Shown here one piece after another: positions 1 through 64,000 of a DNA stretch of 64,000 nucleotides (position 1 is its first letter; each line of letters opens with the position of its first letter). The translations under genes were made by a program, and so were the position numbers. The stretch is from Salinisphaera sp. T31B1 (GTDB taxonomy: Bacteria > Pseudomonadota > Gammaproteobacteria > Nevskiales > Salinisphaeraceae): the NCBI RefSeq assembly GCF_040361275.1, contig NZ_APNH01000003.1, forward strand, positions 1 through 64,000, read 5' to 3'. Below the pieces are notes generated by a model. It saw only the letters and a program-made list of their open reading frames with translations. It had not been told where the DNA came from and ran no database searches.

Positions 1-52
1 TGAAGGCGGCCGCACCGTCGGTGCCGGCGTCGTTACCAAGATCACCGCCTGA
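1..52 (+). CDS. tuf: Elongation factor Tu, C-terminal end (partial)
   Basis: Only the last 16 codons are in the window, reading EGGRTVGAGVVTKITA and then TGA at 50-52. This is the characteristic C-terminus of EF-Tu, the GTPase that delivers aminoacyl-tRNA to the ribosome. The gene enters from the left edge. rpsJ starts 15 nt downstream, so tuf and rpsJ are almost certainly cotranscribed, as at the end of str operons in many Proteobacteria. Confidence 0.93.
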   Translation, partial: EGGRTVGAGVVTKITA

Positions 53-67
53 GGCAGTTAGATCATC

Positions 68-382
68 ATGGCAGCTAGTCAGAATATTCGTATCCGACTC
101 AAGGCGTTCGATCACCGTTTGATCGACAAGTCCGCCCGCGAGATCGTCGAGACCGCCAAGCGCACGGGGGCCCAGGTTCACGGGCCGATTCCCCTGCCGA
201 CGCGCAAGGAGCGGTACACGATCCTGATTTCACCGCACGTCAATAAGGACGCACGGGATCAGTACGAGATCCGTACGCACAAGCGGATGATGGATATCGT
301 GGAGCCGACGGAGAAGACCGTCGACGCGCTCATGAAGCTCGATCTGGCTGCGGGCGTGGACGTCCAAATTAAATTGCAGTAA
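68..382 (+). CDS. rpsJ: 30S ribosomal protein S10
   Basis: The product is 104 aa, the usual S10 length, with the family N-terminus ([14 protein letters not shown]) and the central [21 protein letters not shown] segment. S10 sits in the 30S head and also binds NusB in antitermination complexes. It follows tuf by 15 nt but is separated from rplC by 147 nt holding a promoter-like sequence and a long hairpin. Here rpsJ therefore appears to belong to the str transcript, and the S10 operon proper may restart at rplC. Confidence 0.98.
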
Positions 383-385
383 GAC

Positions 386-414
386 GAGACAAAGCGGGCT
401 CGGTCTGTTATAGT
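386..414 (+). promoter_or_regulatory. Candidate promoter for the rplC operon
   Basis: A -35-like GAGACA (386-391) and a -10-like TATAGT (409-414) are separated by 17 nt, just after the rpsJ stop. Transcription would begin near 421, upstream of a 12-bp hairpin, leaving a leader of roughly 110 nt before rplC. This is a consensus match only. Confidence 0.5.
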
Positions 415-428
415 CCGCGCCCCTGGAG

Positions 429-458
429 AACGAAGCCCGCTGCCACGCGGGCTTCGTT
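429..458 (+). promoter_or_regulatory. 12-bp hairpin in the rpsJ–rplC leader
   Basis: Positions 429-440 (AACGAAGCCCGC) are perfectly complementary to 447-458, with a 6-nt loop. No T-run follows, so it is not a standard intrinsic terminator. It lies in the presumed 5' leader of the rplC transcript, where an L4 autoregulatory structure could sit. In E. coli the L4-controlled S10 leader precedes rpsJ instead. The function is inferred. Confidence 0.55.
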
Positions 459-529
459 CACTGGATATAACCAAACTTGAACTGTCGCCCCCTCTAGCGA
501 GTGGCGATAAGCGAGAAGGTATTTCAAAC

Positions 530-1237
530 ATGGCTATTGGATTGGTGGGTCGCAAGCGCGGCATGTCTCGCGTGTTCGACGAAAATGGCGTATCCGTGCC
601 CGTTACGGTCGTCGAAGTCGAGCCGAATCGCGTTGTACAGAAGAAAGACGTGGATACAGACGGCTATCGTGCCGTTCAGGTCACCACGGGTGAGCGTCGC
701 GCGAGCCGTGTCACACAGGCGCGTGCCGGCCATTTCAAGAAGGCGGGCGTAGAAGCCGGTCGCGGGCTGTGGGAGTTCCGGGTCGACGGGGAATGGCCGA
801 CCATTCCCGGCGCCGCTCCGCAGCCGACCGGTGACGACGAGCAGCCCGCCGAGGCCGAGCAGGTCGAGATCGAGGTTGGTGGCGAGCTGACCGTCAGCCT
901 GTTCTCGGAAGGGCAGATCGTCGACGTGGTTGGCCGTTCGATCGGCAAGGGCTACGGCGGCGTGATCAAGCGTCACAACTTTCGCTCGCAGCGCATGACG
1001 CACGGCAACTCGAAGGCGCACCGTGCGCCGGGCTCGATTGGTCAGAACCAATCGCCGGGCCATGTGTTCAAGGGCAAGAAGATGTCGGGCCAGCTGGGTA
1101 ACGTGCGCACGACCGTGCAAAACCTGCGCGTCGTTCGTGTCGACGCCGAGCGGAACCTCATCCTGATTCAGGGTGGTATTCCGGGTGCCAAGGGTGGCGA
1201 CGTAATCATCGCGCCCGCGGTCAAGAAAGCCGGCTAG
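530..1237 (+). CDS. rplC: 50S ribosomal protein L3
   Basis: L3 binds 23S rRNA near the peptidyl-transferase centre and nucleates 50S assembly. The family N-terminus ([14 protein letters not shown]) and the [20 protein letters not shown] loop, which includes the glutamine methylated by PrmB in E. coli, are clear. At 235 aa it is about 25 residues longer than E. coli L3. The extra length is an acidic, proline-rich insert at about residues 84-112, between the WEFRV segment and the next beta strand. It is the first gene of the S10 block after the leader region. Confidence 0.97.
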
Positions 1238-1262
1238 CGCGGCAGTCAGACAGGCATAAGTC

Positions 1263-1871
1263 ATGGAACTCAATCTAGCAACAGGTGGCAAGTCGGTCTC
1301 CGTCTCGGACGAGATCTTTGCACGCCCGTTCAACGAAACGCTGGTGCATCAGATCGTCACGGCCTATCTGGCCGGTGGTCGTGCAGGCACCAAGGGCCAG
1401 AAGAACCGCGCCGCGGTTCGGGGCGGCGGCAAGAAGCCGTGGCGGCAGAAGGGTACCGGTCGTGCTCGCGCCGGTACGATTCGCAGCCCGATCTGGGCTG
1501 GCGGTGGCGTGACCTTCGCGGCGGTACCGCGGGATCATTCCCAGAAGGTCAATCGCAAGATGTATCGCGCCGGCATGCGCTCGATTCTGTCGGAGCTGGT
1601 GCGTCAGGAGCGGCTGAGCGTCATCGAGTCGCTTGCGCTGGAAGCGCGCAGCACGAAGGGTCTGCTCAAGGTGCTGGCGGATCAGGATATCGAGCCGCGA
1701 GGGCTGCTGGTGGTCAATGAGGTCGACGACAAGATCGGCTATTCCGCCAACAATGTGGTGGGGCTGGATGTTGTGACCGTCAGTGGACTGGACCCGGTGG
1801 TTCTGGTCGGCGCGGACAAGGTCATCATTACCGAGGAAGCCCTGCGCACGATCGAGGAGCGTCTGGCATGA
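1263..1871 (+). CDS. rplD: 50S ribosomal protein L4
   Basis: The 202-aa product matches the family length. It has the basic extended loop ([27 protein letters not shown]) that lines the exit tunnel. In gammaproteobacteria L4 also represses its own operon through the mRNA leader, which makes the hairpin before rplC of interest. Its stop overlaps the rplW start by 4 nt (ATGA), so the two are translationally coupled. Confidence 0.98.
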
Positions 1872-2170
1872 ATCAGGAACGTATCTTTCAGATTCTTCGT
1901 GCTCCGCACATCTCCGAGAAGGCGAGTGTGGTCGGAGATGCGAATAACCAGGTGGTCTTCGAGGTGGCTCGCAGCGCGAGCAAGCCGGAGATTGCCGCGG
2001 CAGTCGCTGCGCTGTTCGACGTCAAGGTCGAGGGTGTGACGACAAGCAATGTGAAGCCCAAGCAAAAGCGGTTTCGCGGTCGCCCCGGTGTTCGCGCCGG
2101 CTGGAAGAAGGCTTATGTGACGTTGGCCGACGGCGAGGAAATCGATTTCCTCGACGGCGCCACGCAATAA
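1868..2170 (+). CDS. rplW: 50S ribosomal protein L23
   Basis: The product is 100 aa with the family pattern [13 protein letters not shown] near the N-terminus and the basic [12 protein letters not shown] loop. L23 sits at the tunnel exit and docks trigger factor and SRP. It starts inside the rplD stop (ATGA overlap), and rplB follows after 22 nt. Order and length are ordinary for this operon. Confidence 0.98.
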
Positions 2171-2192
2171 GCGCTAAGGACAGGTAAGCATT

Positions 2193-3029
2193 ATGGCCCT
2201 CAAGAAAGCCAAGCCGACATCCGCGGGACGCCGGTTCGTTGTCAGCGTGAAGAACAGTGCGCTGCATAACGGCAAGCCCGAATCTTCGCTGGTAGTGAAG
2301 AAGAGCAAACAGGGTGGTCGCAACAACAACGGTCGCATCACCGTGCGTCATCGCGGCGGTGGCCATCGTCAACATTACCGCCTGGTCGACTTCAAGCGCG
2401 ACAAGGATGGGGTGCCGGCCAAGGTCGAGCGGCTGGAATACGATCCCAATCGTAGTGCGAACATCGCCTTGCTGCTGTACGCCGATGGCGAGCGCCGCTA
2501 CATCATTGCGCCGCGCGGCGTTGACGAGGGTGCCGCGATCATGTCCGGCCCGCAGTCGCCGATCCGCCCGGGAAATGCGCTGCCGCTGGCCAGCATTCCG
2601 GTCGGGACGACCGTCCATTGCGTCGAAATGCGCCCCGGCAAGGGTGCGCAGATGGCGCGCAGCGCCGGGGCGGCGGTTCAGCTGGCCGCCCGTACCGGTG
2701 AGTACGCCGTGATTCGCTTGAAGTCGGGCGAAACCCGCCGTGTGCACGTCAACTGTCGCGCAACGGTCGGCGAAGTCGGCAACTACGAGCACAGTCTTCG
2801 TCAACTCGGCAAGGCTGGTGCGAAACGCTGGCGCGGTCGTCGTCCGACGGTGCGTGGTGTGGCCATGAACCCGGTCGATCATCCGCACGGTGGTGGTGAG
2901 GGTCGTACCAGCGGTGGCCGCCATCCGACGAGCCCGTGGGGTTGGAAGACCAAGGGCTTCAAGACGCGATCGAACAAGCGTACCGACGGCATGATCGTTC
3001 GTCGCAGCAGCAAGCGTAAGAAGCGGTAA
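2193..3029 (+). CDS. rplB: 50S ribosomal protein L2
   Basis: The product is 278 aa, the normal L2 length. The highly conserved C-terminal segment [16 protein letters not shown], with the histidine needed for peptidyl-transferase function, is present, followed by [14 protein letters not shown]2 is a core 23S rRNA-binding protein required for subunit association. It lies between rplW and rpsS in the canonical order with short gaps. Confidence 0.98.
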
Positions 3030-3059
3030 GCCGAGTTCACAACAGGCACAGGAATAGCT

Positions 3060-3329
3060 ATGCCACGTTCTATTAAAAAAGGCCCGTTTGTGGACCTGCA
3101 TCTTGCCAAGAAGGTTGAGCAGGCCTCGGGCAGCAGCACCAAGCGGCCGATCAAGACCTGGTCGCGTCGGTCCATGGTCACGCCCGACATGATCGGCTTG
3201 ACGATCTCCGTGCACAACGGACGTCAGCATGTGCCGGTGTTCGTGTCGGAAAACATGGTTGGCCACAAGCTCGGCGAGTTCTCGCCGACGCGGACCTTCA
3301 AAGGTCATCTGGGCGACCGCAAGGGATAA
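3060..3329 (+). CDS. rpsS: 30S ribosomal protein S19
   Basis: The product is 89 aa. It starts [14 protein letters not shown] and contains [15 protein letters not shown] and the [16 protein letters not shown] signature, all typical of S19. S19 forms a complex with S13 in the 30S head that contacts tRNA and bridges to the 50S subunit. It is 30 nt after rplB and 16 nt before rplV. Confidence 0.98.
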
Positions 3330-3345
3330 GGCGAGGACACGAATT

Positions 3346-3678
3346 ATGGAATCTTTCGCCAAACTGCGTTTCGCGCGCATTTCGCCTCAGAAGGCGCGGC
3401 TCGTCGCTGACGAAGTTCGCGGCATGCCGGTTGAGCGCGCACTTGAGACGCTGCAGTTCTCGACCAAGAAGGCGGCGCATATCGTGCGCAAGCTTCTGGA
3501 GTCTGCGGTTGCCAACGCCGAGCACAACGAAGGCGCGGACATCGACGAGCTCAAGGTGTCGGTCATCATGATCGATGAAGGGCCGACGATGAAGCGGATG
3601 AAGCCGCGTGCTCGTGGCCGCGCGGACCGGATTTTCAAGCGTACGAGTCATCTGACGATTCGTGTCGCGGACAAGTAA
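3346..3678 (+). CDS. rplV: 50S ribosomal protein L22
   Basis: The open frame extends upstream into rpsS, but the real start is the ATG at 3346 ([22 protein letters not shown]). This gives 110 aa, exactly the usual L22 length. The C-terminal hairpin that reaches into the exit tunnel ([21 protein letters not shown]) is conserved; this is the loop where macrolide-resistance changes occur in other species. It sits 16 nt after rpsS. Confidence 0.97.
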
Positions 3679-3691
3679 TCGGACATAAGAT

Positions 3692-4372
3692 ATGGGTCAC
3701 AAAGTACATCCGATCGGGTTCCGGCTGGGCATCACCACAGAGTGGAGCTCGCGCTGGTACGCCGAGAGCGCCGGCTATCGCGACGCGTTGAACACGGATC
3801 TCGAGATCCGCGATTTCATTCGCGAGAAGTTGTCGCACGCATCGGTCAGCCGTATTCAGATCGACCGCCCCGCGCGCTCGGCTCGTATCACGATTCATAC
3901 GGCGCGTCCGGGCATCGTGATCGGCAAGAAGGGCGAGGACATCGACAAGCTGCGCGCCGAAGTCTCGGCCCGCATGGGTGTGCCCGTTCATCTGTCGGTC
4001 GAAGAGATTCGTCGGCCTGAGCTGGACGCGCTGCTCGTGGCCCAGAACATTGCGCAGCAGCTCGAGCGCCGCATCATGTTCCGGCGCGCGATGAAGCGCG
4101 CGGTGGGGAACGCCATGCGCCTGGGCGCAGGCGGTATCCGTGTCAACGTCGCGGGACGTCTCAACGGCGCGGAAATCGCTCGCTCGGAGTGGTACCGCGA
4201 CGGACGCGTGCCGCTGCATACGCTGCGTGCCGATATCGACTACGGTCTGGCCGAGGCGAAGACGACCTACGGGATCATCGGCGTCAAGGTCTGGATCTTC
4301 AAAGGCGAAGTGTTCGACACCGAGCCCAAGATTGACGAAAAGCCGGCCGAGTCCGGCGCGGCTGCGGGGTAA
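3692..4372 (+). CDS. rpsC: 30S ribosomal protein S3
   Basis: The product is 226 aa and starts [15 protein letters not shown], the S3 hallmark. A KH-type RNA-binding domain with the GKKGEDI loop lies near residues 70-80. The C-terminal domain holds the basic [16 protein letters not shown] segment. S3 lies at the mRNA entry site of the 30S subunit and contributes to mRNA unwinding. Only 6 nt separate it from rplP. Confidence 0.98.
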
Positions 4373-4378
4373 GCTGAG

Positions 4379-4792
4379 ATGTTGCAACCCAAACGTACGA
4401 AATTCCGCAAGGTCCAGAAAGGCCGCAACCGCGGTCTGGCCCAGCGCGGCAATGAAGTCAGCTTCGGCGAGTACGGCCTGAAGGCCGTTGAACGCGGACG
4501 CCTGACCGCGCGTCAGATCGAGGCGGCTCGTCGGGCCATGACACGCCATATCAAGCGTGGCGGGAAAACCTGGATCCGCGTGTTTCCCGACAAGCCGGTT
4601 ACCAAGAAGCCTATCGAGGTTCGTATGGGTAAGGGCAAGGGCAACGTCGAATACTGGGTGGCCAAGGTTCAGCCGGGTTCCATGCTGTACGAGATGGAAG
4701 GCGTGAGCCGCGAGATCGCACAGGAGGCATTTCGCCTGGCGGCTTCGAAGCTGCCGGTGAAGACGGCCTTTGTCGAACGCAAGATTCTGTAG
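4379..4792 (+). CDS. rplP: 50S ribosomal protein L16
   Basis: The product is 137 aa and starts [17 protein letters not shown], with the conserved [19 protein letters not shown] and [15 protein letters not shown] segments. L16 organises the A-site region of the 50S subunit and is added late in assembly. It lies between rpsC (6 nt upstream) and rpmC (8 nt downstream). Confidence 0.98.
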
Positions 4793-4800
4793 AGGCGGCC

Positions 4801-4989
4801 ATGAAAGCGAAGGAATTGCGCGAGAAATCGCCGGAAGAATTGAACAAGGAGCTGCTGGCGCTGCGTCGTGAGCAGTTCAACCTGCGCATGCAGCAGGCCA
4901 CCGGTCAGCTGACGCAGACGCACCAGTTCGGGGCGATCCGTCGCGATATCGCGCGGATCAAGACCGTACTCCGCGATGCGGCCAAATAG
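4801..4989 (+). CDS. rpmC: 50S ribosomal protein L29
   Basis: The product is 62 aa and starts [25 protein letters not shown]. The segment [30 protein letters not shown] is the family core. L29 is a small helical protein next to L23 at the tunnel exit. Spacing to both neighbours is 8-13 nt, as expected inside this operon. Confidence 0.97.
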
Positions 4990-5002
4990 GAACAGTTGAG
5001 CC

Positions 5003-5305
5003 ATGAGCGAAACCAGCGAAATCAATAACACGGCGACCGAGCGCAACCAGCGTCTGCTGGCCGGCAAGGTGGTCAGCAATGCGATGGATAAGACCATCGT
5101 CGTGCTGATCGAGCGTCGTACGCAGCATCCGCTGTACGGCAAGTACATTCGTCGCAGCACCAAGCTGAAGGCGCACGATCCGGACAACACGTGTCAGGTC
5201 GGGGATTTCGTCGAAATCGCCGAAGGTCGTCCGGTGTCGCGCAGCAAGGCCTGGTCGTTGCATCGCGTGGTCGAAAAGGCCGGCGAATTCGACACCGCAG
5301 GATAA
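5003..5305 (+). CDS. rpsQ: 30S ribosomal protein S17
   Basis: The OB-fold S17 core ([21 protein letters not shown], then [19 protein letters not shown]) is clear. At 100 aa it is about 16 residues longer than the E. coli protein, because of a polar N-terminal extension ([16 protein letters not shown]). S17 binds helix 11 of 16S rRNA and is an early assembly protein. It lies between rpmC and rplN. Confidence 0.96.
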
Positions 5306-5314
5306 ACACTAGCC

Positions 5315-5680
5315 ATGATCCAGACAGAATCGGTACTCAACGCAGCCGATAACAGCGGTGCCCGCCGTGTCCAGTGCATCAAGGTACTGGGCGGGTCGCA
5401 TCGCCGTTACGCGCGTGTCGGCGACATCATCAAGGTCAGCGTCAAGGACGCCATACCGCGGGGTCGCGTCAAGAAGGGCGACGTCATGAACGCTGTTGTC
5501 GTTCGTACGCGCCATGGCGTGCGCCGTGCGGACGGGTCCCTGATCCGTTTCGACACGAACGCCGCCGTGTTGCTGAACCAGAACAACGAGCCGGTCGGCA
5601 CCCGTATCTTCGGGCCGGTCACTCGTGAGCTGCGCGAGAAATTCATGCGGATCATCTCGCTTGCGCCGGAGGTGCTATGA
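5315..5680 (+). CDS. rplN: 50S ribosomal protein L14
   Basis: The product is 121 aa and starts [27 protein letters not shown], diagnostic of L14. The C-terminal segment [18 protein letters not shown] is also conserved. L14 forms an intersubunit bridge and is the docking site for the silencing factor RsfS. Its stop overlaps the rplX start by 4 nt. Confidence 0.98.
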
Positions 5681-6006
5681 GCTCCAAACGTATTCGCACC
5701 GGTGACGAAGTCGTCGTGACGTCGGGCAAGGATCGCGGTCGCCGCGGTACCGTCACCCGTATTCTGGGCGACAAGATCATCGTCGAAGGCATCAATCTCG
5801 CGAAGAAGCACGTCAAACCCGACCCGAACGCCGGGATCCAGGGCGGCATCGAAGAAAAAGAGATGCCGTTGCACGTGTCGAACGTGATGCTTTACAACCC
5901 CGACACCAAGAAGGGTGAGCGGGTCGGTTTCAAATTCCTGGGCGAGGGTGCCGAGCGCCGCAAGGTGCGCATCTTCAAATCGTCCGGCGAAGTCGTCGAC
6001 GCGTAG
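5677..6006 (+). CDS. rplX: 50S ribosomal protein L24
   Basis: The product is 109 aa with an N-terminal KOW motif ([19 protein letters not shown]) and the typical [15 protein letters not shown] segment. L24 is an assembly-initiating protein on the 5' domain of 23S rRNA. The ATG lies inside the rplN stop (ATGA), and rplE follows after 10 nt. Confidence 0.97.
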
Positions 6007-6016
6007 GCAGACAGTC

Positions 6017-6580
6017 ATGGACAATGCAGAACAGATTCCTGCGCCCCGTCTGAAAGCGGTGTATGCCGAACAGATCGTGCCGCAGCTGGTCGAGAAGTTC
6101 GGCTACAGCAGCCCGATGGCGGCCCCGCGCATCGTCAAGATCACGCTCAACATGGGCGTGGGCGAAGCGGTCTCGGATCGCAAGGTCATCGAATCCGCGA
6201 TGGGCGACATGGCCAAGATCGCCGGTCAGAAGCCGGTGATGACGCGGGCGCGCAAGTCGATCGCTGGCTTCAAGATCCGCGAAGGCTGGCCGATCGGCTG
6301 CAAGGTAACGCTGCGTCGGACGCAGATGTACGAATTTCTCGATCGGCTGGTCAACGTGTCGCTCCCGCGTATCCGCGATTTCCGCGGGCTGAATCCGCGG
6401 GCGTTTGATGGTCGCGGCAATTACAGCCTCGGGGTGCGCGAGCAGATCGTGTTCCCGGAAATCGACTACGACCGCGTGGATACGCTGCGCGGCATGGATA
6501 TCGTCATCTCGACGAGCGCACGTAACGACGAAGAGGGACGGGCGCTGCTGGACGGGTTCAACTTCCCGTTTCGCAAATAG
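6017..6580 (+). CDS. rplE: 50S ribosomal protein L5
   Basis: The frame is open further upstream, but the ATG at 6017 ([16 protein letters not shown]) gives 187 aa, close to the usual 179. The family motif [16 protein letters not shown] and the C-terminal [15 protein letters not shown] are present. L5 binds 5S rRNA and contacts P-site tRNA. It is 10 nt after rplX. Confidence 0.97.
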
Positions 6581-6599
6581 CACCGGCCCGGAGACAACT

Positions 6600-6905
6600 A
6601 TGGCAAAGAAAAGCATGATCGCCCGCGATCGCAAGCGCATGAAGACGGTGGCGAAGTACGCTGCCAAGCGCGAAGCGATCAAGGCTCGTATCAACGACCC
6701 GGAAGCTACGCCGGAAGAGCGGTTCGCCGCTTCGCAGGAGCTTCAGGCGTTGCCGCGGGACGCAAGCCCTACGCGTGTGACGCGTCGCTGCCTGGCCACT
6801 GGTCGGCCGCGTGGCGTGTATCGCAAGTTCGGGTTGTCGCGCAACAAGCTGCGTGAAGCAGCGATGCGCGGCGAAGTGCCCGGCCTCGTCATGTCCTCCT
6901 GGTAA
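6600..6905 (+). CDS. rpsN: 30S ribosomal protein S14 (zinc-free type)
   Basis: The start is the ATG at 6600 ([15 protein letters not shown]), giving 101 aa. This is the long form without a CXXC zinc ribbon: the position is occupied by [25 protein letters not shown]14 is a late 30S head protein. The form matters because many genomes pair zinc-binding and zinc-free paralogues; here the one in the spc block is zinc-independent, whereas the nearby L36 keeps its zinc ligands. Confidence 0.97.
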
Positions 6906-6929
6906 GCCACAGCAAAGGTATCGGTACGC

Positions 6930-7325
6930 ATGAGTATGACTGACCCAATTGCCGACATGTTGACCCGTATTCGTAACGGGCAGTCGGCAGATAAGGAAAG
7001 CGTCGAAATGCCGGCCTCCAAGCTCAAGATGGCGATTGCCAAGGTGCTTGAGGATGAAGGCTATATTTCCGGCTTCGAACGTGTCGAAGAAGACGGCAAG
7101 GCGCAGTTGCGCGTCCGTCTGAAGTATTTTCAGGGCCACGGCGTGATCGAGCACATCGAGCGTGTGTCCAAGCCGGGGCTGCGCGTCTATCGCAGCAAGG
7201 GCGAGATCCCCGACGTCGTTGGCGGACTGGGTATCTCGATCGTGTCGACATCGCAGGGTGTGATGACCGACCGGGCCGCGCGTGAAGCCGGCCATGGCGG
7301 TGAAGTTCTCTGCTTCGTGTCGTAG
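6930..7325 (+). CDS. rpsH: 30S ribosomal protein S8
   Basis: The product is 131 aa, starts [18 protein letters not shown] and ends [11 protein letters not shown], both classic for S8. S8 binds helix 21 of 16S rRNA. In E. coli it is the translational repressor of the spc operon, acting near the L5 start. The rplE–rpsN region was not checked for an S8 site. It is 24 nt after rpsN. Confidence 0.98.
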
Positions 7326-7355
7326 ACGCGCTGAGCAACGCACAGGAATTCGAAT

Positions 7356-7886
7356 ATGTCCAGAGTAGCGAAAGCCCCAGTGGCGCTGCCCAGCGGTGTG
7401 GAGTGCAATGTCTCGGCACGCGATGTCCGCGTCAAAGGCAAGAACGGCGAGTTGTCGTTCCGGCTGCCTGATGGCGTGGACCTCGAAGTGGCCGACGGTG
7501 AAGCACGCGCCAAGCCGACCGGTCGTAAACTGAATATGGCCATGGCCGGCACCGTGCGAGCGGTCGTCGCGAACATGGTCAAGGGCGTCAACGAAGGGTT
7601 CGAGCGCAAACTCGAGCTTGTGGGCGTCGGTTATCGCGCGCAGGCCTCGGGCGATACGCTCAACCTCTCGCTGGGCCTGTCGCACCCGGTGGCTTACAAG
7701 ATGCCAGCGGGTGTGAGCGTTGCTACGCCGAGCAACACCGAGATCGTGCTGACCGGCGCTGACAAGCAGGTCGTCGGCCAGGCGGCCGCGGAGATCCGCA
7801 ACTACCGCCCGCCGGAACCCTACAAGGGCAAAGGCATTCGGTATTCGGACGAGCGCGTTGTCCGCAAGGACGCGAAGAAGAAATAA
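7356..7886 (+). CDS. rplF: 50S ribosomal protein L6
   Basis: The product is 176 aa and starts [15 protein letters not shown]. It has two tandem RNA-binding domains and the C-terminal signature [19 protein letters not shown]6 lies near the factor-binding site of the 50S subunit. It follows rpsH by 30 nt and precedes rplR by 55 nt. Confidence 0.98.
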
Positions 7887-7941
7887 GCGCGTCGGGTCAT
7901 CAACGGCCGGCAACAGCCATAACGGATTGAATTAATACGCC

Positions 7942-8298
7942 ATGCACAAGAAGACGATTTCGCGACTGCGCCGTGCCCGCCGGGCGCGCATGCACATGCG
8001 GACCCTGGGCGCACACCGCCTGTCGGTACACCGCACGCCGCAGCATATTTATGCCCAGATTTCGGCGCCGGATGGATCACGCACGCTCGTGTGTGCGTCG
8101 ACGGTCGAGAAGTCGCTGCGCGAGGACCTGGGGCAGACCGGCAATTGCGATGCGGCACGGGCTGTCGGTCGCGCGATCGCCGAGCGAGCCAAGGCGGCCG
8201 GCGTGGAGAAGGTGGCCTTTGATCGTGCCGGGTTCGCCTATCACGGTCGCGTGAAGGCGCTGGCCGACGCAGCCCGCGAAAGCGGCCTGCAGTTCTAA
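7942..8298 (+). CDS. rplR: 50S ribosomal protein L18
   Basis: The product is 118 aa. It has the basic N-terminus ([19 protein letters not shown]), then [16 protein letters not shown] and the C-terminal [20 protein letters not shown] typical of L18. L18 binds 5S rRNA together with L5 and L25 to form the central protuberance. It lies between rplF and rpsE. Confidence 0.97.
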
Positions 8299-8311
8299 CG
8301 GGATTATTGAA

Positions 8312-8821
8312 ATGGCAACACGTAACGAACAACGCACCGAAGGCGATCTGCTCGAGAAACTGATCACCGTCAATCGCGTGGCCAAGGTGGTCAAGGGCGG
8401 CCGACAGTTCGGTTTCACCGCGCTGACCGTGGTGGGCGACGGCGAAGGGCGCGTCGGCTTTGGCTATGGCAAGGCCCGCGAAGTGCCACTGGCTATTTCC
8501 AAGGCTATGGAAGCCGCGCGCAAGAGCATGATCCGCGTGCAGCTCAAGGACGGATCGACTGTCCAGCATGCGATCGTCGGTTGGCACGGCGCGACCAAGG
8601 TCATCATCCGCCCGGCCTCCGAGGGTACGGGTGTGATCGCCGGTGGCGGCATGCGCGCCGTGTTCGAAGTGGCCGGGGTGGGCAACGTGCTCGCCAAGAG
8701 CTATGGCTCGCGGAATCCGATCAATATCGTGCGTGCGACCATCAACGGTCTGCGCAACATGCACGATCCGGAGTTCATCGCGGCCAAGCGCGGCAAGTCC
8801 GTCGAAGAAATTACCGCTTAA
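8312..8821 (+). CDS. rpsE: 30S ribosomal protein S5
   Basis: The product is 169 aa. The double-stranded-RNA-binding region ([21 protein letters not shown]) and the domain-2 motif [15 protein letters not shown] are conserved, followed by the [17 protein letters not shown] loop. S5 affects decoding accuracy and spectinomycin binding. It is 13 nt after rplR, and rpmD begins 12 nt downstream. Confidence 0.98.
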
Positions 8822-8833
8822 CAGGGGCGTGTG

Positions 8834-9019
8834 ATGGCCAGCAAGCAGATCAAGGTTACTCTCATCAAAAGTCCCACCGGCCGTGTGGCGCGTCACCGCG
8901 CCTGTATTCGCGGCCTGGGTCTGCGTCGGATGCATCATACGGTCAGTGTGATGGATACGCCGGAAAACCGCGGCATGATCAACAAGGTCGTTGACATGCT
9001 CGCGATCGAGGAGTCGTGA
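8834..9019 (+). CDS. rpmD: 50S ribosomal protein L30
   Basis: The product is 61 aa from the ATG at 8834 ([17 protein letters not shown]). A GTG three bases earlier (8831) is also in frame, but the ATG is better spaced from the AGGGG at about 8823. The central [18 protein letters not shown] matches L30. L30 is a small 50S protein in the spc operon between S5 and L15. Confidence 0.95.
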
Positions 9020-9020
9020 A

Positions 9021-9449
9021 ATGAAACTCAACGATCTTCATCCTGCCGAGGGCTCCCGCCCGGTCGGCAAGCGCGTGGGTCGCGGCCCCGGCTCCGGCCT
9101 CGGCAAGACTGCCGGGCGTGGCCACAAGGGCCAGAAATCGCGTTCGGGCGGTTACACGAAAATGGGCTTCGAAGGCGGCCAGATGCCCCTCCAGCGGCGT
9201 GTGCCCAAGCGCGGCTTTCGCAGCCCCGTGGATGCCACCGCCGAAGTGCGGCTGGACAGCCTGAGCAAACTCGAGGGCGAAGTCGATCTGGCTGCGCTGA
9301 AAAAAGCAGGCCTGGTGCCGCGTGATGCGCGCCGTGCGAAGGTCATCGCCTCGGGCGAGATTTCTTCTGCGGTAACGCTCAAGGGCGTGGCGGCCAGCGC
9401 CGGCGCAGTTAAGGCGATCGAAGGCGCCGGCGGCAGCGTTTCCGAATAA
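9021..9449 (+). CDS. rplO: 50S ribosomal protein L15
   Basis: The frame is open upstream through rpmD. The ATG at 9021 ([21 protein letters not shown]) gives 142 aa, as expected. The glycine-rich basic N-terminal region ([20 protein letters not shown]) and the [13 protein letters not shown] motif are diagnostic. L15 is a late 50S assembly protein. It starts 1 nt after rpmD, and secY starts 1 nt after its stop. Confidence 0.97.
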
Positions 9450-9450
9450 C

Positions 9451-10800
9451 ATGGCAAAGCGGCCCAACAACGCAGCGGCCGGCGCGGGCAACATGCCCAA
9501 CGCCGGGAGCCTTACGGAAATCCGTCAGCGCCTGCTGTTCCTGGTGGGCGCCTTGATCGTGTTTCGTATCGGCACCTTCATTCCGGTGCCGGGGATCGAT
9601 CCCGCACAGCTGGCACGGCTGTTCGAGCAGCAGTCCGGGACCATTCTCGATGTCGGCGTAATGTTCACAGGCGGGGCGCTCAAGCGTCTGTCGATCTTCG
9701 CGCTCGGCGTGATGCCGTACATTTCGGCGTCGATCATCATGCAGTTGATGACGGCGACGATTCCGTCGCTCAAGGATCTCAAGAAGGAAGGTGAGGCTGG
9801 CCGGCGCAAGATTACCCAGTACACGCGCTATGGCACGGTACTGCTGGCCGGCTTCCAGTCGATCGGCACCGGTGTGGCGCTGTGGAATCAAGGGATTGCG
9901 CAATCGGGTACCAGTGAACTGAGTTTCATTTTCACCACCGCGGTCTGCCTGACCACAGGTGCGATGTTTCTCATGTGGCTGGGCGAGCAGATCACCGAGC
10001 GCGGCGTCGGCAACGGCATCTCGATGATCATCTTCGCGGCTATCGTTGCTGGTCTTCCGTCAGCAATCGGCGGCACACTGGATCTTGTACGGACCGGCGA
10101 GTTGAGCGTGTTCTTCGTCATCGCCCTGTTCGTAGGGGCAATGGCGGTGCTGGCCTTTGTCGTGTTCGTCGAACGCGGGCAGCGACGGATTCCGGTCCAT
10201 CATGCCCAACGTCAGCGTGGGCGACGGATGTATGCCGCGCAGACTCAGCATTTGCCGCTGAAGTTGAACATGGCGGGCGTGATTCCGCCGATCTTCGCGT
10301 CGAGCATCATCCTGTTCCCGGCAACCATCGTCCGTTTCCTGGGCGAGGGCGGCACTGTGGCGAACTGGGTCTCGAACGCGATCGCCCCAGGGCAGCCGCT
10401 TTACGTGCTGTTCTATTCGGTCATGATCGTGTTCTTCTGCTTCTTCTATACCGCTTTGGTGTTCGATTCACGAGAGACCGCCGACAACCTCAAGAAGTCC
10501 GGCGCCTTCATTCCGGGTGTTCGCCCCGGGATTCAGACCGCGAACTATATCGACACGGTGCTGACACGATTGACCGTGGCAGGCGCGGTGTATGTCACCG
10601 CGGTCTGCCTGTTGCCTGAGCTTCTGATCCTGCAATACAACGTCCCCTTCTATTTCGGTGGCACGTCACTGCTGATCATCGTGGTGGTCGTGATGGATTT
10701 CATGGCTCAGTTGCAGGCACACCTGATGTCGCATCAGTACGAAGGCCTGATGAAGAAGAACAATCTGAAATCGCAGGGCCGCGCCGGCATGCTCCGCTAA
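9451..10800 (+). CDS. secY: Preprotein translocase subunit SecY
   Basis: SecY is the central channel of the SecYEG translocon in the inner membrane. The 449-aa product begins with a cytoplasmic stretch, then TM1 ([23 protein letters not shown]). The plug and TM2 region ([26 protein letters not shown]) is conserved. Ten hydrophobic segments are readable, and the large cytoplasmic loop before TM9 ([28 protein letters not shown]) matches the ribosome/SecA-binding loop. It is the second-last gene of the spc group, 1 nt after rplO. Confidence 0.98.
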
Positions 10801-10881
10801 CACTCGGAACGACGCGGTTTCAAACAGATACATAGCCAAACTGGTTGCCGCGGGCAGCCAAGTGGATGTCAGAGGTAGGAC

Positions 10882-10998
10882 ATGAAAGTTAGAGCTTCGG
10901 TTAAGAAAATCTGCCGCAACTGCAAGGTGATCCGGCGCAATGGTGCGGTGATGGTCATCTGCGCGACCGACCCGCGGCACAAGCAGCGCCAGGGTTGA
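10882..10998 (+). CDS. rpmJ: 50S ribosomal protein L36 (zinc-binding type)
   Basis: The 38-codon gene starts at the ATG at 10882 after an AGAGGTAGGA ribosome-binding site. The product begins [20 protein letters not shown] and ends in DPRHKQRQG. Zinc ligands C11, C14, C27 and H33 are all present, so this is the zinc-dependent form. Its position between secY and rpsM is canonical. It lies 81 nt after secY. Confidence 0.97.
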
Positions 10999-11020
10999 TC
11001 TGGGTTTCAGACAGCAACTG

Positions 11021-11049
11021 TTGTAAACACTGAACAGAAAGGCTATATT
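11021..11049 (+). promoter_or_regulatory. Promoter of the alpha operon (rpsM onward)
   Basis: A -35-like TTGTAA (11021-11026) and a -10-like TATATT (11044-11049) are separated by exactly 17 nt in the 131-nt gap between rpmJ and rpsM. Transcription would start near 11056, leaving a leader of about 74 nt. This is a good consensus match for sigma-70. Confidence 0.65.
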
Positions 11050-11129
11050 GGGCGGCTTTTCCGGCGTAGGGCGAACTCGGCGAGCTAGCCTGAGCCCTGC
11101 GCCCGCCCGATAGCTGGGAGAACAAACGA
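11050..11129 (+). promoter_or_regulatory. Structured leader of rpsM (possible S4-responsive element)
   Basis: The leader can form nested helices: GGGCGG at about 11050 with CCGCCC before rpsM, and an inner GGGC/GCCC pair around a CTCG-GCGAG stem. In E. coli, S4 represses the alpha operon by binding a pseudoknot in this same place. The pairing is visible; the S4 role is inferred from position. Confidence 0.4.
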
Positions 11130-11486
11130 ATGGCACGAATCGCTGGAGTCAACCTCCCGATCAACAAGCATGCGGTCGTGGCGTTGACGTCGCTCTACGG
11201 CGTCGGGTTCACGCGGGCGCGTGAAATCTGCAGCGCCGCCGATGTTGCGACCGACACCAAGATCAAGGATCTCACCGAAGGTGAAGTCGAGGCGCTGCGC
11301 TCCGCCGTGCAGCAGTACACGATCGAAGGCGATTTGCGGCGTGAGGTGTCGATGAACATCAAGCGCCTGATGGATCTCGGTTGCTACCGCGGTCTGCGTC
11401 ATCGTCGTGGGTTGCCTGTCCGCGGGCAGCGCACCAAGACCAATTCGCGCACGCGCAAGGGCCCGCGTCGGCCCATTCGCCGCTAG
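11130..11486 (+). CDS. rpsM: 30S ribosomal protein S13
   Basis: The product is 118 aa, starts [20 protein letters not shown] and ends [17 protein letters not shown], both family signatures. S13 lies in the 30S head, contacts P-site tRNA and forms intersubunit bridges. It is the first gene of the alpha block, preceded by its own promoter-like sequence, and rpsK follows after 36 nt. Confidence 0.98.
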
Positions 11487-11522
11487 TCTTCTTCTCGATC
11501 GAGAGTCAATAGGTAACGCTTT

Positions 11523-11924
11523 ATGGCGACAGGGACCTCTTCCTCCACCCGCACGCGCAAGGCGCGCGCGCGTCGTAACGTCACGGACGGCATCGCCTTC
11601 GTGTATGCGACGTTCAACAACACGATCATCACCATATCCGATCGTCAAGGCAACGTGTTGGCGTGGTGCACGTCCGGTAGCTGCGGTTTCAAGGGCTCGC
11701 GGAAGAGCACGCCGTTTGCTGCCCAGGTCGCCGCAGAGCGCGCCGGTGAAGGCGCCGCTCAGTGGGGTGTGAAGAACCTGGAAGTGCGGGTCAAGGGGCC
11801 CGGCCCCGGTCGTGAGGCAGCCGTGCGCTCGCTCAATGGTTCGGGCTTCAAGGTCACGAGCATCATCGACGTGACGCCGATTCCGCACAACGGCTGCCGG
11901 CCGCCCAAGAAGCGCCGCGTCTAG
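11523..11924 (+). CDS. rpsK: 30S ribosomal protein S11
   Basis: The product is 133 aa. The motif [21 protein letters not shown] and the C-terminal [23 protein letters not shown] are diagnostic. S11 lies on the 30S platform near the anti-Shine-Dalgarno region. Order rpsM-rpsK-rpsD-rpoA-rplQ is the standard alpha operon. Confidence 0.98.
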
Positions 11925-11959
11925 TCGACACGGCGTAGCCAAGCGAACAGGTAAAGAAC

Positions 11960-12583
11960 ATGGCGAAATATACGGGACCGAAATGCAAGCTGTCGCGCCG
12001 CGCGGGGACTGACCTGCTGCTCAAGGGCCGCGGCCGCTCGCTGGAAGGCAAGTGCAAGATTGATACGCCGCCGGGTGCGCAAGGTACGCAGCGTCGGCAG
12101 CGACTGTCGGACTACGCACTCCAGCTCCGCGAGAAGCAGAAGCTGCGGCACATGTACGGCGTGCTGGAACGGCAGTTCCGGAACTACTACAAGAAGGCCG
12201 CCTCGCAGAAAGGCGCAACCGGCGTGCTGCTGCTGCAGCAGCTGGAATCCCGGCTCGACAACGTCGTTTACCGCATGGGCTTCGCCTCGACGCGCGCCGA
12301 AGCGCGTCAGCTGGTCAACCACAAAGCGGTTGCGGTCAACGAGTATCCGGTGAACATTCCGTCCTATCAGGTCAAGGCGGGCGACGTGGTCGCCATCCGC
12401 AACAAGGCCAAGCACCAGCCGCGGATACTCGAGTCCTTGCAGGTCGCCTCGCAGCTCGGTCTGAGCGATTGGGTCGAGGTGGACGAAAAAGGCCTCAAGG
12501 GTACGTTCAAATCCGTGCCCGATCGCGATCAGGTGCTGCCTGATATCAACGAGAACCTGGTCGTCGAGCTTTACTCGAAGTAA
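11960..12583 (+). CDS. rpsD: 30S ribosomal protein S4
   Basis: The product is 207 aa with the N-terminal [19 protein letters not shown] and a central S4 RNA-binding domain ([27 protein letters not shown]). Four zinc-binding cysteines are not present, so it is a zinc-free form. S4 initiates 16S rRNA folding and in E. coli represses the alpha operon. A small hairpin (GCTGTC/GACAGC) lies just after its stop, before rpoA. Confidence 0.98.
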
Positions 12584-12619
12584 TTGGCGCTGTCCTAGAC
12601 AGCAAGAGGTATTTGCATT

Positions 12620-13606
12620 ATGCAGTCCAGTGAATTGCTGAAACCGCGCCTGGTCGAGGTGGAGCGCGCGAGCGATCGCCGCGCCAAGATCGCGCTCGAG
12701 CCGCTCGAGCGCGGATACGGCCATACGCTCGGCAACGCGATCCGGCGTATTCTGCTGTCGTCGATTCCCGGCGCAGCCATCACGGAAGTAAAGATCGACG
12801 GTGTGCTTCATGAGTACACCACGGTCGAAGGTATGCAGGAAGACGTCATCGACGTGCTGCTGAACCTGAAGAACGTCGCGGTGCGGATGCACGCTCGCGA
12901 CGAGGCCGAATTGCATCTTCACAAGAAGGGTGAAGGTCCGGTCACCGCCGCCGATATCACGACCGAGCACGACGTCGAGATCGTGAACCCTGATCTGGTG
13001 ATCGCGCATCTGACCAGCGGCGAGCTGCGGATGAGCATGAAGGTCCGCCGCGGACGTGGCTACGAGCCGGCTCAGAGCAAGTCTGAGCCCGGCGAAGAAG
13101 ATACTGGTGCCAGCGAGATCGGTGCGCTTCGTCTGGACGCGTCGTTCAGCCCGATTCGTCGGGTGAGCTATGCGGTTGAGCGCGCACGTGTCGAGCAGCG
13201 CACCGACCTCGATAAGCTGGTGCTGGATATCGAGACCAACGGTAGCGTCGAGCCCGAGGACGCCGTCCGTACGGCCGCAGCGACGTTGTACGATCAGCTG
13301 TCGGTCTTTGTGGACCTCGAGGCTCAGGAGGAATCCAGCCGCAAGGGCGAGACCGGCAAGGTCAACCCGGCGCTGCTCAAGCCGATCGAAGACCTCGAAC
13401 TGACGGTTCGTTCGACCAATTGTCTCAAGGCCGAGGATATTCACTACGTCGGGGATCTGGTCCAGCGCACGGAGACCGAGCTGATGCGTACGCCCAACCT
13501 CGGCAAGAAATCGTTGACCGAGATCAGCGAAGTGCTCGCCGAGCACGGCCTCAAACTGGGTATGGCAGTCGAGAACTGGCCGCCGGCCGAACTCGAGAAG
13601 GCCTAG
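12620..13606 (+). CDS. rpoA: RNA polymerase alpha subunit
   Basis: The product is 328 aa. The N-terminal assembly domain includes [23 protein letters not shown] flexible linker is followed by the C-terminal domain (from about residue 245; [23 protein letters not shown] and [11 protein letters not shown]) that binds UP elements and activators. Alpha dimerises and nucleates core RNA polymerase assembly. It lies between rpsD and rplQ in the alpha operon. Confidence 0.98.
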
Positions 13607-13640
13607 CCTGTCTCGCAGCACTAGATCAAGGAAGTAAGCA

Positions 13641-14045
13641 ATGCGTCATCGCAAGAGCGGTACCAATCTGGGGCGTGAGTCGTCGCACCGCGCCGCCATG
13701 ATGAAGAACATGTCCTCGTCGCTGTTCAAGCACGAGCTTATTCGCACGACCCTGCCCAAGGCCAAGGAATTGCGCCGTGTCGCCGAGCCGTTGATCACGC
13801 TGGCCAAGACCGACAGCGTGGCCAACCGTCGCCTGGCGTTCGCACGGCTGCGCGACAAGCAGGCCGTGGGCAAGCTGTTCGGCGAGCTGGGCCAGCGGTA
13901 TGCGCAGCGTCCGGGCGGTTATCTGCGGATTCTCAAGTGCGGCTACCGGCCGGGCGACAACGCGCCCATGGCGTATGTCGAGCTGGTCGATCGGCCGATG
14001 GTCGACGATGCCGACGAAGACGAGGCGGCGACTCAGGACGCGTAA
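13641..14045 (+). CDS. rplQ: 50S ribosomal protein L17
   Basis: The product is 134 aa and starts [20 protein letters not shown], typical of L17. The [20 protein letters not shown] and [20 protein letters not shown] segments follow. The acidic C-terminal tail ([13 protein letters not shown]) makes it slightly longer than the E. coli protein. It is the last ribosomal gene; a strong terminator starts 26 nt after the stop. Confidence 0.97.
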
Positions 14046-14070
14046 TGGATCGTCCGGATAGTTTGTCGAG

Positions 14071-14099
14071 AAAAGCCGGCCTAGCGCCGGCTTTTTTTT
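14071..14099 (+). terminator. Intrinsic terminator of the ribosomal supercluster
   Basis: A 10-bp stem, AAAAGCCGGC (14071-14080) with GCCGGCTTTT (14086-14095), has a 5-nt loop and ends in a run of eight T. It follows rplQ and could also work on the minus strand below apaH. Confidence 0.9.
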
Positions 14100-14193
14100 G
14101 CCCGGCCTCCGTATGGCCTAGTTCGCGGGCCGCCACCGGTGCCGGGAGCGCGGCCCGCATGGCAGGTGTTCTGCGCAAGGGCGGTTGCTCGGC

Positions 14194-15012
14194 TCAGGCG
14201 TCGACCTGAACAAGCTCGGGGTTCGCGCCATCGAGTCGGAGGGCCGTTAACGTGCCGCCCCAGGCCGCGCCGGTATCGATGCCCCAGACATGATGCTCGG
14301 GCCAGGCCACGTGTTCCAGCGCAGACCAGTGTCCGAATACGATACGCTCGCCGGCGGTTGCCCGCGGGCGGGCTGCGAACCAGGGCGTCAATTGAGCCGG
14401 CGCTGCGGCGAGCGTTTTCTTATAGGCCATGTCGAGCCCGCCGTCCGGCTGAACGAACCGTTGTCGAGTCAGGGCATTGGCGATGTAGCGCAAGCGCTCG
14501 ATACCCGAGAGTGAAGGGTGCCAGCGTTCCGGGGTGTTTCCAAACAACTGGGCCAGGAACTCGCGATGTTCCGACCCCCGCAAGGCAGCCTCGAGCTCAT
14601 GGGCGTGTCGGACGGCGTCCTGCATATCCCACTCGGCTGGGATGCCGGCATGAACCATTGTCCATCCCAATGATTCGTCGCGATGTATCAGGGGCCGGTG
14701 ACGAAGCCAGTCCAATAGTTCGTCGCGATCCGGGGCGCACAGGAGGGCTTTGAGCGAACCGTTCGCCTTGTCCAACGCGTCCGGCCGCTGGGCCAAGGCC
14801 AGCAGGCTGAGATCATGGTTGCCCAGCACTACGGTCGCCTGGTTTCCCAGGCTCCGCACACGGCGTAGAACGTCGGCAGACGCGGGTCCTCTGTTGACGA
14901 GGTCCCCCACGAACCAGAACCGTACGTCGGACGTGTTCGCTTCCAGGCGTTTCAGCAATCGGACGAGCGGTTTCTCGGCGCCGTGAATATCGCCGATAGC
15001 ATAAGTACGCAT
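14194..15012 (-). CDS. apaH: Symmetrical bis(5'-nucleosyl)-tetraphosphatase (ApaH)
   Basis: ApaH cleaves Ap4A to two ADP and removes Np4 caps from RNA 5' ends. The 272-aa product has metallophosphatase motifs GDIHG (near residue 7), GDLVNRGPAS and GNHD (WFVGDLVNRG; VVLGNHDLSLL) plus a VHAGI motif near residue 122. The fold and length match ApaH. In E. coli apaH ends the lptD-surA-pdxA-rsmA-apaG-apaH block. Here it is on the same strand as rsmA, but the Tad locus separates them by 11 kb and apaG is not in the window. Confidence 0.95.
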   Translation of the reverse strand: MRTYAIGDIHGAEKPLVRLLKRLEANTSDVRFWFVGDLVNRGPASADVLRRVRSLGNQATVVLGNHDLSLLALAQRPDALDKANGSLKALLCAPDRDELLDWLRHRPLIHRDESLGWTMVHAGIPAEWDMQDAVRHAHELEAALRGSEHREFLAQLFGNTPERWHPSLSGIERLRYIANALTRQRFVQPDGGLDMAYKKTLAAAPAQLTPWFAARPRATAGERIVFGHWSALEHVAWPEHHVWGIDTGAAWGGTLTALRLDGANPELVQVDA

Positions 15013-15365
15013 CAGGCTATTGTAACCGCCGAGAGCTTGCTGCAGATGTCAGCGGCTCAAGAATCTCTTTCGTGAGAACAACGGTATCGAATCTGATGAC
15101 CCCTTTGGGCCTAAGTTTTGCCATCGCGCCAATCAAGTCAGCGTCGCACTCATTAGGGCTTTGTCGGTGAGCCTGACACGGCACTGACGGGAGGCTCTGC
15201 ACGTCCTCAAGTTGGTGGAGTTGCGTGGACCCATAACTAAAGATCTTGTTGCCGAAAGCCCTTAACCCGTCGGGGATCGGGCCGATAACGCAACATGAAC
15301 AGAGCACGTCCGTGATAACAGCATACTGACGATATCTCTGAGCGAACTAACTAGGGAGCGGAGTG
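15013..15365. other. 353-bp gap between apaH and the flp pilin gene
   Basis: This stretch is visibly less GC-rich than its surroundings. A 96-codon minus-strand open frame (15017-15307) has no recognisable motif and is not called. An AGGGAG ribosome-binding site lies at 15353-15358, before flp. The gap presumably holds divergent promoters for apaH and the Tad locus. It shows no apaG remnant by eye. Confidence 0.6.
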
Positions 15366-15569
15366 ATGAGAATTTGCGAATTTTTGCTGTACTGGATCAA
15401 TTTCAGCCAGTTCGGTTCCAAAGAGCGAGGCGCCACGTTAATCGAATATGTGTTGATCGTCGCCGTGATAGCAGTCGCAGTCTTCGCCGCTAGCCAAGCG
15501 GGTTTAGTAAGCGCCATCCAAGGCGTTTTCACCGATGCGCAAGACTGTATCGGTGGCACCTGCTCGTAA
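15366..15569 (+). CDS. flp: Flp/Fap-type type IVb pilin
   Basis: The product is 67 aa, the size of Flp major pilins. It has a class III prepilin signal: leader to G22, then ATLIEY with Glu at +5 (E27) and Tyr at +6, followed by a hydrophobic stretch (VLIVAVIAVAVFAAS). Cleavage would be G22|A23. The ATG at 15366 is 7 nt from AGGGAG; a GTG at 15363 is less likely. The C-terminus contains two cysteines (CIGGTC) that could form a small disulfide loop. It is the first gene of the Tad locus and the likely pilus subunit. Confidence 0.93.
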   Translation: MRICEFLLYWINFSQFGSKERGATLIEYVLIVAVIAVAVFAASQAGLVSAIQGVFTDAQDCIGGTCS

Positions 15570-16080
15570 GCTTTCATCGCGCGAGGCTGGCGCGACTTTA
15601 ATTGAGTTCGCGTTGGTTCTGCCGCTGTTGTTGCTACTTGTTCTGGCTACGCTCGGCTACGGCATCGCCTTTGCAACCCAACAAGCGGTGAACTTCGCGG
15701 CCCAGCGCGGAGCGGACGTGGCCGTTGTCGTGGATCCGGAGGCATCGGACTTTGCATCGACGGCCCAGGGTCTGGCGGAACGGCGCGTTGCCTTGGCGCT
15801 TCGTTATTTTCCGGGGGTTAGCGCCGACAGGTTCGCGCTCGAGGTGGTTGATTGCGACGAAAGCGGGTTGCCCGATGCGACGCGTGCAGAGTCGGCGTTC
15901 TGCGTGGCTGGCGATCCGGCGGATTCCGGGCGTCGCATCGTAGGAATTGCCCTGGCTCCGCGATTTCAATCCTTGTGGCCGGGTTTCCCGAATCTCGGTC
16001 GGGTGGGCATGCCGGAGTTCGTTCGGGCGAGTGGCCAAGCATTCGTAAGCGGGCCGGCGGGCGATGCGCCGGGAAGTTGA
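15535..16080 (+). CDS. tadE: TadE-like pseudopilin (first copy)
   Basis: The product is about 181 aa with a class III prepilin motif (G19|ATLIEFALVLP) and a hydrophobic N-helix, followed by a periplasmic domain with two cysteines. TadE-type pseudopilins are minor components of Flp pilus assembly. The frame starts inside flp (35-nt overlap); an in-frame GTG at 15553 is an alternative that still overlaps. No clear Shine-Dalgarno is visible, so translational coupling to flp is likely. It overlaps the next gene by 17 nt. Confidence 0.85.
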   Translation: MRKTVSVAPARKLSSREAGATLIEFALVLPLLLLLVLATLGYGIAFATQQAVNFAAQRGADVAVVVDPEASDFASTAQGLAERRVALALRYFPGVSADRFALEVVDCDESGLPDATRAESAFCVAGDPADSGRRIVGIALAPRFQSLWPGFPNLGRVGMPEFVRASGQAFVSGPAGDAPGS

Positions 16081-16516
16081 TCGCAACGGTCGCCAGCGTG
16101 GCGCGGCGCTGATCGAATTCGCGCTCGTCCTGCCGCTGTTACTGGCGATCGCGGTCGGAATCGTCTACTACGGCTATGCGTTCGTGCTCCGATCTGCGTT
16201 GGAGGAGGCTGCGCGGAACGCTGTTCAGGAGGCGGTCGCGGTCGATCCGCTGCGGGCCAACTACAGCCGGTCGTTGCTGTTGAAACGGGCACAGGACGTC
16301 GCGCGTGCGTCGGTCGATTGGCTGCCGGCGTCGGTCCGCACCGCGATCACCGTTACGGAGTCCGCCAACTGCGCGAATTCAAACGAGTTCGGGGTTGAGG
16401 TAACGCTCCCCGCGGCCGATACAGACAATCAGGTGTTGCCTCAGCTCGACCTGGGCAGCTTTCGTATTCCACCGTTGCCGACCACGATCCGTGCGGTCGC
16501 CTGTGCAGTGATTTGA
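16064..16516 (+). CDS. TadE-like pseudopilin (second copy)
   Basis: The product is 150 aa with the same prepilin signature (G13|AALIEFALVLP, Glu at +5) and a hydrophobic helix. The remainder resembles TadE/TadF periplasmic domains, with two cysteines. It probably partners the first copy as a TadE/TadF-like pair. It overlaps the upstream gene by 17 nt, and cpaB follows 70 nt later. No prepilin peptidase that would process these proteins is in the window. Confidence 0.82.
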   Translation: MRREVDRNGRQRGAALIEFALVLPLLLAIAVGIVYYGYAFVLRSALEEAARNAVQEAVAVDPLRANYSRSLLLKRAQDVARASVDWLPASVRTAITVTESANCANSNEFGVEVTLPAADTDNQVLPQLDLGSFRIPPLPTTIRAVACAVI

Positions 16517-16586
16517 CGATGATCAACCGACCCATCGAAGGTCAACCTGTTCTGCTGGTGACGGCAGCACAAGACATGGCCGCCTC

Positions 16587-17579
16587 ATGAGTTCCTCGGC
16601 ACTGCGCACGTTCGCATTACTGCTGCTTGTCGTGGCTGCGGTGTTCGGCGTGCTGGCCTATTACATGAATGGGCGTCTGGCGGATTCGCCCGATACCTCG
16701 GCCAACGAGCCGATGCCTGCGGCGGAGCAGACGCTGGCCGTGGTGGCGATCCGGCCATTGTCGGCCTATCGCAAGGTGACTGCCGAGGACGTGGCGCTGG
16801 TGCCGATTTCGGTCGAGCCGCCGCAATTCTTCACCGATCCGGCGGCTGTGATCGGACGTACCCCGATACGCGGCGTGGCCACGGGCGCCCCGGTGACCGA
16901 GACGGCGTTCGGCGGTGGCAGCACGCTGGCCGGGGCGATTCCGCCGGGAACCCAGGCCATGTCGCTGTCGATTTCCGACGTCATTGCCGTGGGTGGCTTC
17001 GTACAGCCCGGTGACTTCGTCGATGTGCTGGTGTACCTGCGCTCCTCGGGCGAACAGGTCGCCGACAGCCAAGCGCGAATTCTGCTCAGAAAGGCGCGTG
17101 TACTGGCCTATCAGGAACAGCTCATCACCGAGGATGCATCGAACGACCAGGGCGGGGAACGCGGCCGTCGCGAACGCACCGCCGTACTGGCCGTGCCGCA
17201 GGCCGAAACCACGCGGGTGATGCTCGGCGCGAGCCTCGGCGAGCTGCGTCTGGCGCTGCGAGGAACCGAGCGGCACGTAAATGAGGGCGATGATATGGAC
17301 AGCTTGGTCGCACGTGGTGAACGGCCTGCGATGCCGGAAGCGATCGCGCCTGCCAGCGTTCGGGTGCCGGTCGACAATGAAAGCTCGGGCGACGGTGGTA
17401 ACGGTGACGACCAGCTCGAGCCGCAGGTCGTCACGCTCTCCGAGTTGGCCCGTATCGAGAACCAACAGAAGACGCCGGCCCGGGCGCCGGCGCCCAGGCG
17501 CCGTTCGGTGCAACCGCGAACGGCGACGATCGAGTTGTTCGAGGGGGCGAAGTCGAGCCGGATCAGTCGACCTTATTGA
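16587..17579 (+). CDS. cpaB: Flp pilus assembly protein CpaB/RcpC
   Basis: The product is 330 aa with an N-terminal membrane anchor (FALLLLVVAAVFGVLAYYMNG). A SAF-like domain follows at about 45-110 (LAVVAIRPLSAYRKVTAEDVALVPIS). Then comes the RcpC segment GAIPPGTQAMSLSISDVIAVGGFVQPGDFVDVLVYLR, which is diagnostic. CpaB is a periplasmic part of the Tad secretion machine that works with the secretin. The C-terminal third is low-complexity (SSGDGGNGDD, PARAPAPRRR). cpaC starts 47 nt downstream. Confidence 0.94.
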   Translation: MSSSALRTFALLLLVVAAVFGVLAYYMNGRLADSPDTSANEPMPAAEQTLAVVAIRPLSAYRKVTAEDVALVPISVEPPQFFTDPAAVIGRTPIRGVATGAPVTETAFGGGSTLAGAIPPGTQAMSLSISDVIAVGGFVQPGDFVDVLVYLRSSGEQVADSQARILLRKARVLAYQEQLITEDASNDQGGERGRRERTAVLAVPQAETTRVMLGASLGELRLALRGTERHVNEGDDMDSLVARGERPAMPEAIAPASVRVPVDNESSGDGGNGDDQLEPQVVTLSELARIENQQKTPARAPAPRRRSVQPRTATIELFEGAKSSRISRPY

Positions 17580-17626
17580 TTTGATGGCAGGCGTGGCGGG
17601 GCGCTGCAGCCGGCAAGGGAAATGGC

Positions 17627-18877
17627 ATGAGGGGTAAACGATACGTGGCGGTCATGGCCGCCTGGCTGATGCTGGCCTGGGCCGGTAGCGGCTTTGCGCA
17701 ATCAACGCGCGGCACGGTGACCAGCGCAGAGTCGGTGCGTGTGGGCGAAGGCCAGCAGAAGCTGGTGCGTTCGCCCGGCGTGATCGAGCGGGTGGCCATC
17801 GGCGACCCGGAGAAAGCCAACGTCAATGTGATCGACACGCGCGAGGTCATGCTGACCGGCATCAAGCGCGGCGATACCAGCCTGATCCTGTGGACACGCG
17901 GGGAGACACGGCCCACGCGCATTCCCATCGTCGTCGGTGCGGATGATCTGCCCGACGTATTGCGCGCCGACAAGCGCAGTCATCTGCGCACCCAGGTGCA
18001 GACCGATATCCGGATCGCCGAAGTCAGCCGCAGTGCGCTTCGCCAGATCGGGTTCAACTTCATCAGCAACGCAGCCGGCGAATCGGCGGTAGGGGTATCG
18101 CCGCCCGGCGCCTCGGCGGGGATCGGCGGAATCGGCAACGACCTGAACCTGCTCTCCAGTACCGGCTTTCAGCCGATCGGCGATGCGTTCAATCTCGTGT
18201 TCACCGATAGCAACAAGGACGCTGCGGGCCTTTTGAGCATCCTTGAGCGGCGCGGGCTGATGCGTACGCTGGCCGAGCCGTCGCTCGTGGCGATGAGTGG
18301 CCAGACGGCGTCGTTTCTGGCCGGCGGCGAATTCCCGATTCCGGTCACGCAGGGCGGCGGTTCGGGCGTCGGCAACAACGCGGTGACGATCGAGTTCAAG
18401 GAATTCGGCATCCGGTTGTCGCTGACCCCGACGGTGCTCGAGCAGGACCGGATTGTGCTGAAGGTCGCCCCGGAAGTCTCCGAACTGGACTTCGACTCCG
18501 GTGTGACGCTGCAAGGCATCACGGTGCCCGGCATCCGGGTGCGTCGTACCGATACCACCGTGGAGCTGGGCGACGGCGAAAGCTTCATTCTGAGCGGTCT
18601 GGTCGACCAGAACCTCGCCGCCAACGTGGACAAGGTGCCGTGGCTCGGCGATCTGCCGTTCATCGGCGCCTTTTTCCGCAACACCCGCTACAACCGTCAG
18701 AACCGCGAGCTGATCATGGTAGTCACGCCGCATCTGGTGTCCCCGCTGGCGCGCGGTACGCGCGTGCCCATGCCCGGGGAGGAATACGATCGCTATGACC
18801 CGGGCAGCGCCGAGCTGTTCTTCAAGGAAACGGGTGAATTCGAACCGCCTGCCGGCCAGACCGGCTTCTCGCGCTGA
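17627..18877 (+). CDS. cpaC: Tad secretin CpaC/RcpA
   Basis: The 416-aa product has a signal peptide (VMAAWLMLAWAGSGFAQS). An N-terminal secretin-associated domain (VRVGEGQQKLVRSPGVIERVAIGDPEKANV) precedes the C-terminal secretin domain. The latter shows ERRGLMRTLAEPSLVAMSGQ, the EFGIRLSLTPTV strand and the closing VPWLGDLPFIGAFFRN. It forms the outer-membrane channel for the Flp pilus. It sits between cpaB and tadZ, with 2 nt before the next start. Confidence 0.95.
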   Translation: MRGKRYVAVMAAWLMLAWAGSGFAQSTRGTVTSAESVRVGEGQQKLVRSPGVIERVAIGDPEKANVNVIDTREVMLTGIKRGDTSLILWTRGETRPTRIPIVVGADDLPDVLRADKRSHLRTQVQTDIRIAEVSRSALRQIGFNFISNAAGESAVGVSPPGASAGIGGIGNDLNLLSSTGFQPIGDAFNLVFTDSNKDAAGLLSILERRGLMRTLAEPSLVAMSGQTASFLAGGEFPIPVTQGGGSGVGNNAVTIEFKEFGIRLSLTPTVLEQDRIVLKVAPEVSELDFDSGVTLQGITVPGIRVRRTDTTVELGDGESFILSGLVDQNLAANVDKVPWLGDLPFIGAFFRNTRYNRQNRELIMVVTPHLVSPLARGTRVPMPGEEYDRYDPGSAELFFKETGEFEPPAGQTGFSR

Positions 18878-18879
18878 GA

Positions 18880-20100
18880 GTGCCGGCTGTGACCACCCAG
18901 GCACTGATGTTCGCCGGCACGGCCCACAGCCAGGCGTGGCTGCGAGCCTGCCTTGACGATGCGCTGATTGTTCTGCCGGCCGATGCGCGCCAGCCAGACG
19001 CGGTGGTGGCCGAAGTGCAGGCCACGCCCGATGTCTCGCTGGTGTTCGTCGAGCTCGATCTCGCGGATCGGGCTGAACATATCGCGCTCGTCGAGGCGCT
19101 GGTTTCCGCGTATCCGCGCCTGCCCGTTGTGGTCGTCAGTGGCCATGACAGTAGCGACGCAGTGCTGTCGGCCATGCGCGCCGGCGCCGAGGATTTTCTG
19201 GTCGTCGGGCGTGATGACGACCGTGTCGCTGATCTGATCGAGCGGGTGCTGGCACGCAGCCGGCAGACGGCGATACCGGCCGAGCCGGTCCGTGGTCATG
19301 GGCGGGTCGTATCCGTGGTCAGCGCCGCCAACGCTGCCCAGCTGGCATTTGTCGCCGGGCACATCGCCTTCGTCCTGCAGGCCGAGCGAAAGCCGGGGCA
19401 GCGGGTGCTGCTGCTCGATCTGAGCCGGCCGGGGGGCAATGCCGCGATCCTGTTCGACGGCGGTCAGAATTATACGGCCATCGATATTCTGGGCGACGTG
19501 GAACGTTGCGACGAGACACTTATCGAGAGCGCGTTTCAGAAGCTCGACAACGGCGTCTATCTGCTCGGGCTGCCGGAGGCGCTGGCCGACCACCAGCTGG
19601 CCGAAGGGCTGGGCGAACTGGACCGACTGCTCGAAGTGCTGCGTGGGCTCTTCGACTATGTCGTGGTCGATGCCGATCGCGGGCTGGGCGTGGCACCCCT
19701 GGCCACGGTGATCGGACGCGCCGATCATGCGCTGCTGTTGTCCGATCAGTCGGTACTGGCCAGCCGGCAGAGCAAGGCGCTGCTTGCCCAGCTGCACGCC
19801 GAGTCGGATGTACTCGATCACCTGCAGCTGGTGATCAACAACTATCGCTCGGACATCGGCATGGCACCCGAGCAGCTGGCCGAGCTGCTCGGTCTGCCTC
19901 TGGCGGCCACTCTGGCGGGTCGCACCACCCAGCGGCTCAAGGCGATGAACAGCGGTGAGTCCATGTTCGAATCCGCCCCGAACGATGCGTTCTCCCGCGG
20001 CGTACAGGCGCTGACCGCAGCGCTGGTCGGGCTGGCGCCGCCGCGTAGCGGCCACGGTTTTTCGCTGGGCGGGCTGTTCGGCCGGCGCCGACGCGGATGA
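18880..20100 (+). CDS. tadZ: Flp pilus assembly protein TadZ/CpaE
   Basis: The 406-aa product has an N-terminal receiver-like half (about 1-125, including PDVSLVFVELDLADRAEH) and a C-terminal ParA/MinD-like half. TadZ proteins localise Tad machinery at the pole. The Walker A region is degenerate: VVSVVSAANAAQLAF replaces the usual KGGxGKT, as in other TadZ proteins that bind nucleotide atypically. Starts are GTG at 18880 or GTG at 18889. It follows cpaC by 2 nt and precedes cpaF by 70 nt. Confidence 0.9.
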   Translation: MPAVTTQALMFAGTAHSQAWLRACLDDALIVLPADARQPDAVVAEVQATPDVSLVFVELDLADRAEHIALVEALVSAYPRLPVVVVSGHDSSDAVLSAMRAGAEDFLVVGRDDDRVADLIERVLARSRQTAIPAEPVRGHGRVVSVVSAANAAQLAFVAGHIAFVLQAERKPGQRVLLLDLSRPGGNAAILFDGGQNYTAIDILGDVERCDETLIESAFQKLDNGVYLLGLPEALADHQLAEGLGELDRLLEVLRGLFDYVVVDADRGLGVAPLATVIGRADHALLLSDQSVLASRQSKALLAQLHAESDVLDHLQLVINNYRSDIGMAPEQLAELLGLPLAATLAGRTTQRLKAMNSGESMFESAPNDAFSRGVQALTAALVGLAPPRSGHGFSLGGLFGRRRRG

Positions 20101-20170
20101 AACCTGTGGCATACACCGCTGCCCTCGTCTTGACGGCGGCTCATGTCGGGGTTGAGCGGCGAGGGCGCTC

Positions 20171-21376
20171 ATGACCGATACCAACTTCCGGCTCACCGAT
20201 CGCTACCAGCAGCTCAAGAGCCAGCTGCATCTGCATCTGATCCGCCTGCTGGAGGATCGGGGCATCCAGATCAGCCAGTGGTCGGATGCCAAGGCGGCCG
20301 AATTCATTCGTGGCCAGGTGCGGGCGTATGTGAACGAAAACCGGGTGCCGATCAACCAGGCCGAAACCCATCTGCTGGCCGACGACACGCTCGACGAACT
20401 GGTCGGGTTCGGACCACTGCAGCAGCTGATCGAACAGGACGATGTGGACGATATCGTGGTCAATGGCCCCCGCAGCGTCTATACCGAGCGCAACGGCAAG
20501 CTGGTCAGTGAAGCGGTTCGTTTTTCCAGCGATACGCATATCCTGCGCGTCGCCCAGCGCATTCTCGCGCCCCTGGGCCGGCGCCTGGACGAATCCACGC
20601 CGATGGTCGATGCCCGTCTGCCCGACGGCAGCCGTGTCAATGCCATTATCCCGCCGCTGGCCCTCGACGGGCCGTGTCTTTCGATTCGACGTTTCCGCAA
20701 GCAGGCGCTGACCGAAGACGAACTGGTCGCCAGTGGGGCGGTATCGCAACCGGTGCTGGATTTTCTGCGTGCCCGGGTGGCCGCGCGCGACAACATCATC
20801 GTCGTCGGCGGGACCGGTTCGGGCAAGACCACGTTCTTGAACATGATCAGCCAGTGGATCGCCCCCGGTGAGCGCATCCTGACCATCGAAGACGCCGCCG
20901 AGCTACGGCTCCATCACGGCCATGTCGTACGCCTGGAGACGCGCCCGCCCAACCTCGAAGGCGAACGCGCCGTATCGGCGCGCGATCTGGTACGCAACGC
21001 GCTGCGCATGCGTCCGGACCGAATCATCGTGGGTGAAGTGCGCGGTGACGAAGTGCTGGACATGCTCCAGGCCATGAATACCGGGCATGACGGGTCGATG
21101 ACCACGCTGCATGCCAACAGCCCGCGTGATGCGGTGCACCGACTGCAACTGCTTGCCGGGTTTGCGGGCTTTGCCGGCGATGAGCGCAGTTTCCTGCATC
21201 AGGTCGCCTCGGCGATCGACGTGGTCATACATGTCGCACGGCTGGCTTCGGGGCAGCGCCGAGTGATGTCGGTGCAGCGGATCGGTGACGTCGAGCAGGC
21301 GTCGTTGTCGCTCGAGCCGGTGTTCGTGTTCGATGCGGAGCAGGACCGGCACACGATGGTCGGGGCTGCCACATGA
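20171..21376 (+). CDS. cpaF: Tad pilus assembly ATPase CpaF/TadA
   Basis: The 401-aa product is the secretion ATPase that powers Flp pilus assembly. Walker A is GGTGSGKTT at 213-221 (K219). The Asp box ([11 protein letters not shown]), a His-box-like region ([22 protein letters not shown]) and a Walker B-like [10 protein letters not shown] are all visible. The N-terminal helical domain is typical of the VirB11/TadA group. It overlaps tadB by 4 nt (ATGA). Confidence 0.97.
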
Positions 21377-22308
21377 CCGCCTGGGTCTACGGCGCGCTGG
21401 CGCTCGCGATACTCGCCGTGGCGCTCTGGATCTATGCCGAGTCCGGACGCGTTTCGGAACGCGAACGCTTGGCCCGGCGTCTCGGCGATACCGATCCCAC
21501 AACGGCCGACGCGCCGGGCGAGGCCGTCGGTCGCGGCGACCCGACGCGGCTGCGCAACCCGCTGATACGCCTGATCGCGCGACACTGCTGGGCGGCCGGC
21601 ATGGAGGTCGACAGCCAGCGTATCGCGATGGTGATTCTCGTTGCCGGGGCGCTGGCGTTACTGCTTATCGTGGTGTTCGGCCTGATTGGGCTTGGGCTGG
21701 TCGGTATCGGCATTATGCTGGGCTGGTTCTCGATCGCCCGGCGCCGGCGTACGCGTCGGCGCCGTATCAACACCCAGCTGCCCAACTTTCTTGGCTATCT
21801 AGTGCGGGCGTTGACCGCGGGCAACACGCTGGAGGAGGGGATACATAGCGCGGCCATGGAGAGTGCGGAGCCGATCCGCAGCGTGTTTCTGAGCGTGTCG
21901 CGCCAGGTTCGGCTGGGCGCGAGTATCGAGGACACGCTGGCCGAAGCCGCCGCAATGCACGATCTGCGCGCGCTGCATATACTGGCGATGAGTGCACGGG
22001 TGAATCGACGCTACGGCGGGTCCATGCGTCGCGTGATAGCCAGCCTCATCGAAACGATACGTCAGCAGGAGGCTGCTGCACGCGAGCTCAAGGCGCTGAC
22101 CGGCGAGACCCGGTTTTCAGCCTATGTGGTCGCCGCCATACCGATCGCGATCAGTCTGTTCTTCTATCTGCAGAATCCGGCCTACTATGCGGCCATGCTG
22201 CAGAGCTCGGGTGGGCGCCTGGCCGTGGTGCTGGCACTGGGGCTGGAAGCGCTCGGGCTGGCGATCATCTGGCGTATGATGGCCCGCCTGCAGGAGCCTG
22301 AAACATGA
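21373..22308 (+). CDS. tadB: Tad inner-membrane platform protein TadB
   Basis: The 311-aa product has an N-terminal TM segment, two central TM segments (IAMVILVAGALALLLIVVFGLIGLGLVGIGIMLGW), then a T2SSF domain (about 135-265; LVRALTAGNTLEEGIHSAAME and RVNRRYGGSMRRVIASLIETIRQQ). TM segments close the C-terminus. TadB and TadC form the inner-membrane platform of the Tad machine. Start and stop overlap cpaF and tadC by 4 nt each. Confidence 0.95.
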   Translation: MTAWVYGALALAILAVALWIYAESGRVSERERLARRLGDTDPTTADAPGEAVGRGDPTRLRNPLIRLIARHCWAAGMEVDSQRIAMVILVAGALALLLIVVFGLIGLGLVGIGIMLGWFSIARRRRTRRRRINTQLPNFLGYLVRALTAGNTLEEGIHSAAMESAEPIRSVFLSVSRQVRLGASIEDTLAEAAAMHDLRALHILAMSARVNRRYGGSMRRVIASLIETIRQQEAAARELKALTGETRFSAYVVAAIPIAISLFFYLQNPAYYAAMLQSSGGRLAVVLALGLEALGLAIIWRMMARLQEPET

Positions 22309-23228
22309 ACCTCGCTGCGCTCGTCGTGGCGATAGCGGTGGCCAGCGGCGTGCTGGCGGTCGGCATGCTGTTCCTGGCGATCCTGACCGGCGCCCAGAAT
22401 GCGCGTCTGCGCCGTCGCTACCAGGGCGAGCGCCTGCGTCACGAAGGCCGCGTGCGCGACAATCGTCAGCTGTGGATGGAGGGCATGGCCGAGAGCGGCC
22501 AGCGGATCGACCGACTGCTGAAAAAGCCGGACGAGACCCGTCGACTGCTGGCGCAGGCCGGCTGGCGGGACGTCCACGCAAGACGGTTGTTCTACGCCGG
22601 ACAGTTCCTCCTGCCCACTCTCGTCGCTCTGGTGGCCTTGCTGGTGTTCGGTGGCCTCGGATTGCTCGCCGGTTCGGCGCGCTCGCTGCTCGGCCTCATG
22701 GTGCTCATCATTCTGGCGTTGCTCGCACCCCGCTGGTATCTGCGTGCCAAGGCGGCTCGGCGACGTGAACGCATCCGCGCCGAGGTGCCGCTGTTCATCA
22801 ACCTGCTGGTGCTGCTGTTCGAGGCCGGACTGAACCTGCGCCAGGCGTTGTCGAGCCTGGTGCGCGACGGCGCGCCCACCATGCCCGCGCTCGTGGACGA
22901 GCTGGCCCCGCTCCTGCGCCAGATCGAAGCCGGGGCCGACGCGGACCTTTTGCTCATGGAAACGGGCAAGCTGCTGGCGATCGACGAACTGGACACGGTG
23001 CTCGGCATCCTGCGCCAAGTCGAGCGCTACGGCGGCGAGATCCGCGAACCGCTGCTCGAGGCGTTGGACGTGCTGCAGGCAAAGCGGTCGATGGCACTGC
23101 GTGAGCAGGTCAACGTCATGTCGGGCAAGATGACGGTCGTACTCGTGACCTGTTTCTTTCCGCCGCTGCTGATCTTCATCGCCGGACCGGCCTTCATGTC
23201 GATTGTGGCGACGCTCGGAAATCTCTAG
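22305..23228 (+). CDS. tadC: Tad inner-membrane platform protein TadC
   Basis: The 307-aa product has the same architecture as TadB: an N-terminal TM, a central TM pair (about 100-145), a T2SSF domain (VPLFINLLVLLFEAGLNLRQALSSLVRDGAP) and a C-terminal TM (MTVVLVTCFFPPLLIFIAGPAF). It starts inside the tadB stop and ends immediately before tadD, so the genes are cotranscribed. It is the TadB partner in the platform. Confidence 0.94.
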   Translation: MNLAALVVAIAVASGVLAVGMLFLAILTGAQNARLRRRYQGERLRHEGRVRDNRQLWMEGMAESGQRIDRLLKKPDETRRLLAQAGWRDVHARRLFYAGQFLLPTLVALVALLVFGGLGLLAGSARSLLGLMVLIILALLAPRWYLRAKAARRRERIRAEVPLFINLLVLLFEAGLNLRQALSSLVRDGAPTMPALVDELAPLLRQIEAGADADLLLMETGKLLAIDELDTVLGILRQVERYGGEIREPLLEALDVLQAKRSMALREQVNVMSGKMTVVLVTCFFPPLLIFIAGPAFMSIVATLGNL

Positions 23229-24041
23229 ATGCCTGTGACCGAACATCGTCTCGCCGCATTCTGTCTATGCCTGGTCGTGCTGGTGCTGGCCGGCTGTGCC
23301 AGCGATCGCAGTGCCTCGCCTCGTGTGGCCGGCACCCCGCTGGCGCAGGCACGCGGGGCCGACGAAAACGCCAAGCTGTATACCGATCTGATACGACAGC
23401 TGATTTCGCAGGATCGACTGTATGCCGCACTCGCACACCTGCAGGCACGCGAGCAGGAGTTCGGCGTCGACGATGAGCTGAGGCTGCTGCGTGCCGACAT
23501 CCTGCGCAAGATGGGAGAGCGTGAATCGGCCGAGGCGCTGTACAAGAAGTTGCTGGACACTGACTACGACGCACAGGCCAATCACGGCCTGGGTCTGATC
23601 TACGCGAATGACGACATCGCCCGAGGTACACGGTATCTGCAGCGTGCGGTCGATGCGGCACCGACCAATGCCCAGATGCGAAACGATCTCGGCTATGCCC
23701 TGCTGCGCGAAGGCCGCATGGGCCAGGCGCGCATAGAACTGACCACTGCCTATCAGCTGGACCAGGACAACGAATTAAACCGTAACAATTACATTCTGTT
23801 ATTGTTGAGCGAAGGGCGAAATACACGGGCCGCCCGAATCGCTGCAGCCAGCGGCGTGTCGGACGCCACGATGGCGCAACTGCGCACGGAAGCGGGCCAG
23901 TTGACACCGTCCGCGGCGATCACGCCTGCGGGCAAGCCTCGGCCGAGTGATACCCCCGGCGCGATCGGGACTGGCGCGCCGGCGCCGCCCGTGCGGCAGA
24001 CCTCGCCTTCGGCGGCGGGCGTCGGCGGCGGAGGCGGTTGA
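23229..24041 (+). CDS. tadD: TPR lipoprotein TadD
   Basis: The 270-aa product has a lipoprotein signal (LVLAGC, lipid-modified C23). TPR repeats span about 45-195 (LLRADILRKMGERESAEALYKKLLD; ANHGLGLIYANDDIARGTRYLQRAVD; RNDLGYALLREGRMGQARIELTTAYQ). TadD is thought to act as a pilotin for secretin assembly. The C-terminal 70 residues are Pro/Gly-rich. It follows tadC directly, and a small secreted protein gene follows 44 nt after its stop. Confidence 0.93.
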   Translation: MPVTEHRLAAFCLCLVVLVLAGCASDRSASPRVAGTPLAQARGADENAKLYTDLIRQLISQDRLYAALAHLQAREQEFGVDDELRLLRADILRKMGERESAEALYKKLLDTDYDAQANHGLGLIYANDDIARGTRYLQRAVDAAPTNAQMRNDLGYALLREGRMGQARIELTTAYQLDQDNELNRNNYILLLLSEGRNTRAARIAAASGVSDATMAQLRTEAGQLTPSAAITPAGKPRPSDTPGAIGTGAPAPPVRQTSPSAAGVGGGGG

Positions 24042-24085
24042 GACATGACCGGCCCGCGGTTGGGTCGGCGCGACGAGGGGGTTAC

Positions 24086-24352
24086 ATGAAAATTCATTGG
24101 CTTGGCCGTATGATCGCGATAGCCGGCGCAGTGGCCTGTGCGCCGGCGCTGGCCGCGGACGTCACTGACGTCGGGCCCACGGTACACAGCGCATTGGAGA
24201 TGCAGCGCAGTGGACAGCAGTCCGCTCCGGTGCGGCCGATGCTCAAGGATGTCGCCGATCGCACCTATGAGCGTTACCTGGAAAGTTTCACCTACCCAAT
24301 ACCTGAACAGTTCGATCGCGACGCTTCGTTTTCTGCAGACGGCAGCGGTTAG
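24086..24352 (+). CDS. Small secreted DUF3613-like protein of the Tad locus
   Basis: The start is the ATG at 24086 after GAGGGGGTT, giving 88 aa; an upstream TTG in frame is ignored. A signal peptide (IAIAGAVACAPALAA) is followed by a short conserved-looking domain: HSALEMQRSGQQSAPVRP and RYLESFTYPIPEQFDRD. This pattern recalls the DUF3613 family, found near Tad genes in other Proteobacteria, though I cannot run the comparison. The function is unknown; it is probably periplasmic. It lies between tadD and the EAL-like gene. Confidence 0.75.
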   Translation: MKIHWLGRMIAIAGAVACAPALAADVTDVGPTVHSALEMQRSGQQSAPVRPMLKDVADRTYERYLESFTYPIPEQFDRDASFSADGSG

Positions 24353-24388
24353 CCGGATTCGGTCCGTGCGGCACCCGGCACTCTCGGC

Positions 24389-26029
24389 ATGTCCGTGACC
24401 CGGTCTCTTTCTATCGCTCGCCTGCTCGCCGTGCTGCTGGGCGCGGTGTGTCTGGGTTTGATCCTCTGGGCGGGCGCTCAGGCGAGTACGGCGCTGGTCG
24501 AAGCGCGTACGGCCAAGCTGTATGTCGCCGAACAGGGAATTGCCCAGGCCACCGCTCCTCTGATTCAGCAGGACCGGATCCCCAACAGCCTCGTACGCAG
24601 GGTGCAGATGCTGGTCGACGATCCGGCGCTCAATCTTTCGTTTGTTACCGTTCGCAACGCCGCCAATATCACCTTGGTTTCGCGTGGCCGCCTTGGCGAG
24701 ACCGGGCTGAGCTGGGTGCCGGTGGGCAGCGGTCAAGCCTGGCGCGGGTGGCTGTACAGGCTCGGCTCGGCTGAAGCCAACCGAGCGGTGATGCGTGACG
24801 GCGAGCGAGTCGGCGTGGTCCACTTCGGCGTGCCGTGGACCGGCGTTTTCTACCGGGCCGGTTTCCCACTGTTCATCTGGGCCACGGCGTTGCTGGCGGG
24901 CGCAATCGGCCTTCTGGGCGCGGCATTGAGACTCACGAGCCCGACAGCCTCACCCGCGGTAACCGCTGCGTCGCCGCACGGCCGGCCCACTCGGTCTTCC
25001 AGGAAACTGTCGGGCGGGATGTCGCGCTTGTCGCCTCGTCGACGTCGTAACGAGGCCGAATTCGAACCGATCGCGCCGACGAGCGGTTACGGCGCCGCGT
25101 CGCCGTCTGCGCCCGAACGGCATCCGGTAACGGAGCCGGCGCCGGCCGACGCCTACACCGCCGGTAGGGCGGTCGGTGCGACAGCGCCCGCGCCGCCGCC
25201 GCCGGTGCCGTCGCCGTCCCGCACTGGGCCTGCCCAGGCAGCCGTGCCAGTGCAAGATGCCGTGCCCGCCGCACCCTCAAACGTAGCGGGTCCCCGGGCC
25301 GCCTCGTCGCCGGTCTTCGAGGCCCCGCAGCTGGATGCACGCCCGACGCTGGGCGACAGCACGCTCGATCTGCGTTTCTTTCCGATCTGGCGGGGGGCCG
25401 GGGCCGATCGCGAGCTCGCTGGCGCACGCGCGGCGATGGCCTGGCGCGCCGGCGACGCGGAACTGGTTGATCCGGCCACCCTGACCCGTCTGGCCGAGCG
25501 GGAAGGCGCGTTGCGTGCATTTACCCAATGGATCGCCAGACGCTTGTCGATGCTGCACGGCAATTGGCGAACATTGGAACTGCCCACCGTGCCGATCGTG
25601 CTGCCGATCCCCAGTGCCATGCTCGGGTTCGCTGATGCCGAGGCGGTCTGGCGAGATGCGCTCAGACGCACTGATCGCGATCCGGACGACCTCGTGCTCG
25701 CGCTGGAGGACACTGCATCGGCGACGCGTGCCGCGCTGCCTCTGCGACGTTCCTTGCCGTTGCGCGAACGGGACCGAATGGCCTTGCCGCATGCATGCGA
25801 TCTGCTGTCGCTGAGCCCCGAACGCGTCAACGACGACGATACGGACTGGTGCCGCTTCTTCGATACGATCGAGGCGTCGGTACTGTTCGGGCCGGTCGAC
25901 GATCCGGAGCGCTATACCGAGATGCTAGGCCACGCGCGAGTGCTGTGGTTCAGCGAGCGCGACAGCGAGGTCAGATCGCCCCGGTCGTTCGCACGATTGC
26001 TGGCACGACATCCGGTGGCGGCTTTTTGA
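24389..26029 (+). CDS. Two-TM membrane protein with a degenerate EAL-like C-terminal domain
   Basis: The product is 546 aa. A TM helix at about 8-28 and another at about 166-188 enclose a periplasmic domain. A Pro/Ala-rich linker (about 190-320) leads to a cytoplasmic domain from about 325. There, LRFFPIWRGAG, GARAAMAWR, DPATLTRLAEREGALRAFTQWIA and DDLVLALEDTAS follow the order of an EAL phosphodiesterase. The catalytic EAL glutamate is Ala, and NLS-, DDFG-, KID- and EGVE-like motifs are missing, so it should be inactive. It ends the Tad locus, suggesting a c-di-GMP-effector or scaffold role; this is inference. Confidence 0.7.
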   Translation: MSVTRSLSIARLLAVLLGAVCLGLILWAGAQASTALVEARTAKLYVAEQGIAQATAPLIQQDRIPNSLVRRVQMLVDDPALNLSFVTVRNAANITLVSRGRLGETGLSWVPVGSGQAWRGWLYRLGSAEANRAVMRDGERVGVVHFGVPWTGVFYRAGFPLFIWATALLAGAIGLLGAALRLTSPTASPAVTAASPHGRPTRSSRKLSGGMSRLSPRRRRNEAEFEPIAPTSGYGAASPSAPERHPVTEPAPADAYTAGRAVGATAPAPPPPVPSPSRTGPAQAAVPVQDAVPAAPSNVAGPRAASSPVFEAPQLDARPTLGDSTLDLRFFPIWRGAGADRELAGARAAMAWRAGDAELVDPATLTRLAEREGALRAFTQWIARRLSMLHGNWRTLELPTVPIVLPIPSAMLGFADAEAVWRDALRRTDRDPDDLVLALEDTASATRAALPLRRSLPLRERDRMALPHACDLLSLSPERVNDDDTDWCRFFDTIEASVLFGPVDDPERYTEMLGHARVLWFSERDSEVRSPRSFARLLARHPVAAF

Positions 26030-26049
26030 CCGACGGCCCGTGCGCCGAT

Positions 26050-26832
26050 TCAGCGCTCGGTGCGAGCGATGGCCGCATTGCTCAATCGGGCGAAATCGGA
26101 TGCGGCCAGACGCTCCGGCCTGAGCGTCGGTTCGATATCGCAGGCGACGATCTCGTCGGCGCTCAGATAGGCGCGTAGTGCGTTGCGCAAGGTCTTGCGG
26201 CGCTGGCTGAACGCCGCGGTCACCATGCGATCGAACAGGTCGATATCGTCAATCGCAAACGCTGGCGGGCGAGGCGTGAGTCGTACCACGGCCGACATCA
26301 CTTTCGGTGGCGGAGAAAAGGCGCCCGGGCCAACATCGAACAGATGCTCGGCCCGAGCGCGTGCCGCGATGCCCACGCTCAAGCGACCATAGTCGCGACC
26401 GCCGGGTGGGGCAGTCATTCGATCCACCACCTCTTTCTGCAACATGAAATGCATGTCGGTGATGGTCTGCGAATAACCGAGCAGGGCGAACAGCAATGGC
26501 GAGGAAATGTTGTAGGGCAGGTTGCCGACCAGTCGCAGCGGGCCGCCGCGCGCGCGGGCTAGTTCGGCATAGTCCAGGCGCAGCGCATCACCCTCGATCA
26601 CTTCCAAGCCTGGTTGCGTCTCTGCGCGCCGGTTGAGCTCGGCCACCAGATCGCGATCGATTTCGATGACGCTGAGCTGTTTCACGCGTTCGAGCAAGGG
26701 CGTTGTAAGCGCGCCCTGTCCGGGGCCGATCTCGACCAGCCGATCGTCGTGTGCCGGCGCGAGCGTGGATACGATCCGGGCGATGACGCCCGGGTCGTGC
26801 AGGAAATGCTGGCCGAAGCGCTTACGCGCCAT
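26050..26832 (-). CDS. rsmA: 16S rRNA (adenine1518/1519-N6,N6)-dimethyltransferase
   Basis: RsmA (KsgA) dimethylates two adjacent adenosines in helix 45 of 16S rRNA, a late 30S quality-control step. The 260-aa product has the SAM motif VEIGPGQGALTTPLLE, the acidic motif (IEGDALRLDY) and the catalytic NLPYNISSPL motif, and begins MARKRFGQHFLHD as expected. It overlaps pdxA by 11 nt, matching the E. coli lptD-surA-pdxA-rsmA order. Downstream, convergent with it, lies the end of the Tad locus. Confidence 0.97.
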   Translation of the reverse strand: MARKRFGQHFLHDPGVIARIVSTLAPAHDDRLVEIGPGQGALTTPLLERVKQLSVIEIDRDLVAELNRRAETQPGLEVIEGDALRLDYAELARARGGPLRLVGNLPYNISSPLLFALLGYSQTITDMHFMLQKEVVDRMTAPPGGRDYGRLSVGIAARARAEHLFDVGPGAFSPPPKVMSAVVRLTPRPPAFAIDDIDLFDRMVTAAFSQRRKTLRNALRAYLSADEIVACDIEPTLRPERLAASDFARLSNAAIARTER

Positions 26833-27826
26833 GAGCGACGGCTCGGCTCATATGCAGTGCGGTCGCGATCGCGGCCTGCAGGCTGCCGGTATCGACCGCC
26901 GGCGTACCTGCCAGTTCGAGGGCTGTGCCGTGGTCGACCGAGGTTCTTACGATCGGCAGTCCCAACGTGATATTGACCGTGCGGCCAAAGCCCAGGTGCT
27001 TGATCACCGGCAGCCCCTGGTCGTGATAGAGGGCGATCACCGCGTCGGCATCGGCGAGCCGATGCGCCGTGAACAGCGTATCCGCGGGTAGTGGGCCCAC
27101 CAGATCGAGGCCTTCCGCGCGCAGGGCATCCAGTGCCGGCCGGATGGTGTCGATTTCCTCGCGGCCGAGATATCCGTCTTCACCGGCATGCGGATTGAGC
27201 CCGGCGACCAATACTCGCGGCGCCGGGATACCGAAGCGTGTACGCAGCGACTCGACCGTGACACGCGCGGTATGGGTGAGCGAGTCACGGGTGATCGCAG
27301 CCGGGACGGCGGATAGCGGGATATGCACCGTGACCAACGCGACGCGCAGACTGCCGTCGTCGGTGGCCAGCATCATTACGGGCCCATCCCGGCCACAGCG
27401 CTCGGCCAGATACCCCGTATGGCCGGAAAACACGATACCGGCATCGTTGATGACTGCCTTGTGGACCGGGCCGGTGACAAGCGCCTCGCAGTCCCGGGCC
27501 AGACAGCGCTCGACGGCCCGGTCGAGCGTGGCCAGTACATACGCCGCGTTGCGCCGGTCCAGCTGTCCGGGCACGGACTCGACCGCGCAGTCGATGGGCT
27601 CGACGATCAGATGGCCCGGACGGTGGGCATGAGCGGGGGCATTGTAGTCGGGTGCAGAGATCGTTAGGGGCAGACCGAGCTGTTGCGCTCGCGCGCTCAG
27701 AACAGATGGGTCGGCGATAGCAATCAGTTCGCAGGCATGCGCCTGCTGAGCGACACGCACCGCCAGATCAGGGCCGATGCCGGCCGGTTCGCCGGGCGTT
27801 AATACGATGCGCGGTGTTGCAGTCAC
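26822..27826 (-). CDS. pdxA: 4-hydroxythreonine-4-phosphate dehydrogenase
   Basis: PdxA oxidises 4-phosphohydroxy-L-threonine in the DXP-independent-of-R5P branch of pyridoxal phosphate synthesis typical of E. coli. The 334-aa product starts at a GTG (TATPRIVLTPGEPAGIGPDL). It carries the metal/substrate motifs (VTGPVHKAVINDAG, FSGHTGYLAERCG, GLNPHAGEDGYLG, YHDQGLPVIKHLGFG). It overlaps rsmA and is 96 nt from surA in the conserved cluster. Confidence 0.96.
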   Translation of the reverse strand: MTATPRIVLTPGEPAGIGPDLAVRVAQQAHACELIAIADPSVLSARAQQLGLPLTISAPDYNAPAHAHRPGHLIVEPIDCAVESVPGQLDRRNAAYVLATLDRAVERCLARDCEALVTGPVHKAVINDAGIVFSGHTGYLAERCGRDGPVMMLATDDGSLRVALVTVHIPLSAVPAAITRDSLTHTARVTVESLRTRFGIPAPRVLVAGLNPHAGEDGYLGREEIDTIRPALDALRAEGLDLVGPLPADTLFTAHRLADADAVIALYHDQGLPVIKHLGFGRTVNITLGLPIVRTSVDHGTALELAGTPAVDTGSLQAAIATALHMSRAVAHGA

Positions 27827-27922
27827 GAACAGCTCGCTAGCGGGGCCAAGGCGTGGTCGCGGAACCGCTCGGCGCCCTGGTGTATCGAGATGGCGCCGAC
27901 CGTGGGCGTAGGTGAGGGCGTA

Positions 27923-29011
27923 TCAGCCGCCGGTCGTCGGCTGATAGTTGGGCATGCGGATATCGACATAGGCTTCATCGCGTAGCTTGCGTAGCCACAG
28001 CTCGCCTTCTTCGCCGGACTTCTGCTCGCCGAGCGCCATGCGCGCCTGATTGCGCATGGCTTCGCGGGTCTGGTCGCGCTGGCGTCGATCCTCGACCTTG
28101 ATCAGCTCATAGCCTTCCTGGGTCTGGAAGATCTGGCTGACTTGGCCGTTGTTCAGCGAGGCAAGCTGACGCCGGCTGTTCGGGTCCAGCCGCGCCGGCT
28201 GCACCCAGCCGAGTTCGCCCCCCTGGTTGGCGGTCGCATTGTCGTCGGAGTATTCACGTGCCAAGGCCGCGAAATCGTCGCCTGCGGCCAGGCGCTCCTT
28301 GATCTGGCGTGCCAGTTCGCGGGTGCGCTGATCGTCGCGGATTTCGTTGGGCTTGAGCAGAATATGCCGGGCCTTGATCTCGTCGACCATCACGCGCTGG
28401 CCGCTGTCCAGCGGGGACTGACCGTCACCGCGCAGCGACTGGTTCTCCAGATACCGATCGACATCGTCATCGGTAACCACCACCTTCGACATGACTTCCT
28501 GGCGGCGCAGCTTCGAAACCATGAGCTCCTGCTGGACCTGCTCACGCAGCTGCGGCACCGTCATGGACGGATCGGCGGCCACGGCCTGATTGAACTGGGC
28601 CATGCTCATGTTGTTCTGCTGGGCAATGCGGGCGATGCCCTGGTCGATCTCCTGGTCGCTGACCTGGATGTTCTGTTCCTTGGCGCGCGCGACCTGGAGC
28701 TTGGTCATGATCAGCTGATCTAGGATCTGAGAGCGCAATACGTTCGGCGGCAACTGGTCGGCACGTCCACCGGAGCGTGCACGAACCTGGGCCACCGCCG
28801 AGTCGAGTTCGCTTTCGAGTACGACGTCGTCGCCGACCACGGCCACGATGCGGTCGATCGTCTGCGGGCCCTGCGGCGCCGCAGGCGCGGACTGCCCGGG
28901 CGACGACAGCAGGGAGAAATCGCTCAGCGAGCCCTGGGCAAACGCCGGGGCGGCGGCCAGTGTCAGGGGCAGCGCAGTCAGGGCGAGTCGGCGAAGGATA
29001 GTGTGTGTCAT
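27923..29011 (-). CDS. surA: Periplasmic chaperone SurA, single parvulin domain
   Basis: SurA escorts unfolded outer-membrane proteins to the BAM complex. A signal peptide (ALTALPLTLAAAPAFAQG) leads to the SurA N-domain (IDRIVAVVGDDVVLESELDSAVAQV; LDQLIMTKLQVARAKEQNIQVSD). One PpiC/parvulin domain follows (VDEIKARHILLKPNEIRDDQ … GGELGWVQPARLDP). At 362 aa it is shorter than E. coli SurA (428 aa): the first parvulin domain is absent and the N-domain runs directly into the P2-like one. It overlaps lptD by 4 nt. Confidence 0.94.
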   Translation of the reverse strand: MTHTILRRLALTALPLTLAAAPAFAQGSLSDFSLLSSPGQSAPAAPQGPQTIDRIVAVVGDDVVLESELDSAVAQVRARSGGRADQLPPNVLRSQILDQLIMTKLQVARAKEQNIQVSDQEIDQGIARIAQQNNMSMAQFNQAVAADPSMTVPQLREQVQQELMVSKLRRQEVMSKVVVTDDDVDRYLENQSLRGDGQSPLDSGQRVMVDEIKARHILLKPNEIRDDQRTRELARQIKERLAAGDDFAALAREYSDDNATANQGGELGWVQPARLDPNSRRQLASLNNGQVSQIFQTQEGYELIKVEDRRQRDQTREAMRNQARMALGEQKSGEEGELWLRKLRDEAYVDIRMPNYQPTTGG

Positions 29012-31449
29012 GGGAACCGGATGGTATCAAACGAGCTGTCGGAGCGACGACTGTTGTCGTTTGCGTCGTAGACGTCGTTATCGACGAACGAGCGCACGGT
29101 GTCGCCGAACTCGCCCAGGCCGTTGAGCACGAACTGGAACATGATGGCGTTATCGAACGAGCCATCGTCGTTGCCGACATAGCGGCGCCAGGCCACGCGG
29201 CCGGCCCAGCAGCACGACGGGCGATACTCCAATCCGGCCAGCGTCTCGACGTTTTGACTGCGTTCGAGCGAATAGTTCCAGCGCCCGAGTACATCGAGGT
29301 TGCCAGTCACCGGCGCGCGCACGCCTACCGCCGTCTGCTCCAGGCTTTCGTACTGGCCGGGGATGATGTCGATCTCGTTGTCGGTGCGGTCGGCGCGGCG
29401 CAGCGGGCGGAAGTCGCGATAGCGACGATACGCCAGGTCGAGCTGATAGCCGGTGTCGGTGGTGTAGCTGGCCGCGGCGATTGCACGATTGACCCGGCTG
29501 TCGTCCGGATCGTACTGGATAGTCGTCTGGGTACGGATATGCCGAGTCGGGCGCAGTTCGACGCCCGCCACGTAGTCGGAGCCGCGTTCGCCGTAGCCGA
29601 TCTCGCCCGAATTGGGCACGTTTACGCGCAGATCGCGAAAACCGGTCACGCGGCCCAGGTCGAACTTGGCCACGGTGCGCCCGTCGTCGGGCGAGATGAT
29701 TCTGGAGGTGAGTCCGATCGTGAGCTGATTGGCATCCCCGATACGGTCGTCGCCGACAAAGCGATTGTCGGCAAACAAGCGGTCGTAGTGCAGATCGGCG
29801 ACGCCGGAATCGAAAACGGGGATGTCGTCCTGGTTTTCATAGCCGGTATACAGATACTGCAGACGCGGTTCCAGGGTCTGGATCCAGCCGTCGCTGAATG
29901 CCCGTGCAAACCGTAGGCCGGTCTCCGCCCTGAACTGAGGGATGTCTCGGTAGAGCACGTCGTCGTTGTAGTCCGCGGCGTCGATACGGGTGGAGTCGTC
30001 GAACCCGCGCAAACGGTACTGAGTGATGCGGTAATTGGCCTCGCTGTCGGCATACCAGCCGCCGCGATCGATGCCCCACAGCAGACGCGGCTGTGCATCG
30101 ATACGGTAGGCGTCGATGTCGTCATCGCGCTTGAAGTTGGAAAATTCCGCGTTCAGACCCGCCCGGAAGGGCGATGACGGCGAGAGCAGTTCCAGCCGTG
30201 CCTGCGGCAGCCGCCGGTAGGGATCGTTGTCGAAGGCGCGATCGAAGTCGTCGTTGTCGTCCTTGGTGTTCTCGAGCGTCTGGAAGTCCTGGGCCAGCAG
30301 GGTGAAACGCACGCCGGTGTCAGCCATGGTCAGACGCACTGCCCGCTCGAGCTGCGAGCTGGAGGTGCGCGACAGATCCGAGCTCAGATCGTCGAAGTAC
30401 TGGTCGTCGCTGACCTTCGTATAGTTGGCCTGAATGCCGACATACGGATTGAACCGGCCGATATGTTCGTAGTGGAACAGGCTGCGGTCACTGCCGTATT
30501 CGTTGTCGCTAGGCAGGTATTCGCCGTCGAACTCGCCGGCGTGGTGTCTGTACAGGTAGCGGAACTGACCGCCGAGCTGCAGACCGCGATCGGCGAGAAT
30601 GCGCGGCACGATGGTCGCGTCGTAGTTGGGCGCGATGTTGATGTAATAGGGCACAGCCAGCTGAAAGCCGGAATCGCTGGTCGAGCCGATGGTCGGCGGC
30701 AGCACGCCGGTATGGCGCTTGTCGTCGATCGGGAAATTCAGATACGGGGAATAGAACACCGGCACGCCGTAAAAGCGCATGACGGAGTTGAACGCTTCAC
30801 CGCGGCCTTTCTCGCGATCGAGTTCGATCCGGTCGGCCGACAGCAGCCAGGCTTTGGTTTCGCCGGCACAGGTCGTGTAGTCGGCATCGGTCAGCTCGTA
30901 GTTGCCGCCGCCCAGGGCGGTCACGGTGCCGGCCTTGCCTCTCCCGCCGTTACTGGTGATCGAATAGGTCGCGGCGTTGAACTCGCCGGTCTCGTCGTCG
31001 ATCTGGACATCGCCGTTGTCGGCGGTCAGATAGATACCGGGCCGGTAGTAGCGCAACCCATCGCGAGCCTGGGCACGCCCGGTATTGCGATCGTAACGAA
31101 CGAACGGGGCCTCAAGCGCCTGGCCATCGCGTTCCAGACGAACGTTGCCGGTCGCTTCGGCGACCTCGTTCTGGAGGCTGGCCTGGTCGGCGACCAGCGT
31201 CGACTCCGCGCCGGCCTCGGGCAGGGCCATCGGCGGCGGCACCACGGGGCACCCCATTTCCGCTGCAATGCTAGGCTCTGCCACCAGCACGCCGGTCAGC
31301 ACCAGCGATGCTCCGAAGATAATTCGCCGGCCGACCGGGTTCGGGCGGCACCCACGGCCACCGAGACGACCGGAATGATCAATCAGGATACGAATCACGG
31401 CGGAATACTGGACCGGTTGGCGCGACGACGCATGACACGATCGAACCAT
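29008..31449 (-). CDS. lptD: LPS-assembly outer-membrane protein LptD
   Basis: LptD with LptE inserts lipopolysaccharide into the outer leaflet. The 813-aa product has a signal peptide late in the N-terminus (IIFGASLVLTGVLVAEPSIAAE), an OstA/LptA-like beta-jellyroll domain (LVADQASLQNEVAEATGNVRLERDGQALEAP) and a large barrel domain with aromatic-rich strands. The ATG at 31449 leaves a long n-region; a GTG 17 codons in could be the real start. amgK diverges from the same short intergenic stretch. It heads the lptD-surA-pdxA-rsmA block. Confidence 0.95.
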   Translation of the reverse strand: MVRSCHASSRQPVQYSAVIRILIDHSGRLGGRGCRPNPVGRRIIFGASLVLTGVLVAEPSIAAEMGCPVVPPPMALPEAGAESTLVADQASLQNEVAEATGNVRLERDGQALEAPFVRYDRNTGRAQARDGLRYYRPGIYLTADNGDVQIDDETGEFNAATYSITSNGGRGKAGTVTALGGGNYELTDADYTTCAGETKAWLLSADRIELDREKGRGEAFNSVMRFYGVPVFYSPYLNFPIDDKRHTGVLPPTIGSTSDSGFQLAVPYYINIAPNYDATIVPRILADRGLQLGGQFRYLYRHHAGEFDGEYLPSDNEYGSDRSLFHYEHIGRFNPYVGIQANYTKVSDDQYFDDLSSDLSRTSSSQLERAVRLTMADTGVRFTLLAQDFQTLENTKDDNDDFDRAFDNDPYRRLPQARLELLSPSSPFRAGLNAEFSNFKRDDDIDAYRIDAQPRLLWGIDRGGWYADSEANYRITQYRLRGFDDSTRIDAADYNDDVLYRDIPQFRAETGLRFARAFSDGWIQTLEPRLQYLYTGYENQDDIPVFDSGVADLHYDRLFADNRFVGDDRIGDANQLTIGLTSRIISPDDGRTVAKFDLGRVTGFRDLRVNVPNSGEIGYGERGSDYVAGVELRPTRHIRTQTTIQYDPDDSRVNRAIAAASYTTDTGYQLDLAYRRYRDFRPLRRADRTDNEIDIIPGQYESLEQTAVGVRAPVTGNLDVLGRWNYSLERSQNVETLAGLEYRPSCCWAGRVAWRRYVGNDDGSFDNAIMFQFVLNGLGEFGDTVRSFVDNDVYDANDNSRRSDSSFDTIRFP

Positions 31450-31580
31450 CGCGGCGCCGCAATAAGCGATTGTGTTCGCAAGCGAACCCCCTGTCGGCTC
31501 CGATTATGCGCACGCACGCGCCCCCCCGCAATGCGCGAAGCGTCGGACACAGGTGCGGGTGGACTGCCGGGCCTGCTGTC

Positions 31581-32570
31581 TTGAGCGGCGACAGCGATCC
31601 CCGTCGGACCGCGCTCCAAGGCTGGGTGGAGACGCAATTGGGCGAGCGGCTCGATTGGACGGTGGCCTCGGCCGATGCGTCCTTCCGTCGATATTTCCGT
31701 GCCAGCGCGCAGCGCGACGGCCAGCCCGTCTCCTGGATCGCCATGGACGCGCCGCCCGAGCGTGAGAACAACGCCGCGTTCGTGGCCATTGCCGGGTTGA
31801 TGGCCAAGGCCGGTCTGAACGTGCCGCGGGTGCTGGCCCACGAGACGTCGCAGGGCTTTCTGCTGCTGACCGACCTGGGCACGCGCACCTATCTGGATGT
31901 GCTCGACGACGACAACGCCGATGCCCTGTTCGGCGCGGCGGTGGGCGCGCTGCTCGACTGGCAGGCCGCCAGCCGAGCGTCGATGCTGCCCGACTACGAT
32001 CGAGCCACGCTCGCCGCCGAGCTGGCGTTGTTCACCGATTGGTATCTGCCGTATCACCTCGATCATGCGCCGACCGCTGGCGAACGGGCCGATATCCAGA
32101 CCGCGTTCGAGTTCATCCTCGACAACGTCTGTGCCCAGCCGCGCGTATTCGTGCATCGTGACTTCATGCCGCGCAATCTGATGATCAGCGACCCCCTGCC
32201 GGGTGTACTCGACTTCCAGGACGCGCGCTACGGCCCGGTGACCTACGATATCGCCAGCCTGTTCCGCGATGCGTTCATCAGCTGGCCGGCCGATCGGATC
32301 GACGGCTGGGTGCGCCACTACTGGGACGCCGCGCGGCAGCGCGGGATACCGGTGGGCCAGGATCATGCGCAATTCGTCACCGATCTGACGCTCATGAGCG
32401 CCCAGCGGCACCTGAAGGTGCTCGGTATTTTTGCGCGTATCGCCTATCGCGATGGCAAGCCGCGGTATCTGGCCGACACACCGCGTTTTGTTCGTTATCT
32501 TGAGCCGGCCGTGGCCCGTTTCGACGCGCTCGCGCCACTGGGCCCGCTGCTGGCAAGGCAGCCGGCATGA
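31581..32570 (+). CDS. amgK: N-acetylmuramate/N-acetylglucosamine kinase AmgK
   Basis: AmgK phosphorylates recycled MurNAc and GlcNAc at the anomeric carbon, feeding MurU. The kinase fold shows SADASFRRYFRAS, the adenine region (LLLTDLGTRTYLDVL), the catalytic HRDFMPRNLM and the metal-binding LDFQDARYGPVTYDIASL. The TTG at 31581 gives 329 aa, aligned with Pseudomonas AmgK. In-frame ATGs at 31506 and 31470 give longer forms, so the start is uncertain. It overlaps murU by 4 nt. This pathway bypasses de novo UDP-MurNAc synthesis, the fosfomycin target. Confidence 0.92.
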   Translation: MSGDSDPRRTALQGWVETQLGERLDWTVASADASFRRYFRASAQRDGQPVSWIAMDAPPERENNAAFVAIAGLMAKAGLNVPRVLAHETSQGFLLLTDLGTRTYLDVLDDDNADALFGAAVGALLDWQAASRASMLPDYDRATLAAELALFTDWYLPYHLDHAPTAGERADIQTAFEFILDNVCAQPRVFVHRDFMPRNLMISDPLPGVLDFQDARYGPVTYDIASLFRDAFISWPADRIDGWVRHYWDAARQRGIPVGQDHAQFVTDLTLMSAQRHLKVLGIFARIAYRDGKPRYLADTPRFVRYLEPAVARFDALAPLGPLLARQPA

Positions 32571-33256
32571 AGGCGATGATCCTGGCGGCCGGCCGCGGCG
32601 AGCGCCTGCGCCCGCTCACCGATATCACCCCCAAGCCGTTGATCGACGTCGGCGGCGTGCCCTTGATCGGCCACCATCTGCGCGCGCTGGCGCGTGCCGG
32701 CTTCGCCGAGGTGGTGATCAATGTCGCCTGGCTGGCCGATCGGATCGTCGACGCGCTCGGCGACGGGGCCGACTGGGGGCTGTCGATCCGCTACAGCTAC
32801 GAAACGCCGGGAGAACTGGATACCGGCGGCGGCGTGCGGCGCGCGCTGGCCCTGTTGGGCGACGCCCCGTTCGTGCTGATCAGTGCGGATGTCTATAGCG
32901 ATTTCGACTATGCCGGGTTGCCGGTCCTCGCACCGGACATCGACATGCACACCGTGCTGGTCGTCAACCCGCCGCATCACCCGGCGGGCGATTTCGCGCT
33001 GGCCGGCGGGCGTGATGGGGGAGTGCTGACGCTGGGGCCGCCGTGCCTGACCTATGGCGGTATCGGCGTCTACAGGCCCAGCCTCTTTAAGGGTGAAGAG
33101 AGCGCGCGTTTCGCCCTGGTGTCGGTCATGCGTCGCGCGATCTCGGCCGGTCGCGCCACCGGCCAGCGCCATGCCGGCGTGTGGGTGGACGTCGGGCGTG
33201 CGAGTGCATTGGATCACGCGCGGGCGCTGGCCGGTCAAGCCGGGTTTTCAGCGTGA
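32567..33256 (+). CDS. murU: MurNAc alpha-1-phosphate uridylyltransferase MurU
   Basis: MurU converts MurNAc-1-phosphate and UTP to UDP-MurNAc, completing the anabolic recycling route. The 229-aa product has the nucleotidyltransferase signature MILAAGRGERLRPLTDITPKPL and the metal-binding FVLISADVYSDFDYAG. It ends WVDVGRASALDHARAL. It starts inside the amgK stop, the same gene order as in Pseudomonas. A short gap follows before the lipoprotein gene. Confidence 0.94.
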   Translation: MKAMILAAGRGERLRPLTDITPKPLIDVGGVPLIGHHLRALARAGFAEVVINVAWLADRIVDALGDGADWGLSIRYSYETPGELDTGGGVRRALALLGDAPFVLISADVYSDFDYAGLPVLAPDIDMHTVLVVNPPHHPAGDFALAGGRDGGVLTLGPPCLTYGGIGVYRPSLFKGEESARFALVSVMRRAISAGRATGQRHAGVWVDVGRASALDHARALAGQAGFSA

Positions 33257-33355
33257 TGCCGCGGCACTGTTAGAATCCGGCGGTCCGCGCCGTCTTGGCT
33301 CGGGCGGCTGCGGTCTCCGCGGCCGGTTCGTCGATCATCGAAACGGAGATGCCGA

Positions 33356-33835
33356 ATGTCGGCCAGTCGCCATAATTGCCATTGCCGCGGGTCGGTACGC
33401 GCGTTGTCATACATGTGCCTCGCCGGTCTCGCCCTGGCGATCGTCGTGCTCGCAGGCTGTGCCAGTGCGCCCACGGGCGCGCCGAGCGCGCCGGACGAAA
33501 GCGTGCTGCAGCCGGCCGAACAGGCCCTGGCCAAGGCCCGTGCCGCCCAGGCCGACACCTTCGCTCCGCGTGCCGTGGACGCCGCCCGCCGGCGTATCGC
33601 CACTGCGCGCGACATCCTCTATACCGCCGCACTGGCACGCCGCCCGCTGACCGATGAGGAAAGCGGCCGTGTCGATCAGCTGGTCGACGCCGCCGAACTC
33701 GATGCGCGTTCGGCCTTGGTCGAAACCCAGGCCAAGGCGGTCGAGACCAAGCTCGACGAGCTGCGTAGCGGCGGTGGCAGTGCGCCTGCGAGTCATGCCG
33801 GCGGCTCCGCCGGTGCCATGGGAGTTTCGCCGTGA
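33356..33835 (+). CDS. DUF4398-like lipoprotein
   Basis: The 159-aa product has a lipobox (VVLAGC) in a long N-terminus and a helical body (LQPAEQALAKARAAQADTFAPRAVDAARRRIATARDILY; ELDARSALVETQAKAVETKLDEL). This Ala-rich helical pattern after a lipoprotein signal is typical of DUF4398 proteins, often paired with OmpA-like proteins. Start ATG 33356 lies 7 nt from GGAG. It overlaps the next gene by 4 nt. It is probably an envelope protein at the outer membrane; the function is unknown. Confidence 0.82.
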   Translation: MSASRHNCHCRGSVRALSYMCLAGLALAIVVLAGCASAPTGAPSAPDESVLQPAEQALAKARAAQADTFAPRAVDAARRRIATARDILYTAALARRPLTDEESGRVDQLVDAAELDARSALVETQAKAVETKLDELRSGGGSAPASHAGGSAGAMGVSP

Positions 33836-34815
33836 AGCGTGTGATCGTATTGAGCCTCGGACTGTTGCCGCTGGTGACGGGCTGTTCGATCTTCCAGGCC
33901 GATCCGGTCCCGCCGAGCCCGGCCCTGGTCGGCGTCAGTGGGCAGGATGCCGCCTGGGCGAGCCAGATCAAACGGCGCCCCGATGGCGCCAGCTTCGAGC
34001 CGTTGGTCGATGCGCGTGAGGCGGTCGAGCAGGCCCGCAGCCAGCCGCAGGTCGAATCCTTTGACGCGCAGTCGCTAGCCGACGCCGAACAGGCACTGGC
34101 CAGCGCCGAGGCTGGTTGGCAGCCGCTGGCCGAGGCCAAGCGTCGTCCCGCGGACAAGCTCGCCGCCGTCGCCGACGACGCCCATCGGGCACAGCGCCTG
34201 GCCGAGATCGCGCGCTATACCGCGGTGCGCGAAATCAAGCTCAAGGAGTTGCTCGCGCTCAACGAGCAGATCGAGCAGCAGCAGGCGCGTACGGCGCCGG
34301 TTCGTGGTGGCTCGGGCATCGCGCGCGGCGCCGCCGGCGCGGACAACCTCATCGGCCAGCGTGTCGTGCCCGATCGGCTGGGTGATATCGAATTCCAGAC
34401 CGGAACCGCCCGCTTGACCGGTCCGTCACAGGCCGTGGTCCAGCGTCTGGCGGCCTTGATGAAAAACAATCCCGACTACGGCGTCGCCGTATTCGGGCAT
34501 ACCGACAACATGGGCCCGTCAGACGCCTCGCTTGAACGTTTCGTCCAGGCCAATCCCGGACTGGAGGAGCAGGCGCCTACCCGCGAGCAGCAGGTGCGTG
34601 CATTCAACCTCGCGCTGTCAGCCGCGCGGGCGCGTGCCGTTGCCCAGACGCTGGTCAACGACGGCGTGGAAGCTCGGCGTATCGGCGCCCGGGGTTTCGG
34701 TGATACCCGCCCGGTAGCCGCCAACAACACGGCCGACGGCCGGCGTGCCAATCGCCGTATTGAGGCGATCATCGTGCCAGGGCCGGACAGTCAGGCGGCC
34801 CGACAGGGCGGCTGA
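33832..34815 (+). CDS. OmpA-family lipoprotein
   Basis: The 327-aa product has a lipoprotein signal (LLPLVTGC, Cys at about 18) and a helical DUF4398-like region (about 60-155; EAVEQARSQPQVESF, AEQALASAEAGWQPLAEAKR). An OmpA-type peptidoglycan-binding domain closes it (about 180-320; IEFQTGTARLTGPSQAV, VAVFGHTDNMG, LSAARARAVAQTLVNDGV, NRRIEAII). A loop insert of about 20 residues follows GHTDN. It should tether outer membrane to peptidoglycan. It forms a pair with the upstream lipoprotein, start overlapping its stop. Confidence 0.9.
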   Translation: MKRVIVLSLGLLPLVTGCSIFQADPVPPSPALVGVSGQDAAWASQIKRRPDGASFEPLVDAREAVEQARSQPQVESFDAQSLADAEQALASAEAGWQPLAEAKRRPADKLAAVADDAHRAQRLAEIARYTAVREIKLKELLALNEQIEQQQARTAPVRGGSGIARGAAGADNLIGQRVVPDRLGDIEFQTGTARLTGPSQAVVQRLAALMKNNPDYGVAVFGHTDNMGPSDASLERFVQANPGLEEQAPTREQQVRAFNLALSAARARAVAQTLVNDGVEARRIGARGFGDTRPVAANNTADGRRANRRIEAIIVPGPDSQAARQGG

Positions 34816-35058
34816 CCGGAATCACGCGGACGGTCCGTTGTCCGACCGGGCCGCCGTCGGCCGAGCGCCTGCGCAGGCCGATCGACGGTGGACAGGTTTG
34901 ACCGGCGTCCGCCAAGGCGCGCACATGGCGCAACGCGCGCCGGGACTACCCGGGCCAGCAGGCATGCCGGCAGCGTGTGTCGGCACGCGGGCAGCATCGG
35001 CTGGCGGGCACGGGCACGACTCGGCGCGCACCAGATGCCGGCCGTGGACATTGTCGCG

Positions 35059-35676
35059 CTAGAGGCTTCGGATCACGCCGACGGCCAAGCCTTCGAGCAC
35101 CAATGTCTCGCGGCGCGTATCCACCACGATATCCGTGTACTGCGGGTTGGCGGCGACCAGGCGGGCGATATGCCCCTGGCGCGACAGGCGTTTGACCGTG
35201 ACCTCGTCGTCCCATCGAAACACGGCGATGTCGCCATCGCGTACATCGCTAGCGCGGCGGACGCCGAGCAGGTCGCCGTCGAGTATACCTGCATCGATCA
35301 TGCTGTCGCCGGTGACTCTCAACAGGTAATCCGGTGCCTGCAAAAACAGACCGGCATCGATCTGGCAATGACGCTCGACGTGTTCGACCGCCAGAATCGG
35401 CTCACCGGCGGCCACCCGGCCGACGACAGCCAGCGACAAGGGCGCCGCGCTGGCAGATGTATCGTCCTCGATCAGCCGAATGCTGCGGCTGCGGTTGGGG
35501 CTGAGCTCGATGGCCCCTTTTCTCGCGAGCGTGCGCAGATGGGCCTGTGCCGCATTGGCCGAGGCAAACCCGAGGGCCTGTGCGATTTCAGCTCGCGTGG
35601 GCGGCGTCTGCCGTTCGGCAATGGTTTGGCGTATGAAATCGAACACACGCCGCTGCTTATCGCTGAGAGGCTCCAT
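35059..35676 (-). CDS. lexA: SOS repressor LexA
   Basis: LexA represses DNA-damage genes until RecA filaments trigger self-cleavage. The 205-aa product starts MEPLSDKQRRVFDFIRQTI, not at upstream in-frame codons. A winged-helix DNA-binding domain (about 1-68) is followed by the cleavage site A90-G91 (VAAGEPI) and the Ser125/Lys162 dyad (TGDSM; VTVKR). An SOS box lies 1 nt upstream of the ATG, so the gene is autoregulated. There is no Shine-Dalgarno, and the promoter places the transcript start at about the ATG. Confidence 0.96.
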   Translation of the reverse strand: MEPLSDKQRRVFDFIRQTIAERQTPPTRAEIAQALGFASANAAQAHLRTLARKGAIELSPNRSRSIRLIEDDTSASAAPLSLAVVGRVAAGEPILAVEHVERHCQIDAGLFLQAPDYLLRVTGDSMIDAGILDGDLLGVRRASDVRDGDIAVFRWDDEVTVKRLSRQGHIARLVAANPQYTDIVVDTRRETLVLEGLAVGVIRSL

Positions 35677-35677
35677 G

Positions 35678-35693
35678 CTGTAAATATATCCAG
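35678..35693. promoter_or_regulatory. SOS box (LexA operator) at the lexA start
   Basis: CTGT-N8-CCAG at 35678-35693 differs by one base from the CTGT-N8-ACAG LexA consensus of gammaproteobacteria. It ends 1 nt before the lexA start codon and contains the presumed lexA -10 element, so LexA binding would block its own promoter. Confidence 0.85.
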
Positions 35694-35712
35694 TTGGGGT
35701 GCTCGGTTGCAA
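35683..35712 (-). promoter_or_regulatory. lexA promoter, predicted leaderless transcript
   Basis: On the minus strand, -35 TTGCAA (35707-35712) and -10 TATATT (35683-35688) are 18 nt apart. A start site 6-7 nt below the -10 falls on or next to the A of the lexA ATG (35676), so the mRNA may have no leader. The -10 lies inside the SOS box. Confidence 0.6.
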
Positions 35713-35736
35713 TAGTCTTGACACTTGCAAAAATAT

Positions 35737-35766
35737 TTGACAACGCCCGTCGGCTGTCCATAGAAT
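35737..35766 (+). promoter_or_regulatory. Phasin gene promoter
   Basis: TTGACA (35737-35742) and TAGAAT (35761-35766) are 18 nt apart, a strong sigma-70-type match about 60 nt upstream of the phasin ATG, with a CAGGAGGG ribosome-binding site between. Confidence 0.65.
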
Positions 35767-35824
35767 TGCGTCATTGCTGCAGCGCAGCAAAGCAATAATT
35801 ATTTTTTCAGGAGGGCTTTCGAGC

Positions 35825-36559
35825 ATGAATATTCAGAACATCGTTGCCGACGTTCGCAGCCGTGTCGAAACCGCCGGTCGCAATTACCAGGACGCCTTCA
35901 AGGCGTATGTCGATGCGCAGCGTAAGGCGGTCGGCGTGGTCACCAAGAACGGCCAGACCCTGGCCAACACCGAGATCGGCGCCGCCAAGAACGTGTTTGC
36001 CGCCGCTCGTGCAAGCTTCGACAAGGCGCGAGCCGACGGCGTTCGCAAAGTCGCTCGCAGCCCCCAGGCCTACGTGCCCAATGGGCGCGACCAGATCGTG
36101 TCGGCCTATAAGGATACGATCGATCTGCTGGTTCGTACCGGCAACGAGCTGACGGATGTCGTGAGCAGCGGCTACAAGAGCGTGCTCGGCAAGCTCGGGA
36201 GCACCCCGGCGTCAACGACGCGCACGACCAAGGGCAAGAGCAAGTCCGTATCGACCAGCGCTCGGTCGACTGCCGCCAAACGCGCCTCCGGTGGATCGAA
36301 CGGCACCGCCAAGCGTGCAAGCGCGGGTACGAGCACAACGACGGCCAAGCGCAAGACCGCGTCGACGCGCAAGCGCTCGAGCACAGCCGGTACGGCCAAG
36401 GCATCGAGCACGACCAAGTCGTCGACCACGGCCAAGAAGGCTAGCCCGGCGACGAAGTCGGCCCCGCGCAAGCGCAAGGCCTCGACCAAGACGAGTGCTT
36501 CGCAGGCCTCCGCACCGGCTCCGACCAGCAACGACAGCAGCAGCGACAGCGCCTCGTAA
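35825..36559 (+). CDS. Phasin-family protein with histone-H1-like C-terminal tail
   Basis: The ATG at 35825 follows CAGGAGGG and gives 244 aa. Residues 1-115 resemble phasins, the amphipathic helical proteins that coat polyhydroxyalkanoate granules (VRSRVETAGRNYQDAFKAYVDAQRKAVGVVTKNGQTLANTE; ARASFDKARADGVRKVA). From about 130 onward it is almost only Lys, Ala, Ser, Thr and Arg, like bacterial H1/AlgP-type tails that bind DNA. A role linking granules to the nucleoid, as in PhaM, is possible. No PHA synthase is in the window. A bidirectional terminator follows. Confidence 0.85.
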   Translation: MNIQNIVADVRSRVETAGRNYQDAFKAYVDAQRKAVGVVTKNGQTLANTEIGAAKNVFAAARASFDKARADGVRKVARSPQAYVPNGRDQIVSAYKDTIDLLVRTGNELTDVVSSGYKSVLGKLGSTPASTTRTTKGKSKSVSTSARSTAAKRASGGSNGTAKRASAGTSTTTAKRKTASTRKRSSTAGTAKASSTTKSSTTAKKASPATKSAPRKRKASTKTSASQASAPAPTSNDSSSDSAS

Positions 36560-36577
36560 GAGTCGTCATCGTTGACA

Positions 36578-36614
36578 CAAAAAGCCCGGTCACCGCGAGG
36601 TGGCCGGGCTTTTT
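36578..36614. terminator. Bidirectional terminator between the phasin and MECR-like genes
   Basis: AAAAAGCCCGGTCACC pairs with GGTGGCCGGGCTTTTT with one or two mismatches around a CGCGA loop. T-runs are available on both strands, so it can end both the phasin transcript (+) and the converging reductase gene (-). Confidence 0.85.
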
Positions 36615-36651
36615 CATGTCCTGCTCAAGGCGCCGTGGCCGGCCGCTGCGG

Positions 36652-37650
36652 TCAGTGTTCGGCGATGCCGGGGGTGAACAGGATCTTGCCGGTCCGTGCG
36701 CTGTCCTGAAGCGCCTTGAAAGCCGCCTTGTAGTGCGACAGATCGTAGGTGCCGTAGACATCGGCGCGCAGACGGCCTTCCCGCAACATGTCGGCGAGCT
36801 CTTCGATGCGCTGGCGGACGCGCTCGGGCCCGACCTGTGCTATCCAGCGGGTCAGCCAGAAACCGCGTACGTCGATTCCCCGAAACACGAGGTCCTGGGC
36901 CGGTACGTCACAGGGCGCGCCGGCCATGGCACCGTAGTTGACGAGCTGCCCGCCGTCGGAGAGTGCGCCGGCCAGTGCCGCGGTCGCTGGTCCACCGACG
37001 GCGTCCAGCGCCAGCGGCGTGCTCAGCCCACCGGTTACGGCGAGGATGTCGGCGGCGAGATTCTGGCCCCGATCCACGATGACTTCGGTCGCCCCGCGTT
37101 CCTTCAGGCGCATGATCAACCCGCCGCCACGCCGTACGATGGCCACCGTGCGCAGATTCCGTCGGCTGGCGATCTCGAGCACGTACTGGCCGACCGCGGA
37201 GTTGGCGGCATTGAGCAACACCCAGTCATCGGCGGCCAGCTTGGTGATGTCGCTGAGCAGCGCCGAAGCAGTCAGTGGATTCACGGCCAGCATTGCCAGC
37301 TGTAGCGGGTCGACGTCGTCGGGCAGTGCGAACAGCCCGGTCGCGTCCACCGTGACTTCCTGTGCCCAGCTGCCGTGGCCGAGCGGCAACAGCACCACAT
37401 CGTCGAGCTTCAGGTGCGACACGGCCTCGCCTTTCTCGACCACGCGGCCTACACCCTCGAGCCCCGGTGTGGCCGGCAGTTCGGGCCGATATCCGTATTC
37501 ACCGCTGATCAGCAACAGGTCGGCCGGGTTGATCGGCGCGGCCTCGACCCGCAGGCGTACTTCGCCCGCCTCGGGACCCCGGCTGGGGCCATCGACCAGG
37601 CTCAGCGCGTCCTTCGGACGGCCGAATTTCGAAAATTCAAGCTTTTTCAA
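36652..37650 (-). CDS. MDR-family reductase, MECR (trans-2-enoyl-CoA reductase)-like
   Basis: The 332-aa product is a zinc-free medium-chain dehydrogenase/reductase. The GroES-like part shows EAAPINPADLLLISGEYGYRPELPATPGLEGVG, and the Rossmann part LLNAANSAVGQYVLEIASRRNLRTVAIVRR. The PINPAD and NAANSxVGQ motifs are those of mitochondrial/bacterial 2-enoyl thioester reductases, which finish a fatty-acid elongation cycle with NADPH. A quinone-reductase role cannot be excluded. It is convergent with the phasin gene. Confidence 0.85.
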   Translation of the reverse strand: MKKLEFSKFGRPKDALSLVDGPSRGPEAGEVRLRVEAAPINPADLLLISGEYGYRPELPATPGLEGVGRVVEKGEAVSHLKLDDVVLLPLGHGSWAQEVTVDATGLFALPDDVDPLQLAMLAVNPLTASALLSDITKLAADDWVLLNAANSAVGQYVLEIASRRNLRTVAIVRRGGGLIMRLKERGATEVIVDRGQNLAADILAVTGGLSTPLALDAVGGPATAALAGALSDGGQLVNYGAMAGAPCDVPAQDLVFRGIDVRGFWLTRWIAQVGPERVRQRIEELADMLREGRLRADVYGTYDLSHYKAAFKALQDSARTGKILFTPGIAEH

Positions 37651-37992
37651 TCAAGTCTCCAGACGTCTCGCGCATTCGGCCCAGCGTGCATGCCTCTGGG
37701 GGAGCCAGCGGGGCCGATCAAATCACGGGTCTGGCGATGACCAGGCCCGGTCCCACAATCCAGTTTACCAGTGCCACGGCGCGGCGGCAGTGTTGCCGGG
37801 CGGGCGAGTGACGGCGCGCTTATCGCGCGATACCGGCCGTGCGTTACGCGTAGGATCGGCGTGCTGATATCGGACAGCCAGCAGCGTCGGATTGACGCAG
37901 CGTGGTGATGTTCAGCGATGTGCGCGGGGATTGCTGACGGGGCCGCGGGATGCGCTCGCTGAATCGGGCCGATTCTGAATCAGAGCAGCGGA
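37651..37992. other. 342-bp intergenic stretch
   Basis: The stretch lies between the reductase start and the folE2 stop, both on the minus strand. It is GC-rich, without a convincing reading frame, RNA gene, terminator or repeat. A minus-strand promoter for the reductase is expected near 37680 but no clear one was seen. Confidence 0.5.
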
Positions 37993-38856
37993 TCAGCCGG
38001 TCGGTGCGTCCTTGTCGTATTCGATCATCGCGTAGGCGGAGTGGTTATGAATCGACTCGAAATTCTCCGACTCCACCACGTAGTAGCGGAAGCGATCGTC
38101 GTCGTTGAGGCGCTTGGCGATATCGCGCACCACGTCCTCGACGAATTTCGGATTTTCGTAGGCGCGCTCGGTCACGGCCTTTTCGTCCACCCGCTTGAGG
38201 ATGCCGTACAGTTCACAGGAGCCTTCCGACTCGGCGATATCGACCAGTTCTTCCAGCCAGAAGAATGAATCGGCGCGTACGCGGATGGTGATCAACGAGC
38301 GCTGGTTATGGGCGCCGTAGTCGGAGATGTCCTTGGAGCAGGGGCACAGCGTGGTGACCGGTACCTTGACCTCGACATACAGATCCGTCCGCGAACCGCG
38401 CTGGTCGCCGATGAAACGCACGTTGTAATCCATCACACCCTTTTCGCGCGTGACCGGGGCGTACTTGTCGACGAAGTAGGGAAAGGCCATCTCGATATGG
38501 CCGTTGTCGGCTTCCAGGCGCTCGGTCATCTCGCCGAGCATGGCCTTGAACGATTCGACGGTGATCTGATGTTCGTGCGCGTTGAGGATCTGCACGAACC
38601 GGGACATGTGAGTGCCCTTGAAATGGTGGGGGAGGTTCACGAACATCCCGAACGTGGCGACGGTGCTCTGATGACCGCCGACCCGCTGCGCGATCGAGAC
38701 CGGATGACGGATATCGCAGATGCCGACCTTGTTGATGGCCAGTTCGCGCGGGTCGGTACGACCCTGTACGTCTTCGATCTGGTCGCTGGTCAACTGACCC
38801 CGACCGTTGTCGGCCGCGCTCGCGCGCTCGCTCTGGGTTTTTGCAACGCTGCTCAT
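37993..38856 (-). CDS. folE2: GTP cyclohydrolase IB (FolE2)
   Basis: FolE2 makes dihydroneopterin triphosphate from GTP for folate and queuosine synthesis. It is the metal-promiscuous alternative to zinc-dependent FolE. The 287-aa product has the family motif [13 protein letters not shown] (C171, C173), the N-terminal [24 protein letters not shown] and the C-terminal [15 protein letters not shown]. In many bacteria folE2 is Zur-regulated, but no clear Zur palindrome was seen upstream. Confidence 0.95.
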
Positions 38857-39125
38857 CTGGATGCCATCCGGGTCAAAACAAGTCGGCCGGCTGCCGAATC
38901 GAGCCGGGCATCATAGCGCGCGGGCACAGTCTCGACAAAGCCGTTATCTGCCGGTCAATGGGGACGAGGGCTGGCCCGTACAAGTACCTCATCCGGTTCG
39001 CCGTGTCGCGACGCCGGCGATTGGTACTATCCGCAGCCGTGGTTCCCCGGCACCGGCGGAAGATTCAGCCAACCGGTGCGTCGACTCTGCCCGCGGCGGG
39101 CAGGGCGCGGACGGTCAGGGCCGTA

Positions 39126-39497
<372 letters not shown>

Positions 39498-39630
39498 TCA
39501 TGCTGGTCGCCAAAGGCGTGTAACCGGCAGTGGCGTGGCGCCCCATGCTCGGTTTACCGTGAGGTGTGCGACCAGCGTGCAGCATAGCGCGGCGGGCGAG
39601 GGCGATCTATCAACAGGGACAGGACGATCA

Positions 39631-41643
39631 ATGAATTACCTTGTGACCGGCGCGACCGGGTTCATCGGACGTTTTCTTATCGAGAAACTGCTGGAGCGGC
39701 GCGGGGCGACGGTCTACGTACTGATGCGTCGCGCCAGCGCAGATCGTTTTGCGGGTCTGCGCGAACGGCTGGGCGCCACCGATACCCAGCTGGTACCGGT
39801 CTGGGGTGACATTACCCGCCGTGGCGTCATCGACTCGGAAGCGCTGACGCATCTGACCGGGCGCATCGATCACGTGTTTCATCTGGCCGCGGTGTACGAC
39901 ATGAGCATGTCGGATGCCCAGGCCAACCGGGTCAACAACGAAGGCACGGCGAACATCGTCGCCCTGGCCGGGGCGCTGGCCAACGAGGCCGCTACCAAAC
40001 CCTGTTTCCACCATGTCTCGTCGGTGGCGATCGCCGGGGCGGACTACCAGGGCGTGTTCACCGACCAGATGTTCGATGAAGGCCAGACGGTGCGCCACCC
40101 CTATTACCGCACCAAGTTCCAGTCCGAAGGCATCGTGCGCGAACATTGCAAGGTGCCGTGGCGGGTTTACCGGCCGGGGATGGTCGTCGGTCACTCCGAA
40201 ACCGGCGAGATGGACAAGGTCGACGGGCCCTATTATTTCTTCAAGCCGATCAAGCGGATTCGCGACAACATTCCGAAATGGCTGCCGCTGGTTGGTATCG
40301 AGGGCGGCCAGATGCCGGTCGCGCCGGTGGACTACGTCGTCGATGCCATGGTCCATATCGCGCACAAGAAGAATCTGGACGGCAAGGCGTTCTTCCTGAT
40401 TCAACACGAGCCGCCGAGCGCCGGGCGCATGCTGCGTATATTCCTGCGCGCGGCGCACGGTCCGGATATCGTGCGCAATCTGCCGACCCATGAATGGCCT
40501 GCCTCGATCGAGCATCAGCTCAAGCGGCTGGCGTCGTCGCTGCCGTTGGCCGAGTGGATGGAGAAGCGCCTGTCGAAGACGCTGGGCGTGCCGCTGTCGA
40601 TTCTGGGGTACGTGAACAATCGCGCGGTGTTCGACGACGTCAACACGCGGGCCGCGCTCAAGGGTAGCGGCATTCACTGTCCGCCCCTGGCCGACTACGC
40701 CGAGACGCTCTGGCGATTCTGGGAAATGCACATGGATTGCGACGTGCACGTGCCCGAAGCACTGCTGCGCCGCATGAACGGCAAGGTCGTGGTCATCACC
40801 GGCGCTTCCAGCGGCATCGGCTTCATGGCGGCCAAGAAACTGGCACGGGCAGGTGCCAAGGTATGCATGGTCGCGCGCACGCCCGAAAAGCTGGAGGAGA
40901 CCCGTCACATCATCCAGAAGATGGGCGGCGAGGCGTTTGCCTATCCATGTGACCTGAACAAGATCGAGGCCATTGACGAGTGCACGCGCCAGATTCTCGT
41001 CGATCATCATCATGTCGATGTATTGATCAACAACGCCGGCCATTCGATACGTCGCTCGGTATTCGAGTCGCTCAACCGGTTCCACGACTACGAGCGCACG
41101 ATGCAGCTGAACTATTTCGGCGCCATTCGCATGATATTCAACCTGCTGCCCTCGATGGCCAAGCGGCGAGCCGGCCATATCATCAACATCTCTAGCATCG
41201 GTTGTCTGACCAATGTTCCGCGGTTTTCGGCCTATGTAGCTTCGAAATCGGCGCTGGACGCGTTTTCGCGCTGTCTGTCGCCCGAGGTGGCCTCGCGCAA
41301 TATCAATCTCACCACCATCTACATGCCGCTGGTGCGCACGCCGATGATCGCGCCCACTAAGATCTACGATTACGTGCCCACGCTGACGCCGGAGCAGGCC
41401 GGCGACATGATCGTGGCCGCCATCCTGGAAAAACCCAAGCGCATCGCTTCGCCGCTGGGCACCACCGCACAGATCAGCTATGCGTTGTGGCCCAAGGTCA
41501 ACGACTTCGTGCTGCACAAGGCGTTTCACATGTTCCCGTCGTCGAAGGCCGCGCGCGGGCGCAAGGGTCTACGCGAAGCCGACGAAAAACCCAATATCCC
41601 TGGACGGGTGCTGGCCGCCCTGTTGCCTGGGCCTTACTGGTAG
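39631..41643 (+). CDS. Two-domain fatty acyl-CoA/ACP reductase (alcohol-forming)
   Basis: The 670-aa product fuses two extended SDR modules. The N-terminal one has GATGFIG (7-13) and HPYYRTK. The C-terminal one has GASSGIG (391-397) and a Y535-x3-K539 catalytic pair, with LINNAGHSIRRSVFESLNRFHDYERTMQLNYFG. Layout, length and many segments (YRPGMVVGHSETGEMDKVDGPYYFFK) closely match the Marinobacter fatty acyl reductase that makes fatty alcohols for wax esters. Its partner wax synthase is not in the window. Start ATG follows an AGGGACAGGAC stretch. Confidence 0.93.
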   Translation: MNYLVTGATGFIGRFLIEKLLERRGATVYVLMRRASADRFAGLRERLGATDTQLVPVWGDITRRGVIDSEALTHLTGRIDHVFHLAAVYDMSMSDAQANRVNNEGTANIVALAGALANEAATKPCFHHVSSVAIAGADYQGVFTDQMFDEGQTVRHPYYRTKFQSEGIVREHCKVPWRVYRPGMVVGHSETGEMDKVDGPYYFFKPIKRIRDNIPKWLPLVGIEGGQMPVAPVDYVVDAMVHIAHKKNLDGKAFFLIQHEPPSAGRMLRIFLRAAHGPDIVRNLPTHEWPASIEHQLKRLASSLPLAEWMEKRLSKTLGVPLSILGYVNNRAVFDDVNTRAALKGSGIHCPPLADYAETLWRFWEMHMDCDVHVPEALLRRMNGKVVVITGASSGIGFMAAKKLARAGAKVCMVARTPEKLEETRHIIQKMGGEAFAYPCDLNKIEAIDECTRQILVDHHHVDVLINNAGHSIRRSVFESLNRFHDYERTMQLNYFGAIRMIFNLLPSMAKRRAGHIINISSIGCLTNVPRFSAYVASKSALDAFSRCLSPEVASRNINLTTIYMPLVRTPMIAPTKIYDYVPTLTPEQAGDMIVAAILEKPKRIASPLGTTAQISYALWPKVNDFVLHKAFHMFPSSKAARGRKGLREADEKPNIPGRVLAALLPGPYW

Positions 41644-41662
41644 GCCCGAGCCGGCCGCCGAT

Positions 41663-41696
41663 ACGAAAAAGCCGCCTTGAAGGGCGGCTTTTTCGT
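41663..41696. terminator. Bidirectional terminator, 14-bp stem
   Basis: ACGAAAAAGCCGCC (41663-41676) and GGCGGCTTTTTCGT (41683-41696) are perfectly complementary with a 6-nt loop. It ends the fatty acyl reductase transcript (+) and the converging DAHP synthase transcript (-). Confidence 0.92.
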
Positions 41697-41724
41697 GCGT
41701 GCTGACTCGTTGGTCGGCGTGTGC

Positions 41725-42804
41725 TCAGTCGCCGTTGTCGGCGTTGCGCAGGTCGCGTCGCTCGGCCACCGATCGGGCGAGCTGGGCCAGCAGTTTCTCG
41801 GTATCGGCCCAGTGCAGACAGGCATCGGTGATGGACACCCCGTATTCGGGTTTCACGCCCGGCACCAGCTTCTGATTACCCTCGTTCAGGTGCGACTCGA
41901 TCATCACACCGAAGATCGCGCGGCTGCCGGCGGCCAGCTGCCCGCCTACGTCGTCGCCGACTTCCAGCTGCTTCTTGTGCTGCTTTCGGCTGTTGGCATG
42001 CGAGAAGTCGATCATCAGGCGGCCGGGCAGCTGTGCCTGCTCGAGCAGAGCGACGGCTGCGGCTACCGAATCTGCGTCGTAGTTCGGTCCGTTGGAGCCG
42101 CCGCGCAGGATGATATGCGTATCTCGGTTGCCCTCGGTGGCGAAGATCGCCCACTCGCCGGGCTTGGTCAGCGACAGGAAGTGATGCGGATGATGCGCGG
42201 CGCCGACCGCATCCACCGCGATCTTGATCGAACCGCCGGTGCCGTTCTTGAAGCCGACGGGGCACGACAGCCCCGAGGCGAGCTCGCGATGGCCCTGGGA
42301 TTCGGTCGTGCGTGCGCCGATCGCGCCCCAGGAGACGAGGTCCGCCAGATATTGCGGTGTGGTCAGATCAAGGAACTCCACGCCGGCTGGAATGCCGTCC
42401 TCGGCCAGCCGCCAGAGAAGCTCGCGCGCCTGACGAATACCCTTGTTGATCTTGAAGGAGTCATCCAGATCGGGGTCGTTGATCAGCCCTTTCCAGCCGA
42501 CGGTGGTGCGCGGCTTTTCGAAGTACACGCGCATGACGATCAGCAGATCGTCGCCGAAGCGATCGCGTGCCGCCTTGAGCTTGGCGGCATATTCGAGCGC
42601 GGCATCGATATCGTGGATCGAGCAGGGCCCAACCACCACGAGCAGGCGATCGTCCCGACCATGCAGGACGTCCTGGATCGCCTCGCGAGCATCGTGCACG
42701 GTCTCCGACGCGGTCTCGGTCACGGGGAACTCCTCGCGCAGATCCTGCGAAGAGACCATCTTCTGGGTGCCGGTGATACGGAGGTTGTCGGTTTCGTACA
42801 TCAT
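41725..42804 (-). CDS. aroG: 3-deoxy-7-phosphoheptulonate (DAHP) synthase, AroG/AroF type
   Basis: This enzyme condenses PEP and erythrose-4-phosphate, the first step of aromatic amino-acid synthesis. The start at MMYETDNLRITGTQ (42804) matches the E. coli AroG N-terminus; in-frame codons reach 42843 without a better start. The 359-aa product has DRLLVVVGPCSIHDIDAALEYA, RVYFEKPRTTVGWKGLINDP, GARTTESQGHRELASGLSCPVGFKNGT and IMIDFSHANSRKQ-like motifs. It belongs to the class I alpha family, usually feedback-regulated by an aromatic amino acid. Which one is not readable. Confidence 0.95.
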   Translation of the reverse strand: MMYETDNLRITGTQKMVSSQDLREEFPVTETASETVHDAREAIQDVLHGRDDRLLVVVGPCSIHDIDAALEYAAKLKAARDRFGDDLLIVMRVYFEKPRTTVGWKGLINDPDLDDSFKINKGIRQARELLWRLAEDGIPAGVEFLDLTTPQYLADLVSWGAIGARTTESQGHRELASGLSCPVGFKNGTGGSIKIAVDAVGAAHHPHHFLSLTKPGEWAIFATEGNRDTHIILRGGSNGPNYDADSVAAAVALLEQAQLPGRLMIDFSHANSRKQHKKQLEVGDDVGGQLAAGSRAIFGVMIESHLNEGNQKLVPGVKPEYGVSITDACLHWADTEKLLAQLARSVAERRDLRNADNGD

Positions 42805-43435
42805 GAATTGGGCCAGTCCGGGCGCAAACGCCGGGTAAAACAAGGCCAGGAGTCTAGCAGAGGTCGTACGCGGTGGGTTCGTGACCTGCCGTATCGTTCA
42901 ATTCCGTGGGTGTACGGCGTAGCCATGCGAGCTGTGCGGCCGCGACGAACGCCGTTCCGGCAAGTGTGTATCGCAGCGCGGGGTGAGCGGCGTCGTTCCG
43001 CGCATCGGTGAATAATGAGGCTCAAGACGCGAATTTCGTAGCCACTGCGGCGCTTTTACCCAATCGAGGAGCCGGTGGCCAAACCGCCGATCCGCAGGCG
43101 AGCTGGTCGATACGCTCGGCGCTAGCCCGGTAAACGCTCGAATGAACAACTGAATCGTGCAAGACGGGCGCACCGGCCGATGAACGAGACCGGCCCGCCG
43201 AATGGCGCGGGCCGGGCGCCGTATTCGGACGACCGACCGCGGATGTCGGTTGAGCGCAGCGCCGTGGATGACGCAGCCTCTTGTATTTGCGGAACAACAT
43301 ACCGCTATGCGGCATTATACATCTATTTGTATACGGGATACCGTTGACTGGATCAGTGCTGCGTGCTTACATCCGAACCATAAGCGCGGTCGTCGATTCG
43401 AGTCGATCGCATGATCACAACGAGGAGGAGATCTC
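42805..43435. other. 631-bp regulatory gap before the TRAP/CoA-transferase operon
   Basis: No convincing gene lies here. The left two thirds are GC-rich with a hairpin-forming GGCCCGCC repeat near 43190-43210. The right third (43281-43400) is AT-richer and holds a perfect TATACA/TGTATA inverted repeat, a CCGC-TAT-GCGG palindrome and a possible promoter (TTGACT near 43344 with TTACAT 17 nt on). The operon's GAGGAG ribosome-binding site lies just before 43436. Confidence 0.55.
43316..43333. promoter_or_regulatory. Operator-like inverted repeat upstream of the TRAP operon
   Basis: TATACA (43316-43321) and TGTATA (43328-43333) flank TCTATT, a perfect 6-6-6 inverted repeat. GntR/FCD regulators commonly bind GTATAC-containing palindromes near catabolic and TRAP operons. 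No regulator gene is adjacent, so the binder is unknown. Confidence 0.5.
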
Positions 43436-44566
43436 ATGGTCGGATTCAAAGGTTCGAACGCACCCTGGCGTGGATTGGCGACGGCGCTGGTGGGTGCCGG
43501 GCTGGTATTGAGTGCCGGCGCACAGGCCCGCCAGCTTACCTATGCCTCCTATCTGCCGCCGACCCATCCGACCAGTGAAGATGGTATCCAGAAGTTCATC
43601 GACATCGTTCAGGACAAGACCGACGATGAAGTGACTTTTGCGTTCTATCCCTCGGAAGCGGCCGCTTCGGCCAAGACCATGCTGTCGGCCATCAACGACC
43701 AGCTTATCGATGCCGGGTTCATCGTATCGGTGTATTTTCCGACCTCGTTGCCGGTGAATACGGTGCTTTCCGATCTGTCGTTCTTCAACGACGACAATGC
43801 GATCACGGCGGCCGCGGTCACCGACACGATTCTCAACGACTGTCCGCAGTGCCTGGACGAGTACAAGAAATACAATGTCCATTTCCTGGCGACTTATTCC
43901 ACGCCGCCGTATCAGGCGATGTGCAAGGCGCCGATGAAAAACGGCTTCGATCCCAAGGGGCTGCGCATGCGCGCCCCGGGTGCGGAAGTCGGTCGCTGGG
44001 TCAGCGAGATCGGCGGTGTGCCGGTCAACATTCCCAACAACGAGTCTTACGAAGCCATGGAACGCGGCCAGGTGGACTGCGTAATCGGCGCCGTGGCCTG
44101 GTTGAAGTCGCTGTCGCTGGGTGAAGTGGCACACAGCGTCGGTACGCTGCCAATGGGTGGTTTCCAGGGCGGGTCGCTGTTCAATATCTCCGAAGAGGTC
44201 TGGCAGGGCCTGGACGCCCAGACCCAGCACATCATGCAGGACGCGGCCCTCGAGGCGCTGGCATCGACGGTTTACTCGTACACGGCCGAAGAGAAAGAGG
44301 CCCGTGAAACCGCACTCAAGGACGGCGTGAATTTCGTCGACGCCTCGCCCGAACTGGTCAAGCAGCGCGACGAGTTCATGCAATCGCAGATCAAGCAGGC
44401 AGCTGCGACGGCCAGCTCGCGCGGCGTCAAGAACCCCGAGGCGATCGTACAGGCGTTTCTCGACAACATGGACAAGTGGCGTGCCCGTATCGAGGGCAAG
44501 AATCTGAGCGAACAGCAATACTACGAGTTGCTCAAGACGAACCTGCTCGCCGACGCCGGCAAGTGA
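43436..44566 (+). CDS. dctP: TRAP transporter substrate-binding protein (DctP family)
   Basis: The 376-aa periplasmic binding protein has a signal peptide (LATALVGAGLVLSAGAQAR). The TRAP pattern follows: YASYLPPTHPTSEDGIQKFIDIVQDKT, then GLRMRAPGAEVGRWVSEIGGVPVNIPNNESYEAMERGQVDCVIG. TRAP systems use ion gradients to import mainly carboxylates bound by this subunit. It is the first gene of a seven-gene operon; a 9-bp hairpin follows its stop and may raise its expression over the other genes. The ligand is unknown. Confidence 0.93.
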   Translation: MVGFKGSNAPWRGLATALVGAGLVLSAGAQARQLTYASYLPPTHPTSEDGIQKFIDIVQDKTDDEVTFAFYPSEAAASAKTMLSAINDQLIDAGFIVSVYFPTSLPVNTVLSDLSFFNDDNAITAAAVTDTILNDCPQCLDEYKKYNVHFLATYSTPPYQAMCKAPMKNGFDPKGLRMRAPGAEVGRWVSEIGGVPVNIPNNESYEAMERGQVDCVIGAVAWLKSLSLGEVAHSVGTLPMGGFQGGSLFNISEEVWQGLDAQTQHIMQDAALEALASTVYSYTAEEKEARETALKDGVNFVDASPELVKQRDEFMQSQIKQAAATASSRGVKNPEAIVQAFLDNMDKWRARIEGKNLSEQQYYELLKTNLLADAGK

Positions 44567-44574
44567 CGTAGTCT

Positions 44575-44597
44575 GGCCCGGCCGGGCTGGCCGGGCC
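44575..44597 (+). promoter_or_regulatory. Intercistronic hairpin after dctP
   Basis: GGCCCGGCC (44575-44583) and GGCCGGGCC (44589-44597) pair perfectly around a 5-nt loop with no T-run. This is typical of mRNA-stabilising or partial-termination stems that favour expression of a binding protein over downstream genes. Confidence 0.6.
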
Positions 44598-44620
44598 TCT
44601 CGGATAGGTCTGGGTGACGT

Positions 44621-45820
44621 ATGAGTAATGAGACGCTGCAACCCTACCGTGGGGTCAGGGTGCTGGATCTGGCTCAAGGTCTGGCCGGCCCTTATGCGGC
44701 CGGGATGCTGGCCGCCATGGGCGCGGACGTAGTCAAGGTCGAGCCGCCCGAAGGAGACTGGGCACGGCTGATGGGCGAGGTGCGCGAGGGCCACAGCACC
44801 ATGGGCCTGCCGGCGAACTGGGGCAAACGCGCGATTTGCGTGGACGCACGCCAGCCGGCCGGCAAGGCGGTGCTGCGGCGCCTGGCGGCGGAGGCGGATG
44901 TCGTGGTCGAGAGCTTTCGCCCGGGTGTCATGACCAAGCTCGGTCTGGACTACGCTTCGCTGGAGGCCGCGCGGCCCGGCATCGTGCTCGCTTCGATCTC
45001 CGGTTTTGGTCAGGATGGACCGTATGTGGCCCGGCCGGGCACCGATACCATCATTCAGGCGTTTTCGGGCATGGCGTCGATGAATCGCGATACCACGGGC
45101 ACGCCCCGCCGCGTGGGAATGCTCGCCGTGGATATGGTGACCGGCCTGTACGCCGGCTACGCCTTGTCGGCCGCCCTGTTCGACCAGCGCGTGCATGGTC
45201 AGGGGCGGCATCTGCAGATCTCGCTGCTGCAAGCGGCGGCCGCTTTCCAGATGACTGCGTCGTTGCAAAGCCAGATGCGTGACGGACGGGCCGGTACGCC
45301 GGTGACCTCGCCCTCGGGCTTCTATCCGACCCGCAATGGGATGATGGCTGTGGCCTGTCTGCGTGACGGCATGTTCCTCGCGCTTGCCGACGCACTGGAT
45401 CGGTCGCAGTGGGCGCACGATGCGCGCTACGCCGACAACGCCGGCCGCATTGCTCATAACGACGAGCTCAACGCCGAGCTGGCAGCCATCTTTGCCACGC
45501 GTGACCGCGAGGAGTGGATCGAGCGGCTCAACGCGGCCGGCGTGCTGTGCGGGCCGGTCAACGACTATGCCGACCTCGCCGGCGACCCGCAGGTGCAGCA
45601 CATGGGACTGTTCACCGAGATCGATACCCCCGGGCTGGGTCCGCTGCCTCTGGCGGGTTTGCCATGTGCCGGGTTGTCGCCGGCCGATCAGCGGCCGGAT
45701 CCGCCCATTGGCGGCCATACCCGTCAGGTGCTGGTCGAGGCCGGTTATACGCCCGAGGAGATCGGTTCGCTGATCGACAGCGGCGTGTGTCTGCATGCCG
45801 CCCAAGAGCAGACAAACTGA
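44621..45820 (+). CDS. Class III CoA-transferase (CaiB/BaiF family)
   Basis: The 399-aa product moves CoA between a donor acyl-CoA and a carboxylate. The N-terminal motif YRGVRVLDLAQGLAGPYAAGMLAAMGADVVKVEPPEGDW and RPGTDTIIQAFSGMASMNRD are family hallmarks. An Asp in the DMVTGLYAGYALSAALFDQ region is the likely nucleophile. It follows dctP and overlaps the next gene, so the imported acid is probably activated to a CoA thioester by this enzyme. Confidence 0.93.
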   Translation: MSNETLQPYRGVRVLDLAQGLAGPYAAGMLAAMGADVVKVEPPEGDWARLMGEVREGHSTMGLPANWGKRAICVDARQPAGKAVLRRLAAEADVVVESFRPGVMTKLGLDYASLEAARPGIVLASISGFGQDGPYVARPGTDTIIQAFSGMASMNRDTTGTPRRVGMLAVDMVTGLYAGYALSAALFDQRVHGQGRHLQISLLQAAAAFQMTASLQSQMRDGRAGTPVTSPSGFYPTRNGMMAVACLRDGMFLALADALDRSQWAHDARYADNAGRIAHNDELNAELAAIFATRDREEWIERLNAAGVLCGPVNDYADLAGDPQVQHMGLFTEIDTPGLGPLPLAGLPCAGLSPADQRPDPPIGGHTRQVLVEAGYTPEEIGSLIDSGVCLHAAQEQTN

Positions 45821-46836
45821 TGCGCGCGGTGGTCTGCAACCAGTTGGGCAGCTATCGCGACCTGGTGGTCGCCGAGCGTGAGCGCCCCGTGGCCGGGCCT
45901 GGCCAGGTCCTGATCCGCTGTGCCTATGCCAGTGTGTCTTTCGCGATCACGTTGGTGGTCGCGGGCAGCTACCAGCGCAAGTCCACGCCGCCGTTCATTC
46001 CCGGCAGCGAAGTCTCCGGGGTGGTGGCCGCGACAGGCGAGGGCGTCGACGAGTTTGCCGTGGGCGATCGAGTGGTGGCGATCGTGCGTGAAGGAGCCTA
46101 TGCCGATTATGTGGTGGCCGATACGCCGACGATCTATCGGGTGCCCGACGATCTGGCACTCGATCTGGCGGTCAACGTGCCCTTATCTTTCGGCACCGCG
46201 CACGCCGGGCTGATCACCCGCGCCGGGCTCGTCGCCGACGAAACACTGCTCGTACACGGAGCGGCCGGGGCGCTCGGCATGGCCGCGGTACAGATCGGGC
46301 GTATGACCGGCGCCCGGGTCATCGCTACCGCCAGTACCGATGCCAAGTGCGATGCGGCCCTCGTGGCCGGCGCCGATCATGCGATCAACTATGCCACGAC
46401 GGGCTTTCGCGATCCCGTCAAGGAGCTGACCGGCGGCGCAGGCGCCGACGTGGTGTTCGACCCGGTCGGTGGCGACGTGCTCAACGAGTCGATCCGGGCA
46501 ACCGCGGTCGAAGGTCGGGTCGTGGTAGCCGGCTTTGCCGGCGGTACGATTCCGCAGGTTCCGGCCAATATCCTGCTGGTCAAGAACATCAGTCTGCTCG
46601 GGCTCAATTTCAGCGAGTATTTCGGCTGGGGTGTACGGGATCGCAGCGTCGAGTTCGCGCCCCGGCTCAAGCAGAGCATGGCCTTGCTGCTCACGGCGGC
46701 CGCCGAGGGTCGGTTGCATCCGAGTATCGGTCATCGCAGTCCGCTCGAAGATGTCGTGAGCGCGATCGATCATATCGTCGAACGCCGCGCGGTCGGCAAG
46801 GTCGTGCTCGTCATCGACGATCAGGCCGCGGCATGA
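45820..46836 (+). CDS. NADPH:quinone-oxidoreductase-like MDR protein
   Basis: The start is the ATG at 45820, overlapping the CoA-transferase stop by 1 nt, giving 338 aa. It is a zinc-free MDR enzyme with PPFIPGSEVSGVVAATGEGV and the nucleotide motif LLVHGAAGALGMAAVQIGRMTGARVIATAS. Members reduce quinones or enoyl/acryloyl thioesters with NADPH. In this operon a role in reducing a CoA-bound unsaturated intermediate is plausible but inferred. It overlaps dctQ by 4 nt. Confidence 0.88.
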   Translation: MRAVVCNQLGSYRDLVVAERERPVAGPGQVLIRCAYASVSFAITLVVAGSYQRKSTPPFIPGSEVSGVVAATGEGVDEFAVGDRVVAIVREGAYADYVVADTPTIYRVPDDLALDLAVNVPLSFGTAHAGLITRAGLVADETLLVHGAAGALGMAAVQIGRMTGARVIATASTDAKCDAALVAGADHAINYATTGFRDPVKELTGGAGADVVFDPVGGDVLNESIRATAVEGRVVVAGFAGGTIPQVPANILLVKNISLLGLNFSEYFGWGVRDRSVEFAPRLKQSMALLLTAAAEGRLHPSIGHRSPLEDVVSAIDHIVERRAVGKVVLVIDDQAAA

Positions 46837-47366
46837 AGCGTGTTCTCGAGGGCTTGTCGCGGCTGGCCGGGTTGATCGCGAGTCTGGCCGTGGTGGCGAT
46901 GATGCTGCACGTGACCATCGCCGTCGTGCTGCGCGTCGGCTTCCGGGCGCCGGCCAGCGGCACCATGGAGATCGTGAGCTATTTCTACATGGTCGCGGCC
47001 GTGTTCCTGGGCATCTTCGTGGCTGCCTGGCAGAACGCGCATATTCGTGTCGATGTGATCGCGAACCTGTTTCCGGCTCGTATCCAGCAGGTCACCGACC
47101 GGCTGGCCGAACTGGTCATGCTGGCGTTTTTCGTGTTCTTTGCCTGGGGTCTCTGGCGCACGGCCTTGCAGAAGACCCAGCAGCGTGAAGAGGTGGACGC
47201 CATCTTTGCCCATCTGACCGTCTGGCCCAGCCGATGGCTGGCCGTGGCGGGGCTTTCTCTGGCCGCCCTGGTGGTGATGTGGCGCCTGGCCCGGATGCTC
47301 ACGGGTCGGCCGACCCGCGAGACCGACGAGGGCCTGGTAATCGACGACGACGAGGCCTTGCGATGA
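46833..47366 (+). CDS. dctQ: TRAP transporter small permease (DctQ family)
   Basis: The ATG at 46833 lies inside the upstream stop (ATGA) and gives 177 aa. Four TM segments are readable (LAGLIASLAVVAMMLHVTIAVVLRV; YFYMVAAVFLGIFVAAW; LAELVMLAFFVFFAWGLW; WLAVAGLSLAALVVMW), with the family motif GTMEIVSYFYMVAAVFLG. DctQ pairs with DctM in the inner membrane. It overlaps dctM by 4 nt. Confidence 0.9.
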   Translation: MKRVLEGLSRLAGLIASLAVVAMMLHVTIAVVLRVGFRAPASGTMEIVSYFYMVAAVFLGIFVAAWQNAHIRVDVIANLFPARIQQVTDRLAELVMLAFFVFFAWGLWRTALQKTQQREEVDAIFAHLTVWPSRWLAVAGLSLAALVVMWRLARMLTGRPTRETDEGLVIDDDEALR

Positions 47367-48670
47367 GTCCGGTCACGATCGGGCTGGCCTGTATCGGGCT
47401 GCTATTGTTCCTGATTGCCATTCGGGTGCCGATCGGCGTGGCACTGGGATCCAGTGCGGCGGTGGGCATCTATTTTCTGCGTGGGCTGACCGCAACGCTG
47501 TCGTCGCTCGGTGCCGCGACCTTCGACTTCGTGGCGCACTGGTCGCTGACGGCGATCCCGATGTTCATTCTCATGGGGGCGATCGCCTTTCATTCGGGGC
47601 TGACCGCGCATCTGTTCCGGGCCGCCCGGGCCTGGCTGTCGTTTTTGCCCGGCGGACTTGCGATCGCGACCAATCTGGCCAGTGCCGGCTTTGCCGCAGC
47701 CTCCGGCTCGAGTGTGGCCATGGCCGGGGCCATGTCGCGTCTGGCGGTGCCCGAGATGCTGCGTGCCGGTTACGACAAGGGGCTGGCCACCGGCGTGGTG
47801 GCCGCGTCGGGAACACTGGGCGCGCTCATTCCGCCGTCGATCCCGTTCATCCTCTACGCGGTGTTCATGGAAGCCTCGGTCAGCCGGCTGCTGCTGGCCG
47901 GACTGCTCCCCGGCCTACTGACGCTGGTCGCCTATACCGGCTTGATCATGATTCGAGTCAAGCTCAACCCGGCGCTGGCGCCGCGCAGCCAAGAGACCTT
48001 CTCTCGACGCGAAAAGTGGCGGCTGCTGCTGCGCGCCTGGCCGTTGCCGTTGATCGTGGCCGGCGTGGTCGGCGGATTGTATTCGGGCACTATCACCGCG
48101 ACGGAGGCGGGCGCGTTCGGTGCCTGCGTGGCGGTGCTCGCCTCGATCCTGGATCGGTCGTTTTCGTGGTCGATGCTGCGCGTGTCGGTAGTCGAGACCG
48201 TACGCACGACTGCGGCGATCTTCCTGATCGCCATCGGTGCGGTGTTGTTCTCGCGCTTTCTAACGCTCAGCCAGATTCCGATGCAGATCGGCATGCTCGT
48301 GGACGCGTACTCGGTGAACATGGTGGTGTTCTTCGTGCTCACCTCGGCGTTCTATCTGGTGTTGGGCATGTTCCTCGACCCCATCGGCCTGATGCTGGTG
48401 ACGCTGCCGATCCTCGCACCGGTCATGCACAGTCTGGGTGTCGACGAGATCTGGTTCGGGGTCATCGTGGTCAAGTTCATCGAGATCGGTCTGCTGACAC
48501 CGCCCATCGGACTGAACCTGTTCGTCACATCCGCCGCGGTCGGCGACGCCGTGCCGTTCGACCGCGTGGTACGCGGCACGCTGTGGTTCTTGTGCGCCGA
48601 GGCGGTCGTCATGATCCTTCTGTTCACCTTCCCGTCGATCTCGCTGTTCATCCCCAACTTGATGAGCTAG
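47363..48670 (+). CDS. dctM: TRAP transporter large permease (DctM family)
   Basis: The 435-aa product has about 12 TM segments and the DctM features SLTAIPMFILMGAIAFHSGLTAHLFRAARAW, ASGSSVAMAGAMSRLAVPEMLRAGYDKGLATGVVAASGTLGALIPPSIPFILY and FIEIGLLTPPIGLNLFV. It forms the sodium- or proton-driven channel of the TRAP system. It follows dctQ directly, and the AtuA-family gene starts 32 nt after its stop. Confidence 0.95.
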   Translation: MSPVTIGLACIGLLLFLIAIRVPIGVALGSSAAVGIYFLRGLTATLSSLGAATFDFVAHWSLTAIPMFILMGAIAFHSGLTAHLFRAARAWLSFLPGGLAIATNLASAGFAAASGSSVAMAGAMSRLAVPEMLRAGYDKGLATGVVAASGTLGALIPPSIPFILYAVFMEASVSRLLLAGLLPGLLTLVAYTGLIMIRVKLNPALAPRSQETFSRREKWRLLLRAWPLPLIVAGVVGGLYSGTITATEAGAFGACVAVLASILDRSFSWSMLRVSVVETVRTTAAIFLIAIGAVLFSRFLTLSQIPMQIGMLVDAYSVNMVVFFVLTSAFYLVLGMFLDPIGLMLVTLPILAPVMHSLGVDEIWFGVIVVKFIEIGLLTPPIGLNLFVTSAAVGDAVPFDRVVRGTLWFLCAEAVVMILLFTFPSISLFIPNLMS

Positions 48671-48702
48671 CGCAGTCGGGCGAACACTTAACCAGGAACG
48701 AT

Positions 48703-50055
48703 ATGCTCAAGATAGGGACCGGGTCCGGCTGGTGGGGCGATCGCATCTCGCCGGCCGTCGAGCTCGCCGAGAAAGGCGATCTGGATTATCTGTGTTTCGA
48801 GACCATGGCCGAGGCCACGGTGTCCACGGCACAGGTGCGCAAGCGCCGTGACCCCGATTTCGGCGGTTTCGACACCTATCTGGACGATCGCATGGCCGCG
48901 GTGCTGCCGCACTGCATTCGGCGCGGCACCCGGATCGTGTCCAATCAGGGCTGGGTCAATCCGGTGGGCGCGGCCCGGGCGATACGCGCACACCTGGACC
49001 GGCTGGGGGCTCACCACTGGAAAGTCGCCGCAGTCACGGGATCGATCGTCAGCGATCGGATCGCCGAGCTGGCCGGACCGATCATGGAGACCGGGCGCGA
49101 ATTCGACAGCATCGAGGGCGAGATCGTGAGCGCCGAGGCCTATCTGGGGGCGGCCGGGATCGTACAGGCGCTGGCCGACGGAGCCGATATCGTGGTCACC
49201 GGTCGCGTGGCTGACCCAGCGTTGTTCCTGGCGCCGATGATGCACGAGTTCGGCTGGCGCGCCGACGACTGGGACCGGTTGGGCGCAGGCGCCGGAATCG
49301 GCCACCTGATGGAATGCGGCGCGCAACTGACCGGCGGCTATTTCGTCGACCCCGGCTACAAAGACGTCCCTGAACCGTGGAATCTGGGTTTTCCCATCGC
49401 AGAAGTTGAAGCCGACGGTGCGGTGGTGTTCGGCAAGCTGCCCGACACGGGCGGCGTGATCGATCGTCATACCGTGCTCGAACAGATGTTCTACGAAGTC
49501 CACGATCCGGCGCGGTATATCACGCCGGACGTAGTGGTCGATTTCACCGGAGCCCGTATCGAGCCGATGGGGCTCAATCGTGTGCGTGTGACCGGTATCA
49601 CGGGCACCCCGCGAACCGATACGCTCAAGGTCTCGATCGGGGCCCAGGAGGGCTTCATTGGCGAGGACCTGTTCGTCTATGCCGGGCCGGGAGCGCTGGA
49701 CAAGGCATATCTGGCCGAGCGCATTCTGCGGGAACGGTTTCGTATCGTGGGACTGCAGGCCAGCGACCTGCGGTTCGACTTCATCGGCGTCAACGCGGTC
49801 CATGGCCCGATGAGTCCGGTCCCGGCCACGCCACCCTACGAAGTTGCGGTCCGCGTGGCCGCGCGCTGTCGGACACGTGCCGAAGCGCTCAAGATTGGTC
49901 GGGAGGTCGACGGCATGGCCGTGTCGGGTATCGGCTCGACCGGCAAGCGCGTGCCGTTCGCCGAGCGCGTGCGCGAAGTCATCGGCATCTGGTCGACGCT
50001 CATCGACCGTGACCAGGTCAGCCCGCAGGTACAGTTCATCGAGGCCGGATCATGA
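48703..50055 (+). CDS. AtuA-family (DUF1446) protein
   Basis: The ATG at 48703 gives 450 aa. The product resembles acyclic-terpene-utilisation AtuA proteins (GTGSGWWGDRISPAVELAEKGDLDYLCFETMAEATVS; VTGRVADPALFLAPMMHEFGW; ECGAQLTGGYFVDPGYKDVPE; GLQASDLRFDFIGVNAVHGP). AtuA is encoded with citronellol/geraniol degradation genes in Pseudomonas, but its reaction is not known. Here it is encoded with a TRAP transporter and CoA-transferase, which suggests degradation of a branched or unusual acyl-CoA. It overlaps the next gene by 4 nt. Confidence 0.87.
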   Translation: MLKIGTGSGWWGDRISPAVELAEKGDLDYLCFETMAEATVSTAQVRKRRDPDFGGFDTYLDDRMAAVLPHCIRRGTRIVSNQGWVNPVGAARAIRAHLDRLGAHHWKVAAVTGSIVSDRIAELAGPIMETGREFDSIEGEIVSAEAYLGAAGIVQALADGADIVVTGRVADPALFLAPMMHEFGWRADDWDRLGAGAGIGHLMECGAQLTGGYFVDPGYKDVPEPWNLGFPIAEVEADGAVVFGKLPDTGGVIDRHTVLEQMFYEVHDPARYITPDVVVDFTGARIEPMGLNRVRVTGITGTPRTDTLKVSIGAQEGFIGEDLFVYAGPGALDKAYLAERILRERFRIVGLQASDLRFDFIGVNAVHGPMSPVPATPPYEVAVRVAARCRTRAEALKIGREVDGMAVSGIGSTGKRVPFAERVREVIGIWSTLIDRDQVSPQVQFIEAGS

Positions 50056-50435
50056 ATCACCCGGATAGTCACAACGTGACGGTACGAGAACTTGCTCACA
50101 CCCGTTCCGGCGACAAGGGCGATACCTCCAATATCGCGGTGATCGCCTACCATCGGGCGAGCTATGCCCTGCTGGCAGAGCAACTCACCGTCGAGCGGGT
50201 CGGCGCCCATTTCGCGGGCGTGGTCGAAGGCGAGATACGCCGATACGAGGTGCCGGGCCTGTCGGTGCTGAACTTCGTGTGCGAGGGCGCCCAGGGCGGC
50301 GGCGTATCACGGAGCCTGCGCCTGGACAACTACGGCAAGACCCTGGCTTCGGCGATGCTCTCGATCGGCATCGATCTCCCGCCCGGGTTCGATGCTTCAA
50401 TATTGCGCGGTCCGGGCGGCGCGGCCTCCGGCTAG
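50052..50435 (+). CDS. AtuA C-terminal-domain-like small protein
   Basis: The 127-aa product has VTVRELAHTRSGDKGDTSNIAVIAYH, the motif found at the C-terminus of long AtuA-type proteins or as a separate small partner. LRLDNYGKTLASAMLSIGIDLP is also typical. It starts inside the AtuA stop, so the two probably act as one complex encoded as split genes. It is the last gene of the operon and is followed by a hairpin terminator. Confidence 0.82.
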   Translation: MNHPDSHNVTVRELAHTRSGDKGDTSNIAVIAYHRASYALLAEQLTVERVGAHFAGVVEGEIRRYEVPGLSVLNFVCEGAQGGGVSRSLRLDNYGKTLASAMLSIGIDLPPGFDASILRGPGGAASG

Positions 50436-50455
50436 CGCACCATCCAGGCGACATG

Positions 50456-50492
50456 AAAAAGCCCCGCTGATCGGACGATCAACGGGGCTTTG
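50456..50492. terminator. Terminator between the AtuA operon and gfa
   Basis: GCCCCGCTGATC (50461-50472) and GATCAACGGGGC (50477-50488) form a 12-bp stem with one mismatch around a GGAC loop. AAAAA on the left gives a U-run on the minus strand, so it serves gfa best; on the plus strand only TTTG follows. Confidence 0.8.
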
Positions 50493-50526
50493 TCCGAATC
50501 GGCGCCGCCGCCGATTAATCAGCGTA

Positions 50527-51093
50527 TCAGAGCACGCCTTTCTGCTTGGCGGTATGCGTGGCGATCACGTCCATGAGCGTGGGCGACAGACAGTCATACG
50601 GCTCGAGGCCGATATCGTGCAGGTGGCGGCGCACCTCGCCCATCTTGTCCGGGTCGGCCCCGGCCTCGATGATCGACGACACGAATGCGGCGAACTGCGG
50701 CGGCTCCCAGCCGTCCTCGCTCGACAGCTCGGTATGGACGAAATCCAGCCCGTAGAACGGATGATCCGAGTTTTCGATACGGCCGTACATGTGCGTGCCG
50801 CATTCGCTGCAGGCATGGCGCTGGATCGCGGCCGACGAATCCACCACCTTGAGTTTTTCCTCGTTAGCGGTGACCTTGACGCTGTCTTTCGGTACCACCG
50901 CAATCTGGGCAAACTGGGCGCCGTCAGGCTTCCAGCACTTGGTACAGCCGCAGACATGGTTGTGGGCGCACTGGGACGATACGCTGACCTCCACCGGGTT
51001 GCTGCTGCACTTGCAGCGCAGGGTGCCGCCGGAAAAACCATCGGCGGCCGGCGTCATGCCGTTATCGACAGAGGGATGTATCGTTGTACTCAT
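50527..51093 (-). CDS. gfa: Glutathione-dependent formaldehyde-activating enzyme (Gfa)
   Basis: Gfa speeds formation of S-hydroxymethylglutathione from formaldehyde and glutathione, the entry to glutathione-linked formaldehyde oxidation. The 188-aa product has the zinc-binding cysteines [20 protein letters not shown] and [11 protein letters not shown]. It lies about 4 kb from the PQQ alcohol dehydrogenase cluster, which could produce formaldehyde if methanol is a substrate. The upstream region carries repeated AT-rich palindromes that may be operators. Confidence 0.93.
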
Positions 51094-51118
51094 GAGAACT
51101 CCTCGCTTGTGCGCTGAT

Positions 51119-51131
51119 AAATGTTACTTTA
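51119..51131. repeat. AT-rich palindrome, copy 1
   Basis: AAATGTTACTTTA lies 26 nt upstream of the gfa start and nearly matches the site at 51204-51216 (11 of 13 positions). It may be an operator or a -10-like region; the binder is unknown. Confidence 0.45.
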
Positions 51132-51203
51132 TTACGTGCAATCCGAGCGTGTGCCCGGTCTGTTCACAACATTACTCCGCTGCGGGCCGAGGTCAAACGC
51201 AAA

Positions 51204-51216
51204 TAATGTTATATTA
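51204..51216. repeat. AT-rich palindrome, copy 2
   Basis: TAATGTTATATTA is the core of a perfect AAATAAT-N5-ATTATTT inverted repeat (51201-51219), 85 nt from copy 1. A third partial TAATGTT occurs near 51170 on the minus strand. The cluster sits in the gfa/M48-protease divergent promoter region. Confidence 0.5.
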
Positions 51217-51297
51217 TTTCACTTTGCCGGTCGCGATCGACGCGAGACTCACGTTCCGTAGCCGGCCGGTCGTGCCGATTTCTTCTCGGAGCCGATC

Positions 51298-52488
51298 ATG
51301 GGCGAGCCTCTCACCTTGAGCACCACAGGGCTCACGGCGTGGCTGGTCACTGGGCTGGTCATACAGGCGGTGGTCTGCGCCGCCCAATGGCGGCATCTGA
51401 ATCGCTTGCAGCGCTCTGGTCAATTCGCCGGGCGTGCCTGTCGCTATGGCCAGCGGCGCGCGGTGTTCCAGGGGCTCGTATTCGCCGAACGGCTGGCGCG
51501 AATCGGGCTGTGGCTGGGTACGGGCTGGCTCGTCGTCCTCCATGGCCTGGTCGCCACGGGCGGCTATCTGTCGGGTGTCGCGTTCGCGGTGGTTTTTGCG
51601 ATGGCCGATCAGGCGTTGCAACGGGTGCTGCCGTGGGCGCGCTGGTACTGGGTCGAGCGGGCCGCCGGGGTGTCGACCACAACCGCCGCCACGGTGATCG
51701 GCGACGCCGCGCGGCAGTGGCTGACACAGACGTTCACGGCGTTTGCCGGGGCCGTGTTCGTGCTCTGGCCGTTCTACACGCTCGGCAGTGCATGGCAATG
51801 GCCGGCAAGCGGATTGTGTGTTGTGGTCGGGGCGGGCGTGCTGCTCTGGCTGCGTCCGCAGGTCATCGAACCGTGGTTTCATCGATTCACCGAATTACCG
51901 GCCGGCGACCTGCGCAGCCGCCTGGCCGCGCTGATGCATCGCTGCGGCGCCGAGCTCGACAGCGTCCTGGTCATGGATACCTCTCGCCGATCGCGTCTGG
52001 CCAATGCCCAGTTCACAGGCTGGGGCCGACGCAAGCGGGTGGTGCTGTCGGATACTCTGGTTGCGCAACTCGACCCGGCCGAGCTGGAGGCCGTCATGGC
52101 CCACGAGCTCGGCCATTTCCAGTGTGGCCATTTACGCCGCTATTACGGGCTCCAGGCCGTCCTGCTGTGGCTGGGCTGGTTTGTGTTCGGCACGCTGGCG
52201 CCGTCGTTCCTGGCAAGCACGGAGCCGGCCTTTGCGGCCGCCGGCGCCTATCTGCTGTTGCCGGCGCTGGCCTGGCCTTTGTCACCGTGGTTCGCCGCCC
52301 TGCGCAGGCGGTACGAGTACGAAGCAGACGCCTTTGCCGCGCACCACGCCGGTCGCGGGGCGCTGCTCAGTGCGCTGGAACGCCTGTTCGCGAACAATCT
52401 GGGCGCACCCACCATGGCCCGGGGCTATGCGCTGATGTATGCCACCCATCCGCCGGCCGACCGTCGTCTGGCACGGCTGCGGCCCTAG
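51298..52488 (+). CDS. M48-family membrane metalloprotease (Ste24/CAAX-protease-like)
   Basis: The 396-aa product has several TM segments and a zinc-protease motif HELGH (H269, E270, H273) with the distal Glu in RRYEYEADAFAAHHAG. The order — N-terminal TM bundle, GWGRRKRVVLSDTLVAQLDPAELEAVMAHELGHF — matches M48 peptidases of the Ste24/HtpX group, which cleave membrane or misfolded proteins. It is divergent from gfa. Its substrate is unknown. Confidence 0.9.
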   Translation: MGEPLTLSTTGLTAWLVTGLVIQAVVCAAQWRHLNRLQRSGQFAGRACRYGQRRAVFQGLVFAERLARIGLWLGTGWLVVLHGLVATGGYLSGVAFAVVFAMADQALQRVLPWARWYWVERAAGVSTTTAATVIGDAARQWLTQTFTAFAGAVFVLWPFYTLGSAWQWPASGLCVVVGAGVLLWLRPQVIEPWFHRFTELPAGDLRSRLAALMHRCGAELDSVLVMDTSRRSRLANAQFTGWGRRKRVVLSDTLVAQLDPAELEAVMAHELGHFQCGHLRRYYGLQAVLLWLGWFVFGTLAPSFLASTEPAFAAAGAYLLLPALAWPLSPWFAALRRRYEYEADAFAAHHAGRGALLSALERLFANNLGAPTMARGYALMYATHPPADRRLARLRP

Positions 52489-52539
52489 CCGGCCACACGA
52501 CGGCCCGCCTTTGCTGCACCTGCGCAATGTGTCAGAAAC

Positions 52540-52570
52540 GGGACGACATGTCGCTCGATCCGGGACATTT
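52540..52570 (+). promoter_or_regulatory. Porin upstream activator module (GGGACR-N3-TGTCS-N8-GGGACATTT)
   Basis: Half-sites are GGGACG (52540-52545), TGTCG (52549-52553) and GGGACA (52562-52567), followed by TTT. The same arrangement occurs upstream of the PQQ dehydrogenase gene at 55281-55310. It lies about 90 bp upstream of a sigma-54-type promoter, as enhancer-binding protein sites do. Strand is relative to the porin. Confidence 0.65.
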
Positions 52571-52652
52571 GTGAACCCGATCGGAAACGCTCAGGCGCTT
52601 GATTCGTCTGTTTTTCCCGGAAATCGCCCGGTGCATCGACAGTGCGAGCGGT

Positions 52653-52668
52653 TGGCATACGCTTTGCT
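52653..52668 (+). promoter_or_regulatory. Sigma-54 promoter of the porin gene
   Basis: TGGCATACGCTTTGCT matches the -24/-12 consensus TGGCACG-N4-TTGCW at every core position, with GG and GC spaced by 10 nt. Transcription would start near 52679. A 6-bp hairpin (GCGCGT/ACGCGC, 52685-52700) would lie at the mRNA 5' end. About 328 bp of non-coding sequence separates the protease gene and the porin, and this is its main recognisable content. Confidence 0.75.
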
Positions 52669-52816
52669 GTGATTGATGTAACCCGCGCGTAGGGACGCGC
52701 TGGGCAGATGCGGCGACCACCGCTTGCAATGGCCTTAGAGCCAGTCAACAGAAGTCCGGGCTCGACGCCACGGTCGGACGCCGAAAAATAACGATTACGA
52801 GCAAGGGGAGATCAAC

Positions 52817-54130
52817 ATGCGTGTGAGGAAACTAGCGCTTTCGGCGGTGGGTTCGCTGGCGCTGCTGGGCACGGTACCGGCGGCGCAGGCCATTGATATC
52901 CAGGCCGGCGACTGGACGTTCACGGCGACCGGCGAGATCAACGCCAACTATGTCTATACCGCCTGCGACAACCAGTCGACGCCCACCAACTTCGGCGGCA
53001 CGGTCGCCGGTAATGTGGTCGGTGCCTGTAACGTGGCGGGCCCCGTCGGCGAGAACGATATTTCCGGCATTCGCACCGGCCTGCTGCCCGGCCAGCTGGT
53101 CTTCACCGCCGCGACCCAGCAGAACGGCTGGGATATCTCAGGCACCTTCGGTCTGTATCCCGGCATCGTCACCAACGACAACCTGTCGCCGAACGTCGGT
53201 CCGGGCAATAACGTGGGCCTGGGGACCACCGGTCTCGACATCCGCCAGGTCTTCCTCAAATTCGGCAACGCCGAGTTCGGTACCGTCAAGGCCGGTCGCG
53301 ATTTCGGCCTGTTCGGCTTCGACGCGATCATCAACGACATGACCATCCCAGCCGTGGGCGTGAGCTCGGTGGCGGTGGCCTCGCCGGGCAACACGACGCT
53401 GGGCTCGATCGGCTTTGGCTATATCTATACCGACACGCTCAGCCAGATCAACTACACGACGCCGGACATGGACGGCTTTACCTGGACGATCGGTATCATC
53501 CAGACGATCGATTCGCTGACCGCCGGCAGCACGATCGGCATCGGCGAGACCGCACCCGGTTTCCAGACCCAGTTCAAGTATGCTTGGGACGGCGGCTTCG
53601 TGTCACTCAACGGCGTGACGCTGGAAGTCGACGGGATCACCGATACCCGTGACGGCAGCACCGACAAGAACCGCGTGTATGGCGCGGACCTGAACTGGAA
53701 GCAGAGCTTCGGGGCGATCGATATCCTGCTGTCGGGCTATTACACCAAAGGCATCGGTTCGGTGGCCTATCTGTTCGACAGTTTCGATGGGGCCGGCAAC
53801 TCGCGCGACTCCTACGGTGGACTGGCACAGGTGACCTATACGGCCGGCAAGAACAAGTTCGGCGTGAACTACGGTGAATCGCGTCTGGACGACACCGGTT
53901 TCGATCAGGACTTCTACCCGAACGCGGTAGCCGACAATGGCGATCCGGTCTGCGTGACCGGCGGCAACTGCCTGTTCAAGGTCAATCGCAAGGTCACGGC
54001 CGGCTATTACTACAGCCTGACGCCCAACCTCACGCTGACCACCGAGTACTCGCATGCGATCTCCGAGGACCATGCCAACAACAATATCGATTCCGACAAC
54101 GTGAACGTCGGCGCGTTCTTCACCTTCTAG
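52817..54130 (+). CDS. Outer-membrane porin
   Basis: The 437-aa product has a signal peptide (ALSAVGSLALLGTVPAAQA), an N-terminal GDWTFTATGEINANYVYT strand and a periodic beta-barrel pattern ending in an aromatic residue (NVGAFFTF). The family resembles general diffusion porins of gammaproteobacteria. Four cysteines lie in extracellular-type loops (ACDNQS, GACNVA, VCVTGGNC). A sigma-54 promoter and the shared activator module upstream link its control to the PQQ dehydrogenase, suggesting it admits the alcohol substrate; this is inference. Confidence 0.9.
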   Translation: MRVRKLALSAVGSLALLGTVPAAQAIDIQAGDWTFTATGEINANYVYTACDNQSTPTNFGGTVAGNVVGACNVAGPVGENDISGIRTGLLPGQLVFTAATQQNGWDISGTFGLYPGIVTNDNLSPNVGPGNNVGLGTTGLDIRQVFLKFGNAEFGTVKAGRDFGLFGFDAIINDMTIPAVGVSSVAVASPGNTTLGSIGFGYIYTDTLSQINYTTPDMDGFTWTIGIIQTIDSLTAGSTIGIGETAPGFQTQFKYAWDGGFVSLNGVTLEVDGITDTRDGSTDKNRVYGADLNWKQSFGAIDILLSGYYTKGIGSVAYLFDSFDGAGNSRDSYGGLAQVTYTAGKNKFGVNYGESRLDDTGFDQDFYPNAVADNGDPVCVTGGNCLFKVNRKVTAGYYYSLTPNLTLTTEYSHAISEDHANNNIDSDNVNVGAFFTF

Positions 54131-54151
54131 TCGCACTATCCCCTGCGACGG

Positions 54152-54181
54152 CCGGACAGCATCGCTGTCCGGTTTTTTTTT
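54152..54181 (+). terminator. Porin gene terminator
   Basis: CCGGACAGC (54152-54160) and GCTGTCCGG (54164-54172) pair perfectly around a 3-nt loop, followed by nine T. It is a strong intrinsic terminator 21 nt after the porin stop. Confidence 0.93.
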
Positions 54182-54266
54182 GCCGAGTGCTAGCGGTAAG
54201 TGATCGGCCGGCATACGCTAGACATTGATTACGCTGGAAGATTCGGGTGCTCAATGAGGAGGAGCC

Positions 54267-55262
54267 ATGAAAAATAAGAACGTGCTGTTGGGGTTGACCA
54301 TCGCAGGGCTTTTGACAGGTTGCAGCGCGATGGGGCACGCGCCCGGCGGTGCCGGCGACCCGCCGGCCTATGTGAATATCGCGCGCACGTCGGAGATGAG
54401 CGTGCAGCTCGTACCACAGATCGATACGGCCGCAGCGCCGAACGAGCATCCAGCAGCGTTCCAGCCCGCCCAGCTTGAAGCCCTGCTGAAGTCCCTGCGC
54501 GTGGTCGACGAGCAGGGCAACGAGGTCACGCTGGCCTCACCGTCGCGATTGGCGCAGCTGGCTTCCGACATGTCGAAGGGTTTCGTGCGGGCCGGGTCCC
54601 GGCAGGATGTGGCTTTCGCGGTGTTTCGGCGTTCCGGCGGATCGGTGTTCACTGCGTCGCGAAAAGTCACATCGGGGCGGGCCTTCTATCGGGATGAAAC
54701 GCTCAACCTGATCTTCGGAGAGTTCGACGCCGAGTTCAGCGAATTTCGCGATCTGAATATTTCGCCGTTGAAGAACGGCAGTCGGCTGGGAACCGACGGA
54801 GTCGATACCAGCCGACTGGTGGCCTCCGCCAGCTGGCATCGGCATGGTGATCGTGCGGACTGGATCGAGCTGCCGGCCACGCCAGCCGCTATCGAAGCGG
54901 CCGCGGCCGCGGCGCCAACCGCGATCGAGTCCAGTTCCAGCGGCGCGGCACAACCGCTGCAGTACGGACCGGCCGCTTCGAGCCGACGTGCTGTGCCTCC
55001 GCCGGCCGAGCCCCAGGGCGCGGTGTCCGGCGCAAGCGCAAGCCCGAGCCCCGCGGCCGATGGGCCGAGCCGCCCCGCCGCGGCACCGCCGGCTGTCACT
55101 CCGCCGCCGCGATTGGGGACATCGTCGTCGGCGGCCGGCGGTGACGATTGGAGCCGGATCGAGGAGCGTCTGACGCAGCTCAAGCGCCTGCGGGACAAGA
55201 ATCTGATCAGCGCCGAGGACTATCAAAGCAAGAAGGATGCACTTCTCGAACAGTTGCCATGA
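54267..55262 (+). CDS. Lipoprotein with a C-terminal SHOCT domain
   Basis: The 331-aa product has a lipoprotein signal (LLTGC), a globular region to about residue 210, an Ala/Pro-rich linker and a C-terminal SHOCT-like helix pair (RIEERLTQLKRLRDKNLISAEDYQSKKDALLEQLP). SHOCT domains occur on many secreted proteins and mediate oligomerisation. The start is after GAGGAGGAGCC. It lies between the porin terminator and the dehydrogenase regulatory region; the role is unknown. Confidence 0.82.
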   Translation: MKNKNVLLGLTIAGLLTGCSAMGHAPGGAGDPPAYVNIARTSEMSVQLVPQIDTAAAPNEHPAAFQPAQLEALLKSLRVVDEQGNEVTLASPSRLAQLASDMSKGFVRAGSRQDVAFAVFRRSGGSVFTASRKVTSGRAFYRDETLNLIFGEFDAEFSEFRDLNISPLKNGSRLGTDGVDTSRLVASASWHRHGDRADWIELPATPAAIEAAAAAAPTAIESSSSGAAQPLQYGPAASSRRAVPPPAEPQGAVSGASASPSPAADGPSRPAAAPPAVTPPPRLGTSSSAAGGDDWSRIEERLTQLKRLRDKNLISAEDYQSKKDALLEQLP

Positions 55263-55280
55263 CCATTCAATGAAGCGTTT

Positions 55281-55310
55281 GGGACAATGTGTCCTGCGAC
55301 TGGGACATTT
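55281..55310 (+). promoter_or_regulatory. PQQ dehydrogenase upstream activator module
   Basis: Half-sites are GGGACA (55281-55286), TGTCC (55290-55294) and GGGACA (55302-55307), followed by TTT, the same architecture and spacing (N3, N7/8) as upstream of the porin. GGACA-ATG-TGTCC is itself a perfect palindrome. It lies about 160 bp upstream of the sigma-54-type promoter. Confidence 0.68.
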
Positions 55311-55324
55311 TCCCGTCCTGCCCC

Positions 55325-55358
55325 GGCCCGCGAAACGCGGAAGTTCGTTTCGCGGGCC
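55325..55358. repeat. 13-bp perfect inverted repeat
   Basis: GGCCCGCGAAACG (55325-55337) and CGTTTCGCGGGCC (55346-55358) flank an 8-nt loop. It lies 63 nt after the SHOCT lipoprotein stop. No T-run follows, so it may end that transcript Rho-dependently or shape the DNA between activator sites and promoter. Confidence 0.65.
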
Positions 55359-55465
55359 GCGCGACGATGCGGAATATGCTTCCGCTTCTATGAACAATAA
55401 TAATATCAAGGGCTTGACCTTTTCCTGATCGGAGCGCAATGCGCCGTGATCGGCCCTTCAATCGC

Positions 55466-55480
55466 TGGCATCGATCTTGC
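55466..55480 (+). promoter_or_regulatory. Sigma-54 promoter of the PQQ dehydrogenase gene
   Basis: TGGCATCGATCTTGC matches TGGCAC-N5-TTGC with one change and correct GG-to-GC spacing. Transcription would start near 55492, giving a leader of about 53 nt with CAGGAGGA before the ATG at 55545. An AT-rich tract (55387-55410) lies upstream, where IHF could bend the DNA. Confidence 0.75.
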
Positions 55481-55544
55481 GATGGTGCTCTCAGCCCACA
55501 GAAGAGGCTGGGGGCGAAGGCCTTTCAAGAATCAGGAGGAGACA

Positions 55545-57317
55545 ATGAAGACCAATTCCGTACGCGGATGGCGTCGGGGTCTGTTGGGGCTCGGCGTGCT
55601 TGCTCTGGCCGGAGCCGGCACGGCATCGGCCGCCGGCGTGAGCTGGGACCAGATCAACTCGGACCAGCAATCCACCGACAACGTGCTCACCGTCGGCATG
55701 GGCACACAGATGCAGCGGTTTTCGCCGCTCAAGCAACTCAATACCGACAACGTCAAGAATCTGTATCCGGCCTGGTCGTTCTCGTTCGGCGGCGAGAAGC
55801 AACGCGGTCAGGAAAGCCAGCCGTTGGTCTATGACGGCAAGATGTTCGTGACCGGCTCGTATTCGCGGGCCTGGGCGATCGACGTCAAGACCGGCGAGGA
55901 AATCTGGCAGTACGAGCAGCGACTGCCCGAGGGCATCATGCCGTGCTGTGACGTGGTCAACCGCGGCGGCGCGCTGTACGACAACCTGTTCATATTCGGC
56001 ACGCTCGACGCCAAACTGGTCGCGCTCGATCAGGAAACCGGCGACGTTGTCTGGAGCGAAGAGATCGCCGATTACAAGGACGGGTACTCCTATACGGCGG
56101 CGCCGTTGATCGTCGACGACATGGTGGTCACCGGCGTCTCCGGTGGCGAGTTCGGCGTGATGGGGCGTGTCGAGGCGCGTGACGCCAAGACCGGCAAGAT
56201 GGTCTGGAGTCGTCCCACCGTCGAAGGCAACATGGGCTATCTCTGGAAAGACGGCAAGAAGACCGAGAACGGCATCAGCGGCACCCGCAACGCCAGTTGG
56301 CCTGGCGACATGTACAAGCACGGCGGCGCGGCGACCTGGCTTGGCGGCACCTACGATCCGGAGACGAACCTGATCTATATCGGCGCGGGCAACCCGTCGC
56401 CCTGGAACGCGCACATGCGTCCAGGCGACAACCTGTTCTCGTCGTCGATCGTCGCGATCCATCCCGATACCGGCAAGATCGCCTGGCACTATCAGAAAAC
56501 ACCGCATGATGCCTGGGACTATGACGGTACCAACATGTGCGTGCCGTTCGACGCCGAGGGCAAGAAATTCTGTGCCTCGGCCGACCGCAACGGCTTCTTC
56601 TACGTGCTCGATCGAACCAACGGCAAACTCAAGAGCGCCGAGAAGTTCGTCAGCAAGGTCAACTGGGCCGACAAGATCGACCTGAAGACCGGCCGGCCGG
56701 TCGAAACGGGCAACCGCCCGGGCGATCCGTCGAAATCAGAGGGCAAGAAGGGCGAATCCGTGTTCGTCGCGCCGTCGTTCCTGGGGGCCAAGAACTGGAT
56801 GCCGATGTCCTACAACCCCGGCACCGGGCTGTTCTATATCCCGACCAACGAATGGGGCATGGATATCTGGAACGAACCCATTACCTACAAGGCCGGTGCC
56901 GCCTATCTGGGAGCGGGTTTCAATATTCAGCCGCTCTACGAGGACTATATCGGCGCGGTCCGTGCAATGGACCCGATGACCGGCAAGATCAAGTGGGAAG
57001 CCAAGAACAACGCGCCGCTGTGGAGTGGCACGATGACCACCGCCGGCAACCTCGTGTTCTACGGTACGCCCGAGGGTTATCTGAAGGCGCTGGATGCCAA
57101 CACCGGCGAAGAGCTGTGGAAGTTCCAGACCGGCTCCGGCGTGGTCGGCCAGCCGATCACCTGGGAGCAGGACGGCGTGCAGTATGTCGCCGTGACCTCC
57201 GGTTGGGGGGGTGCGGTGCCTTTGTGGGGCGGTGAAGTCGCCAAGCGCGTCAAGCTGCTCAACCAGGGCGGCAGCGTCTGGGTTTTCCGGATTCCGGAAG
57301 GCCTGGCGAGCAAGTAA
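55545..57317 (+). CDS. PQQ-dependent alcohol dehydrogenase, predicted lanthanide-dependent (PedH/XoxF-like)
   Basis: The 590-aa product is an eight-bladed quinoprotein of the periplasm. A signal peptide ([20 protein letters not shown]) precedes the vicinal disulfide C134-C135 (IMPCCDVV) near PQQ. Metal ligands are E202 (VSGGEFGV), N283 (GAGNPSPWN) and catalytic base D325 in WDYDG. D327, two residues after D325, is the extra Asp that distinguishes lanthanide enzymes such as XoxF and PedH from calcium ones. Electrons would pass to the PedF-like cytochromes encoded downstream. Substrate (methanol or longer alcohols) is not readable. Confidence 0.93.
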
Positions 57318-57338
57318 CGGCCGCTCGACGGCACCCAC

Positions 57339-57364
57339 GCGGGCCGGCCATCGGGTCGGCCCGC
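57339..57364 (+). terminator. Attenuating hairpin after the dehydrogenase gene
   Basis: GCGGGCCG (57339-57346) pairs with CGGCCCGC (57357-57364), followed only by TTTC. It is probably a partial terminator or mRNA-stabilising stem that sets a high ratio of dehydrogenase to downstream products. Confidence 0.55.
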
Positions 57365-57392
57365 TTTCACTGACACCAACCGAAGCCCGTGA

Positions 57393-57878
57393 ATGAATAC
57401 AACCCATAATGTTCGGGCATCTGCCCGCGTATTGTTCGGTGTGCTGAGCCTGGCCGGATCCGGCCTTGTCTTCGCGCACGGCAACGTCACGCCGCAGCCG
57501 GTGGCCACCGATGGCCTCAAGCCGATCCCCGAGGGCCAATGGCTGACCGTCAACCCCTATCGCGGCGACCGGCATGCGATCGAGATCGGTGCCTCGGCCT
57601 TCAACGAAAACTGTGCCCGCTGTCACGGCCTGGAAGCCATCTCCGGTGGCATCGCGCCGGACCTGCGCGAGCTCGGTCCCGAGTACGACGAATACTTCAT
57701 CGAGCATGTGCGCAACGGCGTGCAACGCAATGGCATGACCTACATGCCCAGGTTCGAGGGGGTGCTCAGCCAGGAGGCGATGTGGGCCATCCGTTCGTAT
57801 ATCGATAAGCGCTACTACGAATACAACGACAAGAATCTCGACGATCTGTACGAGCAGGCCAACGCGTCGGGCTCGTAA
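57393..57878 (+). CDS. Cytochrome c-550, PedF type
   Basis: The 161-aa periplasmic monohaem cytochrome c has a signal peptide (VLFGVLSLAGSGLVFAHG). It has CARCH (C74, C77, H78) and a probable axial Met in GMTYMP (M118). The surrounding LRELGPEYDEYFIEHVRNGVQRNG is PedF-like; PedF accepts electrons from PQQ alcohol dehydrogenases. It is strikingly similar to the N-terminal half of the next gene product, indicating tandem duplication. It follows the dehydrogenase after 75 nt. Confidence 0.92.
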   Translation: MNTTHNVRASARVLFGVLSLAGSGLVFAHGNVTPQPVATDGLKPIPEGQWLTVNPYRGDRHAIEIGASAFNENCARCHGLEAISGGIAPDLRELGPEYDEYFIEHVRNGVQRNGMTYMPRFEGVLSQEAMWAIRSYIDKRYYEYNDKNLDDLYEQANASGS

Positions 57879-57921
57879 CGGACATGCAGCCCGCGCGAGC
57901 GGGACGAACAGGAGGAGTGAC

Positions 57922-59325
57922 ATGACCCAGTTTCTGAATGCCGCCGCCGTGGCAATGGTGGCCGGTCTGTTCTGGCTGTCCGGGCCGGCGCTGGCTCAGC
58001 ACGGGGGTGGGGAAGGCGACGTCGATCACAGCGCGCTGCCGGACATCCCCGACGGACAGTGGCTGGACAGCAACCCGTACCGCGGTTCCAAGAAAGCCAT
58101 GGAGATCGGCAAAGCCGCCTACGATGGCAATTGCGCCCGCTGTCACGGTATCGACATGATCTCGGGCGGGATCGCCCCGGATCTGCGCGAACTCGGACCC
58201 GAATACGATGAGTACTTTCTGGGACATATCCGCAACGGCGTGCAGCGCAACGGCATGACCTATATGCCTGCGTTCGAGGGTGTCCTCGACCAGAAGACAA
58301 TGTGGGCCATCCGTTCGTATATCGACCAGCGCCATTACGAGTACAAGGACAAGGATCTCGACGCGCTCTACAAGCAGTGGGACGACAAGCACGGCGACGA
58401 TTCGTCTGCTGACCAGGCGCCCGACGATCACAGCGCAAAGGCCTCCGAGGCCGGTCCGTCCACGGCGTCCGCCACAGCGCGTTCGGTGCGCGTGGCCCGC
58501 TCCGGCGACGACATGCCCGATCGTCTTCAGGCGATCCAGCGCAACGGCTCGATCGAGATCGCGGTGTACCGAGCCTTCCCTCCATGGTCATACCAGCCGG
58601 ACAGCGGTGCTTTCACGGGCATCGATGTCGATATCGGTCAGGCGCTGGCCGAGCAGCTCGGCGTCAAGCTCAACGTCCGTGCCTTCACTCCCGACGAGAC
58701 CATGGGCGACGATATCCGTAACCAGGTGTGGAAAGGCCATTATCTCGGCGGCGGAACCGCCGATGCCATGCTGCATGTCGGCATGGCCCCGGCGTTCCAG
58801 GCCGACAACGATCAGGCGACCTTTCTGGCGCCGTACTACGACGAGACCATGGGCTTTGCCTACGACGCAGAGCGCCTGGGCGAAGACGTCGACAGTCCGC
58901 TGGCATTGGCCGGCAAGAAGGTCGGCGTACAGCTGGACTCGCTCGGCGACTATTTTCTGACCTCGGCCTATCAGGGCCGGCTGCGTGACGATGTGGAGCA
59001 TTTCGACTCCGTGCCCGATGCCATGCGGGCGCTCAACAGTGGCGAGGTCGCCGCAGTGATGGCGCCGGTGGGTGAGCTCTCCGGCGCGGCACGGATGCTC
59101 GATGAACAACGCGTCAAGATCCGCACCACGCCGCTGTCGGGCATGTACCAGACCAGCTGGGATGTGGGCGTGGCGATCAAGGCCGGCAATCCGGAGCTGG
59201 CGGGGGCGATCCGCCAGGCCATGCAGACACTGCGCGACCAGGGCAAGATCGAGGCGATCTTCAAGCAATATGGCGTGCCCTATCGCGCGCCGACCGCCGA
59301 GTCGTCGGCCACCACGGGCGCGTAG
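57922..59325 (+). CDS. Fusion: PedF-type cytochrome c + periplasmic binding (PedG/MoxJ-like) domain
   Basis: The 467-aa product joins two normally separate quinoprotein accessory proteins. After a signal peptide (VAGLFWLSGPALAQH), a cytochrome c domain (CARCH, C71/C74/H75; Met in MTYMP) spans about 40-155. An Asp/Ala/Ser-rich linker of about 40 residues follows, then a solute-binding domain (about 200-455; IEIAVYRAFPPWSYQPDSGAFTGIDVDIGQALAEQLGVKL; ADAMLHVGMAP). MoxJ/XoxJ/PedG proteins assist the dehydrogenase or its cytochrome. The fusion would tether assistant and electron acceptor. Confidence 0.92.
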   Translation: MTQFLNAAAVAMVAGLFWLSGPALAQHGGGEGDVDHSALPDIPDGQWLDSNPYRGSKKAMEIGKAAYDGNCARCHGIDMISGGIAPDLRELGPEYDEYFLGHIRNGVQRNGMTYMPAFEGVLDQKTMWAIRSYIDQRHYEYKDKDLDALYKQWDDKHGDDSSADQAPDDHSAKASEAGPSTASATARSVRVARSGDDMPDRLQAIQRNGSIEIAVYRAFPPWSYQPDSGAFTGIDVDIGQALAEQLGVKLNVRAFTPDETMGDDIRNQVWKGHYLGGGTADAMLHVGMAPAFQADNDQATFLAPYYDETMGFAYDAERLGEDVDSPLALAGKKVGVQLDSLGDYFLTSAYQGRLRDDVEHFDSVPDAMRALNSGEVAAVMAPVGELSGAARMLDEQRVKIRTTPLSGMYQTSWDVGVAIKAGNPELAGAIRQAMQTLRDQGKIEAIFKQYGVPYRAPTAESSATTGA

Positions 59326-59331
59326 CCGGTC

Positions 59332-59895
59332 GTGTCTCGGTATGGGTGGACGATTGCCCTGGGGGCACTGCTGGCCGCACTGGCCATACCGGCCCTGGCG
59401 GCTCGTTCCCTGGTGGTCTCGTTGATACCGGCCCAGGGCCCTGAAGTGGCCGTGGCCGACCTGCGTCTGGAAGATAGCGGCGCGTATCGACTGATCTATC
59501 GCAGTGCTCCGTTCACGCCGCATTTTCTATCCATGCGGCCGTTCGAGTGCTTGAACGCGGCGCCCAGACTGCAATGCCACCTGCCGTATCCGTATGCCAA
59601 GGGGCATCGGGTGTCCGCGGATGACCTCGCCGACCTGAGCTACGACCTGCTGTTTCTAGTCAAACAGGCGGGCGAGTACGGCGTGGACTTCTGGAATGGC
59701 CGCTACTACCGTCTGTCGTGGGAGGGCGATACCATCGTAGGTCAGGCGATGGCGGCTGACATGAATATTCTTGCCTCACGACCGCCGGCCGGGAACGACC
59801 GACCGCTCAAGCCAGTGGATCTGATCGATATCGCGGCTTCGGACACGCCGTACCCGAGGCTTCGGATCGCGCCGCTACCGAAGGAGTTGCCATGA
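59332..59895 (+). CDS. Unrecognised periplasmic protein of the quinoprotein cluster
   Basis: The 187-aa product starts at a GTG 6 nt after the fusion gene. A signal peptide (IALGALLAALAIPALAAR) is followed by a small mixed domain with aromatic clusters (RLIYRSAPFTPHF; YDLLFLVKQAGEYGVDFWNGRYYRLSWEGD) and two cysteines (FECLNAAPRLQCH). I do not recognise the family. The 4-nt overlap with the SoxYZ-like gene and its position mid-cluster imply a role with the dehydrogenase or its maturation. Confidence 0.7.
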   Translation: MSRYGWTIALGALLAALAIPALAARSLVVSLIPAQGPEVAVADLRLEDSGAYRLIYRSAPFTPHFLSMRPFECLNAAPRLQCHLPYPYAKGHRVSADDLADLSYDLLFLVKQAGEYGVDFWNGRYYRLSWEGDTIVGQAMAADMNILASRPPAGNDRPLKPVDLIDIAASDTPYPRLRIAPLPKELP

Positions 59896-60662
59896 AGCGG
59901 GCTTTCGTCATCTGGATCGTGCTGACGCTGTGTGCGCCGACGATCGCGGTCGCCGCCGATGTGCCTGCCGATCCGCTGGATTCGTCGCAATGGGTCTATA
60001 TGGCCCGCAAGTTCTTCAAGGACCAGCCCGTGGTGTTCGACGAGCGCGTGCGCGTCGCGGCACCGGCCTATGCCGAGGACTCGCTGCATACGCCGGTCCA
60101 GATCAGCGCGCCGGGTCTCGAGGGGGTCGAACACGTGCTGGTTTTTGCCGACATGAGTCCGATTACCCGCGTCCTGGACTACTATCCGCTCCAGGCGGAT
60201 CCGTCGATCGGGTTTTCGTTCAAGATCCAGCAGGCCACCCCGATCCGTGCGGCCATGCGTACCCGCGATGGTATCTGGCATGTCGGTGGTGTCTGGATCG
60301 ATGCCCAGGGCGGGGGCTGTACCGCACCCAGTGTGGCCAGTGCCAATCCGATCTGGGAAACACGGCTGGGCGAGACCACTGCTCGCCTGTGGCCGGTCCG
60401 TGACGGTAGCCGGCGGCTGAAGTTCCGGATCGTTCACCCGATGGATACCGGTCTGGCCGCAGGTATCCCGGAATTCTTCATTTCGCAGATCGAACTCCTG
60501 GGTGCGGACGGTCAGCCCCTGGCTCGGCTCAAGCCCTACGAGCCGGTATCCGAAAACCCGGTGTTCACGCTCGATCTGGACGCCGCGGGGCCGGTCACGC
60601 TCGTCGGCCGTGACAACAACGGCAACCGCTTCCAGGCCCGCGTGGCCGAACCGTCCTCATGA
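59892..60662 (+). CDS. Quinoprotein-associated SoxYZ-like carrier
   Basis: The 256-aa product has a signal peptide and two Ig-like regions resembling SoxY and SoxZ fused. The carrier-type Cys is C143 in AQGGGCTAPS, analogous to the SoxY GGC swinging-arm motif. The C-terminal part (RIVHPMDTGLAAGIPEFFISQIELLGADGQPLARL) resembles SoxZ. Such carriers are found beside PQQ dehydrogenases with a metallohydrolase; their substrate is unknown. It overlaps both neighbours by 4 nt. Confidence 0.86.
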   Translation: MKRAFVIWIVLTLCAPTIAVAADVPADPLDSSQWVYMARKFFKDQPVVFDERVRVAAPAYAEDSLHTPVQISAPGLEGVEHVLVFADMSPITRVLDYYPLQADPSIGFSFKIQQATPIRAAMRTRDGIWHVGGVWIDAQGGGCTAPSVASANPIWETRLGETTARLWPVRDGSRRLKFRIVHPMDTGLAAGIPEFFISQIELLGADGQPLARLKPYEPVSENPVFTLDLDAAGPVTLVGRDNNGNRFQARVAEPSS

Positions 60663-61642
60663 TCGCGCTCGCGAAACGTCTGCGATGGCGTGTCCTGGTC
60701 GGACTGGGCATGGTCTTGTGCCATAGCGCCGCCGCATTCGCCGCCGACTACTACGATCTGCACCCGCAGCAGATCGCCGCGGACACCTACGTGTTCTACG
60801 GTGCGCAGGAGAATTTCAGCTTCGACAATCACGGCGCAATCGCCAATACGGGCTTCATCGTCACCGATGCGGGTGTGATTGTCATCGATACCGGGCCGTC
60901 GCGCCTCTACGGCCGGGCGATGCGCGCTGCGATCGCCAGAGTTACCGATCGGCCGATCGCACAGGTCTATATCACCCACGCGCATCCGGATCACTTTCTC
61001 GGCAACAACGCCTTCGAGGACGTGCCGATCGCCACGCTGGCCGGCACCATCGATCAGATCAAGCGTATCGGCCCGGATCTGGCCAGTAATCTGTACAACC
61101 TCGTCGGGCCGGCGATGCGGGGCACGACCGCGCGCGCGCCGGATCAGGTCGTGGCCGATGGCGATACGGTGGTGTTCGGCCGGCATCGATTGTCGTTGAT
61201 CGGCATGCGTGGCCATACCGGTGCGGATCTGATGGTCCTGGATCGCACGACCGGCGTGTTGTTCGCGGGCGATATCGCCTTCTACCAGCGCGCCGCGACG
61301 ACGCCGAATGCCGATATCGCACGCTGGGAGCAGAGCTTGGCTGCGGCCGAGCAGCTCGACTTCAGGTATCTCGTGCCCGGCCATGGGCCGGTCACCGAAG
61401 ATGGCGCGCCGCTGTTGCAGACCGCGGCCTACCTGAATTGGCTGGTTTCGCATTTCGAAGCCGCTGCCGCGGTCGGCCGTAGCGAGGCCGAAGTGCTATA
61501 CGATCGGCTGCCGCCGCGATGGGCCCGACTGGCGGTCGAGCCCAGTGAATACCAGCGCTCGGTATCGCATCTCTATCCAGCGATCGAGCAACGGTCGCTG
61601 TCGGCGCCGCGTGCCGAGGGCGGCGCCGCGGCCGGTAGCTGA
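60659..61642 (+). CDS. Quinoprotein relay zinc metallohydrolase (SoxH-like)
   Basis: The 327-aa secreted metallo-beta-lactamase-fold protein has a zinc motif HAHPDH (107-112), a later His in GMRGHTGADLMV, an Asp in GVLFAGDIAF and a His in LVPGHGPV. SoxH-related hydrolases are encoded beside SoxYZ-like carriers and PQQ dehydrogenases and are thought to release the carrier-bound group. It starts inside the carrier stop and ends the cluster. A convergent minus-strand operon follows. Confidence 0.9.
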   Translation: MIALAKRLRWRVLVGLGMVLCHSAAAFAADYYDLHPQQIAADTYVFYGAQENFSFDNHGAIANTGFIVTDAGVIVIDTGPSRLYGRAMRAAIARVTDRPIAQVYITHAHPDHFLGNNAFEDVPIATLAGTIDQIKRIGPDLASNLYNLVGPAMRGTTARAPDQVVADGDTVVFGRHRLSLIGMRGHTGADLMVLDRTTGVLFAGDIAFYQRAATTPNADIARWEQSLAAAEQLDFRYLVPGHGPVTEDGAPLLQTAAYLNWLVSHFEAAAAVGRSEAEVLYDRLPPRWARLAVEPSEYQRSVSHLYPAIEQRSLSAPRAEGGAAAGS

Positions 61643-61762
61643 ATCAGCATCACGCCACCGGCCCCGCAGGCGGCGGTTTCAAATCGCGTCGGCGACCCAG
61701 CGCTCGGGTGCGGAGCCGGTTGTGCTGCGGTGGGACGGCCGCATGGCCGGGCCCACGCGCCA

Positions 61763-62482
61763 TCACCTCGGCCCGTGCAGTAGTTTCATGCTCAGATGAC
61801 CACCGGTGATGACCCGAGCCGAGTTGGTAACTTTTTCGTCGCGCTCGAGCCGTACGAGACCGGTGCCCGGGCAGTACCATTCGCGCTGGACGATGGGCAC
61901 GTCCGAAGGCAGAAACCCTACGCCCGCGCCAAGATGGAACGACGTCTGGCCGACCACGGCGATACAGCCGGTGAAATGCCCGGCCGGCACATCGACGTCG
62001 ACGTCGGTGGCGTCCACCCGATAATCCAGGGTGATCGTGTTGCCGGGCGCATGCTCCGTGATGAACGTGCGAGCCCGGCCAAGCATGAAGGTATGCGCGG
62101 GTTCGGTCCAGGTGGCGCCGCCCACGGCGGGCAGGGCGAGGATCTTGACCGGCGGCTGGTCCATGATGGGGTAGTGCGTGGTCACCGATTTCCGCGCGAC
62201 CCGATAATAGCCATCGTCGCGGCGGGTGACATAGAACCGTTCGCCGCTGTCGTTGCGACGAATGACGATGTCCGGTTCGCCGGCGAAGTCGCCGACGCTG
62301 ACATTGCTCATCACCCGGGTGCTGGTCTGCATGGGCTCGCCCATGGGCTTGAGTTCCACGCGGTAGGTCCATTCCAGGCCGGGCGCGAGCGGGTAAAGTG
62401 CTTTGGGGTCCACATCGGCGCCGCAGGCCGTCAACCCGGCCGCCGCCGTCACTGCCAGTGCCAGAGTGCGTAGGCCGGTCAT
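61763..62482 (-). CDS. Lipoprotein of unknown function
   Basis: The start is the ATG at 62482, 6 nt from GGAGAA; an ATG at 62488 is also in frame. The 239-aa product has a lipobox (GLTAC) and a beta-rich domain (YPLAPGLEWTYRVELKPMGEPMQTSTRVMSNVSVGDF; GHFTGCIAVVGQTSFHLGAGVGF; QREWYCPGTGLVRLERDEK). I do not recognise a named family. It is the last gene of a minus-strand operon with the two-TM protein, the MotB/ExbD-like protein and the MotA/TolQ-like protein. Confidence 0.75.
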   Translation of the reverse strand: MTGLRTLALAVTAAAGLTACGADVDPKALYPLAPGLEWTYRVELKPMGEPMQTSTRVMSNVSVGDFAGEPDIVIRRNDSGERFYVTRRDDGYYRVARKSVTTHYPIMDQPPVKILALPAVGGATWTEPAHTFMLGRARTFITEHAPGNTITLDYRVDATDVDVDVPAGHFTGCIAVVGQTSFHLGAGVGFLPSDVPIVQREWYCPGTGLVRLERDEKVTNSARVITGGHLSMKLLHGPR

Positions 62483-62484
62483 GC

Positions 62485-62997
62485 TCATTTCTCCGGAAGG
62501 CTGGGTTCGGGCACGTCGTGCAGGTTGATCTGCTGATGGTCGGGCGCGAACGCCGACGGATTGCTCGTGCGCAGCGTGCCGTCGGTGGAGGTGACATCGC
62601 CCATCTGCAGCTGGCCGTTGCGCATCGCGTCCCGGGCGCGCTCGACCCGGGTATGCAGATCGCGGTTGTAGGGCAGCGCAAAGGCCCGCGGAATACCCAG
62701 GGGCTCGTCGTCGACGATGGGCGTCACCCACAGATAGATCTGGCCGGGCCGCCCCAGATTCTCGTCGGGCTCGAGCACGGAGGAGGCGTTGAGCAGAAAA
62801 TGCGGCGGCAGGGCGCCGCGGGTTGGCCAGCCGCGCAGATCCTGCAGAGACTGCCAGGTGACGAAATACAGCGCGCTGACCAGCACGATACACGCCAGGC
62901 GGATCCACAGCGGCCAACCGCTGCGGATATTGAGCGCGAGCACGAGCACGCCGAGTGCGACATAGGCGCCGCCCAGCAGCCACAGGGTCTGATTCAT
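62485..62997 (-). CDS. Two-TM membrane protein of unknown function
   Basis: The 170-aa product has TM segments at about 4-24 (LWLLGGAYVALGVLVLALNI) and 31-51 (WIRLACIVLVSALYFVTW). A periplasmic domain follows (LPPHFLLNASSVLEPDENLGRPGQIYLWVTPIVDDEPLGIPRAFALPYNRDL). I do not recognise a family. It follows the MotB/ExbD-like gene by 42 nt and is adjacent to the lipoprotein gene. Probably part of the same envelope system. Confidence 0.72.
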   Translation of the reverse strand: MNQTLWLLGGAYVALGVLVLALNIRSGWPLWIRLACIVLVSALYFVTWQSLQDLRGWPTRGALPPHFLLNASSVLEPDENLGRPGQIYLWVTPIVDDEPLGIPRAFALPYNRDLHTRVERARDAMRNGQLQMGDVTSTDGTLRTSNPSAFAPDHQQINLHDVPEPSLPEK

Positions 62998-63039
62998 TGC
63001 CGATCCTCGTTCATTGTTGTCTCGGTGGCATTGCGATCG

Positions 63040-63636
63040 TCATTCGACGATGGACGTCTGAAGTGTGTTCACGTTGGAGACCGAGCCATCGCCGTTGACG
63101 GTGAATCGCACCGCGGTCTTTTCCTGATTGGGATAGTCGAGCGTGGTCGTGCCCTTGTAGACGACTTCCAGTCGCGGGTTGACTCGGGTGACCGCGACAT
63201 CGACCTCCACCGGCTGTCCGGTCTCGGAGGCGTAGTACTGCAGGTTGACGATGTATTCGCCCGGCGCGCGGCCGCGTACGGTCACCACCTCCTGGTTCAG
63301 CTCGTTGGTAATGCGGTTTCCATCGACGATCATCTCGTCGTTGATCAGGCCGCGATCGTCGCGATCGAGGTTCATCAGGCCGGCTTCCGGATGCAGGTAC
63401 CAGACCTTGTCGCCGCTCGGACCTTTCACCCACAGATCGATATCGTCCGGCCGACCGGGCTCCCAGGTGGCGGTGACGATATATTCGGCCTTGGCCGGAA
63501 TATCGCCCTGCTTGGTCGGCGGGTTGAGAAAGAACACCGCGATCAGAAACATGAACGTGAAGCCGAGCAGGGCGTTGAACAGCAGATCCGTGAACGGATC
63601 CGTGTCGCTGTGGCGGCGCGTGCGGCGAAAAGCCAT
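63040..63636 (-). CDS. One-TM MotB/ExbD-like protein with an atypical periplasmic domain
   Basis: The 198-aa product begins RRHSDTDPFTDLLFNALLGF with a single TM (about 18-40, ALLGFTFMFLIAVFFLNPP). D17 lies where MotB, TolR and ExbD carry the proton-conducting Asp. The periplasmic part is not an OmpA or ExbD fold. It reads as a beta-rich domain (EYIVTATWEPGRPDDIDLWVKGPSGDKVWY; GEYIVNLQYYASETGQPVEVDVAVTRV). The MotA/TolQ-like gene lies 6 nt upstream, so a stator pair is likely. Confidence 0.78.
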   Translation of the reverse strand: MAFRRTRRHSDTDPFTDLLFNALLGFTFMFLIAVFFLNPPTKQGDIPAKAEYIVTATWEPGRPDDIDLWVKGPSGDKVWYLHPEAGLMNLDRDDRGLINDEMIVDGNRITNELNQEVVTVRGRAPGEYIVNLQYYASETGQPVEVDVAVTRVNPRLEVVYKGTTTLDYPNQEKTAVRFTVNGDGSVSNVNTLQTSIVE

Positions 63637-63642
63637 GGCCGG

Positions 63643-64000
63643 TCAGTGGCCGCGCGTGCCGAACGGGTGTTGCTGGGCGAAGATCACGATGCGTGTCTGC
63701 AGCCGGTCGGCAGCCCGGTCGAGCAGCAGATAGTGCAGGCTCAACACCATGCTCGTGGCCAGACCGACAAGGGTGGTGTAGAGCGCAACACGCATGCCCT
63801 GGCTCATGCCGACCAGCAGCTGCTGGATGGCGGCCACGTCGAAAGACTGCGTACTGTCGACGGTGGCGAGCATCACGATGAAGCCGATCACCGTGCCCAG
63901 AAGACCGAGCTTGATCAACAGGCCACAGATGAACCAGCCCATTTCATGACTGCCGGCTAGGCGCTCGCCGAGCACGTCGACCAGCGTATCCGGCGGTTCG
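63643..64000 (-). CDS. MotA/TolQ/ExbB-like proton-channel protein (partial)
   Basis: Only the C-terminal part is in the window; the frame stays open to the right edge. It shows the core of the MotA/TolQ/ExbB family: LLIKLGLLGTVIGFIVMLATV, then IQQLLVGMSQGMRVALYTTLVGLATSMVLSLHYLLLDRAADRLQ. These proteins form pentameric channels with MotB/ExbD-type partners. It precedes the MotB/ExbD-like gene by 6 nt in the transcript direction, matching an operon. Confidence 0.85.
   Translation of the reverse strand, partial: EPPDTLVDVLGERLAGSHEMGWFICGLLIKLGLLGTVIGFIVMLATVDSTQSFDVAAIQQLLVGMSQGMRVALYTTLVGLATSMVLSLHYLLLDRAADRLQTRIVIFAQQHPFGTRGH

Follow-up and report, generated by a model that had tools for sequence, protein, structure and literature searches.

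Why should a bacterium keep one cytochrome twice in succession, once on its own and once joined to a periplasmic binding domain that other genomes encode separately? The question is raised by a gene cluster in the halophilic bacterium Salinisphaera sp. T31B1, within the 64,000-nucleotide stretch analyzed here (contig NZ_APNH01000003.1, positions 1 to 64,000; hereafter the window). The cluster, which lies on the plus strand, begins with a PQQ-dependent alcohol dehydrogenase (ADH) of the methanol/ethanol family (55545–57317, 590 aa), PedH-like by its matches (TIGR03075, 775.5 bits; best PDB matches 6zcv and 6zcw). It is followed by pedF, encoding a stand-alone cytochrome c550 of 161 aa (57393–57878), and by a single gene for a 467-aa protein in which a second PedF is joined to PedG (57922–59325). 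After a gene of unknown family, present at this place in the window only (59332–59895), come a SoxYZ-like carrier of the type associated with quinoprotein dehydrogenases (59892–60662; TIGR04557, 198.4 bits, cut-off 140) and a SoxH-like protein, quinoprotein relay system zinc metallohydrolase 1 (60659–61642; TIGR04558, 388.1 bits, cut-off 300). The interposed gene encodes an apparently exported protein of 187 aa that had no match in Pfam or NCBIfam. Since it also has no counterpart in the other three genomes bearing the fusion, it probably lies outside the core of the ped cluster. Relatives of this protein at 32–43% were found in G020, G060 and G054, and the G020 and G054 copies lie off the contig that carries the ped cluster. 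Upstream of the ADH, two genes without a confident family (52817–54130 and 54267–55262) keep their position in three related genomes. A GFA-family gene (glutathione-dependent formaldehyde-activating) lies on the minus strand at 50527–51093, a few kb upstream of the dehydrogenase cluster.

Both reading frames, 57393–57878 and 57922–59325, are open, and both cytochromes exceed the NCBIfam cut-off for cytochrome c-550 PedF (TIGR04494, 122 bits), the free protein with 179.7 bits and the fused one with 139.6. The free copy has a CARCH heme site and an apparent mature N-terminus reading HGNVTPQ. An earlier inspection of the letters of this stretch (the sequence-only reading) had rightly taken it for a stand-alone PedF-type cytochrome, and had called the two cytochromes near copies. 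They are indeed of one type (E 9e-66), but the wording was too strong for proteins that share 92 of 147 residues (63%). The architecture of the fused protein was drawn from family models and recurs in 3 further genomes. A signal peptide assigned by eye with the AxA rule (residues 1–25, 57922–57996) precedes the cytochrome c domain (residues 26–152, 57997–58377), which contains C71-A-R-C74-H75 and M115, the latter being the putative sixth heme ligand. An acidic linker rich in Ala, Asp and Ser (residues 153–198, 58378–58515) then leads to a PedG-type periplasmic binding domain (residues 199–460, 58516–59301) carrying the PedG motif DDIRNQVWKGHYLGG.

Structure prediction with AlphaFold2 agreed with this division. 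Block-mean pLDDT was 68–98 over residues 201–460, where 22 of the 26 blocks exceeded 80, and fell below 50 over residues 157–197, in line with the earlier proposal of a disordered linker; the disorder is a prediction of the model. The cytochrome part of the full-length model was poor, probably owing to the small number of cytochromes in its alignment, and the domain was therefore modelled separately (residues 26–158, mean pLDDT 91.6). A fold search with the separate model returned the quinohemoprotein ADH 1yiq as the best match and the only one under 0.001 (E 3.4e-4), then 1kv9 (E 3.9e-3); XoxG and cytochrome cL ranked lower than 1yiq. The MoxG (cL) model did not list the fused protein and gave the free PedF 19.6 bits against a cut-off of 147.8.

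The C-terminal half had been described as a MoxJ/PedG-like binding domain, and only the second part of that name held. It matches SBP_bac_3 of Pfam, best over residues 211–261, and TIGR01096 over residues 203–450, under the cut-off of the latter model. Its assignment to PedG comes from the tree described below and from the PedG motif region DLRN.VWKG, which is present. The MoxJ-type model TIGR03871 gave 26.5 bits against a cut-off of 212.15, which the domain thus fails; of three stand-alone PedGs, two scored 17.0 and 16.4 bits with this model and the third was not listed. The fold is nonetheless that of MxaJ (5sv6: Z 20.3, rmsd 2.5 over 222 residues, 17% identity), but 5sv6 stood at rank 47 of the 50 shown, tied with many amino-acid binding proteins, and the structural ranking does not single MxaJ out.

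We then asked how widely the fusion occurs. The genome sets searched comprised 61, 85, 369, 398, 296, 300 and 293 genomes; they overlap, and the larger groups are samples. Within the genus, 4 of 14 genomes matched strongly (that of the window, G000, together with G008, G011 and G012), and all four carry the fusion. Matches in the other ten were weak or absent; three of those genomes are 81–87% complete. The distinct fused sequences number three, G011 being nearly identical to G012. No second strong PedG match was found in the four genomes, and the fusion is therefore their only PedG. Among named records, the nearest relatives are Salinisphaera halophila, S. orenii and an entry called Endozoicomonas sp. 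G2_2. The last of these (NZ_JAGHQU010000001.1) shares its match position with G008, and its name looks wrong because G008 is placed in the genus of the window.

Fusion and separation were told apart by stop-by-stop reading of 149 fetched loci (109 labels) with both domains; this count covers, among the matches listed, the genomes from which both domains were fetched. Seven labels were fused, namely the four genomes of the genus and three duplicate records. The 102 separate labels correspond to 98 genomes, 2 plasmid records and 2 entries with domain sequences equal to those of genomes already counted. Outside the genus, no PedF-PedG fusion was found, and in these 98 genomes and 2 plasmid records the domains are separate genes within one fetched stretch, which bears out the sequence-only reading that the binding domain is normally a protein of its own. 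Several candidates were discarded on the way. Among plasmids, 190 records matched, and of the 30 listed two were read, H1 and H2; each appeared as a single BLAST piece over most of the query, yet each has two annotated genes. Candidate fusions in G032, G049, G077, G563, G816, G992, G915 and some other genomes likewise proved to be separate genes by the stop-by-stop check. A different arrangement was seen in G157 (L056:526-1356), where PedF is joined in one frame to an apparent second cytochrome c domain with a second CxxCH and pedG is separate. Overall, the PedF-PedG fusion is real, conserved, old and confined to one lineage among the genomes sampled.

How did it come about? Free and fused cytochromes were compared within each of the four fusion-bearing genomes, giving 60–64% amino-acid identity and 50–52% identity at third codon positions. 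The duplication of pedF appears to be old, since 63% of the protein sequence and about half of the third codon positions are shared in the window. There was no clear sign of recent gene conversion between the cytochromes, the third-position identity being 0.50–0.52 in all four genomes. A first tree was built from 75 PedF domains on only 117 columns, and its bootstrap had not quite settled. All nine of its sequences from the genus fall into one clade (100/97), inside which the fused domains form a clade of their own (100/100) with a long stem, 0.55 changes per site in length. The free PedF of the window groups with the fused clade (98/83), apart from the other free PedFs, which counts against the simplest history, although the data do not reject a topology that unites all free PedFs (p-AU 0.29). 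In a second tree, of 65 binding domains, the four fused domains also form one clade (100/100), which has as its neighbours 19 stand-alone PedGs from the same order (97/98); a further PedG of that order, L048, falls outside this grouping on a long branch. Solimonas has ADH, pedF and pedG in this order as separate genes. Because both trees support one duplication and one fusion, it is strongly supported, as far as sequence comparison goes, that a tandem pedF duplicate arose in the genus beside pedG and then joined it once, the other copy staying free. This is the order of events, duplication followed by fusion, that had been proposed at the outset.

The two cytochrome copies differ at their N-termini. 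As a reference we used the 72 PedF domains without an attached PedG, which come from the fetched loci across Proteobacteria and include that of G157, joined to another cytochrome. HG opens 71 of the 72, that of the window's free PedF included, and the residue before it, at the apparent signal-peptide cut, is Ala in 59, Ser in 8 and Gly in 4. The motif that follows from this, HG[DN]VxPQ, is nearly fixed beyond HG as well (V 96%, P 100%, Q 96% of the 72). It occupies positions 57477–57497 in the free copy of the window, and its columns are kept in all six free PedF copies of the genus. All three distinct fused cytochromes lack it, with 5 motif columns differing. That the mature N-terminus of PedF is so fixed hints at a function in docking or in binding a metal. 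Because the motif is lost in the tethered copy only, its distribution further suggests a docking or partner-recognition element made unnecessary by covalent tethering; alternatively, the loss may signal a lesser role of the fused heme. In pointing to one specific short motif, the fusion supplies what we consider the best lead of this analysis.

The enzyme that the two cytochromes would serve was judged by its metal site. The ADH of the window reads W324-D325-Y326-D327, with a second Asp two residues past the catalytic Asp, and this site aligns to WDFDG of 6zcv and 6zcw and to WDFSG of 1flg. We take 6zcw to be PedH, which uses a lanthanide, and 1flg to be ExaA, which uses calcium, and a W-D-Y-D site is presumably the mark of a lanthanide-type enzyme. 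By these residues, the ADH beside the fusion has a lanthanide-type metal site. It also has a Cys-Cys pair at 134–135.

What the fused protein does has to be argued from these observations. The sequence-only reading pictured acceptor and assistant factor held together at the dehydrogenase by one polypeptide, and such a linkage is plausible. Our best explanation as a whole, which we hold tentatively and at a little under an even chance, is that the fusion is a dehydrogenase-docked acceptor and maturation helper working beside a free PedF shuttle. The PedG half would dock on the dehydrogenase, as is thought for XoxJ and MxaJ, and would keep or load the ADH in its active PQQ- and metal-bound state, with the flexible linker holding the heme domain near the PQQ site. 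The fused polypeptide would then accept electrons and hand them to the free PedF, which in turn would shuttle them towards the terminal oxidase; which heme passes electrons to which is guesswork. The function of MxaJ, XoxJ and PedG is still debated. Moreover, a strong maturation role for PedG is not established, because disruption of pedG in Pseudomonas putida gave a modest growth defect only, according to PMC12997753. Roles for the fusion through its cytochrome only, or through its PedG half only, are possible.

A bolder version of the docked-acceptor explanation would make this a convergent, second fusion of a cytochrome to a J protein. The tethered heme would sense, or draw electrons from, the freshly loaded ADH, the free PedF would export them, and HG[DN]VxPQ would recognize PedG or the ADH and become redundant once the two are linked. 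We regard this combination as unlikely to hold in full. Such a division of labour is not described for the comparable Methylacidiphilum fusion, cytochrome cGJ, in the literature consulted.

Several other explanations compete with a docked acceptor and helper. It could be that the PedG half alone matters at the ADH, leaving the fused heme as a by-product or structural tail and the free PedF as the sole working acceptor. The long stem of the fused cytochromes, which would also fit relaxed constraint, and the loss of the family's N-terminal motif from the fused copy only are what this explanation would lead one to expect. It is harder to reconcile with the heme site: C71, C74, H75 and M115 are kept in all three distinct fused sequences, as they are in 72 of 72 other PedF domains. 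Nor does it fit the pattern of identity among the three distinct fused proteins, in which the cytochrome core (80–90%) stands above the binding domain (74–75%). With its heme residues kept and its core more conserved than the binding domain, the fused heme domain shows a pattern that suggests purifying selection. An idle heme thus seems unlikely to us, though it deserves serious weight.

Alternatively, the two cytochromes might divide the work by enzyme, the fused one accepting electrons from the lanthanide-type ADH and the free one from other PQQ dehydrogenases. Partners for such a division do exist. A second locus of G008 (L083) encodes a calcium-type ADH, with the motif WDFSG, and a lone third PedF, with no PedG in the 12 kb read; an apparent pentapeptide-repeat protein gene, recognized by eye, lies between them. 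G011 has the same calcium-type ADH and PedF at a second locus (L081), where the contig ends about 180 bases past pedF. The genome of the window has three further full-length PQQ dehydrogenases (L118, L119 and L120); the motifs of its further PQQ dehydrogenases are WDYDG, WDYTA (with CxxCH) and WDYAG. Against a division of this kind, the free pedF adjoins the lanthanide-type ADH in all four fusion-bearing genomes, and we consider it rather improbable.

The fusion might also be no more than a pre-protein, cut in the acidic linker after export into an ordinary PedF and an ordinary PedG, and would then merely fix their ratio. A linker that is predicted to be disordered and is poorly conserved (26–33% identity among the three distinct fused proteins) would suit such processing. 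So would the PedG half, for which no signal peptide of its own was seen by eye and which would accordingly depend on that of the cytochrome for export. Yet inspection by eye revealed no conserved cleavage site in the linker, and the N-terminus of the fused cytochrome is unlike that of an ordinary PedF. Cleavage is, in our judgement, doubtful.

The best generic matches of the C-terminal domain are amino-acid binding proteins, so it could in principle serve an ABC importer as a genuine amino-acid binding protein. This is very improbable: none of the eight genes searched between 52.8 and 61.6 kb encodes an ABC transporter, and the neighbours with an assigned family are quinoprotein genes. Amino-acid binding proteins use an Arg as a ligand residue, and the profile alignment, read by eye, places D, E or A at that position in the fused proteins, which also carry a PedG-specific insertion relative to amino-acid binding proteins. 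Finally, a sequencing or assembly artefact, the worry voiced in the sequence-only reading, can be dismissed as next to impossible because the two genes lie in different frames with stops of their own and the same fusion is conserved in four related genomes from separate assemblies, of which three are named public records, nothing having been found in favour of an artefact.

It remains to set the docked acceptor and helper that we prefer beside known systems, the nearest of which belongs to methanol oxidation. The literature describes, in the methane oxidizer Methylacidiphilum, a XoxG-XoxJ fusion (PMC8170126) accompanied by a separate XoxJ (PMC8498564, PMC6688271). The fusion, cytochrome cGJ, is named as a physiological acceptor of methanol dehydrogenase (PMC7082304), and XoxJ is proposed to activate XoxF (PMC8170126; PMC7391723). 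As far as these descriptions go, cGJ resembles the Salinisphaera protein in placing in one chain a cytochrome c acceptor and the binding protein that accompanies a lanthanide PQQ dehydrogenase in the periplasm, and in that one partner is also kept as a separate gene. The components differ. According to the same sources, cGJ combines XoxG, of cL type, with XoxJ, serves a methanol dehydrogenase in Verrucomicrobiota and has XoxJ as its spare copy. The Salinisphaera fusion combines PedF, of c550 type, with PedG beside an ethanol-type ADH in Gammaproteobacteria, and here the spare copy is the cytochrome. The simple reading of our trees is that the Salinisphaera fusion would have arisen inside the genus from local pedF and pedG.

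The earlier remark that such an arrangement had not been seen described therefore needs to be narrowed. As a general claim it gives way to the Methylacidiphilum precedent. For the PedF/PedG (ethanol dehydrogenase) family it stands, in that no description of a fusion was found in the literature searched, which was mostly without subscription papers. A fusion of acceptor and J protein is thus already known in kind, and the PedF-PedG version is apparently new for the ethanol-type family. Two lineages each joining a J protein to the cytochrome acceptor of a lanthanide-type PQQ dehydrogenase would be natural evidence that both sit together on the enzyme. Salinisphaera adds an internal control, since it has the same cytochrome in free and in tethered form, and one-chain acceptors may be useful in alcohol bioelectrodes.

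Closer in gene content is the cluster of P. putida, given in PMC12997753 as pedE, pedF, pedG, PP_2677 (SoxYZ-like), PP_2678 (SoxH-like) and pedH. As described there, the same kinds of genes stand in the same order as in the window, apart from the 187-aa protein, but pedF is single and pedG separate, whereas in the window pedF is doubled and its second copy joined to pedG. The same source likens PedG structurally to MxaJ and XoxJ, and the fused binding domain shares the fold of these proteins, differing in its low identity to MxaJ and in its score far under the TIGR03871 cut-off. In holding a heme domain covalently within an alcohol-oxidizing system, the fusion also recalls the type II quinohemoprotein alcohol dehydrogenases (1yiq, 1kv9). 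Those enzymes, however, unite the heme and PQQ domains in one chain, whereas in Salinisphaera the heme domain shares its chain with the helper protein and not with the enzyme.
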